From: Bacteroidales bacterium
GTDB lineage: Bacteria; Bacteroidota; Bacteroidia; Bacteroidales; UBA932
Direction of reading: 5' to 3'
DNA: 37,646 nt
Assembly: GCA_017502125.1 (NCBI GenBank)
Contig: JAFVVN010000024.1
Span: 1 to 37,646, forward strand
A program made the position numbers and the translations under genes. A model generated the notes under the pieces. That model worked only from the letters and a program-made list of their open reading frames with translations. It did not search any database and was not told the origin of the DNA. The stretch's first letter is position 1, and every line of letters begins with the position of its first letter. Shown piece by piece: positions 1 to 37,646 of the stretch.

Positions 1-2
1 AC

Positions 3-287
3 ACAGCACTCGTTGACAACGCTGACCTCATGAAGGAAGGACAGCACGTGGAGATGATGTTCCTCGCTGACGAGGAGCGCTGCCTCACTTGCGAGCTCCC
101 TACATATGTAGAGCTTGAGGTTACTTACACCGAGCCTGCAGTGAAGGGAGATACAGCTTCAACAAATGCTCAGAAGGAGATCACTCTCGAGACCGGAGCC
201 ATCATCATGGCACCTCTCTTCATCAACATCGGCGAGAGAATCCGCGTGAACACTACTGACCGTTCATATGGTGAGCGTGTGAAGTAA
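3..287 (+). CDS. efp: Elongation factor P, C-terminal part (partial)
   Basis: This is the 3' end of the gene for elongation factor P, which binds the ribosome between the P and E sites and relieves stalling at polyproline stretches. The reading frame is open from the first bases of the window (TALVDNADLMKEGQ...), so the start lies outside. The visible 94 residues contain the typical OB-fold domains II/III, including VELEVTYTEPAVKGDTAS, the conserved LETGA segment and PLFINIGERIRVNT, and end in the usual YGERVK tail. The modified Lys/Arg loop of domain I is not in the window. The gene converges on lptB, and a long inverted repeat fills the gap between them. Confidence 0.95.
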   Translation, partial: TALVDNADLMKEGQHVEMMFLADEERCLTCELPTYVELEVTYTEPAVKGDTASTNAQKEITLETGAIIMAPLFINIGERIRVNTTDRSYGERVK

Positions 288-300
288 TTCACCGAGAACA

Positions 301-397
301 TACAGCGAAGGCTGAAGATTTCTGCGATCCTTCCCACACCGTGGGACCCCTCCCTTTTCGGGAGCCAATGTCGCGAAAATCTCCAGCCTTCGCTGTA
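301..397. repeat. Long inverted repeat with nested hairpins between efp and lptB
   Basis: Two arms of 27 bases (301-327 and 371-397) are inverted copies that match at about 24 positions; they begin with TACAGCGAAGGCTG and its complement. Inside are two smaller hairpins: CCCAC/GTGGG (334-346) and CTCCC/GGGAG (350-364). The element fills the gap between two convergent genes, so it could act as a bidirectional terminator. It could also be a miniature palindromic mobile element. There is no obvious T-run after either arm. Confidence 0.7.
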
Positions 398-413
398 TGC
401 TGTCACCTCATTT

Positions 414-1238
414 TTACGCCTCAGGGGTATCCTGCGTGGCCGGAGAGGTCTGAGCCGGTACTGTGTTGACGCGCTGAGGGCCGCCGGCTTCGGCACGAAG
501 GAAAGCGGCGGAGCGCTTCAGGACGAAGTTCGAACCAAGGTACTTGGTGCGGACTTCGTCATCGGCGGCCAGGGCCTCGGGGGTTCCGCTCTGGAGAATG
601 GAACCTTCGTACAGGAGATAGGCACGGTCGATGATTGCGAGGGTCTCACCCACATTGTGGTCAGTGATGATGACACCGATATTCTTATACTTGAGTTTGG
701 CGATGATGTACTGGATGTCCTCCACTGCGATAGGGTCGACTCCTGCAAACGGCTCATCAAGGAGGATGAACTTAGGGTCGATGGCAAGTGCACGGGCGAT
801 CTCACAACGGCGGCGCTCTCCTCCGGAAAGCTGGATACCCTTGCTCTTACGCACCTTGTGAAGGTTGAACTCGTCCAGGAGGTCCTCAAGACGCTGGAGC
901 CTTTCCTCCTTGGTGAACTGCTTGGACATCTCCATGACAGACAGGATATTGTCCTCCACGGTCATGTGACGGAAGACTGAAGCCTCCTGAGCCAGGTAGC
1001 CTACACCTTTCTGCGCCCTCTTGAACATTGGCAGACCTGTGATTTCCTCGTCGTCAAGGAAGATGCGGCCGGCATTCGGAACAATAAGTCCGGTGATCAT
1101 ATAGAAGCTGGTGGTCTTTCCCGCACCGTTCGGGCCGAGGAATCCGACGATCTCGCCCTGCTCGACTTCCATGGACACGCCTTTCACAACTGTTCTTGGT
1201 CCATATTTCTTTACAAGGTTTTCACACCTGAGTTTCAT
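414..1238 (-). CDS. lptB: LPS export ABC transporter ATP-binding protein LptB
   Basis: Cytoplasmic ATPase of the LptB2FG complex, which extracts lipopolysaccharide from the inner membrane and drives it along the Lpt bridge to the outer membrane. All ABC motifs are visible: Walker [10 protein letters not shown] (about residues 35-43), Q-loop region [10 protein letters not shown], signature LSGGERRR, Walker [14 protein letters not shown] and H-loop ITDHN. The [11 protein letters not shown] segment is typical of LptB rather than of the amino-acid LivF/LivG ATPases. The protein is 274 residues, about 30 longer than the E. coli protein, because of a C-terminal tail ending in a Pro/Thr/Ala-rich stretch. 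The start lies 9 bases after the dnaX stop, so the two genes are probably co-transcribed. Confidence 0.93.
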
Positions 1239-1247
1239 ATCGCAAAA

Positions 1248-3050
1248 TTATTTTATATCCAATTCAAAATCCTTTACAAGGTTCTTGACCTCATCATTCT
1301 GAGCCATAAGTTCCTTGGCCTGCTCACCGGGCATATATACCTTCTTCTGCACCGGAGCATCGTCTGGTACCACGTCCACGCGAAGATAAACCTTCATCGA
1401 TCCCACCAGAGAACGGTATCTGCCCTCAAGTTCATGAAGGAGCTTGGATTCCACCCATTCCTTCTGGGCTTCATTGACCACGCGGAACACTACCATCTTG
1501 GAGTCATCATTGCCGGAGATGGTCAGAGTCGTGCTGGAGAGCATGCTTGCCAGACGTGGCTTGTCACCATATGCAGCTGACAGTTCAGGCCATTTTGACT
1601 TGAGCACTTCATCGGACGGAGCCGGGGCATCCTGGGTCTGAGCCGGTGTGGCCTTTTCCTGCTGCCCGTCCATCACAGCCTTCATCGAAAGGGTTGCTGC
1701 CGTGCGGGAGGCACGTGTGCGGCGCTGAGGCTGACCTGAAGCGGCCTGAGTTGACGCCTCAGGGGCATGAGGCTGTGCCTGCGCTACGGAAGCCGGTTCC
1801 TGGACAGGAGCTGAGACAGGTGCAGCCACAGGTGCCTGGACTGAAGCAGGCGAAGGGGCAGTTGCCGGAACTGGTGACTGGGCTGGTGACTGAGCTGGTG
1901 ACTGGGCGGTAGCCGTCGCAGGAGCCGGAGCCACAGAGGCAGAAGGAGCGGTCGGCTTGGTGGCAATGAAACTGAGCCGCATCAGTGCAAACTCGATGTG
2001 CAGACGAGGGTTCACGCTGGCACGATAGCCGGACTCGCACTGGGTGGTCACCGACAGAGCTTCATAGAGGAACGGGAGCGGACATCTGTCAGCCTGCTCC
2101 TTATATCTCTTCTTGAGGGAATCCGGAAGTTCCAGAAGGGCCTCCAGTCCCCCGCTCCTGCTGACTATAAGGTCACGCAGATGCGACGAAAGGGCCGCCA
2201 CGAAATGAAGGGCATTGAATCCCTTGGTCAATATCTCATCGAAGGCAAGAAGCGCGGAAGGATAATCCCCTTTGAGAAAGGCGTCAACCAATGCGAAACT
2301 ATACTCATAGTCAAGCACATTGAGGTTTCTGAGCACGTCCTGATACTTCACGTCGGTTCCACAGAAAGCTACAGTCTGGTCGAAGATGGTCAACGCATCT
2401 CTCATAGCTCCGTCCGCCTTGTGGGCCACCACATGCAGGGATTCGTCATCTATGGTCACACCCTCACTGGAAGCCACCATTCGGAGGTTCTTCACTATGT
2501 TGTCCACAGTGATCCTGTTGAAGTCATAGGTCTGGCAACGCGACAGGATGGTAGGAAGGATCTTGTGCTTCTCCGTCGTCGCAAGAATGAATATCGCATG
2601 TGCAGGCGGTTCCTCCAAAGTCTTGAGGAAGGCGTTGAAGGCTGCCTGGGAGAGCATATGCACCTCGTCGATGATATATACACTGTACTTGCCCACCTGA
2701 GGAGGGATGCGTACCTGGTCCATGAGGGTCTTGATATCCTCCACTCCGTTGTTGGAAGCCGCATCAAGCTCGTGTATGCAGTATGACCTTCCTTCTGCAA
2801 ATGACTGGCAGGACTCGCACACTCCGCAAGGCTCCATCTCGGAAGACGGATTCGAGCAGTTTATCATCTTCGCGAAGATACGTGCTGTGGTCGTCTTGCC
2901 GACTCCACGAGGGCCGCAGAAGAGATATGCATGCGCCAGCTGGCCTCTCAGAATGGAGTTCTTGAGGGTCTGCGCTATATTATCCTGACCAATGAGAGTC
3001 CCGAAGGAGTCCGGTCTGTACTTTCTTGCTGAAACTATATACTGACTCAT
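1248..3050 (-). CDS. dnaX: DNA polymerase III subunit gamma/tau
   Basis: ATPase of the clamp loader that opens and loads the beta sliding clamp during replication. The AAA+ part shows MSQYIVSARKYRPDSF at the start, Walker A GPRGVGKTT, a four-Cys zinc module (a Cys just before NPSSEMEP, then CGVCESC), Walker B IIDEVHML and sensor 1 LATTEKHKI. Domain III follows. Residues of about 375-490 form a low-complexity linker rich in Ala, Pro, Gln and Ser, with SPAQ repeats, before a C-terminal tau-like domain. The start at 3050 is preferred over an upstream in-frame ATG because MSQY matches the family N-terminus and an AAGGA ribosome-binding site sits just upstream. I saw no A-rich slippery site of the kind that makes gamma in E. 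coli. Confidence 0.95.
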   Translation of the reverse strand: MSQYIVSARKYRPDSFGTLIGQDNIAQTLKNSILRGQLAHAYLFCGPRGVGKTTTARIFAKMINCSNPSSEMEPCGVCESCQSFAEGRSYCIHELDAASNNGVEDIKTLMDQVRIPPQVGKYSVYIIDEVHMLSQAAFNAFLKTLEEPPAHAIFILATTEKHKILPTILSRCQTYDFNRITVDNIVKNLRMVASSEGVTIDDESLHVVAHKADGAMRDALTIFDQTVAFCGTDVKYQDVLRNLNVLDYEYSFALVDAFLKGDYPSALLAFDEILTKGFNALHFVAALSSHLRDLIVSRSGGLEALLELPDSLKKRYKEQADRCPLPFLYEALSVTTQCESGYRASVNPRLHIEFALMRLSFIATKPTAPSASVAPAPATATAQSPAQSPAQSPVPATAPSPASVQAPVAAPVSAPVQEPASVAQAQPHAPEASTQAASGQPQRRTRASRTAATLSMKAVMDGQQEKATPAQTQDAPAPSDEVLKSKWPELSAAYGDKPRLASMLSSTTLTISGNDDSKMVVFRVVNEAQKEWVESKLLHELEGRYRSLVGSMKVYLRVDVVPDDAPVQKKVYMPGEQAKELMAQNDEVKNLVKDFELDIK

Positions 3051-3072
3051 AATTATCCTTTTCGTCAATCTA

Positions 3073-3103
3073 CAAAGATAAACAAATAAATTCACAACTC
3101 AAG
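3073..3103 (-). promoter_or_regulatory. Bacteroidetes-type promoter for dnaX
   Basis: On the minus strand the -7 element TATCTTTG (3073-3080) matches TAnnTTTG exactly. CTTG (3100-3103) lies 19 bases upstream and matches three of four bases of the -33 TTTG. It lies 23 bases before the dnaX start codon. Confidence 0.6.
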
Positions 3104-3167
3104 TTTCCTGAATCCCATTTCTCGTAAAGGGGACTTGCCATCGGCCCAAAGACCTCAGATATAAGGC

Positions 3168-3185
3168 CTTTCGCATCTGCGAAAG
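3168..3185. promoter_or_regulatory. 18-base palindrome upstream of the secreted-protein promoter
   Basis: CTTTCGCA and TGCGAAAG form an inverted repeat separated by two bases. It ends 24 bases before the -33 box of the promoter at 3210-3241. The position would suit an operator or activator site, but it could also be a small hairpin; no binding protein can be named. Confidence 0.3.
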
Positions 3186-3209
3186 TTGAGTTCATAAGGA
3201 GGTTTTAAG

Positions 3210-3241
3210 TTTGGGCGTGAGATTATAAAGTTGTAACTTTG
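3210..3241 (+). promoter_or_regulatory. Bacteroidetes-type promoter for the gene at 3271
   Basis: TTTG (3210-3213), 20 bases, then TAACTTTG (3234-3241), a full match to the TTTG / TAnnTTTG consensus. It lies 29 bases before the start codon chosen for the secreted protein. Confidence 0.75.
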
Positions 3242-3270
3242 CAGGAATCAAATATCAGGAAAGGATGGAA

Positions 3271-4137
3271 ATGAAAAGAGTACTTATTCTCATAGCAGCG
3301 GCCCTGATGCCGATATTTGCTTCGGCACAGGCACAGATCAACACCAAGAAGGTTCAGATCGGCGACTTCACAGAAAAGACGACCAAGGTGGTCCTGACTG
3401 GCAACATGTTCTATGACGGCACTCTACGTGACGAGATAGTGGCAAGATGGAATGTTTCCCCATATGAATTCTGCACATTACAGGAATTCGAGCAGCTCAA
3501 GTCCAGCGAGGAATATTACTTCCTGCTGAGCACTAAAGGCCAGTTCAAGAAGGAGGATGAGCCGGGTCTCATGTTCCTGACCCTCGTAAAGGGAGGAAAA
3601 AAGGCAGAAGGGGGAATAGATGACATGCTGGAAATCGTCTCACTTCCGATTGCTTCCGCCGAGGATCCATCCGGCAGGGAGACTGTGTTCTTTGCGGCAT
3701 TCCTGAACATCATCCAGGCCTACGCCGTGGAGTCGACAGAGAAGGACATCAGCGCATATACCGGACTTACCAACTACTCGCTGAACCTTTCAAAGACCAA
3801 GGACATGACCATCGTTTTCGCGGAAAACGACCTCAGTCCGAAGGTGACCGACAAGGAGAAGCAGCTGTACTTTGACGAGGAAATCATTGTCACTGACGAG
3901 GACTCTGCCGACGACCATATGATTGACAATTCGGACAGGGCGGTCGTAAGCTATGTGGTGGCACCCACAGAGGCATCTACCGGTTCATACTGCTATAAGA
4001 TGCTGATAGACAACCAGTCCCACATGCTGTATTACTTCAAGAAGCATAGGATCACAAAGAATACTGGAGTCGGCTTCCTGCCGGAAGACATCAGAAAACT
4101 GGCATCTTTCCGCACCAAGCAAGCTTCTGCAAGATGA
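3271..4137 (+). CDS. Secreted protein of unknown function
   Basis: I do not recognise a named family. The product has 288 residues and begins with a clear Sec signal peptide (MKRVLILIAAALMPIFASAQAQ, cut probably after ASA), so it is exported to the periplasm or surface. The rest is a mixed soluble sequence with an acidic segment near residues 195-220 (YFDEEIIVTDEDSADD) and no membrane segment. The start at 3271 is preferred over the ATG six bases upstream because the AGGAAAGG ribosome-binding site (3257-3264) is well spaced only for the later one. Its last four bases overlap the M16 protease start (ATGA), so the two are translationally coupled and may act together outside the cytoplasm. Confidence 0.75.
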   Translation: MKRVLILIAAALMPIFASAQAQINTKKVQIGDFTEKTTKVVLTGNMFYDGTLRDEIVARWNVSPYEFCTLQEFEQLKSSEEYYFLLSTKGQFKKEDEPGLMFLTLVKGGKKAEGGIDDMLEIVSLPIASAEDPSGRETVFFAAFLNIIQAYAVESTEKDISAYTGLTNYSLNLSKTKDMTIVFAENDLSPKVTDKEKQLYFDEEIIVTDEDSADDHMIDNSDRAVVSYVVAPTEASTGSYCYKMLIDNQSHMLYYFKKHRITKNTGVGFLPEDIRKLASFRTKQASAR

Positions 4138-5393
4138 TTACAGGAAAGACAGACTGCGGGCTGCAATATGCCGTCAGAAAGAGGATATCCTCAGTCGCCT
4201 ACTGCGCTCTGAGCATCAAATGCGGGACAAGGGACGAGGAAGGGTATCATGGGGGCATTGCACATTTTGTGGAACACACCATATTCAAAGGCACATCAAG
4301 AAGGAGCGCCACAGTGATAAACGGCTATCTGGACAGGCTTGGAGGTGAACTGAACGCTTTCACGACCAAAGAGGAGATTGTGCTCCACGCCACCGTCCTG
4401 AAGGAGGACCTGGGCAAGGCGGCCTCGCTTCTTTTCGAACTGGCCACGGAGGCAACCTTTCCCGAGCATGAAATCCAGACAGAGAAGGGAGTGGTGATTG
4501 ACGAGATACGTTCATATAAGGACAGCCCGTCAGAAGACATATACGACAAGTTCGAGGAGATGCTTTTCGAAGGTCATCCTCTCAGCGGGAATATTCTCGG
4601 AACTGCAGCCTCGGTGAGGAAGATCAGCCCGGAGGAACTGAGAAGGTTCGTCAAGGAAAAGTTTCTCCCTCACAGGATGGCTTTCACCGTTGTAGCTGAC
4701 ATCGAGGAGGCCAGAATGGAGAAGGAGGTCAGGAAGATAGTGGACGGGGTGTTCGGGAAGTCCGGAGAGACTGAACTGTCACAGAATAAGGACCGCCTAT
4801 CCACCAAGGGGCCCACTGCCTCGGACGTACCGGCACACAGAAGATTCGACATCACATTGAACAAGCGGAATCACCAGGCCAACTGCACGATCGGAGGGCT
4901 GGCCCCGTCACTTTATCAGGAACGCGACAGACTTGCCACGGTGCTGATGTGCAACATACTCGGAGGACCGGCTAACAATTCCCGTCTCAATTCAGTGCTC
5001 AGGGAGAAGAACGGATGGGTCTACGGAGTGGAATGCGGATATACGCAGTACGCAGACACCGGAATAGTCACCATCAGCCTCGGATGCGACAAGGCCAATG
5101 TGGACAGATGTCTCAGGGCAATCAGAAAGGAACTGGACAAGCTGCAGAACGAGACCATGTCAGACAGGAAGCTCAAGGCAGCCAGGAAGCAGCTTCTGGG
5201 ACAGCTTGCCATCAGCGGTGACAACGGGGAGACACAGTGTCTGTCCATGGGCAAGAGTCTGCTGGCATTCGGAAAGATTGCCGGCAGCGAGGAGAACAAG
5301 GAAATGGTGGAAGGAATCACGGCAGAGGACATCAGACGGATGGCCCGGGAGATCTTCGCACCGGAGAGACTGTCTCAGCTGATATACATTTAG
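4134..5393 (+). CDS. M16 family zinc metallopeptidase
   Basis: Processing-protease-like member of the insulinase/pitrilysin (M16) family. The inverted zinc motif HFVEH (HxxEH, residues 44-48) is intact, with the downstream acidic ligand region TEKGVVIDEIRSYKD, so the active-site half is present. The 419-residue length fits a bacterial single M16 subunit with an N-terminal catalytic and a C-terminal M16C domain; the latter includes LNSVLREKNGWVYGVECGYTQYADTGIVTISLGC, and the Arg/Tyr segment is usual in this family. No signal peptide is visible, so it is probably cytoplasmic, in contrast to the secreted protein it overlaps. Substrate unknown. A hairpin follows the stop. Confidence 0.88.
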   Translation: MITGKTDCGLQYAVRKRISSVAYCALSIKCGTRDEEGYHGGIAHFVEHTIFKGTSRRSATVINGYLDRLGGELNAFTTKEEIVLHATVLKEDLGKAASLLFELATEATFPEHEIQTEKGVVIDEIRSYKDSPSEDIYDKFEEMLFEGHPLSGNILGTAASVRKISPEELRRFVKEKFLPHRMAFTVVADIEEARMEKEVRKIVDGVFGKSGETELSQNKDRLSTKGPTASDVPAHRRFDITLNKRNHQANCTIGGLAPSLYQERDRLATVLMCNILGGPANNSRLNSVLREKNGWVYGVECGYTQYADTGIVTISLGCDKANVDRCLRAIRKELDKLQNETMSDRKLKAARKQLLGQLAISGDNGETQCLSMGKSLLAFGKIAGSEENKEMVEGITAEDIRRMAREIFAPERLSQLIYI

Positions 5394-5434
5394 CGTTTTG
5401 CATAACACATTGACACACAGCAATATAACACAAA

Positions 5435-5460
5435 TCGCCTGCGTCATATGGAGCAGGCGA
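5435..5460. repeat. Hairpin repeat, copy 1 of 3 in the window
   Basis: An 8-base stem (TCGCCTGC / GCAGGCGA) encloses the loop GTCATATGGA. The same stem and almost the same loop recur at 17391-17414 (opposite orientation) and 37150-37187. It lies after the M16 gene and could act as a terminator, but no T-run follows it here. Confidence 0.65.
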
Positions 5461-5498
5461 CTTACGGTAAAGGATTGACTTGCAGATAGTTGGATATT

Positions 5499-6188
5499 AT
5501 GGAAGAGATATATGAATATATAGAGAGCCATGCTACAAGGCCTGACGAGGCTCTGGAATGGGTGATAAGACAGACGCATATCAGGACCAATCATGCCAGG
5601 ATGCTGTCCGGAACGATTCAGGGGCAGCTTATCAGGATGATGGCAGGGACTTCCGGGGCCAAACGTATCCTTGAACTCGGCACATTCACCGGATTCTCTG
5701 CAATATGCCTTGCTTCAGGACTTCCGGAAGACGGTCATCTTGACACTCTGGAGCTGAACGACGAGCTGGAGGACCTGATTCTGGAAGGCTTCGAAAGGGC
5801 CGGACTCCAGGACAGGATATCCCTCCATATAGGAGACTGCAAGGAGACTCTCAAAGGGCTGCGGTCAGACATGGGACTGCCTGCGGAACCGGATGGGGAG
5901 GTCCATGAGGCTGAAAACACCGGGCTTCTCTACGATATGGTATATATGGACGCAAATAAGCGCGAATACTGCGAGTACTATGATCTGGTGTTCGACATGG
6001 TGCGTCCGGGAGGCCTCATACTTGCCGACAATGTGCTCTGGGACGGCAAGGTGTGCAGGAATCCCCTTCCTCAGGACAAGCAGACCGTGAGCATAGCAAG
6101 GTTCAACGACATGGTCAGTGCAGACCCACGGGTCGAAACAGTCATACTTCCCCTTCGCGACGGGCTTAACATCATAAGGAAAAAATAA
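5499..6188 (+). CDS. Class I SAM-dependent O-methyltransferase (COG4122-like)
   Basis: S-adenosylmethionine-dependent methyltransferase of the caffeoyl-CoA/catechol O-methyltransferase type. Visible motifs: SAM-binding motif I ILELGTFTGFSAICLA, the acidic motif II end DTLELND, the LLYDMVYMDANKREYCEYYDLVFDMVRPGGLILADNVLWDGKV segment with the metal-binding Asp and DN pair, and a C-terminal LPLRDGLNIIRKK, a typical ending. 229 residues, the normal length. An in-frame TTG lies nine bases earlier, but ATG 5499 is the likelier start. Its stop overlaps the next start by one base (TAATG), so it is coupled to the IclR regulator. The substrate cannot be named. Confidence 0.88.
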   Translation: MEEIYEYIESHATRPDEALEWVIRQTHIRTNHARMLSGTIQGQLIRMMAGTSGAKRILELGTFTGFSAICLASGLPEDGHLDTLELNDELEDLILEGFERAGLQDRISLHIGDCKETLKGLRSDMGLPAEPDGEVHEAENTGLLYDMVYMDANKREYCEYYDLVFDMVRPGGLILADNVLWDGKVCRNPLPQDKQTVSIARFNDMVSADPRVETVILPLRDGLNIIRKK

Positions 6189-6949
6189 TGATTCAGGTCA
6201 TTCATAGAGCATTCGATATTCTGGAATATCTGTCACAGGACCCCAAAAGGGAGTTCAGTCTGGGAGAGATAGCAGCCTACACCGGACTGAACAGCGGGAC
6301 ATGTGCCAACATCATGAAGACTCTCGTAAGGAGGAACTATGTCGTGCACCTCGGGGTGAAGAAGGGCTACAGGATAGGCATCATGCCTCTGATCATCACA
6401 GACAACGATGCCTACATCCGCCTGCTCGCAAGTGCATGCAAGCCTCCTATGAATGCCTTATGTTCCGAGATAAACGAAATCGTCATACTCTCCGTGGTCA
6501 GACACAACAGACGTTTCCTGGTCTATCAGACCAAGAGCACCCATGAAATCCAGGCCACGACCACTCCGGAACAGTCCGTGTACAAGGCCACGACAGCCAG
6601 GATGATCATCTCATCATACAACAACGCCAGACTCGAGAAACTGGTGAAGGATGTCGGTCTTCCTCAGGAATCCGAGTGGCCGGAGATCAAGACATTCAAG
6701 CAGCTCAAGGAAGCACTCTCTGACATACGCGAGAACAGGATGGCCTTCGGCTGGGACCAGTTCGATGTGGTCAGCCTGGCAGTTCCTGTGGAGATCAACG
6801 GAAGCACGGTGGCTTCGGTCGGGATATATCTTCCGGCCTGCCGATATACTGAAGAAGTGATGAAGGTCTATGAGGCAAAACTCCGCGAATGCGCCCACTT
6901 CATCAACGAAATCGGTCTGAAGCGCAACCTGTTTGTTACTGAATATTGA
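6188..6949 (+). CDS. IclR family transcriptional regulator
   Basis: DNA-binding regulator with an N-terminal winged helix (residues about 1-65: IHRAFDILEYLSQDPKREFSLGEIAAYTGLNSGTCANIMKTL) and a C-terminal GAF-like IclR effector domain (about 75-250), including the GWDQFDVVSLAVPVEINGSTVASVGIYLPACR stretch. 253 residues, the family's usual length. IclR proteins usually bind small organic acids or aromatic compounds and control nearby catabolic or transport genes. Here the only coupled gene is the O-methyltransferase upstream, so it may control its own operon. It meets murA tail to tail: the two stop codons are directly adjacent, with no terminator between them. Confidence 0.9.
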   Translation: MIQVIHRAFDILEYLSQDPKREFSLGEIAAYTGLNSGTCANIMKTLVRRNYVVHLGVKKGYRIGIMPLIITDNDAYIRLLASACKPPMNALCSEINEIVILSVVRHNRRFLVYQTKSTHEIQATTTPEQSVYKATTARMIISSYNNARLEKLVKDVGLPQESEWPEIKTFKQLKEALSDIRENRMAFGWDQFDVVSLAVPVEINGSTVASVGIYLPACRYTEEVMKVYEAKLRECAHFINEIGLKRNLFVTEY

Positions 6950-8263
6950 TTACTGCCGGGTGATTCGGGCACCGAGGGCGTTCAGACGAAGGTCAATATC
7001 CTCATAACCTCGGTCGATCTGGTCTATATTGCTGATCACGCTGGTTCCCTTGGCAGACATGGCAGCAACCAGAAGGGCGATACCCGCTCGGATATCAGGA
7101 GAAGACATCTGGCCGGCACGCAGCTGATAGCGGTGATCGTGACCGATGACGACGGCCCTGTGAGGGTCGCATAGGATTATCTGGGCACCCATGTCTATCA
7201 GCTTGTCCACAAAGAAAAGACGGCTTTCGAACATCTTCTGATGAATGAGCACACTGCCCTTGCACTGGGTGGCTGTCACCAGTATGACACTGAGGAGGTC
7301 AGGAGAAAGACCAGGCCAAGGAGCATCCGCTATATTCAGGATGGAACCGTCGAGGAAGGATTCTATGACATAGCTTTCCTGCTCAGGGACGAAGATGTCG
7401 TCTCCCCTGCGTTCCAGATTGATCCCAAGCTTGCGGAAGGCCTCGGGAATCATTCCAAGCTCATCATATGCCACATCCTTGATGGTGAGTGAACTGCGGT
7501 TCATTGCAGCCAGGGCTATGAACGATCCGATCTCGATCATGTCGGGAAGAATCCTGTGTTCGGTTCCTTTGAGGCTATCCACACCGGTGATGGTCAGGAG
7601 GTTAGACCCAAGTCCTTCAATCTTGGCACCCATTCGGACAAGCATGCGGCAGAGCTGCTGCACATATGGCTCGCAGGCTGCGTTATATATGGTGGTCACT
7701 CCCTTGGCAAGGGTGGCGGCCATCAAGATATTGGCAGTACCGGTCACAGAGGCCTCATCCAGAAGCATATATCTGCCTGTCAGCGTCTTTCCTTCCGGAA
7801 CATGAAGATAGAAGGCTTTTCTGCTCTGGTCATACTCCTGTTCCGCACCGAGATTCATGAATCCGAGAATATGGGTATCCACCCTGCGACGGCCTATCTG
7901 GTCGCCTCCCGGCTTTGGGAAATATGCCCTGCCGAAACGTGCCAGAAGGGGTCCGACCACCATCACGGATCCACGGAGCTTGGCACACTTGGCCACAAAA
8001 TCAGCGCTTGCAACATATTCGGTGTCTATTTCATCGGCCTTGAAGGTATATACTCCCTTATCCAGCCTCCTGACCTTGACTCCCATTCCCTCCAGAAGAA
8101 GGATGAGGTTCTTGACATCAAGAATCTCCGGAATATTGGAGATAGTAACCTCCTCATCAGTCAGAAGAACAGCACTGATGACCTCCAGCGCTTCGTTTTT
8201 TGCACCCTGCGGTCTGATGGCACCGTTCAGCTTATGTCCGCCCTCTACAATGAATGAACTCAT
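6950..8263 (-). CDS. murA: UDP-N-acetylglucosamine 1-carboxyvinyltransferase MurA, Asp variant
   Basis: First committed enzyme of peptidoglycan synthesis; transfers enolpyruvate from phosphoenolpyruvate to UDP-GlcNAc in the cytoplasm. The KNEALEVISAVLL start of the EPSP-synthase fold, VVGPLLARFGRA, RRRVDTHILGF and the C-terminal IDQIDRGYEDIDLRLNALGA are diagnostic. The catalytic loop reads PGGDQIG, so the Cys that fosfomycin alkylates in E. coli (Cys115) is Asp (about residue 121). This change is known from other lineages with natural fosfomycin tolerance and seems usual in this phylum. The start at 8263 has an AAAGGAG ribosome-binding site; an upstream in-frame start would add an unrelated 35 residues. 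437 residues, normal length. Confidence 0.95.
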   Translation of the reverse strand: MSSFIVEGGHKLNGAIRPQGAKNEALEVISAVLLTDEEVTISNIPEILDVKNLILLLEGMGVKVRRLDKGVYTFKADEIDTEYVASADFVAKCAKLRGSVMVVGPLLARFGRAYFPKPGGDQIGRRRVDTHILGFMNLGAEQEYDQSRKAFYLHVPEGKTLTGRYMLLDEASVTGTANILMAATLAKGVTTIYNAACEPYVQQLCRMLVRMGAKIEGLGSNLLTITGVDSLKGTEHRILPDMIEIGSFIALAAMNRSSLTIKDVAYDELGMIPEAFRKLGINLERRGDDIFVPEQESYVIESFLDGSILNIADAPWPGLSPDLLSVILVTATQCKGSVLIHQKMFESRLFFVDKLIDMGAQIILCDPHRAVVIGHDHRYQLRAGQMSSPDIRAGIALLVAAMSAKGTSVISNIDQIDRGYEDIDLRLNALGARITRQ

Positions 8264-8287
8264 ATTATTCTCCTTTAGTATATCCAA

Positions 8288-8295
8288 CAAAAATA
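8288..8295 (-). promoter_or_regulatory. Probable -7 promoter element for murA
   Basis: On the minus strand TATTTTTG matches TAnnTTTG, 24 bases before the murA start. The expected -33 position holds GTTTC rather than TTTG, so only half of the promoter is convincing. Confidence 0.45.
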
Positions 8296-8453
8296 CTGAA
8301 TTTTTCCTTATTGGAAACAGCAACAGCACAAAATACTGGAAAAAGCGAGGGGATGGACAAAAATTCATTATCTTGCAGGGATTTCAAGAGGGACTTTCAC
8401 CGAAGCCCCCTATCCAAGGAAGCATATATAAACTGATAATCTTTGATATAAGT

Positions 8454-9839
8454 ATGAAAAAACTAAGGTTACTTCCAGCATTCATGACTTTTGTTCTAGC
8501 ACTATGCCTTCAGGGCTGCGCGAGGGAAACACGCGGCAACGAATTCCCGGCACAGTGGATATTCAGTGAAAGGAATGCCCCTCTCTACGCCGAGAACTGG
8601 GTGGGAGACAGACATTTTGTCGGTGCCATGACAGGGTCGCCAGCCAGGATCGAAGCAGTGAGAGGAAGCGGGGATGAACATCCGTTCACATATAAGGATG
8701 TCAATGGAAAACCGGTTGTGGGCACTCTTATAGAGGATGACTATATCCTGTTTACGATCCCCGTGAGGGATCTCGAAGGTGGAAGCTATATGGAAATTGA
8801 TGCTACAGTACTTAGCAATCCATCCTCTCCGAAATATTTCATCATAGAGTATCTGGAAGAAGGCAAGTGGAAGAGCGTGGCAGAGGACCTGCTGGAGGTG
8901 CCGGAGATTCCGCAGTTGAAGTATTCTTTCATGTGCTCCGGAATAGGATTCGGCAAAGAATATGAATACAACTGTATATATCAGACCATTCCTTTGAAGA
9001 AAGGCATAAGGGATGGCGAAGTCAAGATAAGATTCAGGGCTGTGGGCGGGTTCACATGCAATGGAGAGCCTCAGAATCCAGAAGCCGAAGACGGAGGGCT
9101 GGGCTTTGCTTTATACGGATTTACGGGAGCATATATCCAGAATCTGGGGGCTGTTGCTCCTAAGGACACCACAGACATCCTGTGCATCGGAAACTCATTC
9201 ACATATTACTTCAACGGTCCGTCCATGCTCAAGGAAATCGCATGGAGTCAGGGGCACTATTTCGATATCAGCGCCAGCCTCAAGGGAGGTCAGACTCTCG
9301 GACAGCACACCGGAAGAATCCTGACACGCAAACTGATCGAGGAGGGCGGATATGATTTTGCATTCCTTCAGGATCAGAGTCAGGCTCCGGCAAGATATGC
9401 TGCAGACTCTGCAAAGTATGCATATGTTCCTAAGGACTACATGGCCCTGTCTTCGATGATCAAGGCATATTCTCCTGAATGCCGCATCATTATGGAACAC
9501 ACCTGGGCCTATCCTGTGATTGACTTCGGAGGTTTCGGGGACTTCCACAGATTCACAGAACTGCTTGGTCAGGGAGCAAGAATGATGGCCGATTTGAACG
9601 GGGCTGAGGTATCCCCTATCGGCGAAGCTTTCGAAATCGTATACAACGACAACGGGAAGGTCAGGATTCTGGATACCGACGACAAGCATCAGTCACATTA
9701 CGGGACATATCTGAAAGCCTGCATCAACTATCTTCTCATCACTGGAGAGGCGTTCCACTCAGATGTGGCCGACTGTGGACTGGAACCAGGCAAGGCAGCT
9801 TACCTGCGTGATATAGCAGAGCGCACCGTCCTCAACTAA
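8454..9839 (+). CDS. Lipoprotein with C-terminal DUF4886 (SGNH-hydrolase-like) domain
   Basis: Surface or periplasmic lipoprotein of 461 residues. The lipobox is LQGC near residue 22, after a Lys-rich n-region and hydrophobic core (MKKLRLLPAFMTFVLALC). Residues of about 30-235 look like a beta-sandwich module of unknown role. The C-terminal part (about 240-460) matches the DUF4886 pattern: DILCIGNSFTYYFNG with the GNS nucleophile block, GGYDFAFLQDQSQ, and DDKHQSHYGTYLKACINYLL near the end, where the DxxH-like pair of SGNH esterases would lie. I infer a carbohydrate- or polymer-acting esterase. The in-frame region upstream of 8454 runs antisense through murA and was excluded. It is divergent from murA. 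Confidence 0.82.
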   Translation: MKKLRLLPAFMTFVLALCLQGCARETRGNEFPAQWIFSERNAPLYAENWVGDRHFVGAMTGSPARIEAVRGSGDEHPFTYKDVNGKPVVGTLIEDDYILFTIPVRDLEGGSYMEIDATVLSNPSSPKYFIIEYLEEGKWKSVAEDLLEVPEIPQLKYSFMCSGIGFGKEYEYNCIYQTIPLKKGIRDGEVKIRFRAVGGFTCNGEPQNPEAEDGGLGFALYGFTGAYIQNLGAVAPKDTTDILCIGNSFTYYFNGPSMLKEIAWSQGHYFDISASLKGGQTLGQHTGRILTRKLIEEGGYDFAFLQDQSQAPARYAADSAKYAYVPKDYMALSSMIKAYSPECRIIMEHTWAYPVIDFGGFGDFHRFTELLGQGARMMADLNGAEVSPIGEAFEIVYNDNGKVRILDTDDKHQSHYGTYLKACINYLLITGEAFHSDVADCGLEPGKAAYLRDIAERTVLN

Positions 9840-9872
9840 GGACAGTGCGCTTCAGATACCGCTGACATGTTG

Positions 9873-10979
9873 TCAGATATGATCTACTTCGGGGTGGAGT
9901 TCCACTCCGAATTTTTCTTTTACCGAGGATATTATACGACGTTCAAGGCCAACTATCTCTTCAGGATAGGCCTCACCAGTGTAGTTCACTATGACCAGTG
10001 GCTGCTTTTCCCATACTGCCGCTCCGCCGCTGCGACGGCCCTTCCAGCCGCACTGCTCTATCATCCAGGCTGCCGGAATCTTGACCATTCCGTCAGGCAA
10101 GTCATAATGAGGCACCTTGTAGTCGGAACCGAATTCCGCCTTTGCCTCAGTCTCGATCCTGATGAACTGCTCCATCGGCACTACCGGATTCTTGAAGAAA
10201 CTACCTGCACTGCCGACAACAGACGGCTCGGGAAGCTTCTCCTTCCTGATCTTGATTATCACCTTCCTGATGAGCGCCGGGGTCAGATCACCGCCGGCAG
10301 CATCGACAGCATCCTTCAAGTGACCATAGTCCAGCTTCGGCTGCGGGTTACGCGAAAGAGTAAAGACTACATGGGTCACGACATATCTGCCCCTAATCTC
10401 CGGCTTCTTGAATATGGAATCACGATATCCATATCCGCATTCGTCTACACCGAAACTCACGAACTCCTCCTCAAGGGTATCGTAGCAATATACCTTATGG
10501 ACAACATCCTTGACCTCGACTCCGTATGCTCCGATGTTCTGAACAGCCGATGCTCCGACCTCTCCCGGGATATATGACAGATTCTCCACTCCCCACAGTC
10601 CTTCCTTTGCCGCCCAGTCGCAGAAATCGTCGAAGACTACGCCAGAGCCTACTGAGACCAGGACTGGGGGGAAAGATTCTTCGCTTCGCTCTGAATGACA
10701 GGAGGAGTCCGGACTGCATGGGGAGGGATCCGTATCACATAGATTGTCATCCAGGATCTCGATGAAGTTGATCTTCGAGTGCAGGACAGTGCCTTTGAAG
10801 TCGTCGGTGAAAAGGAGATTGCTTCCTCCTCCGATATGAAGAACCGGACGTGCAAGTTCTGAGAACTCTATATCCACAAGATCCGCCACCGAATCATATT
10901 CCATGAAACAGCGTGCCTTCACCTTCATCCCAAAGGTGTTCATCTTCGTCAGATCCTTATAATACTCCGTCTTTATCAT
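9873..10979 (-). CDS. murB: UDP-N-acetylenolpyruvoylglucosamine reductase MurB with a palindromic-repeat insertion
   Basis: FAD-dependent reductase that converts enolpyruvyl-UDP-GlcNAc to UDP-MurNAc, the step after MurA. FAD-binding motifs HIGGGSNLLF and ENLSYIPGEVGASAVQNIGAYGVE are clear, as are the catalytic YGYRDSIFK Arg region, the Ser in GSAGSFFKNP and the final HPEV Glu, so it is the E. coli-like type. 368 residues. The stretch between KINFIEILDD and VSVGSGVVFDDF is about 20-25 residues longer than I expect for the family; the extra part contains SSCHSERSEESF, the translation of a dispersed palindromic repeat. The frame is kept and every catalytic segment is present, so the protein is probably functional. 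Confidence 0.93.
   Translation of the reverse strand: MIKTEYYKDLTKMNTFGMKVKARCFMEYDSVADLVDIEFSELARPVLHIGGGSNLLFTDDFKGTVLHSKINFIEILDDNLCDTDPSPCSPDSSCHSERSEESFPPVLVSVGSGVVFDDFCDWAAKEGLWGVENLSYIPGEVGASAVQNIGAYGVEVKDVVHKVYCYDTLEEEFVSFGVDECGYGYRDSIFKKPEIRGRYVVTHVVFTLSRNPQPKLDYGHLKDAVDAAGGDLTPALIRKVIIKIRKEKLPEPSVVGSAGSFFKNPVVPMEQFIRIETEAKAEFGSDYKVPHYDLPDGMVKIPAAWMIEQCGWKGRRSGGAAVWEKQPLVIVNYTGEAYPEEIVGLERRIISSVKEKFGVELHPEVDHI
10671..10700. repeat. Palindromic-repeat half-site inside murB
   Basis: AAAGATTCTTCGCTTCGCTC followed by TGAATGACA is one arm of the widespread repeat whose other frames read SERSEE or QSEAKN. The same arm ends the complete copy at 13427-13494, and a related copy precedes the aminotransferase gene (30725-30764). 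Here it is translated as part of MurB. Confidence 0.75.
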
Positions 10980-11060
10980 ACCTTATCCCCCGCTAAAAGT
11001 GAAGCCGCAGGTAACCTTCTCTATATCAACGTTCTGGCTCTAAAATAGTAGTCATTAAGA

Positions 11061-11220
11061 TTAAATAATGCATGTATGTATTTTTGCGACATGCCACCCC
11101 CGGCTAGGGGTCGTGAGCGACCAAGCAAACAGCCCAGTGGGCTTTTGCCGCGAACAGCCTGCGGCAGCAGGACAAGCGCAGCGAGGACGGGGGTCGCAAA
11201 AAACATACTGCATTATTTAA
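11061..11220. repeat. 160-bp inverted-repeat element between metG and murB
   Basis: Terminal inverted repeats of about 27 bases (TTAAATAATGCA at 11061 and its complement ending at 11220, continuing into TTTTTGCGAC and its complement) enclose a GC-rich core. The core has nested hairpins: GGTCG/CGACC (11107-11121), AGCCC/GGGCT and GCCGC/GCGGC, flanked by CCCCCG / CGGGGG. It fills the whole gap after the metG stop. Possible readings are a MITE-like element, a metG terminator, or a structured RNA. It contains no credible coding sequence. Confidence 0.7.
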
Positions 11221-11222
11221 TG

Positions 11223-13388
11223 CTATCCTATCTCAGCACCGTTGCAAAGAGTCTCCGCAGGCGTAACGAAACGCATCTTGCCGTCGTTCTGACGCGCCAT
11301 GAGGATCATTCCCTTGGACTCGATGCCACGGATCTTGCGTGGAGCGAGGTTGGCCAGGATGCATATCTGCTTGCCCACCATCTCCTCAGGAGAATACTGT
11401 TCTGCAATGCCTGAAACGATGACACGCTTGTCGATTCCTGTGTCTATGGTCAGTTTGAGGAGCTTGTCTGTCTTAGGGACACGCTCTGCCTCAAGAACTG
11501 TAGCAGTGCGGATGTCCATCTTTCCGAAATCGTCGAAGGTGCACTCTTCCTTCTGAGGAGTCACCACAGCGGCCTCGGCTGCCTTTGCCGCAGCCTCACG
11601 CTCTGCACGGATATCATTCAGACGGGCGATCTGAGCATCCACCGTCTCATCCTCAATCTTTGCAAAAAGAAGGGTCGGCTGGTTGAGCTGATGACCCGCA
11701 GGGAGGAGGGTTGACTTTCCAAGGTCATCCCATGAAAGGACGATACCGTCAAAAGAAGAACCTGTGTGAAGGGCTGCACCTTCTTCTGCCTTGTATATAT
11801 TCTCGCTAACTGCACCTTCTTCACCGGCACGGTGGTCGGTTCCGGCAGCGATTCCCACGTTCAGGATGCCACGGAGCTTCTCTGACGAGAACGGAAGGAA
11901 CGGCTCGAATGCTATTGCAAGCGAAGCGCAGATCTGGAGGGAAACGTTCAGGATGGAAGCGGTTCTGTCCATATCGGTCTTAGCGACCTTCCAAGGCTCT
12001 GTGTCAGTGAGATACTTGTTTCCAAGACGGGCTATGTTCATTGCCTCCTTGAGAGCCTCACGGAACTTGTATCCGTCGAGATAGCGCTGCATCTCCTCCT
12101 TGAGAGGCTGGATCTGTGCGAGAGTCTCCGCATCGATTGCCTCCGGCTTGAGGTCGGCAGGTACACGGCCCTCGAAATATTTATGAGTGAGCACCACGGC
12201 ACGGTTCACGAAGTTGCCGAGGATTGCCACGAGCTCGCTGTTGTTGCGTGACTGGAAGTCCTTCCATGAGAAGTCGTTGTCCTTGGTCTCAGGAGCATTG
12301 GCAGTCAGCACATAACGAAGTACGTCCTCCTGGCCGGGGAACTGCTCGAGATATTCATGGAGCCACACAGCCCAGCCGCGTGAAGTGGATATCTTGTCTC
12401 CTTCGAGATTGAGGAACTCGTTTGCAGGGACATTGTCCGGAAGGATATAGCTTCCGTCAGCCTTGAGCATAGACGGGAACACGATGCAGTGGAAGACGAT
12501 ATTGTCCTTTCCGATGAAGTGCACGAGCTTGGTATCCTCGCTCTTCCACCACTTCTCCCAGCTCTGAGGAAGGAGTTCCTGGGTGTTCGAGATATATCCG
12601 ATAGGGGCATCGAACCACACATAGAGGACCTTTCCGTCAGCACCCTCCACAGGCACCGGCACACCCCAGTTAAGGTCACGGCTCACGGCACGGGGCTGGA
12701 GGCCGCCGTCGATCCAGCTCTTGCACTGGCCGTAGACGTTGCTTCTCCACTCCTTGTGTCCGTCGAGAATCCACTCTGACAACCATCCTTCATACTGATC
12801 CAGAGGCAGATACCAATGCTTGGTCTCCTTCTTCACGAGTTCGCCGCCGCTGAGGGCAGACTTAGGGTTGATGAGTTCGTCCGGGCTGAGTGTCGCACCG
12901 CACTTCTCGCACTGGTCTCCATAGGCTCCCTCGGCACCGCAGCGCGGGCAGGTTCCTGTGATGTAACGGTCTGCAAGGAAGGTCTTCGTCTCCTCATCAT
13001 AGTACTGCTCGCTCACCTTCTCGATGAACTTTCCCTCATCATAGAGCTTACGGAAATAGTCAGCAGCATTCTTGTGATGGGTCTTTGAAGATGTGCGGGA
13101 ATATATATCGAAATTGATTCCAAGCCCTGTGAAGGAATCCTTGATAATCCTGTGATACCTGTCCACGATGTCCTGCGGAGTGCAGCCTTCCTTCTGAGCC
13201 TTGATGGTGATTGGCACACCGTGCTCATCGGATCCGCAGACATAGAGGACATCCTCTCCCCTCATTCTCAAGTACCTCACATAGATGTCTGCAGGTACAT
13301 AGACACCGGCCAGGTGACCGATGTGAACAGGACCATTCGCGTATGGAAGCGCACAGGTCACCAGTGTTCTGTTGAATTTCTTTGTCAT
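11223..13388 (-). CDS. metG: Methionine-tRNA ligase
   Basis: Class I synthetase that charges tRNA-Met and initiator tRNA in the cytoplasm. Residues of about 1-560 hold the catalytic and anticodon-binding parts: [16 protein letters not shown] carries the HIGH motif (about residues 22-25), a four-Cys zinc knuckle CPRCG...CEKCG follows near residue 145, and [15 protein letters not shown] is the KMSKS loop in its KISTS form. Residues of about 610-721 form a C-terminal Trbp111/EMAP-like tRNA-binding OB fold ([29 protein letters not shown]...[11 protein letters not shown]), which in other bacteria also mediates dimerisation. 721 residues, normal for this two-domain type. It stands alone between repeats. 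Confidence 0.95.
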
Positions 13389-13426
13389 ATTCTATATATA
13401 ATTTTAATATTTCTTCGTTTTTTGTC

Positions 13427-13494
13427 TGTCATGCTGAACATCGTGAAGCATCTTTAATTCGGTTTAAAGATCCTTCGCTGCGCTCAGGATGACA
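13427..13494. repeat. Complete dispersed palindromic repeat between dnaG and metG
   Basis: TGTCATGCTGAACATCGTGA at the left and TTCGCTGCGCTCAGGATGACA-type sequence at the right are imperfect inverted copies meeting around TTTAATTCGGTTTAAA. This is the intact form of the repeat seen as a single arm in murB. It lies between the dnaG stop and the metG start and has no coding potential of its own. Confidence 0.75.
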
Positions 13495-13512
13495 AGGGGG
13501 CGCGCAATGACA

Positions 13513-15597
13513 TCACACACGTCCAAGCTCGTTGTTAAGGCGGGTGCGGGCCTTGTTATATTCCGAAATTCTCGTCAGGATATCCAGCTGGGCAGTCTCA
13601 TCTGCCGTCATCAGTTCATCAGTGAGCCTTTTCAGCATCTGCTCGATCCTCCGGCACTGATATGTCATGAGGGTCTTTGGCACGAACTGGACAAGCCTTG
13701 TGGCCGTGGCTGTGAGAGACTGTTCATAGTTCTTGACGGTTATCTGATATTTCTCGATCAGCATCTCCCTGGCTACAGCCGCAACTTCCTGATCCATGCT
13801 GTTGAGAAGGCGCTGCTGGATCTGCTCCTGGGACAGTCCCTCGTCATACATTGCAAAATATGCCTCATATACCTTCCTGTAGGCTTCGTTTGCGAAGTCC
13901 ACCTCGTCTTCAGCGAGAATCCCGTCGATGAACTCGGCCACACTGAGGGTCTCGCCTTCAACAAAGAACCGGGAATCACGGTCGAACTCCAATGGGGTAC
14001 AGCCCTCTTCCAGGACAAACTTCAGAAGGTCATGTTCGCACGGTTCCAGATACGGATCGTTGACAGGGATTCCATTCTGCCGTGCCAGAGGTTCTTCTGC
14101 CGGAGCATATTCCACATCATCCTGATCCACAGGCATATAATCGCCTTCCGGTCCGGGAACATAATCCTCGGGCATCGGAGGCATATATCCTTCATCCGGA
14201 TATCCCGGGGCAGGCTCTCTCCTCGCATAGCCGGAAGCACTTCCCTGTCTGGAGCGCGCAGCTTCCCGTTCGGCCTGCTTCTTGTCCGCCAGAATCATCT
14301 CGTTCCTGGAACGCGACACCCTGTCGGTAAGGATCTGCTCATCTATCTCGAACTTGTCCGCACAGCTCTTCACATACACGGCACGGATCACCGCATCCGG
14401 GATCAGCGCAATCGTGTCCGCGACATCATTTATGAGGTTGGCCTTCTTCAGCGGGTCACCACCGGCTTCTCCGAGAAGCAGGTCTGTCTTGAACCCGATG
14501 AAGTCCTGCTCATTCTGGAAAATATAGTCCTGAACCTGCTCCAGAGTGTGTCTGCGGGCAAAATCATCCGGATCCATTCCGTCCGGAAGAAGAACGATCT
14601 TCACATTGAGTCCTTCCTTCAGCACGAGGCCGATTCCCCTGAGGGCGGCCTTGATTCCGGCTCCGTCACCGTCATATATTATGGTAACATTATTTGTGAA
14701 CTTGCGGATCAGACGGATCTGCTCCACAGTGAGGGAGGTTCCGCTTGAGGCGACGACATTCCTGATGCCGAGCTGATGCATGGAGAGGACATCCAGATAG
14801 CCTTCCACCAGAATACACTTGTCCTGGCGGGCGATGTCGTTCTTCGCGAAATATATTCCGTAAAGGGAACGGCTCTTGACATATATCTCCGTCTCCGGAG
14901 AATTGACATATTTGGCTACCGACTTGTCCGTCCTGAGTGTTCTGCCGCCGAAGGCTATGATGCGGCCGCTCACGGAATGAACCGGGAACATGACCCTGTC
15001 ATAGAAACGGTCCACAAGACGTCCGTCGTCGTATCTGATGCTGAGGCCCGTCTCTATCAGGAACTCCTCCTTATATCCAGCCGCACGTGCAGCATCAGAA
15101 AGCCCTCTCCGGGAAGTAGGAGACCAGCCGAGTCCATATTTCCTTATGGTCTCGTCCTCCAGCCCACGGCTCTTGAAATATTGATAGGCAACAGCTTGAC
15201 CTTCAGGAGTCTGCATGCTGTCCTGAAAGAACTTCATCGCATATTCAGAGACAAGGTAGAGACTCTCGCTGCGCTGCCTTCTGGCAATTTCCTCTACAGT
15301 CTCCTCCTTCTCCACCACCTCGATGTTATATTTCTTGGCAAGATATTTCAAGGCCTCGGTGTAGGACATGTTCTCGTGTTCCATCACGAAGCCTACAGCC
15401 GTGCCTGACTTGCCGCATCCGAAGCACTTGTATATTCCCTTGGAAGCGGAAACCGAGAACGACGGGGTCTTCTCGTTATGGAAGGGGCAGCACGCGATGT
15501 GGTTGGCCCCGCGCTTCTTCAAAGTCACGAAGTCACTGACCACATCCACGATCTGGGCTGCGTCCAATATCCTGTTTACCGTTTCCTGAGGTATCAT
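13513..15597 (-). CDS. dnaG: DNA primase
   Basis: Synthesises RNA primers at the replication fork. The N-terminal CHC2 zinc domain is complete (CPFH at residues 37-40, CFGC at 58-61). It is followed by the primase core domain (RSRGLEDETIRKYGLGWSP; VMFPVHSVSGRIIAFGGRTL) and a TOPRIM domain: ILVEGYLDVLSMHQ with the catalytic Glu, then IYDGDGAG with the DxD. Residues of about 430-500 are a Pro/Glu/Tyr-rich linker with PGYPDEGYMPPMPEDY, then the C-terminal helicase-binding region. 694 residues is within the Bacteroidetes range. The start is four bases from the DUF308 stop, so the two are co-transcribed. Confidence 0.95.
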   Translation of the reverse strand: MIPQETVNRILDAAQIVDVVSDFVTLKKRGANHIACCPFHNEKTPSFSVSASKGIYKCFGCGKSGTAVGFVMEHENMSYTEALKYLAKKYNIEVVEKEETVEEIARRQRSESLYLVSEYAMKFFQDSMQTPEGQAVAYQYFKSRGLEDETIRKYGLGWSPTSRRGLSDAARAAGYKEEFLIETGLSIRYDDGRLVDRFYDRVMFPVHSVSGRIIAFGGRTLRTDKSVAKYVNSPETEIYVKSRSLYGIYFAKNDIARQDKCILVEGYLDVLSMHQLGIRNVVASSGTSLTVEQIRLIRKFTNNVTIIYDGDGAGIKAALRGIGLVLKEGLNVKIVLLPDGMDPDDFARRHTLEQVQDYIFQNEQDFIGFKTDLLLGEAGGDPLKKANLINDVADTIALIPDAVIRAVYVKSCADKFEIDEQILTDRVSRSRNEMILADKKQAEREAARSRQGSASGYARREPAPGYPDEGYMPPMPEDYVPGPEGDYMPVDQDDVEYAPAEEPLARQNGIPVNDPYLEPCEHDLLKFVLEEGCTPLEFDRDSRFFVEGETLSVAEFIDGILAEDEVDFANEAYRKVYEAYFAMYDEGLSQEQIQQRLLNSMDQEVAAVAREMLIEKYQITVKNYEQSLTATATRLVQFVPKTLMTYQCRRIEQMLKRLTDELMTADETAQLDILTRISEYNKARTRLNNELGRV

Positions 15598-15600
15598 ATC

Positions 15601-16230
15601 CTACTGCTCGTCCACCTTTTCGTACTCGACATCCTTCACCTGGATCTCCTCTTCGGCCTCAGGCTCAGGCTTCCTGGTCGGATACTTGATTTCATATTCG
15701 TCAATGGCCTTCTTCATCTTCCATGATGAGAGAAGTTCTGAAATTCCATATATCATAAGGGCCACTCCTGCGATGACTCCGATGGTCTCGCCTATAAATG
15801 AAGGCCTTACTATAAGAAACATTCCCAGAATGATGACAACCACCGGCAGGATGAAAGCTATAGCTCCCATTCTGAACACGCCACTGGCACTGCCGAGGGC
15901 AACAATCTGGAAGAGCCCGAATCCGATGAGCACAAAAGCGATGAGATATACCAGAAGTCCTGCAAAGAAACCAGGAAAGAGGAAAAGCAGAATTCCCAGA
16001 AATATATCCACTACGGTGTTGAATCCCATCAGGGCGAATGCTCCATCTGCCCTGTTCTTATATCCCACAACAAGAGAGACCAAGCCTGAAGCAACCAGGA
16101 AGGCAGCTATTATCTGCACAGCAATGTTCAGGGCATTCGCCTTGCTCCACACCATTACGACACCGATTGCGATGGCCGTCAAGGCCCTCAGCGGCCCTGT
16201 GAACTTTCCTTTATATCCAAATGTAATCAT
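15601..16230 (-). CDS. DUF308 (HdeD-like) membrane protein
   Basis: Inner-membrane protein of 209 residues with six hydrophobic segments between residues of about 15 and 170 (for example ALTAIAIGVVMVW, IIAAFLVASGLVSLVVG, VVDIFLGILLFLFPGFFAGLLV, IAFILPVVVIILGMFLIV, IGVIAGVALMIYGISELL), arranged as three repeated pairs as in DUF308. It ends in a charged cytoplasmic tail rich in Glu and Lys. HdeD homologues are linked to acid stress in E. coli, but the molecular role of the family is not settled. It is upstream of dnaG in the same transcript, which looks like a chance arrangement rather than a functional link. Confidence 0.85.
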   Translation of the reverse strand: MITFGYKGKFTGPLRALTAIAIGVVMVWSKANALNIAVQIIAAFLVASGLVSLVVGYKNRADGAFALMGFNTVVDIFLGILLFLFPGFFAGLLVYLIAFVLIGFGLFQIVALGSASGVFRMGAIAFILPVVVIILGMFLIVRPSFIGETIGVIAGVALMIYGISELLSSWKMKKAIDEYEIKYPTRKPEPEAEEEIQVKDVEYEKVDEQ

Positions 16231-16256
16231 AATTCTTTTCTTATATACACAATCTG

Positions 16257-16264
16257 CAAAAGTA
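16257..16264 (-). promoter_or_regulatory. Probable -7 promoter element for DUF308-dnaG
   Basis: TACTTTTG on the minus strand matches TAnnTTTG, 26 bases before the DUF308 start, in the short divergent gap with the PHP gene. No good TTTG was found at -33. Confidence 0.45.
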
Positions 16265-16303
16265 AGAAATTTTCGCTATTTTCGTGACTCATTTCGGGAC
16301 AAT

Positions 16304-17125
16304 ATGGCATTATTCGACAATCATAACCATAGTCAGTTTTCATTTGACGGCAAAAGGGCTACTGTGGAGGCGTCTGCAAAAACAGCAGTAGAGCGAGGAC
16401 TCGGAGGAATCTGCTTCTCCGACCATTGTGATTTCTTTGTTCCACCCATGAAGGCAGACTTCGAGGAGATCCAGAAGGAGTGGTTCGACGTGAAGGAACA
16501 GCAGGAAGAGATTGCCCGCGTACAGACTCTCGTTCCGGTGACGATTCTGAGAGGAATCGAGATCGGGATGCACGAGACATGCCATGAACAAATCAGAAAG
16601 GTCCTGAGCGAAAATTCATTCGATCAGGTGCTCGCTTCTGTACATTATATGGGAGAAGTCGACCCGTACTACGGAGGATACTACGACGGTAAGGATTGGA
16701 AGGAGGCCTACGGAGGCTATCTGGAGACTATATTCCGCGAAATGACCTGGCTCGAAGACTTCGATATCATGGGCCACTTCGACTATATCGTCAGATATGC
16801 CCCCTATCCGGAGACAAGCATCCGCTTCCGCGACTTCGGAGACATCTTTGACGAAATGTTCCGCTACCTGATCCAAGAAGGGAAGGCCCTGGAAATCAAT
16901 ACCAAAAGCTATGTCGGTCATCGCGGACGTCAGGTGGAGCTGGACCTAGAAGTCCTGAGGCGATACCGCGAACTCGGAGGCGAGATCATCAGCCTTGGCT
17001 CCGATTCGCACGAAGCATCACGCGTCGGTGCAGACTTCCCACAATTCGCCTCTCTATTAAAGTCCCTCGGATTCCGCTGGACCGCCCATTACGAGAAGCG
17101 CAGGCTGGTGCAGGTGGGGATTTAG
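16304..17125 (+). CDS. PHP-domain phosphoesterase, histidinol-phosphatase (HisJ/HisK) type
   Basis: Metal-dependent phosphoesterase of the PHP superfamily. Conserved metal-ligand blocks are visible: DNHNHSQFSFDG at the N-terminus (HxH), GICFSDHCDFF, GIEIGMHE, VLASVHYM, DIMGHFDYIVRYAP and SLGSDSHEASRVG near the end. The arrangement and 273-residue length fit histidinol-phosphatase of the HisJ type, which removes phosphate from histidinol phosphate, the eighth step of histidine synthesis. No other his gene lies nearby, and other PHP enzymes share these motifs, so the substrate is inferred. The start at 16304 was chosen because MALFDNHNHSQ begins at the first metal motif; the longer in-frame extension runs antisense through the DUF308 gene. 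Confidence 0.82.
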   Translation: MALFDNHNHSQFSFDGKRATVEASAKTAVERGLGGICFSDHCDFFVPPMKADFEEIQKEWFDVKEQQEEIARVQTLVPVTILRGIEIGMHETCHEQIRKVLSENSFDQVLASVHYMGEVDPYYGGYYDGKDWKEAYGGYLETIFREMTWLEDFDIMGHFDYIVRYAPYPETSIRFRDFGDIFDEMFRYLIQEGKALEINTKSYVGHRGRQVELDLEVLRRYRELGGEIISLGSDSHEASRVGADFPQFASLLKSLGFRWTAHYEKRRLVQVGI

Positions 17126-17161
17126 GATATTTTGCTGGAGAGTGGTCTAGAGATTAATACG

Positions 17162-17193
17162 AAAAAGAGGAAACTTCTTTCGAAATTTCCTCT
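17162..17193 (-). terminator. Intrinsic terminator of the tRNA-Leu gene
   Basis: Reading the minus strand, AGAGGAAA and TTTCCTCT form an 8-bp stem followed directly by a run of five T. It begins 12 bases after the tRNA 3' end. Confidence 0.8.
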
Positions 17194-17205
17194 TCTGAAA
17201 CGGGG

Positions 17206-17288
17206 TGCGGTGGGCGAGACTCGAACTCGCACAGGATTACTCCCACTACCCCCTCAAAGTAGCGTGTCTACCATTTCACCACCACCGC
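17206..17288 (-). tRNA. tRNA-Leu (GAG)
   Basis: The 83-base minus-strand sequence folds as a type II tRNA. The acceptor stem is GCGGTGG with CCACCGC, and the discriminator base is A. The anticodon stem is CTACT with GGTAG around the loop TTGAGGG, so the anticodon is GAG and reads CUC/CUU leucine codons. It has a long variable arm and a T arm GCGAG-TTCGAGT-CTCGC. CCA is not encoded and must be added after transcription. It has its own promoter and terminator. Confidence 0.92.
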
Positions 17289-17303
17289 TTTGTTTTGGGA
17301 TTG

Positions 17304-17334
17304 CAAAGGTACGACATTTTTTTAAACCTCCAAA
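17304..17334 (-). promoter_or_regulatory. Promoter of tRNA-Leu
   Basis: Full match to the Bacteroidetes consensus on the minus strand: TTTG (17331-17334), 19 bases, TACCTTTG (17304-17311). It lies 15 bases upstream of the mature tRNA 5' end. Confidence 0.8.
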
Positions 17335-17390
17335 CTTTTTTGAAATATTTTTTAAAAATCTTCTGCTCCAGGGCTGGAACGGGATATGAA

Positions 17391-17414
17391 CGCCTGCTCC
17401 ATCTGACGCAGGCG
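17391..17414. repeat. Hairpin repeat, copy 2 of 3 (inverted orientation)
   Basis: CGCCTGC and GCAGGCG enclose TCCATCTGAC, which is the reverse complement of the loop in the other copies apart from one or two bases. It lies in the 280-base gap between the tRNA and rpsP, which otherwise holds only the two promoters. Confidence 0.65.
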
Positions 17415-17474
17415 TGATGATGTAAGTCACTGTTCTGCAAGAGACTAAGAGACGAAATAATATATATAAGAGGT

Positions 17475-17505
17475 ATTGGAATTTAAAGATTTATTCGTAT
17501 CTTTG
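17475..17505 (+). promoter_or_regulatory. Promoter of rpsP-rimM
   Basis: ATTG (17475-17478), 19 bases, then TATCTTTG (17498-17505), a full -7 match with a three-of-four -33 match. A 5' leader of about 60 bases follows before the rpsP ATG. Confidence 0.65.
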
Positions 17506-17568
17506 CGCGCTTTTCCTCGGGTAGGAGAAGTGTAGGTAATATTTTTTAACATTTAAAACAGATTCACA

Positions 17569-18120
17569 ATGGCTGTTAAAATTCGTCTCCAGCGCCACGG
17601 AAAGAAGAATTTCGCATTCTTCCACATTGTTGTGGCTGATTCACGCGCACCTCGCGATGGTCGTTTCATCGAGCAGCTCGGCTCTTACAATCCTAACACA
17701 AACCCTGCAACCATCATGCTCAACCATGAGCGTGCACTTGCATGGCTTAACGTAGGTGCTCAGCCTACCCTCACAGCAAAGCGTATCCTCTCTTACGAGG
17801 GTGTACTTCTTGCAAAGCACCTTGAGGGCGGTGTGAAGAAGGGCGCTCTCACTCAGGAGCAGGCTGATGCAAAGCTTGCTGCATGGAAGGCAGAGAAGGC
17901 TGCAAAGATCAACGCAAAGAAAGAGGGACTTAGCAAGGATGCTGCTGCTGCTTACAAGGCTGCAGTTGAGGCAGAGGCTAAGGTAAATCAGGAGAGAGCT
18001 GAGGCTATCGCCAAGAGAAAGGCTGAGGCAGAGGAAGCTGCACGTGCTGCTGCTGAGGCTGCTGCTGCCGAGAAGGCTGCTCAGGAAGCTGCTGCAGCTG
18101 AGGAGAACACTGAGGCTTAA
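17569..18120 (+). CDS. rpsP: 30S ribosomal protein S16 with long C-terminal extension
   Basis: Small-subunit protein needed for assembly of the 30S body. Residues of about 1-80 are the S16 domain ([46 protein letters not shown]). From about residue 95 to 183 there is a highly charged Ala/Glu/Lys-rich stretch predicted to be one long helix, ending in [11 protein letters not shown]. The family minimum is about 80 residues, so this is roughly twice that; similar extensions are known in Bacteroidetes S16. Codons are strongly biased (GCT/GCA Ala, AAG Lys), as expected of a highly expressed gene. rimM follows after seven bases. Confidence 0.95.
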
Positions 18121-18127
18121 TTCTGCC

Positions 18128-18664
18128 ATGCTGCAGATCGCTCAGGTTCTGAAATCCAACGGTACCGATGGGGAACTCGTAATGGGTTTCCGCGAAATCG
18201 CTCCTGAAGATATCAACCTACAGGAACCGGTGTTCATCATGTTTGATGGACTGCCGGTTCCTTTTTTCATTGAATCATTCCAGAAAAGAGGCAACACAAA
18301 GGCTCTGGTGCGTCTGACCGACATATGCTCCCAGGAAGATGTGGAGGAGATTGCAGGTAAGGCGGTGTATATTGAAGATGAGTCACTTGCGGAGCTTTCT
18401 CTTGAGGAGGACGGATATGCCGCCCTTGTGGGATGGATGGTGCTGGCTCCGGCGGAGATTCCCGATCAGGTCGGGGAAGACGAGGATATGGGACTATACG
18501 AAGTGGGGGAAATCACTGACTTCATTGACATTCCGAACAATCCTTGCATAGAGGTGGAAACAGAAAATGGAGCAGTAATGATACCGCTCCATGAAGATTT
18601 CATCCTTGGTCTGGATCCGGAGAATCAGGAAATCATCATGCAGATTCCTGACGGTCTCCTGTAG
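18128..18664 (+). CDS. rimM: Ribosome maturation factor RimM
   Basis: Binds S19 in the 30S head and helps mature 16S rRNA. 178 residues, with an N-terminal RimM barrel (IAQVLKSNGTDGELVMGF, EPVFIMFDGLPVPFFIESFQKRGNTKALVRLTDI) and a C-terminal PRC-barrel-like part (GLYEVGEITDFIDIPNNPCIEVETENGAVMIPLHEDFIL). Sequence similarity to the E. coli protein is weak, but pairing with rpsP is the standard rpsP-rimM order. trmD and rplS, which often follow, are absent; the next gene is on the other strand, two bases away. The start at 18128 is supported by the barrel beginning immediately after it. Confidence 0.88.
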   Translation: MLQIAQVLKSNGTDGELVMGFREIAPEDINLQEPVFIMFDGLPVPFFIESFQKRGNTKALVRLTDICSQEDVEEIAGKAVYIEDESLAELSLEEDGYAALVGWMVLAPAEIPDQVGEDEDMGLYEVGEITDFIDIPNNPCIEVETENGAVMIPLHEDFILGLDPENQEIIMQIPDGLL

Positions 18665-18666
18665 TC

Positions 18667-19437
18667 TCAATATGACAGAGTCACTGATGCCGTGAAGTTG
18701 TCCATGCAGAAATATGCAGGGACTTCTTTTTTTGTGGACACCACCTTGAAGTCCACATGGTCCACCTGTCCGAGCTTGCTGAGATCAAAGGCAGTCCAAC
18801 GTGAGATGATGGAGTCCTTCTGAGCGGAGAAGTCAGCCAGATATATGCTGTTCTCCCCTGTCTTCACTCCGTCCAGATATCCTGTTGCCTGAAGCGTCAG
18901 TCTGTCTCCGTCCTCGAAACACTTGCTCACCTTGTAGGCCACATATCTGGTGTTGTTCACATAGCAAAGTCCCAGAACGCATTGTCCTATCTCGGTAGCC
19001 ATGAACTCAACGTCACTCTCAGGCATCTGAGACGGGTCTGGATTCTCATAATATACTCCATATGTCTTGCTTCCATGGAACATGAGGGAGGAGTTGAGCC
19101 TGAATGCATCGTTGGCGAAGGCTTCGCTATCTGCCGTTGCCATCGAGATGCTGTCTGCCGGATCGAACTGACTGCCCTTGAGACAGGACAGGAGCATTCC
19201 TCCTTCAAACACCTTCTTTATGGTATCCACCTTATGTCTGAAGGCAAGATAGTCCCAACCGATGCCATATCCGTGCGAATCATTGAAATAGAGGCTGTCA
19301 GAGCCAAATTCCTTTGCGTAATCAAGACCTGAATATTCGAACGAAGCCTCAACTGGATAGGTCCTTGTGAACTCACCGTCATTCAGGCAGGAAACCAGCG
19401 ACAGGAACGCTGAAATAATAATAATTGTCTTCTTCAT
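18667..19437 (-). CDS. DUF4465 lipoprotein
   Basis: Lipid-anchored exported protein of 256 residues. MKKTIIIISAFLSLVSC gives a lipobox with Cys17. The DUF4465 pattern is seen in the second half: VNNTRYVAYKV, FEDGDRLTLQATGYLDGVKTGENSIYLADFSAQKDSIISRWTAFDLSKLGQVDHVDFKVVS and PAYFCMDNFTA, including the YLADF, W.AFDLS.LG and AYFCMDN blocks. Function is unknown; the fold resembles carbohydrate-binding jelly-rolls and the family is common beside TonB-linked uptake systems. Here it stands alone with its own promoter, ending tail to tail with rimM. Confidence 0.82.
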   Translation of the reverse strand: MKKTIIIISAFLSLVSCLNDGEFTRTYPVEASFEYSGLDYAKEFGSDSLYFNDSHGYGIGWDYLAFRHKVDTIKKVFEGGMLLSCLKGSQFDPADSISMATADSEAFANDAFRLNSSLMFHGSKTYGVYYENPDPSQMPESDVEFMATEIGQCVLGLCYVNNTRYVAYKVSKCFEDGDRLTLQATGYLDGVKTGENSIYLADFSAQKDSIISRWTAFDLSKLGQVDHVDFKVVSTKKEVPAYFCMDNFTASVTLSY

Positions 19438-19461
19438 CTATACTATTAATGTTAACGGGGA

Positions 19462-19492
19462 CAAAAATACATAGATTTCTTGAAGTAGCAAA
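19462..19492 (-). promoter_or_regulatory. Promoter of the DUF4465 gene
   Basis: Full consensus match on the minus strand: TTTG (19489-19492), 19 bases, TATTTTTG (19462-19469), 24 bases before the start codon. Confidence 0.8.
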
Positions 19493-20953
19493 TCATATTT
19501 CATCAATCTCCTGAACACCGTTGCGTGTCATGGTTATACGGAACTGATGATATTCCACCTCACCATCATGCTGAAGCTGGAAAATTATATGCACGTGATA
19601 TATCTTCTGGATGGAATATGTGGTGAGACTGTCATCCTCGTCAATAGTGTCTATCGGCACTTCTGCATTGTCCATCTTATGGGTGAAGCGGTTCAGGTGC
19701 AGACGCATGATCTCATTGATTCCTCGCATGGGATATTCCGCATTTCTGGCCATAGCTGCATCATCTATGATTACATGCTTGCGGTAAAGCATAACCTTTT
19801 CCTCGAATATCCTTGATTCATCCTCCACGGAAGAAGCCCTGTCACGCATATTCATGACCACTGCAGGGGTCCTTGACTTGGATATGAAGTCGAAACCTTC
19901 CTTGATCACGCCCACCTTATTGTTTCCTATGGTCACGGAGGCTTTCTTGTCGAAGTACTTGTCACCCAGACGATGGGCGAAATAATAACGCAGGAGGTCC
20001 TTTATACGGTCCTTCAGCATATAGCTCACCACCAGGACGACAAAGAGAGGCCAGGTGATGTTTCCGTAACGGACCTGAGTGTGCCAGGCCACTGCGGTGG
20101 CAAATATCATGGCCACACCAGCCGCAATACTATAATATATCTGCTCGACCGCAACGCCGTCCCTTTTCTTGTCTAGACTGATATAGAGCTCGCTTTCTAT
20201 GAACTTCTTGAGCATTCCATGGTGATATACAAGGGCTCTGTCATGGTCCGGATCGCCATTCAGACGGTCGTATCCCCGCATCGCCATGTATTCCCTTTCA
20301 CCGGCCAGAAGTCCGGCAAAGGCCTTTCTTATGCGGACAAGCGAAGCCGATTCGGATGAGGAGTCTACCACCTTGATGAGACGGACGGTCCTCATTTCCA
20401 CGACATGGCTCATGAACTCGTCACAAAGGCGGAAATAGCTGCGGGTCCTGTCCGACACAGTGGGAACATCGATGATCTTGTACAGGTCACGGAACCTGCT
20501 CAGTACCAGTTTGGCATTTCCGACATAGTCATCGACCAGATACTCTGCCGAATCCAAGGACCTGACCGACCTCAGATGCGACGCATGGTCACGCAGGGCG
20601 CTCTTGAATATCGCCGCAAACATCTTGAGATGATATTCATATGAGTCCAGGTCACTCTGCTGAGGGGTCGTCACTACCCTTTCCAAAGCCTTCTTCAAAG
20701 AGGTCAGAGGCATGGAAGTCTCCTGGGCTATTTCCCTCAGGAGATATACCGGAGTGATAAGACGTACATTGGACTTCACATCCCGGTAGAACTGCTTCTT
20801 TCCGTAGTTTTCAGGGTTGATGTCCAGACTGTTGGGCACGAACATCCAGGCGTTCACGGAAAAGTCATCCTTGACGCCGTTCTCCTTGCAGTTGAATCCG
20901 AACTTGAACTCGACCGAGAAGTTATCGTGTTTCTTTGCCTGTATCGATATCAT
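19493..20953 (-). CDS. Conserved-looking membrane protein of unknown function
   Basis: I do not recognise a named family. The 486-residue product has no signal peptide. It has a long N-terminal cytoplasmic part (about 1-275, mostly helical, with LRSVRSLDSAEYLVDDYVGNAKLVLSRF), then two neighbouring membrane segments (about 278-297 IAAGVAMIFATAVAW and 303-320 ITWPLFVVLVVSYML), and a C-terminal soluble part with charged motifs such as RHVIIDDAAMARN and MTRNGVQEIDEI. It looks like a membrane-anchored cytoplasmic protein. The coding bias resembles its neighbours, so it is not obviously transferred. Its upstream gap is filled by a repeat, and no consensus promoter was found there. Confidence 0.7.
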   Translation of the reverse strand: MISIQAKKHDNFSVEFKFGFNCKENGVKDDFSVNAWMFVPNSLDINPENYGKKQFYRDVKSNVRLITPVYLLREIAQETSMPLTSLKKALERVVTTPQQSDLDSYEYHLKMFAAIFKSALRDHASHLRSVRSLDSAEYLVDDYVGNAKLVLSRFRDLYKIIDVPTVSDRTRSYFRLCDEFMSHVVEMRTVRLIKVVDSSSESASLVRIRKAFAGLLAGEREYMAMRGYDRLNGDPDHDRALVYHHGMLKKFIESELYISLDKKRDGVAVEQIYYSIAAGVAMIFATAVAWHTQVRYGNITWPLFVVLVVSYMLKDRIKDLLRYYFAHRLGDKYFDKKASVTIGNNKVGVIKEGFDFISKSRTPAVVMNMRDRASSVEDESRIFEEKVMLYRKHVIIDDAAMARNAEYPMRGINEIMRLHLNRFTHKMDNAEVPIDTIDEDDSLTTYSIQKIYHVHIIFQLQHDGEVEYHQFRITMTRNGVQEIDEI

Positions 20954-20972
20954 GTCATCCGTCGCTTTTATG

Positions 20973-21108
20973 CTCCTGGGCTAGAAGAGCCCGTGCGGAG
21001 GTTCCTAACGCCCCAAAGGGGCCGGTCCGGGCAGGGCCGAAATCCCCCTGACAGGGGGCAGGGGGTTAGGAGGCTTTATACTCCTGGGCTAGAAGAGCCC
21101 AGGAGTAT
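20973..21108. repeat. Hairpin repeat cluster overlapping the DASS transporter stop
   Basis: CTCCTGGGCTAGAAGAGCCC occurs twice in direct orientation (20973-20992 and 21081-21100). In the second copy the flanks extend it to a near-perfect hairpin of 13 bp (TACTCCTGGGCT / AGCCCAGGAGTA) around AGAAG. Between them are further stems: GCCCC/GGGGC and CCCCCTG/CAGGGGG. The second hairpin contains the stop codon of the transporter gene, so it may be its terminator, although there is no T-run. Confidence 0.7.
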
Positions 21109-22699
21109 ATCCTAACCAGTGCAAAACTGTCTCACCCCAAACCATTATCATAATCCATGCTATGACCATCATGGTGATACCGAATTTGAAGGTGTCGCTC
21201 CAGCTGTAGTGGTTTGTAGTATATAGCAGCGCTGCCGGCTTGCTGTTGAACGGCAGCACGTAAACGTGTTCAATCAAAAGGGACACAGGGAACGAGAGGC
21301 TGAGCGGCGGAAGGCCGAACTGCTGCTCGACACCTATGGCGATTGGGACGAATACCAGCGCCCTCATGTTCTTCGACTGGAAGATCAGCGCGCTGAAAAG
21401 CATGAGTCCAGTGAGGAGTATATACAGAACGATGAACGGTGTATCCGCAGTGATGCCCATCGCGTCCATTCCTGCGCCTACCATCATGGCAGGAAGGTCG
21501 GTGGCATTTAGGCCGGATCCGATCACATAGGCACCTGCTGAGAATATCATAAGGTGCCAAGGGATATCGACGTCGTTCCACTTCACGACACCGATTCCAG
21601 GCATAAGGGCGATGATGGCACCGATAAGGACCACCACCTCAGCCGAAACGCCGTGCCAGCTTTCGGTCACCCACATCACGAGCACACCTACGAATATGGC
21701 TATTGACTTGAACTCCTCTTTGGTCATCTTGCCCATAGAATTGAGTTCCTGACGGAGGCGTTCCATTCCGCCCTCGATCTGAGGTTTCTTTTCTTCCGGC
21801 TTGAGAGGGAATATAACCTTCACTCCGATGAACCAGCCGATAAGAAGCAGGATCATTGCGAGAGGGAAAGCGGCAGCCAGCCAATCCGAATAAATCATTG
21901 TGACTGAGCTATATGCACCTGTAAGAAGCGAGATTGCAAGGAGGTTTGCACCAGAGCCGGTCATGAAGGCGCTCGCTCCTACATTGATCTGGAAAAGGTT
22001 CTGGAGCACAAGGTTGCGTCCGAAGTTGTTGCGGTTGCCCTGGCTTGCTCCGAAGATGGCTGCCACTACCATGAATATAGGAAGAAGGATGGTGGCCTTC
22101 ACGGTGGTAGCCGATATGAACATTGACAGGACGACATTGATGACAAGGAAGCTGAAGAATATGCCGCTCGCGCTCTTTCCGAACTTAAGCACGAACCACA
22201 GGGCGAACCTCTTGGCAACCCTTGTCTTGACAAGCATGCTGGCAAGAACGAATGACAGGATGTTGAGCCACATCACCGGATGTCCCAGCTGTGCAAAGGC
22301 ATCCTTCTGAGTGGTCACGCCGCACAGGATCACTGCCATGATCACCATGAGTGAGGTCAGATAGCTCTGCACCGCCTCTGTGATCCATAGTACGATGGAT
22401 GCACAGAATATGGCAAGCATGGCATAGCAGGCCCTTATGAAGGCTGCTTCACCGATGACGTTCAGCCTTGCCTGAGCCTTGCCCGACAGTCCGGAAAAAT
22501 CCATATTGTCGAAGAGCGGAATGTCCACCACCCAGTAGATGAGGATGAAGACAAGGGCCGCTATCGGTCCTCCAAGGCGTGCCATCCACTTCTCGAAGCC
22601 GGATTTCTCCATCTTCGGGAGCTTCTCCACCTTATAGTTGTTCATATCCAGCGGGTCGAAGACCTGCTCCTGGTTCAGTTCTGTGTTCTTGTCGGTCAT
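21089..22699 (-). CDS. DASS/SLC13-like anion transporter
   Basis: Inner-membrane protein of 536 residues with about 11-13 hydrophobic segments, from GPIAALVFILIYWVVDIPLF to FGITMMVIAWIMIMVWGETVL. Order and spacing fit the divalent anion:sodium symporter family (ArsB/NhaD superfamily), which takes up dicarboxylates, citrate, sulfate or phosphate. The two SNT motifs that bind sodium and substrate are altered: the first half reads SATTVKATILLP, the second IFQSKNMRALVFVP. Substrate and even sodium coupling are therefore uncertain. The last seven residues (GYTPGLF) are encoded by the repeat hairpin. It is downstream of the CYTH gene in the same direction, with a 126-base repeat-containing gap. Confidence 0.8.
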   Translation of the reverse strand: MTDKNTELNQEQVFDPLDMNNYKVEKLPKMEKSGFEKWMARLGGPIAALVFILIYWVVDIPLFDNMDFSGLSGKAQARLNVIGEAAFIRACYAMLAIFCASIVLWITEAVQSYLTSLMVIMAVILCGVTTQKDAFAQLGHPVMWLNILSFVLASMLVKTRVAKRFALWFVLKFGKSASGIFFSFLVINVVLSMFISATTVKATILLPIFMVVAAIFGASQGNRNNFGRNLVLQNLFQINVGASAFMTGSGANLLAISLLTGAYSSVTMIYSDWLAAAFPLAMILLLIGWFIGVKVIFPLKPEEKKPQIEGGMERLRQELNSMGKMTKEEFKSIAIFVGVLVMWVTESWHGVSAEVVVLIGAIIALMPGIGVVKWNDVDIPWHLMIFSAGAYVIGSGLNATDLPAMMVGAGMDAMGITADTPFIVLYILLTGLMLFSALIFQSKNMRALVFVPIAIGVEQQFGLPPLSLSFPVSLLIEHVYVLPFNSKPAALLYTTNHYSWSDTFKFGITMMVIAWIMIMVWGETVLHWLGYTPGLF

Positions 22700-22710
22700 G
22701 GTCTTTTCTG

Positions 22711-22825
22711 TTTAAAGATCCCCGGTCAAGCCGGGGATGACGTGGAGCCATCCCCTGTCGGCTTATGACAGACGTCATTGCCGGTTACGACAGACGTCAT
22801 TGCCGGCTTGATCGGCAATCTCAAA
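22711..22825. repeat. Two repeat types between the CYTH gene and the DASS transporter
   Basis: At 22711-22743 lies a palindromic repeat with stem ATCCCCGG / CCGGGGAT, ending in GATGACG. At 22767-22810 a 22-base unit (GACAGACGTCATTGCCGG plus TTAC) is present twice in tandem with one or two changes. Together they separate the transporter from the upstream gene cluster. No promoter consensus was found. Confidence 0.6.
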
Positions 22826-23299
22826 TTATTTAGCCCAGTTCTTATATGGGTTCTTCATAAGCATGGAGTTGTAGTACTTCACATCTCCTGTAACCTCCTC
22901 ACCGAGCCACTCAGGCTTTGCAAAAGCCTCGTCCTCGGAAGAAAGCTCGACCTCAGCCACTGTAAGGCCTTCGTTGTCACCGTAGAATTCATCCACCTCA
23001 TAAGTGTGCTCGCCAGCCTCAACGAGGTAGCGTGTCTTGTCGATCACGCCCGGCTCACATATCTTGAGGAGCTCCTGAACTTCTGCTACAGGGATCTCCT
23101 TTTCCCACTCGAAACGGCTTGCACCGCTCTCTGAGCCGATACCCTTGATGGTGATGAATCCCTTTTCGCCCTTCACGCGGACGCGGACTGTGCGTTCAGG
23201 AACTGAGCTGAGGTAACCCTGAGTGATGCGGGTAGCCTTCTTTGCAAACGGCTTGAAGTCGCCTGCAACCAAGAATTTTCTTTCGATTTCCTGTGCCAT
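22826..23299 (-). CDS. CYTH-domain protein (triphosphate tunnel metalloenzyme family)
   Basis: Cytoplasmic protein of 157 residues made of a single CYTH domain. The defining ExExK motif is intact as EIERK at residues 4-8, followed by FLVAGDF, ITQGYLSSVPERTVRVRVKGEKGFITIKG with its alternating basic residues, and the acidic strands EWEKEIPV, YEVDEFYGDNEGLTVAEVEL. Bacterial stand-alone CYTH proteins usually hydrolyse inorganic triphosphate; some relatives make cAMP or thiamine triphosphate derivatives. MAQEIERK was chosen as the start because an earlier in-frame ATG would overlap the upstream stop. It follows the CYTH-like gene by four bases and closes a six-gene phosphate-related cluster. Confidence 0.88.
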   Translation of the reverse strand: MAQEIERKFLVAGDFKPFAKKATRITQGYLSSVPERTVRVRVKGEKGFITIKGIGSESGASRFEWEKEIPVAEVQELLKICEPGVIDKTRYLVEAGEHTYEVDEFYGDNEGLTVAEVELSSEDEAFAKPEWLGEEVTGDVKYYNSMLMKNPYKNWAK

Positions 23300-23303
23300 G
23301 GTA

Positions 23304-23942
23304 CTACTCGTTTGCAAGTGGTTTGTCAGACATTCCGATCACGCGCTTGATGGCCTGGAGGTAGTTGATATTCTCAACGCCCTCGAGACCGCAGTCAGCG
23401 ATGGTCTTCTTGATGTCCTCGATTTCTGTTGACTCAGAGTTGATGGTAACCACCTTCGCACCGTTGATGAGCACGTTGCCCACCTCGCAGATGGTGTCAT
23501 TCACCATGTAGCCGAAACGCTGCTTGTGCACGCGTACAGCTGCGAGATCAGGATTAGCCTTCACCATCGCGATGAACTCGTCGTAAGTGTACTCATCCTT
23601 GTCAAGAGCCGGCATCTCCACCATGAATGCAGGGAAGACCTCGTTCTCGAGAACTGTGCGGGAGATAGGGAACTCACCCTTCATGAGAGGATTCCACTGC
23701 TCAAGGCCGTCCACGGTCTGGACATATGTCTTGATGTCCATCTTTCCGTTACGGATCTTGGTGTTATTGATGTCGTTCTTGCGTGAGATGATGTAGATCT
23801 CGTCGCTTTCGCGCTCCCATACCTTTTCAGGTACAGGAACGGAAAGACGAGCCATTCTCTTGTGTGCCTCACAAAAGCACTGTCCGAAAGAGCGGAACTC
23901 GAAGCGTGGCTTCGAGATCTCGCCGATTTTTAATTCTGCCAT
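23304..23942 (-). CDS. CYTH-like conserved protein
   Basis: Cytoplasmic protein of 212 residues without signal peptide or membrane segment. The order FEFRSFGQCF, ERESDEIYIISR, NNTKIRNGKMDIKTYV, GLEQWNPLMKGEFPI, VRVHKQRFGYMVNDTICEV and VTINSESTEIEDIKKTI resembles a family of CYTH-like bacterial proteins: an N-terminal acidic/basic strand, then KIR and DIK basic strands, then an ESE strand. These would line a triphosphate-binding tunnel. This is my reading of the pattern, not a confirmed match. Direct coupling to a true CYTH gene (four-base gap) supports a shared substrate such as tripolyphosphate or polyphosphate. Confidence 0.6.
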   Translation of the reverse strand: MAELKIGEISKPRFEFRSFGQCFCEAHKRMARLSVPVPEKVWERESDEIYIISRKNDINNTKIRNGKMDIKTYVQTVDGLEQWNPLMKGEFPISRTVLENEVFPAFMVEMPALDKDEYTYDEFIAMVKANPDLAAVRVHKQRFGYMVNDTICEVGNVLINGAKVVTINSESTEIEDIKKTIADCGLEGVENINYLQAIKRVIGMSDKPLANE

Positions 23943-23965
23943 AGTTCGTTTGCTATATGCTTGAA

Positions 23966-24592
23966 TTACATTTCAGGAGTGTGAGTAAGATCGAGTACCT
24001 TTGCACCGTTTTCAGCGCCTTTGGTAGGAAGAGCGAATGCGAAGTCACCTGTTCCGTTTGGTACACGCGAGAAAGAATATTCCTTTTTTTCAAGATAACC
24101 TTTTACCTGATTCCAACCTGCACCTTCACTACCTCTCTTGAACTCGCTGAGTTTCTCGTTATCAGCATTGTAAAGTTCGATGAACACATTCTTCTTTCCT
24201 GAAAGGCCACCTTTAAACTTGTGGTTCTCGCTCTCATATTCATAGTTAGGATCACCACCTTCATCCACGTCAGCAAGATCGGAGCTCTCAAGAACCACAT
24301 AACCATTGGCAGCAATCTTCATACCGGCCTTACCTTCCCATGTCGTAGACTTTCCACCATCCTTAGTTGAGTCATACTTTACAAGGTATACACCTTCAAG
24401 AGAGACCTCCTTGTCTGTAGCGTTGTAAAGCTCAATATACTTTTCCTCACCTGAAAGCTCGTTAAGAACAATACCTGTAGCCTTGGTTTTATCGCCATCT
24501 CCATTACCGCTACCGTCGACTGTAGGGTTCTCCTTGTTACATGCAACGAGTGCAAATGCAGCTGCAGCTGCGAATACGAAAAACTTTTTCAT
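23966..24592 (-). CDS. Lipoprotein with lamin-tail domain
   Basis: Exported lipoprotein of 208 residues. MKKFFVFAAAAAFALVAC gives a lipobox with the lipid-bearing Cys18. A flexible Gly/Asp/Asn stretch follows (DGSGNGDGDKTKA). Then comes a lamin-tail-domain pattern: TGIVLNELSGEEKYIELYNATDKEVSLEGVYLVKYDSTKDGG, AANGYVVLES, GKKNVFIELYNADN, and EYSFSRVPNGTGDFAFALPTKGAENG. Bacterial lamin-tail domains are immunoglobulin-like surface modules, often next to nucleases or phosphatases, and are thought to bind membranes or other macromolecules. It lies 40 bases after the porin, so the two are probably co-expressed at the outer membrane. An upstream in-frame start is rejected because it would hide the signal peptide. 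Confidence 0.78.
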   Translation of the reverse strand: MKKFFVFAAAAAFALVACNKENPTVDGSGNGDGDKTKATGIVLNELSGEEKYIELYNATDKEVSLEGVYLVKYDSTKDGGKSTTWEGKAGMKIAANGYVVLESSDLADVDEGGDPNYEYESENHKFKGGLSGKKNVFIELYNADNEKLSEFKRGSEGAGWNQVKGYLEKKEYSFSRVPNGTGDFAFALPTKGAENGAKVLDLTHTPEM

Positions 24593-24632
24593 GATTGTTT
24601 GTGTTTGATTAGTTATTAATAATGTTGATGAA

Positions 24633-26057
24633 TTAGAATGCAACCTGGAAACGGCATGCAAGCATATGATAGTCGATACCTGAACCGCTTACAATATCTC
24701 CCGGATAATAAGTCACGTTGCCCGAAGCATCATAACCTGTTCTGTACTGAGGCTTATCCCTTGAAACCATGTCCGTACCGTCCTGAGCGCCCTTACCGTT
24801 AGCAAAGATATCGTTGTCGTTGTACTGGTAGTTGATGACAAACTTCACATTCTTAGTTACATGGAAATTGAGACCGAGAGAATAAGCATATGCTGAACCA
24901 CCCATACAGTATTTCGAGATATTCAGGTCGCAATACTCCACTCTTGCACAGAGTTCGATATCGCCCCACTCCTTACCGGCATTTACGCGAGTATACTTTG
25001 CTCCGCCTGCATCATAGTTCTGGCTTCCGCCGAAGAGAAGGTAACCAGCCTGAACATACCATCCCCAAGCCGGCTTGATGTCAGTGATCTGGCTCTTTGA
25101 TGCATCAACGTATGGAAGACGAGCGATGTATGCACCTTCCCAACGGAGACCTTTCCAGTGACCGGCAAGCTCTGCAGTCCAAGCAAGTTCGTGGTCAAGA
25201 TACTTGATTGCGTCAGTGTCCAGGAACTTCTTGCGGTTCACAGATGTAGTGTTACGTGTGCTGTAGCGCACTGCGTTGTAACCGTCTGTTGATGAAGTCT
25301 TAGGATTTCTGTAAGAAACAGCTGCTCCGATGTGGAGGGAAGCGTCCTTCATCTTGTGAAGCGGACGATAAACGATCTTACCAGTATATGACATTCCGCA
25401 GTTCAGACCATAGTCCTTGTTTCCATCCTCAATAGCTGTTTGAGTCTCAGCATCCTCAAGAGCCGGTCCGAAAGCACCTGCGCTGACCCAGAGAGCCGGC
25501 ATGGAGTACTTTACGTTGATACCAAGGTGGCGCGAAGGAGCAAGATAAGTCACCATAGGGCGCTCCATGAACTGGAGATAACGCGATGTGGTGTTTCTCT
25601 GGATAGAGAAATTCTCCTTGAAGTTACCGATCTTGATTTCAAGACCCTTTACTCCGGTGAAACCGATGTAGGCATCCTTGATTTCAGGAGTACCGCTGGT
25701 CCAGTCGGTGTCGAGCTCTCCGTACCAGTTCTTGTCAAGCTGTGCCTTCACGGCAAAACGTGCACGACGGATGTTCATGCCGTTACCGATCTGTGTCAGG
25801 TTCTTGTCGTAGCCGAAGAATACGGCTGCATCCCCCTGCACACGTACGTCGAACCACATCTTGTAGTTCTGGTTCTTGTTCTGGAACACAAGGATTCCGT
25901 CCTGTACAGTTGCATCAACTGGATATGAGTTCACCTTCTGTCCATACTGATTGACTTCAGTCTGCACTGCCTCACTCTGCACCGCTTCAGTCTGCTGAGC
26001 AAATGCAGCGAATGTTGCAGAAAAAGTCAAAAGCGAAATTAATAATACCTTTTTCAT
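24633..26057 (-). CDS. Outer-membrane porin of the phosphate-selective OprO/OprP family
   Basis: Beta-barrel porin of 474 residues. The signal peptide is MKKVLLISLLTFSATFAAFAQ; it is followed by a Gln/Glu/Val-rich stretch with TEAVQSEAVQTE, then the family barrel: MNIRRARFAVKAQLDKNWYGELDTDWTSGTPEIKDAYIGF, IKIGNFKENFSIQRNTTSRYLQFMERP, alternating aromatic strands and the terminal FQVAF ending in Phe, the BAM recognition signal. The name comes from Pseudomonas OprP; the selectivity of Bacteroidales members is not proven by sequence. Presence beside PiT- and PhoU-like genes makes an anion or phosphate role plausible. The gap to the upstream gene is 31 bases. Confidence 0.88.
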   Translation of the reverse strand: MKKVLLISLLTFSATFAAFAQQTEAVQSEAVQTEVNQYGQKVNSYPVDATVQDGILVFQNKNQNYKMWFDVRVQGDAAVFFGYDKNLTQIGNGMNIRRARFAVKAQLDKNWYGELDTDWTSGTPEIKDAYIGFTGVKGLEIKIGNFKENFSIQRNTTSRYLQFMERPMVTYLAPSRHLGINVKYSMPALWVSAGAFGPALEDAETQTAIEDGNKDYGLNCGMSYTGKIVYRPLHKMKDASLHIGAAVSYRNPKTSSTDGYNAVRYSTRNTTSVNRKKFLDTDAIKYLDHELAWTAELAGHWKGLRWEGAYIARLPYVDASKSQITDIKPAWGWYVQAGYLLFGGSQNYDAGGAKYTRVNAGKEWGDIELCARVEYCDLNISKYCMGGSAYAYSLGLNFHVTKNVKFVINYQYNDNDIFANGKGAQDGTDMVSRDKPQYRTGYDASGNVTYYPGDIVSGSGIDYHMLACRFQVAF

Positions 26058-26088
26058 GTCATTAAGGTTTTTGGGTTAATGTTGTTAT

Positions 26089-27723
26089 TTATATGGATTT
26101 GATAAAATTCACAAGGTTGTCTCCTCTGGTAAGCCCAAATTTCTGCCGCAATCTATATCTGCTTATCTCCACGCTCTTCGGGGTTATATTCATCAGGGTC
26201 GCTATATATTTCGATGAAAATCCCAGTCTCAGCATAGCTGCAAGCCTTCTTTCCTGTTGAGTCAGGTCTGGAAAATTCTCTGCCAGCTTGGCGTTGAAGT
26301 CTTCATGAAGGGATTCTGCCTGAGAATAGAAATATTGGGCGTCGACTTCCCTGTCGTGGGAGAGTCTCTGCATCAGAGAAGACCTTAGCTCTGCAATCAG
26401 ACCATCCTTTTCCGCAAGGTCGTCCGTCTTGGCCAGTTTCTCAGCTATCTCGCTCAGCGACTCAAGATATCCCCTCTGTTCCACTATGCTCAGTGCTACA
26501 TTCATGACCTCCTGGCGTTTCATCTCCACGGCATTGTGCAAGGCCTGGTTCTCCGACAGGACCACCTTGAGTTCCATATCGTTGAGTGCCCGGCTGTGCT
26601 CGTATATCTGCTGCTGCTGAGCATAAACGAGCCTGTTGGTCGCCTCACGCTGGCCACGCTGCCTTTGCAGATACCCTAAGAAGAACATTGCAGCAAGGAT
26701 TGCAGCTGACACCGCCATGACAGCAAAATCATCAAGCTGCTCCTGCGGGTCAATATCGATTATGAAGAGAAGGACATAGGTCACAAGAAACGAAGCAAGC
26801 GGGGCAAGGACGTACACAAGAAGTTCCTTCCAATACTGCACATTATCCACAAGCGGCGACTTCTGAGCAAGCTCCACACCGGCGACAGCCGACATCACCA
26901 GCATCGAAACCGACAGCGGTACCGGGACAAGCCCCACAACGGATGTCGTCAGCTCGAACGAGAAGAACAGGAGAACAAGAGCAACCGAAAAACCGACCGC
27001 AACCACAGCATATATGGAAAAATCCGCGAACATTCCGGACTGTTCATCTGCGTCAGTCCTTCCGGCCCTGGAAGCCATAGGCATAAGCAGGATAACAGAC
27101 AACAGGACGACAAGAAGGACGCTCATCCTGCCGACACCACAGATCAGAGTCCCGAGCCCCATAAGAAAACCTCCCCAGTTAAGCCCCAGGGCAAAGGCAG
27201 CAAGCACCACCCCGCAAATCACGGCGAAACGCATATAATATGACAGCGAAACGAGGTGGATTCCTGACCTTCCGATGAGCATCCGCTGCAATCTCCTCAG
27301 CAGAAAGGCGAGGACAAGCGTGACAAGCGGAGCCACAAGGACAGAAATGACGGCCGGCAATCCGAAGGAGCCGTCACCTGCAGACATGGATAAAGCCAGC
27401 AGGGACCCTATAAGGGCGTAGACTGCCGAACCGCGCATGGAGAACAGTTTAAGACATGCCAGAACCATAAAGGATGCAAGCAGCATGATCAGGAGTGCCG
27501 TGTAGTCTATTTCCACATCTGGCAGGGACTGGGACACCATGAAAGATCCATAATGGAAATCCACAATTACACCAGAAAGCACTGCAGTCAGGATTATGAA
27601 AGGAAAACGGGACCGCCTCACCGCGCATGTGGGGTAATACACCCCGAAGAAACTGTCGAACTCATTGATATAGAACCAGAGAACGGCAGCAGTCACAAGC
27701 AATATGAGGCAGAGGACATTCAT
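26089..27723 (-). CDS. Membrane protein with degenerate PiT-like domain, coiled coil and LuxR-type HTH
   Basis: 544 residues in three parts. Residues 1-350 contain about ten membrane segments. I see weak motif-level similarity to Bacteroidales PiT phosphate permeases: FDSFFGVYYP (22-31), SRFPFIILTAVLSGVIVDFHYGSFM (38-62), LKLFSMRGSAVYALIGSLLALS (91-112) and VPLSVSMLVMSAVAG (268-282), where transporters read FDxxxGxxND and PLSTTYV. The Asn-Asp pair that binds phosphate is missing, so transport is unlikely. Residues 352-470 are a coiled coil (QQQQIYEHSRALNDMELK). Residues 475-544 hold the HTH seen in Bacteroidetes one-component regulators (FPDLTQQERRLAAMLRLGFSSKYIATLMNITPKSVEISRYRLRQKF). I infer a membrane-bound transcription factor. 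It is two bases from the DUF47 gene. Fusion is by sequence; the PiT origin needs a profile search. Confidence 0.72.
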   Translation of the reverse strand: MNVLCLILLVTAAVLWFYINEFDSFFGVYYPTCAVRRSRFPFIILTAVLSGVIVDFHYGSFMVSQSLPDVEIDYTALLIMLLASFMVLACLKLFSMRGSAVYALIGSLLALSMSAGDGSFGLPAVISVLVAPLVTLVLAFLLRRLQRMLIGRSGIHLVSLSYYMRFAVICGVVLAAFALGLNWGGFLMGLGTLICGVGRMSVLLVVLLSVILLMPMASRAGRTDADEQSGMFADFSIYAVVAVGFSVALVLLFFSFELTTSVVGLVPVPLSVSMLVMSAVAGVELAQKSPLVDNVQYWKELLVYVLAPLASFLVTYVLLFIIDIDPQEQLDDFAVMAVSAAILAAMFFLGYLQRQRGQREATNRLVYAQQQQIYEHSRALNDMELKVVLSENQALHNAVEMKRQEVMNVALSIVEQRGYLESLSEIAEKLAKTDDLAEKDGLIAELRSSLMQRLSHDREVDAQYFYSQAESLHEDFNAKLAENFPDLTQQERRLAAMLRLGFSSKYIATLMNITPKSVEISRYRLRQKFGLTRGDNLVNFIKSI

Positions 27724-27725
27724 GT

Positions 27726-28373
27726 CTACAAGGTTCTGCGTATCGCCATCACAGCGAGCTGGTCAGCAACGTTTTCAGCGGCCTTCGACAGGTTCTCGAT
27801 ATGGAGGGCAAAATATCTCAGATGGAATTTCTCACTGAGCTTTAGGGACGGCATGTTATGAAAAACAGTCCTTTTGATGGTCTGAGAGTACTTGACAGCC
27901 TCCTTTTCATAGAAATATGCCCTGCTGATCTTGTCAGGAACAGTCTCGGGAGCCTTGAAATATGCCTTGGCAGCCGGCACTACCGCTTCAACTGCAAGAG
28001 TCGAGAATTCGGTGAGCTTAAGAAACTCCTGATTGAGTTCCGAAGGTATGAAAGGGGTTTCGATTTCAAACTGGAGAAGACTTTCGCTCAGAATATCGGT
28101 GATATTCCTTGTCTTCTCGAAAAGCCTCATGATGTCGGCACGTGAGCGCACCAGAGCAGTCTGGGTATACAGCGCATTCTCTATCTCACGCCTCAGCACA
28201 CTCGACTCACTGTCCAAGGAGGACATACGCATAAGATTCTCGTTGAAACCGTCTGAATTGGAATACAGATAATTTCTCACTCCCTCCTTAAAGACCAGCA
28301 CCGCCTGATCCATAAGATCGAAATATCTGTCGATATCATCTATAAGTTTATCTGCTTTCTTGCGTCCGAACAT
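27726..28373 (-). CDS. DUF47 / PhoU-like protein
   Basis: Helical cytoplasmic protein of 215 residues, the usual length of DUF47 (PhoU_div) proteins, the accessory partners normally encoded next to PiT phosphate transporters. It begins MFGRKKADKLIDDIDRYFDLMDQAVLVFKEGVRNYL, then SLDSESSVLRREIENALYTQTALVRSRADIMRLFEKTRNITDILSESLLQFEIE, where the E(x)xxD and RxD/E patterns form the metal-binding helices, and ends in HIENLSKAAENVADQLAVMAIRRTL, the repeated PhoU-like helix. The first gene of the cluster, two bases ahead of the PiT-like HTH gene. An in-frame upstream extension is not needed, because MFGRKK matches the family start. Confidence 0.87.
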   Translation of the reverse strand: MFGRKKADKLIDDIDRYFDLMDQAVLVFKEGVRNYLYSNSDGFNENLMRMSSLDSESSVLRREIENALYTQTALVRSRADIMRLFEKTRNITDILSESLLQFEIETPFIPSELNQEFLKLTEFSTLAVEAVVPAAKAYFKAPETVPDKISRAYFYEKEAVKYSQTIKRTVFHNMPSLKLSEKFHLRYFALHIENLSKAAENVADQLAVMAIRRTL

Positions 28374-28397
28374 ATGTCTACATCCATTTGTGATAAA

Positions 28398-28405
28398 CAA
28401 ATATA
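28398..28405 (-). promoter_or_regulatory. Probable -7 element for the DUF47-PiT cluster
   Basis: TATATTTG on the minus strand matches TAnnTTTG, 24 bases before the DUF47 start. No clear -33 TTTG was found. The remaining gap up to dapF (28406-28575) shows no gene or strong hairpin. Confidence 0.45.
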
Positions 28406-28575
28406 AGAAAAATTGCGTTGTAGAGGAACACCTATGACTTAAGACACTTTGGAAGAGTCCCTGCAAATACTGGCCTAAAACCTTAGTACACAAGATATTG
28501 CCCCCACAATATCAATTATGGAATTATATGTCGTAGAGAGTTATTGTAGAGTTTTTTGTAGAGGAAGACAGGGAG

Positions 28576-29496
28576 TCAGACAGTGATTCCGCACACTCTT
28601 GCAGCCGGTCCTGTGAGGTGGACATCACTAGCGATTCCATTCTCTGACGGGATGAAATCAACGGAAAGCACATCTTTTTTTGCCTGCACCTTGCATGTGA
28701 GTCTCCCGCTCCCATCAGCGCGGACAGATGGGAATCCGGCCATATAGGCGGCAAGTACGGAAGCCACTATTCCGGTTCCACAGGCAAAGGTCTCGTCTTC
28801 GACACCTTTTTCATATGTGCGTACCTTTATATGTCCGGCAGACGGTTCCACAAAGTTCACATTCGCACCTCCTGGCATGAGTTCTTCTGCATTATATCTT
28901 ATATCACGGCCCTCGCCGACAACATCACAAGTGTCGACATCATCCACTATACGGACATAGTGGCGGGTGCCGGTGTCAAGAAAGAAACCGTCCGAGGGAA
29001 CAGAGGTTCCGGTCAGAACCTCAAATCTGTCAGCAGATTCCACATCCTTCATTCCGAGTCTCACAGTCTTGACTCCAGATGAATCTTCAAGGATATATGC
29101 CTCATGGGGACCGTCGGCTGCAGTGAAACGAAACTTCACCAGTGCCTCATCCGTCTCCTCACCTGAAACGCCGCAATCATATGCAAAGGCAACTATGCAT
29201 CGTCCTCCATTGCCACACATCATTCCACCTGAACCGTCGGAGTTGAAATAGGTCATATGAAAGTCGGTGGTACTGTCTGCGGCGGCCGGGGTCTGGTTTC
29301 CGGCATCCAGAAGCATCAGTCCGTCGGCTCCAACCCCGTAACGGCGGTCACACAGATCAGATATCGCTCTGGACCATATGGTCCCGTCTTCCAGGACTGC
29401 GGTCAGAACTCCGTCCTTCTCAGTCAGATGACCATCTCTATTGTCGGCAATCAGGAAATCGTTTCCTGCGCCCTGATATTTGTGGAATATCATCAT
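28576..29496 (-). CDS. dapF: Diaminopimelate epimerase
   Basis: Converts LL-diaminopimelate to the meso form, used both for lysine and for peptidoglycan cross-links. Both catalytic Cys motifs are present: MMCGNGGRC with Cys94 and TFACGTGIVAS with Cys239, along with FHKYQGAGNDFLIADNR at the start and the substrate-contacting GGANVNFVE segment. 306 residues, about 30 longer than the E. coli enzyme because of inserted loops (LTEKDGVLTAVLEDGTIWSRAI and GNQTPAAADSTTD). Two adjacent ATG codons (29496 and 29493) are equally possible; an earlier one would overlap the aminotransferase. It is the last gene of the lysine cluster, 19 bases behind the aminotransferase. Confidence 0.95.
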   Translation of the reverse strand: MMIFHKYQGAGNDFLIADNRDGHLTEKDGVLTAVLEDGTIWSRAISDLCDRRYGVGADGLMLLDAGNQTPAAADSTTDFHMTYFNSDGSGGMMCGNGGRCIVAFAYDCGVSGEETDEALVKFRFTAADGPHEAYILEDSSGVKTVRLGMKDVESADRFEVLTGTSVPSDGFFLDTGTRHYVRIVDDVDTCDVVGEGRDIRYNAEELMPGGANVNFVEPSAGHIKVRTYEKGVEDETFACGTGIVASVLAAYMAGFPSVRADGSGRLTCKVQAKKDVLSVDFIPSENGIASDVHLTGPAARVCGITV

Positions 29497-29515
29497 TTTG
29501 GTGGCAGCTATCTCA

Positions 29516-30724
29516 TTAACAATCAATACATTTTTCCATTTCGTGCCGCAACAGGTCTGCAAGTAACCTGATGCCTTCAGTGATTCTCTCCGGTGACATG
29601 AAGGAGAAGTTCAGGCGCATTGTATTCTTTCCGCTTCTGTCAGGATGGAAAAACTCTCCGGCCACATAGGCGACCCCTGCATCAAGTGCCACATCATAGA
29701 ACTTCACGGCATCAAAACCTTCTGGCATAGTCAGAAAGAGGAACAGACCTCCTTCAGGATGGGTCCAGGTCACTCCTTCTGGCATATATTCCTCCAGCAG
29801 CGACAGCAGGAGGTCACGTTTGCCCTTATATAGGGCTATGCTCCTTGTCAGATTATCATCCAGACGGCCGGAAGTCAGGAATTCAGCAGCCACATACTGG
29901 TCAAAAATCGGAGGACAGAGATCCAAGGACTGCTTGCAGACATATATCTTGTCAAGTATATCAGGATGCGCTATCGCCCAGCCCAGACGGAAGCCCGGCG
30001 CAAAGATCTTCGAGAAGGATCCCAGATGGATGACATTGTCCGGAGCCAGTGAATACATGGTCGGGATGTGCTCTCCCTCATAGCGGAGCTCGCGGTACGG
30101 GCTGTCCTCGACAATCAGGAAATCGTATTCCCGAGCCAGTCCGACAAGCATTTTCCTCTCATCAAGAGTCAGCGACTCGCCTGATGGGTTCTGGAAATCC
30201 GGAATCATGTAAAGGAACTTCACCTGCTTGCCCTCCTCCCTGACCTGATTCAGGACATCTTCATATGACTTTCTGAAAACCGCCAGGTCTTCGTGGTGGG
30301 ATATCCCCCTTATGTCAGCCCTGTATGAACAGAAAGACTGGATGGCTCCGAGATATGACGGATTGGAGGTCAGGACTACATCACCCGGATTCACAAGAAT
30401 CCTCGTGCACACATCGATTCCCTGCTGAGACGAGGATGTGATCTGCACGCGGTCGACATTGACCCCACATCTGGATGCCACTGCCTCACGCAGCTCGGGC
30501 ACTCCCTGGGTGGCACCATACTGGAAGGCCTTGCCGCCATATTTGTCTATGACTTCAGACATGGTCCTGCGAATCTCCTCCATGGGAAAGGTCTCCGCAG
30601 AAGGATAGCCTCCTGCAAAGGAATATATGGAATTGAGATCCACCCTCTTGAATATCTCCCTCACCGGGGAGCGGAAGAAGGAGGCCACGTCCTCAGAAAA
30701 CTTGTTGCTGTACATATTCATCAT
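29516..30724 (-). CDS. PLP-dependent aminotransferase, candidate for the DapC step
   Basis: Fold-type I aminotransferase of 402 residues, of the 2-aminoadipate/kynurenine aminotransferase-like class. Visible: FAGGYPSAETFP at the start, YGATQGVPELREAVA, SSSQQGIDVCTRI (cofactor phosphate region), PDFQNPSGESL with the Asn, VEDSPYRELRY with the Asp that holds the pyridine N, LGSFSKIFAPGFRLGW with the Schiff-base Lys, and the C-terminal MRLNFSF Arg. Position between dapD and dapF, with a DapE-type gene in the same cluster, fits N-succinyl-L,L-diaminopimelate aminotransferase (the DapC role), which many unrelated aminotransferases perform. Substrate is inferred from context, not sequence. Confidence 0.8.
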   Translation of the reverse strand: MMNMYSNKFSEDVASFFRSPVREIFKRVDLNSIYSFAGGYPSAETFPMEEIRRTMSEVIDKYGGKAFQYGATQGVPELREAVASRCGVNVDRVQITSSSQQGIDVCTRILVNPGDVVLTSNPSYLGAIQSFCSYRADIRGISHHEDLAVFRKSYEDVLNQVREEGKQVKFLYMIPDFQNPSGESLTLDERKMLVGLAREYDFLIVEDSPYRELRYEGEHIPTMYSLAPDNVIHLGSFSKIFAPGFRLGWAIAHPDILDKIYVCKQSLDLCPPIFDQYVAAEFLTSGRLDDNLTRSIALYKGKRDLLLSLLEEYMPEGVTWTHPEGGLFLFLTMPEGFDAVKFYDVALDAGVAYVAGEFFHPDRSGKNTMRLNFSFMSPERITEGIRLLADLLRHEMEKCIDC

Positions 30725-30764
30725 AAAGATTCTTCACTACACTTCGCTTCATTCAGAATGACAG
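30725..30764. repeat. Dispersed palindromic repeat directly upstream of the aminotransferase gene
   Basis: AAAGATTCTTCACTACACTT followed by CGCTTCATTCAGAATGACAG is a copy of the SERSEE-type repeat arm seen in murB, directly abutting the aminotransferase start codon. It therefore occupies the place of the ribosome-binding site. Confidence 0.6.
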
Positions 30765-30846
30765 TTCTTAGCTACTGTCTTGAAAATCTTTCACATATCA
30801 TCCACAATAGCCCGTCATACGATCCTGATCGGCAGCGTAAGACATC

Positions 30847-31617
30847 CTATCGGAGCATATCCTCAAGGGTGATGGAGCCGGCAGTCTTCTGGTCACGATA
30901 CTTCACGATGACCGGACAATAGAGATGGATTCCCTGCTCTGCGCCCGGTCCCTTGCTGATTGGACGACTACCCGCCACAACCACGGCACCTGCCGGAACC
31001 ACCATCTGGCCATTCTCATTTGCGCGGATATATTCTCCTGTCGTGGAATCGAATATGGCTGTGGATGCATTTATTATCACGCCTGTACCTATCACAGCAT
31101 TCTCCTTCACTATTGTTCCTTCATAGATTCCGCAGTTTCCGCCGATGAAGACGTTGTCCTCTATTATGACCGGAAGTGCTCCGACCGGTTCCAGAACGCC
31201 ACCCAACTGAGAGGCGGCTGATAGATGGACATGCTTGCCGACCTGTGCACATGAACCCACAAGGGCATGAGAGTCAATCATCGTTCCCTCGTCCACATAG
31301 GCTCCTATATTCACATATGCCGGAGGCATCATGATGACCGAAGGGGCAAGATAGGCACCGGCACGGACACTGCTTCCTCCAGGAACAATCCGCACTCCAC
31401 TCTGCTCGTTGAACATTCTTGTCGGGATGGTGTCCTTGTCAAAGAAGGAGAACTGACCCTGAGTCATGTCCACCAGCTTTCCAAGACGGAATCCCGAGAG
31501 TATGACTTCCTTCACCCAGGAATTCACTTTCCACTGGCCGCAGATCTTTTCCGCTACCCTTATCCTGCCGGCTTCAAGGTCGGCTATCGTCTGATAGAAT
31601 CTATCCTTTTCTGTCAT
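30847..31617 (-). CDS. dapD: 2,3,4,5-Tetrahydropyridine-2,6-dicarboxylate N-succinyltransferase
   Basis: Adds succinyl from succinyl-CoA to tetrahydrodipicolinate, the entry to the succinylase branch of lysine/DAP synthesis. 256 residues with a left-handed beta-helix of hexapeptide repeats ([80 protein letters not shown]), and the DapD-specific [25 protein letters not shown] and [14 protein letters not shown]. The N-terminal helical domain is shorter than in E. coli (274 residues). ATG 31617 (MTEKDRFYQ) is chosen; a GTG seven codons earlier is possible. DapD points to succinylation rather than the DapL or dehydrogenase routes. Confidence 0.94.
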
Positions 31618-31635
31618 TTTCGTCTGTTTTATGGT

Positions 31636-31671
31636 CACTGTGTCATGTTTTGGTCAATCAATGACACAGTG
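31636..31671. promoter_or_regulatory. Inverted repeat in the leader of dapD
   Basis: CACTGTGTCAT (31636-31646) and ATGACACAGTG (31661-31671) are perfect 11-base inverted copies, 14 bases apart, ending 19 bases upstream of the dapD ATG. Related GGTCAC / CAGTGGTC blocks continue to 31745 at the dapA stop. It could be an operator for a dimeric regulator, an RNA hairpin over the translation start, or part of a repeat. Confidence 0.45.
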
Positions 31672-31745
31672 GTGGTCATTTTCACTGAATTTTATCGCTT
31701 TTCCGTAGCAGTGTGACATAAATACGCTGATTCCGGTCACAGTGG

Positions 31746-32630
31746 TCAGCCTAAGAGTCCCAGATTACGGATGGTCCGGACCATAAGGTCATAGGTGCTC
31801 TGCTGAGATGGGACCAGAGGCAGTCTGAGTTCGTTTTCAATCAGTCCCATGGCAGCCATCGCAGCCTTTGCAGGGATAGGATTGCTCTCCACAAAGCAGT
31901 TTGTGAAGAGAGGAGTCAGTTTCTCGTTCCATGCATGCGCTTCCTCGGTCCTTCCCTCACGGATTGCCTTCACGAAGGATGCGAGAAGCTCAGGAGCAAC
32001 ATTTGAGGCCACGCTTATGATTCCGGCTCCGCCATTCTCCATCATCCAGAGCGTGTCATCATCATTCCCGCTCAGGACCTGGAAACCCTCGGGAGCATTG
32101 CGAAGGATCTCCATGATCTGCTCCCTGTTGCCGGAAGCCTCCTTGGTAGCCACAATATTATCTATCTCTGCCAGTCTCAGCGCTGTCTCGGCAGTCATAT
32201 TGACTCCGGTACGCCCGGGAACATTATAAAGGACTATCGGCTTGTCAGTCGACTCAGCCACAGCCTTGAAATACCGGTACTGTCCCTCCTGAGTCGGCTT
32301 GTTGTAGTATGGCACAACTATCAGGAAGGCATCCACGCCGTAAGGTTCCAGCATCTCCATGCTTCGGATGGTGTGCTTTAGAGAGTTTGTTCCGCCACCG
32401 ACCACAATCGGCAGACCCGCGCCATGTTCCCTGGCGATCTGCAGCACCTTTATGCGCTCGTCATCCTCGAGGCAAGGGGTCTCCCCCGTCGTTCCAAGGG
32501 GTACGAGCACGTCGATTCCGGCCGCCACCTGACGGTCAACCAATGACGCAAACCCGTCGTAGTCAACTTCTCCGTTCCTGAACGGGGTTATCAGGGCGGT
32601 TCCGCAGCCTGAAAGGTTTATGTGTTTCAT
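31746..32630 (-). CDS. dapA: 4-Hydroxy-tetrahydrodipicolinate synthase
   Basis: Condenses pyruvate with aspartate semialdehyde; the first committed step of lysine/DAP synthesis. 294 residues, a normal-length TIM barrel. Key blocks: CGTALITPFRNGEVDYDGF, VPLGTTGETPCL, VLYNVPGRTGVNM with the catalytic Tyr, and IVATKEASGN with the Schiff-base Lys; FVESNPIPAKAAM is also typical. The start at 32630 (MKHINLSG) is chosen; an upstream in-frame start would take 13 residues (LDLDLKKNIAEN) from the repeat array that fills the upstream gap. lysC and dapB lie upstream, dapD downstream. Confidence 0.95.
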   Translation of the reverse strand: MKHINLSGCGTALITPFRNGEVDYDGFASLVDRQVAAGIDVLVPLGTTGETPCLEDDERIKVLQIAREHGAGLPIVVGGGTNSLKHTIRSMEMLEPYGVDAFLIVVPYYNKPTQEGQYRYFKAVAESTDKPIVLYNVPGRTGVNMTAETALRLAEIDNIVATKEASGNREQIMEILRNAPEGFQVLSGNDDDTLWMMENGGAGIISVASNVAPELLASFVKAIREGRTEEAHAWNEKLTPLFTNCFVESNPIPAKAAMAAMGLIENELRLPLVPSQQSTYDLMVRTIRNLGLLG

Positions 32631-32632
32631 AT

Positions 32633-32985
32633 TCTCAGCAATATTTTTTTTCAAATCAAGGTCCAACAACTATGCTCTTTTTTCGGGGGAGGCGAAGGAA
32701 TATGAAAATATGTTCATATTACCCTTTCCCTAAATCCCTTTCCAAAGAAAGGGACTTGGTCGCTGCGCTCCGAAATTTTCTCAGCAATATTTTTTTCAAA
32801 TCAAGGTCTAACAACTATGCTCTTTTTTCGGGGGGGGCAAAGGAATATGAAAATATGTTCATATTACCCTTTCCCTAAATCCCTTTCCAAAGAAAGGGAC
32901 TTGGTCGCTGCGCTCCGAAATTTTCTCAGCAATATTTTTTTCAAATCAAGGTCCAATTACTATGTTCTTTTTTCGGGGGGGGGCG
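32633..32985. repeat. Tandem array in the dapA leader (two full units and one partial)
   Basis: Units start at 32633, 32779 and 32924, giving periods of 146 and 145 bases; the third copy stops after about 60 bases. Each unit repeats the dapA-proximal leader (TCTCAGCAATATTTTTTTCA, then AATCAAGGTC), a stretch with TCTTTTTTCGGGGG, and one copy of the 53-base element (32721-32773; 32866-32918). On the operon strand each unit carries TTGATTTG (complement of CAAATCAA at 32652, 32797 and 32942), a near match to the -7 box. The unit creates small duplicate reading frames that are not credible genes. Confidence 0.85.
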
Positions 32986-33094
32986 ACAGGCAGAGTTTTG
33001 CCCTTTATGCTGCCTGACGGTGCTCAAAAATGCTTGTTTCGCCCATTTTTGGGGACCGACAGGCAGACTTTTGGCCATTTTATTGCCTGACGGT
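32985..33094. repeat. Pair of CAGGCAG hairpins downstream of dapB
   Basis: Two related hairpins (32985-33021 and 33058-33094), each running from GACAGGCAG to TGCCTGACGG around a T-rich loop containing TTTTG. Stem CAGGCAG with CTGCCTG; the second has one mismatch. A third relative lies at 37005-37038. The pair could terminate or attenuate transcription after dapB. Confidence 0.6.
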
Positions 33095-33141
33095 CTCAGC
33101 CCATATAGCTGATGTCGTTAAAACCACTGCCCCGTGAGTAC

Positions 33142-33810
33142 CTACAATCCCAAAACACTCTTGAATTCATGGACACCGGCCAGGCCTTCCGTGCGAAGGG
33201 CCGCCTCAACTGCACCGGCAGCAAACCCCTCACGGGAAAATGCCTCATGGGTCATGGTGATCCGGTCATTCAGCCCCTCAAAACCGATAGTGTGGATGCC
33301 AGGTATCTCTCCGCAGCGTACAGACTGTATATCAGTTCTTGTTCCCATGTTAGCATCCACTATATCCCCAAGCGACCGGGCTGTTCCGCTTGGAGCATCC
33401 AGCTTATGGCAGTGATGCATCTCAAGCATATAAGGGCTGTATCCTCCGGTCTCCCCGAGGAGTCTGGATATATATTCGGTCACGGCAAAGAACACATTGA
33501 CTCCGATGGAAAAATTCGAAGCCCAGATCATCGGTGTGCCGCATTTCTCGAAATATGCCACGACCTCATCCTTGATGTCCGCCCATCCGGTCGTGCCCAC
33601 CACTACTGCCTTGAAGTTCTCTGCCAGGAACCTATAGTTGGCTCTGAAGGCGGCCGGAGTTGTGAAATCTATGCAGACACATTCCCTTGCGAGAGCCGGG
33701 TCCGTCTCCGTGATGGCTTCGCTCCAGCCGGCATATCCTATACCGCGCGAGAGGATGATCTTCTCGATCATCTTGCCCATTTTGCCGTAGCCGCTTATCA
33801 AAATTTTCAT
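33142..33810 (-). CDS. dapB: 4-Hydroxy-tetrahydrodipicolinate reductase
   Basis: NAD(P)H-dependent reductase that follows DapA. 222 residues, somewhat shorter than the 270 of E. coli because of a compact Rossmann domain (MKILISGYGKMGKMIEKIIL with GYGKMG, and IDFTTPAAFRANY). The catalytic signature EMHHCHKLDAPSGTA is intact, preceded by IWASNFSIGVNVF and followed by GFEGLNDRITMTHEAFSREGFAAGA. The start codon is directly preceded by an AT-rich leader that has been duplicated in the adjoining array; no Shine-Dalgarno is seen. Confidence 0.95.
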   Translation of the reverse strand: MKILISGYGKMGKMIEKIILSRGIGYAGWSEAITETDPALARECVCIDFTTPAAFRANYRFLAENFKAVVVGTTGWADIKDEVVAYFEKCGTPMIWASNFSIGVNVFFAVTEYISRLLGETGGYSPYMLEMHHCHKLDAPSGTARSLGDIVDANMGTRTDIQSVRCGEIPGIHTIGFEGLNDRITMTHEAFSREGFAAGAVEAALRTEGLAGVHEFKSVLGL

Positions 33811-33816
33811 ATTTTA

Positions 33817-34147
33817 TAACCTTATATTTTCAAATCAACTTCAATCAACTCAGAAACTCTGGCCGACGGGGTGCATAAATATGAAAATATCTTCATATCA
33901 CCCTTTCCCTAAATCCCTTTCCAAAGAAAGGGACTTGGTCGCTACGCTCCGAGTTTCTAACCTTATATTTTCAAATCAACTTCAATCAACTCAGAAACTT
34001 TATCCAAAGGGGTGCATAAATATGAAAATTTCTTCATTTCACCCTTTCCCTAAATCCCTTTCCAAAGAAAGGGACTTGGTCGCTGCGCTCCGAGTTTCTA
34101 ACCTTATATTTTCAAATCAACATCAATCAACTCAGAAACTTTGTCCG
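33817..34147. repeat. Tandem array in the dapB leader (two full units and one partial)
   Basis: Units start at 33817, 33958 and 34099, an exact 141-base period; the third copy is cut after about 50 bases, close to the lysC stop. Each full unit consists of the local dapB leader (TAACCTTATATTTTCAAATC, then CAATCAACTCAGAAACT), a block with GGGGTGCATAAATATGAAAA, and the 53-base element (33900-33952; 34041-34093). The 53-base element is shared with the dapA array, but the leader parts are different. That points to local duplication around a common element. Confidence 0.85.
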
Positions 34148-34157
34148 ACTCATCACA

Positions 34158-35534
34158 TCAGAAGGTTTCGAGTTCCTCAGGAGTCTCGAAGAGGTGGTGG
34201 TGCAGAGACTGAACGACCTCCGTAAGTTCCTCACGGTCAACGACAAAGCTGATATTCACAAAAGATGCGCCCTGAGAGATCATATACACATTGCATCTCT
34301 TCAATGGAGCAAAGGTCCTCTTTAGCATACCGTTGAGCTTGACGATGTTCTTACCGATCACTGAGACCTGTGACTTGTCATCATCCACAATCACTTCCGC
34401 AAACTCAGAAAGCTGTTTCACAACAGCTTCGATCTTCTCCGCAGCATCCACGGTCACAGATATGTTCGCCTCAGAAGTACTGATCAGGTCCACCGACACC
34501 TTGCTCTCGCTGAATATCTCGAACACACGGCGAAGAAAGCCTGAAGTGTTGATCATCCTCATGGAGAAGATATTGATAACCCTGATATTCTCCTTGAAAG
34601 ACACCGACTTGACACCATCCTCGATGAGTTCGCTACGAAGAATGGCAGTTCCTTTTCCCGAGGGGTTCATGGAGTTCAGTACATAGATCGGAATATTCTT
34701 CTTCACCGCCGGTTCGATGGTCAGAGGGTGGAGTACCTTCGCGCCGAAATGGGCCATCTCGGCAGCCTCTTCAAACGATATCTTCTCCAGATACTTCGTG
34801 TTCTCCACCTTGCGGGGGTCAGCAGAACGGACTCCATCCACATCGGTCCATATCTCAATCCTCTCAGCATCAACCGCCAGACCTATCAGCGAAGCCGAAT
34901 AGTCCGAACCGCCTCGTCCGAGGACTGTCTGCTCCCCTTTCAGGTTGGACGCGATGAATCCCTGAGTGATGACGGCGTCCATCCCCCTGTATGCTTCCTC
35001 GACCATCCCGGGAACTCTTGTCAGGATCTCCTCGACCACTGGTTCTCCCTTGAGGTATGAGTCATTGGTCACCATCATCCTGCGTGCATCGATGAATCCT
35101 GTTCTGATTCCCTTTGCGTTCATTGCATAGCATATCACGGTCGAGGACAGGAGCTCTCCATTGGATATGATTATAGCTTTGTTCCTGTCTGACAGTTCAC
35201 CCACAGCACACACCGCACGTGCCAGCGAATCAAGAGAGTCACAGATTCTGTTCACCTCAGCGACAGCGTCTTCCTTCAAGGCAGGACTCTGTGCAAGAAG
35301 GTCTCCTGCCAGATTGACATGCCGTTCGCGGAGTTGTGCAAGAAGCATTTCCATCTCCTCCACATTTCTTGAGGCTGCCGCATCCGATATCCGGTACAGG
35401 AGATCGGTCACCTTAGACAAGGCGGACACGACCACCACCGGCTTCTGATCCAGTTTACCACCGATTATGAAGATGGTTCTTGTTATTGCCTCAAAGTTTG
35501 CGACGGAGGTGCCGCCGAATTTCATTACTATCAT
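34158..35534 (-). CDS. lysC: Aspartate kinase with C-terminal ACT domains
   Basis: Phosphorylates aspartate, the entry to lysine, DAP, threonine and methionine. 458 residues, monofunctional, like the E. coli LysC type. The kinase part (about 1-290) has MKFGGTSVANFEA with the nucleotide-binding KFGGTS, VVSALSKVTDLL, ISNGELLSS, TQGFIASNLKGEQTVLGRGGSDYSASLIG and WTDVDGVRSADPR. From about 310 two ACT domains follow (VINIFSMRMINTSGFLRRVFEIFSESKVSVDLISTSEANISVTVD; SVIGKNIVKLNGMLKRTFAPL), which in the family bind lysine for feedback control. No homoserine dehydrogenase part is fused. The gap to dapE is 170 bases and holds one 53-base element. Confidence 0.95.
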   Translation of the reverse strand: MIVMKFGGTSVANFEAITRTIFIIGGKLDQKPVVVVSALSKVTDLLYRISDAAASRNVEEMEMLLAQLRERHVNLAGDLLAQSPALKEDAVAEVNRICDSLDSLARAVCAVGELSDRNKAIIISNGELLSSTVICYAMNAKGIRTGFIDARRMMVTNDSYLKGEPVVEEILTRVPGMVEEAYRGMDAVITQGFIASNLKGEQTVLGRGGSDYSASLIGLAVDAERIEIWTDVDGVRSADPRKVENTKYLEKISFEEAAEMAHFGAKVLHPLTIEPAVKKNIPIYVLNSMNPSGKGTAILRSELIEDGVKSVSFKENIRVINIFSMRMINTSGFLRRVFEIFSESKVSVDLISTSEANISVTVDAAEKIEAVVKQLSEFAEVIVDDDKSQVSVIGKNIVKLNGMLKRTFAPLKRCNVYMISQGASFVNISFVVDREELTEVVQSLHHHLFETPEELETF

Positions 35535-35617
35535 ATTGTCAACTTTATCGCTTTATTCCATTTTTATCATAATCAGTGCATTTTGCGACAGGAGTGCAAG
35601 CATATGATATATTTATT

Positions 35618-35670
35618 ACCCTCCTCCTAAATCCTCCTCCTGTGAGGAGGACTTGGTCGCTTCGCTCCGA
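35618..35670. repeat. 53-base element upstream of lysC, variant form
   Basis: Same length and layout as the four copies at dapA and dapB: a C-rich arm, CTAAAT, a second copy of the arm, a short loop, then the complementary arm, followed by ACTTGGTCGCTTCGCTCCGA. The stem here is CCTCCTC/GAGGAGG, against CCCTTTC/GAAAGGG in the others. Confidence 0.8.
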
Positions 35671-35704
35671 AACATCATCAAGTCGTGCACAACCTGTCAA
35701 AGGC

Positions 35705-36814
35705 TCATGGGCAGGCGGTTATATGTTCGTATATCCCTATATAATTATCTACTGCTGCATCCAGGTCGGAAAGGGATATGTGCTCCTCATCGCGATGGGC
35801 GACAAGAATGGAACCTGGGCCGCATAAGATCTTGTGAGGGAAGCATGTCAACTGCGGGGCATCACTGCCGAATGACACCGGCTTGGTGTCGAAGCCGTCC
35901 AGGACATCAAAACGAGTCGGGGAATCACCGCCAAGGGCAGTTACCTTCATGGCCTTCTGCCAGTGAGCCACATCCTTGGCCACAATATCCGACCCATCCT
36001 GGACTCGAGGGCGGCCGAAACGCAGACGGGCCTGAGGTCCGGCCATGTTCTTCATGACGTTGCTGACCATCTCGTCCGATTCGAATGTCGTGCGGAAATA
36101 CACCCTGCATGTCAGTGAATCGCTGAGGATATTCTGAGGATTATCGCTGCTGAGTCTTCCTATATTCCAGGTGGTCTCTCCCAAAGTATCGTCATATGGA
36201 AAACCGATGCTACGGAGGGCATTCACGAAATCATTGAACATCATGACTGCACTCCGACCATGCTGAGGATATCCTGAATGGAAGGCCACACCTGTAAATT
36301 CCACCTCGAACGCCTTGGTTCCCTTTGCTGCTGAAGCCATCTGATTATCAGTCGGTTCGCCGACCACAAGCCATGCATCATCTATGGACGGCAGAAGCTT
36401 ATGAGCAATGGAATTGAACGCCTTCGCACCGAATGAGCCAGTCTCCTCACCGGTCAGGAGAAGAAGAGCAAAGTCTGTGCAGCCGCGGGATTCGAGGGTG
36501 CAGCAAGCCTCATACATGGCAATCAACTGACCCTTTGCATCACAGGTGCCACGACCTCGGATGATCTGGGAGCCAGGAGTAGGAGGGATATATGGAGGGA
36601 CAGTATCCATATGGGTGCAGAAGACCACCTTAGGGTCTCCCCATGAGAACAGCAGATTGGATGAACCGCCGCTACCGACATTGCCATCATTGTCAAAGCG
36701 GTCCAGACGACAGTCGGCAGTGACCAGCCTTTCAGCCAGAAAATCCGCCAGTTCCCCTTCCTGACCGGAAGTGGAATCAAACTTCAGTATGTCCAGAAAC
36801 AGTGTCGTATCCAT
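35705..36814 (-). CDS. M20 family deacylase, probably succinyl-diaminopimelate desuccinylase
   Basis: Zinc hydrolase of the ArgE/DapE (M20) family, 369 residues. The two metal-ligand motifs and the catalytic acid are present: VVFCTHMDTVPP (His68, Asp70), GRGTCDAKGQ (Asp92), LLTGEETGS (Glu123/Glu124) and VGEPTDN; AHRDEEHIS near the end carries the last His. Sequence alone does not separate acetylornithine deacetylase from DapE. The neighbours lysC, dapB, dapA, dapD, a transaminase and dapF in the same direction favour the desuccinylase that releases LL-DAP. It would then complete the succinylase route. It is the first gene of the cluster and has its own promoter. Confidence 0.85.
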   Translation of the reverse strand: MDTTLFLDILKFDSTSGQEGELADFLAERLVTADCRLDRFDNDGNVGSGGSSNLLFSWGDPKVVFCTHMDTVPPYIPPTPGSQIIRGRGTCDAKGQLIAMYEACCTLESRGCTDFALLLLTGEETGSFGAKAFNSIAHKLLPSIDDAWLVVGEPTDNQMASAAKGTKAFEVEFTGVAFHSGYPQHGRSAVMMFNDFVNALRSIGFPYDDTLGETTWNIGRLSSDNPQNILSDSLTCRVYFRTTFESDEMVSNVMKNMAGPQARLRFGRPRVQDGSDIVAKDVAHWQKAMKVTALGGDSPTRFDVLDGFDTKPVSFGSDAPQLTCFPHKILCGPGSILVAHRDEEHISLSDLDAAVDNYIGIYEHITACP

Positions 36815-36831
36815 AGTTTTGTCCTAACTTG

Positions 36832-36863
36832 CAAAAATACACTAATCCTGCGACAAAATCAAC
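36832..36863 (-). promoter_or_regulatory. Promoter of the lysine cluster (upstream of the M20 gene)
   Basis: On the minus strand GTTG (36860-36863), 20 bases, TATTTTTG (36832-36839), 17 bases before the start codon. The -7 match is full and the -33 match three of four. Confidence 0.6.
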
Positions 36864-37004
36864 TGAATTCCACACCATTTGATGGGTCTGATCTGCAAAG
36901 AATGACTATGCCAGCTGTATTTTTATATCATTAACCATGGAAGGCGACTAAAAAGTCATAAATCCCTGTCAAATTGTAACCTTATTAAATTCTTAACCAT
37001 GACC

Positions 37005-37038
37005 GCCAGGCAGGGAAACGGTTGCCTTTCTGCCTGAC
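37005..37038. repeat. CAGGCAG hairpin, third relative
   Basis: CAGGCAG (37007-37013) pairs with CTGCCTG (37030-37036) around a loop with AAACGG. It shares stem and the TGCCTGACG edge with the pair at 32985-33094. Confidence 0.55.
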
Positions 37039-37149
37039 GAAGCCGTTTTCACATTCAACAACAGGAAATCCGGGACCTTCAGGCGCTGTTTCTGGCATTC
37101 GCTCTGGAGGAGCCCGCAAACGCTAAAGCGCTGCCAGTCAGAAGATTGA

Positions 37150-37187
37150 GCTAAAACGCCTGCGTCAGATGGCGCAGGCGTTTTAGC
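37150..37187 (-). terminator. Terminator of feoB; hairpin repeat copy 3 of 3
   Basis: A perfect 15-bp stem (GCTAAAACGCCTGCG with its complement) around TCAGATGG, with T-runs at both stem bases, lies 38 bases past the feoB stop. The central part is the same repeat as at 5435-5460 and 17391-17414. It would terminate in either direction. Confidence 0.75.
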
Positions 37188-37225
37188 ATAACACCTTGTC
37201 AATCAAGATGTTTGATATTGGGGAG

Positions 37226-37645
37226 CTACAGTCCAAAGAGGAGGGCGATACGGAAAGTGATGAAGGCTGCCACCCAGGCTAGGAGGATGGTGTATACGGC
37301 TGTGAATATGGCCCACTTCCAGCCCCCACTCTCATTCTTTATGGCCACGAATGTGGCTATGCACGGGAAGTATAGGAGAATGAAGACCATGTATGCCAGG
37401 GCACCGGCCGGTGTGACCGAACGGAGAAGGGCCTTCTGGAGACGGGTCTCGCCCGAAGCAGCATTTGCCTGTGAGTCGGAAGAAACAGAACCAGAACCAG
37501 AACCGGAAACAGAACCAGAAACAGAACCATTTAGTAATGATACCAAAGTTTCACCAACTACATTACCAGCGTTACCTCCACCATACACGTTACCGATAGT
37601 ACCATCTCTAATAATTACATCAGTATTATGATTTATGATAGCAGG
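37226..37645 (-). CDS. feoB: FeoB C-terminus joined to an adhesin-like sequence (partial)
   Basis: The last 90 or so residues are the C-terminal membrane part of the ferrous iron transporter FeoB: TRLQKALLRSVTPAGALAYMVFILLYFPCIATFVAIKNESGGWKWAIFTAVYTILLAWVAAFITFRIALLFGL, with the conserved LLYFPC. The frame continues to the window edge. Before it comes a Gly/Ser/Val stretch (37480-37528) and then IRDGTIGNVYGGGNAGNVVGETLVS, which is not like FeoB: where FeoB should read AKEVVVSTMGVLY there is a sequence resembling the repeats of Bacteroidales surface adhesins. Base composition is also more AT-rich there. Likely an assembly join across low-complexity sequence. A natural fusion is the less likely alternative. 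Confidence 0.7.
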   Translation of the reverse strand, partial: PAIINHNTDVIIRDGTIGNVYGGGNAGNVVGETLVSLLNGSVSGSVSGSGSGSVSSDSQANAASGETRLQKALLRSVTPAGALAYMVFILLYFPCIATFVAIKNESGGWKWAIFTAVYTILLAWVAAFITFRIALLFGL

Positions 37646-37646
37646 A

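Follow-up and report, generated by a model that had tools for sequence, protein, structure and literature searches.

A degenerate PiT permease fused to a coiled coil and a LuxR-type DNA-binding domain, a probable membrane-tethered regulator of its own operon in Bacteroidales

A gene in the window (the whole stretch of 37,646 nucleotides of Bacteroidales DNA analysed here) encodes a protein in which a degenerate PiT-type permease is joined to a coiled coil and a LuxR-type helix-turn-helix (HTH), with a DUF47 gene as its operon partner. An earlier note, made from the sequence alone, had proposed this architecture, which is confirmed here, and its core reading now gains a set of intermediates, a porin, a lipoprotein and a candidate operator. 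I consider it likely that the window protein regulates transcription as a one-component system tethered to the membrane, with a former permease of the PiT family as its sensor, that it responds to an oxyanion (probably phosphate), and that it regulates its own expression. This suggests that a nutrient pump has been remade, in a gut bacterium, into a sensor that governs its own genes. The protein and its parts are as follows:

26089..27723, reverse strand: window protein, 544 aa, consisting of a PiT-derived membrane domain, an extra helix, a coiled coil and a LuxR-type HTH (from the ORF, Pfam, alignment and hhalign)
26758..27723, reverse strand: PiT-derived membrane core, residues 1-322 (hhalign)
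26671..26733, reverse strand: extra transmembrane helix, residues 331-351 (hydropathy of PiT C-termini with and without a fusion)
26284..26658, reverse strand: predicted coiled coil or helical linker, residues 356-480 (conservation, and a long helix in a low-confidence model)
26128..26265, reverse strand: GerE, the LuxR-type HTH, residues 487-532 (PF00196, E 8.3e-7)

The open reading frame is complete from ATG to stop. The only Pfam family above cut-off in the protein is the GerE domain at the C-terminus (29 bits, cut-off 23.5), which bears out the HTH that had been read there, and hydropathy gives ten hydrophobic helices in the same chain as this DNA-binding domain, the architecture of a transmembrane transcription regulator (TTR). 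Searched alone, the window protein has no PHO4 match in Pfam, is absent from the NCBIfam matches to CysP (NF053884), and finds no PiT chain in the PDB by phmmer, where its matches are weak (E 0.088 or worse) and nearly all to HTH proteins. AlphaFold models built from ten-row alignments were both poor (pLDDT 52.7 and 42.9), and Foldseek searches with them returned nothing at E 0.001 or better.

A single sequence without a Pfam or PDB match for its membrane half might be taken to come from another transporter family, its likeness to PiT motifs being accidental, but the profile comparisons make this scarcely credible. By hhalign, the membrane part aligns at 99.7% (P 1.6e-25) over 341 colinear columns with the order's fused and NN-type PiTs and at 94.5% (P 7.5e-8) with canonical PiTs, using a clade profile of 30 rows from which L166, L133 and L138 were omitted. 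The fused and NN-type PiTs in turn align with canonical PiTs at 99.9%, and four controls with reversed columns reached 0.5% at most, and a chance resemblance of motifs was rejected on this ground. An earlier run of 21 clade rows against a 38-sequence PiT set gave 94.9% (P 4.7e-8; reversed control 0.1%); that set contained one wrong ORF (P_L068), and the 94.5% comparison was made without it. Furthermore, one relative from the same clade, L058 (genome G044), passes PHO4 on its own (44.1 bits, cut-off 33.7) as well as GerE (36.3 bits, cut-off 23.5), while two others fall below the PHO4 cut-off (L062 with 23.9 bits, L134 with no match). A profile search of the membrane half thus returns PiT, and the proposal that residues 1-350 are PiT-like stands, with residues 1-322 forming the aligned core.

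The membrane half is under purifying selection. The comparison of the window protein with L001, for which dS is close to saturation, gives dN/dS values of about 0.12 (membrane part), 0.035 (coil) and 0.06 (HTH); between L002 and L004 the corresponding values are 0.18, 0.02 and 0. Of the 400 genomes searched from the genus, 84 match a profile of the membrane part (A3, 20 homologues), and none of the matches listed has an internal stop; on this ground and with dN/dS well under 1, a pseudogene was rejected for the window protein. In the clade member L141 (G268, about 3308-4927), a stop separates the membrane half from the half containing the coil and HTH.

What remains of the permease is best seen at the two PiT signatures:

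27661..27666, reverse strand: N20-E21, first PiT Asn-Asp position (alignments; second residue acidic in 33/33 clade rows)
27175..27180, reverse strand: N182-W183, second PiT Asn-Asp position (alignments; Asn in 32/33 clade rows)

The earlier note had the first Asn-Asp pair replaced by Tyr-Pro, but this was a misregistration. FDSFFG (residues 22-27) aligns with the AANIFG part of signature 1, so the equivalent of the Asn-Asp pair is N20-E21, which precedes it, and not Y30-P31, which lies about ten residues downstream of the true position. Here the Asn is retained and the aspartate (the D28 position of PiT2) has become Glu; the joint alignment has Glu or Asp in every clade row, and at the second pair only L126, with Ser, departs from Asn, some of the 33 rows being near-copies of each other. 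In signature 2, the His and Asp (the H502 and D506 positions of PiT2) are L179 and W183, and the PxSTTH-type motifs have been lost in the lineage of the window protein. D28, D506 and H502 are reported to be critical for transport by human PiT2 (PMC3126765). The loss of signature residues is suggestive of binding without translocation.

Behind the PiT core, residues 331-351 (334-352 in the scan) form a further hydrophobic helix, which is preceded by an acidic loop and followed by a basic stretch. Seven of eight fused tails have such an extra helix beyond the last one of the PiT (for L160 the tail segment examined ends too early), as do three of the four tails taken from the degenerate clade (in L058 the hydropathy scan does not separate it), and it is absent from four short-tailed unfused PiTs (L168, L170, L171 and L172), from L093 and from three canonical PiTs. 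The termini of human PiT are extracellular, so with one more helix the HTH would face the other way; judging from the sequence, the extra helix should put it in the cytoplasm. The unfused L159 and L169, each in a DUF47 operon, have an extra C-terminal helix without an HTH and are possibly remnants of fusions or steps towards one.

The window protein is the second gene of an operon whose other members are:

27726..28373, reverse strand: DUF47 (PhoU_div), first operon gene (PF01865, E 2.8e-6)
24633..26057, reverse strand: Porin_O_P outer-membrane porin, third operon gene (PF07396, E 3.7e-34)
23966..24592, reverse strand: LTD-domain lipoprotein, probable fourth operon gene (PF00932, E 3.6e-10)

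As had been noticed before, the DUF47 gene ends two bases ahead of the ATG of the window protein. In the clade of the window protein, DUF47 is present in 36/36 loci and the porin in 35/36, L140 ending at a contig edge. Of 20 loci drawn from across the order, 13 carry a fused PiT (described below), one (L166) has a degenerate protein in a complete operon, and six have an unfused PiT with DUF47 (L159 and L168-L172), the porin occurring in one of these (L168). DUF47 lies ahead of all 13 fused PiTs and the porin behind 11, with L160 and L162 stopping at contig edges. An LTD gene lies behind the porin in five of six fused operons scanned (L153, L154, L155, L158 and L164); in the sixth, L163, an ORF 1.4 kb away has no Pfam match. 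Downstream of the operon in the window, on the same strand, is a gene for a DASS/SLC13 sodium:anion symporter (21089-22699), and a 486-aa protein at 19493-20953 has no Pfam family above cut-off. The genome that contains the window (78% complete) has two PF02690 Na/Pi proteins, no PHO4 match and no PstB above cut-off. PHO4 is matched in 43/151 genomes of the genus, a few of the matches being the degenerate proteins themselves, and a canonical PiT co-occurs with the degenerate protein in some genomes, such as G023 and G063.

The fused PiTs found elsewhere in the order are proteins of about 580-630 aa that combine near-intact PiT motifs (GANDAAN, PVSTSQ, GANNIAN and VPVSSTQ) with the same coil and HTH as the window protein. 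One of them, L146, matches PHO4 at E 3.3e-64 and TmPiT (6L85) at E 5.6e-27. Among the four scanned for GerE, L145 and L150 pass the cut-off and L146 and L147 lie just under it. The first Asn-Asp pair is present in 11/12 rows (K-D in L153), PVST/PVSS motifs are retained, and the second pair is NN. Across the order, the A3 profile matches 35/295 genomes, some weakly, and the full domain order of PiT, coil and HTH was found, among the matches listed, in 24/393 genomes with a profile built from an 11-row alignment of fused PiTs (A5; matches from 1-2 to 579-580), so the domain order proposed earlier recurs in Bacteroidales; in the 13 fused loci described above, DUF47 lies beside it. One of the 24 has an internal stop (G571), and two further matches are partial (G870 and G756). 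At the level of the class, the matches listed for A5 include one that is full-length and fused (G1038, 2-578) among the 395 genomes drawn. Many other A5 matches in both order and class span the HTH part alone, because this HTH module is common to many other proteins of Bacteroidia. The fused gene with the internal stop, L157 (G571, 5493-7325), is split by one in-frame stop and has intact relatives elsewhere.

A tree of the coil and HTH (55 rows, including eight other LuxR-type proteins, cut with a profile built from the degenerate clade) recovers the degenerate clade as monophyletic (35 rows, support 100/95) with the fused PiTs L162 and L164 as its sister (96/82). Both fall inside a 44-row group (100/97) that is separate from the other LuxR-type proteins, and three more distant fusions (L160, L165 and L167) lie outside this group. 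On the evidence of this tree, the lineage of the window protein is nested within the fused PiTs. Membrane-domain trees alone did not place the degenerate clade with either fused or canonical PiTs, since grouping with the main fused group (p-AU 0.49) and grouping with canonical PiTs (p-AU 0.56) are both accepted.

These relationships can be read as a history. In an ancestral DUF47 - PiT - Porin_O_P operon, the PiT would have been extended at its C-terminus by one more transmembrane helix, a coiled coil for dimerisation and an HTH of the LuxR type, and the resulting fused permease, able to report its own state to DNA, would have persisted across Bacteroidales with its PiT motifs nearly intact. 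In the lineage of the window protein, the aspartate of the second signature would then have disappeared from the permease core together with the PxSTTH-type motifs, while motif 1 kept an acidic residue and motif 2 its Asn. Whether living species still represent this path, from a DUF47-PiT-porin operon whose PiT is unfused, through a fused and near-intact PiT that may both transport and regulate, to a form that has given up transport and retained the pocket as a sensor, the stages with an HTH having an operator for their own operon, is to my mind an evenly balanced question.

The operator in question is a short repeat ahead of the operon:

28557..28563, reverse strand: candidate operator CTCTACA, distal copy 1 (upstream motif scan)
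28545..28551, reverse strand: candidate operator CTCTACA, distal copy 2 (upstream motif scan)
28419..28425, reverse strand: candidate operator CTCTACA, proximal copy, directly upstream of the -7 box (motif scan, genome pattern scan)
28398..28405, reverse strand: -7 element TATATTTG, which I take to be of the Bacteroidales type (sequence; genome pattern match)

Within the 320 bases ahead of DUF47 (144 bases for L130), the 36 clade loci contain 65 forward copies of CTCTACA and one reverse copy, where 0.6 forward copies are expected. At least one copy is present in 30/36 loci, and an exact copy is missing from 6/36. For the shorter CTACA the counts are 85 forward and 8 reverse in these loci (11.6 expected), and 34 forward and 5 reverse in the 13 fused loci (4.9 expected), where its placement recurs at -189 to -207 (11/13) and at -96 to -105 (9/13). 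Seven unfused DUF47-PiT operons together have one forward and one reverse CTACA. Two or more copies are thus found in 12/13 fused versus 0/7 unfused loci, for which the Fisher p of 1e-4 is a guide only, as related loci are not independent. Most forward sites lie outside ATG-started ORFs of at least 100 aa (75/85 in the clade, 34/34 in the fused loci). The DNA ahead of 13 canonical PiT operons of the genus (for L027, ahead of the PiT itself) has 13 forward and no reverse CTACA against 3.6 expected, with two or more in 5/13 and one site extending to CTCTACA; however, 4079 of these 4160 bases and all 13 sites are in ATG-started ORFs, so this is a comparison with coding DNA and has little weight either way. 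The whole window contains six CTCTACA, 3.7 being expected.

The 2.34-Mb genome that contains the window has a single copy of the proximal arrangement, CTCTACA-N12-15-TANNTTTG, and this copy lies at the operon of the window protein. A scan of 32 other genomes, 29 being carriers by the A3 search of the genus, gives 12 matches, 10 at the operon by position, whereas the same pattern read backward has three. It is found at the operon in 9/29 carriers and is missing in 20/29, many of which have CTCTACA at another spacing. The only two matches away from the operon are G044:C84:13480 and G366:C2:110208. The very divergent loci L128-L132 (G440, G060, G062, G095 and G467) and L166 have DUF47 and the porin and no exact CTCTACA upstream; the operator may have drifted in them.

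Taken together, these patterns point to the CTCTACA repeats as a candidate operator to which the HTH would bind. The repeats might instead be owned by another regulator, with the HTH acting elsewhere or off DNA, given that their assignment to the HTH rests on sequence and that some clade loci lack an exact copy. I find this quite improbable: the repeats follow the HTH fusion, appearing in multiple copies ahead of fused but not unfused PiTs, none of the 13 canonical control operons has a CTACA outside an ORF, and the proximal pattern is unique in its own genome.

The window protein would most likely now sense without transporting: it would still bind an oxyanion, probably phosphate, and the PhoU-like DUF47 protein may take part in this. 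The state of the ligand would shift the coil, and a cytoplasmic HTH dimer on the directional CTCTACA repeats would control (activation being more likely) DUF47, the window protein itself, the porin and the lipoprotein. That the protein instead transports its oxyanion as well as regulating, the HTH reporting transport turnover, is very unlikely. The near-intact signatures of the fused relatives, the conservative nature of the D to E replacement in motif 1, and the lack of a PHO4 match in its own incomplete genome would favour such a dual role, but the second signature Asp is now Trp, the His position is Leu and PxSTTH is gone, which affects positions reported as critical in human PiT2, and the two PF02690 proteins of the genome could supply phosphate. 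It is also possible, though somewhat unlikely, that the membrane part is a mere anchor and that the cytoplasmic DUF47 protein reads the signal, binds the coil or the inner face of the membrane, and controls the HTH. The constancy of DUF47 in clade and fused loci, the position of the DUF47 gene phoU2 upstream of pitA in Staphylococcus aureus (PMC7326077), and the faster evolution of the membrane half relative to coil and HTH would all fit an anchor. Against an anchor stand the purifying selection that persists on the membrane half and the residues retained at the signature positions in 33/33 and 32/33 rows.

The sensed anion might be sulfate or another oxyanion rather than phosphate, which I regard as unlikely. 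Among the NCBIfam families, CysP matches the PiT part best in all five fused relatives scanned (E 1e-12 to 1e-25), although their scores of 47.5 to 87.5 bits are far under the 400-bit cut-off, and PitA is listed for only two of the five (E 1.1e-5 and 5.8e-4). The fused PiTs are thus nearer CysP than PitA while far below both cut-offs, and for this reason phosphate is called likely and no firmer. The sulfate permease CysP of Bacillus subtilis has its two aspartates replaced by Gly and Asn (PMC5840216), so that the NN pair of the fused proteins resembles its second signature. Against sulfate, the first aspartate, where CysP has Gly, is still present in the fusions and replaced by another acidic residue in the window protein, ten ORFs scanned in and around the fused operons include no sulfur gene, and the operon partners are DUF47 and Porin_O_P, which make phosphate the better guess. 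CysP is not known to carry an HTH.

Relative to PiT permeases (PHO4, TCDB 2.A.20; TmPiT 6L85; human PiT2), the window protein has in common the colinear core, two half-kept signatures and the DUF47 partner, but it is without the second signature Asp, the His and PxSTTH, and adds a C-terminal helix, a coil and an HTH. PitA of S. aureus is an unfused transporter, and its operon, phoU2/pitR-pitA, is not known to include an HTH or a porin. CadC and ToxR each combine a single helix with an HTH at the N-terminus, in contrast to the permease core, the total of about ten hydrophobic helices and the C-terminal HTH described here. What the window protein shares with these two is a sensor, a membrane segment and a DNA-binding domain in a single protein, and in the accessible part of a survey of transmembrane transcription regulators that covers this type no transporter-derived class was found (PMC10269533). 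The S. aureus operon, as reported, has the DUF47 gene directly ahead of the PiT gene, as here (PMC7326077). The nearest precedent is Ks-Amt5, a whole transporter recruited as a sensor, which is reported to bind ammonium without translocating it (PMC5764959); it has an Amt fold and a histidine kinase output, whereas direct DNA binding is proposed for the window protein.

Both parents of such a protein are therefore known, namely transporter-derived sensors linked to kinases and membrane-bound transcription factors with unrelated sensors, and I have not found their direct union in print. A literature search of titles and the starts of abstracts, with most subscription journals outside its range, gave no precedent for a PiT fused to a DNA-binding domain, in agreement with the earlier note, whose author knew of no described regulator with this architecture. 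The order-wide series would offer an ordered path from pump to switch together with a ready candidate operator, so that the conversion of transporter state into a transcription signal becomes testable with one gene and one promoter, and an oxyanion-sensing circuit can be proposed for gut Bacteroidales.

The full-length alignment of homologues of the window protein comprises sixteen sequences. Eleven related loci come from named MAGs; ten of these are labelled Bacteroidales, several of them being from ruminant guts, and one is labelled Burkholderiaceae. The contig with this last label (L011) contains a piece 62% identical to the window protein and is probably a case of MAG contamination.
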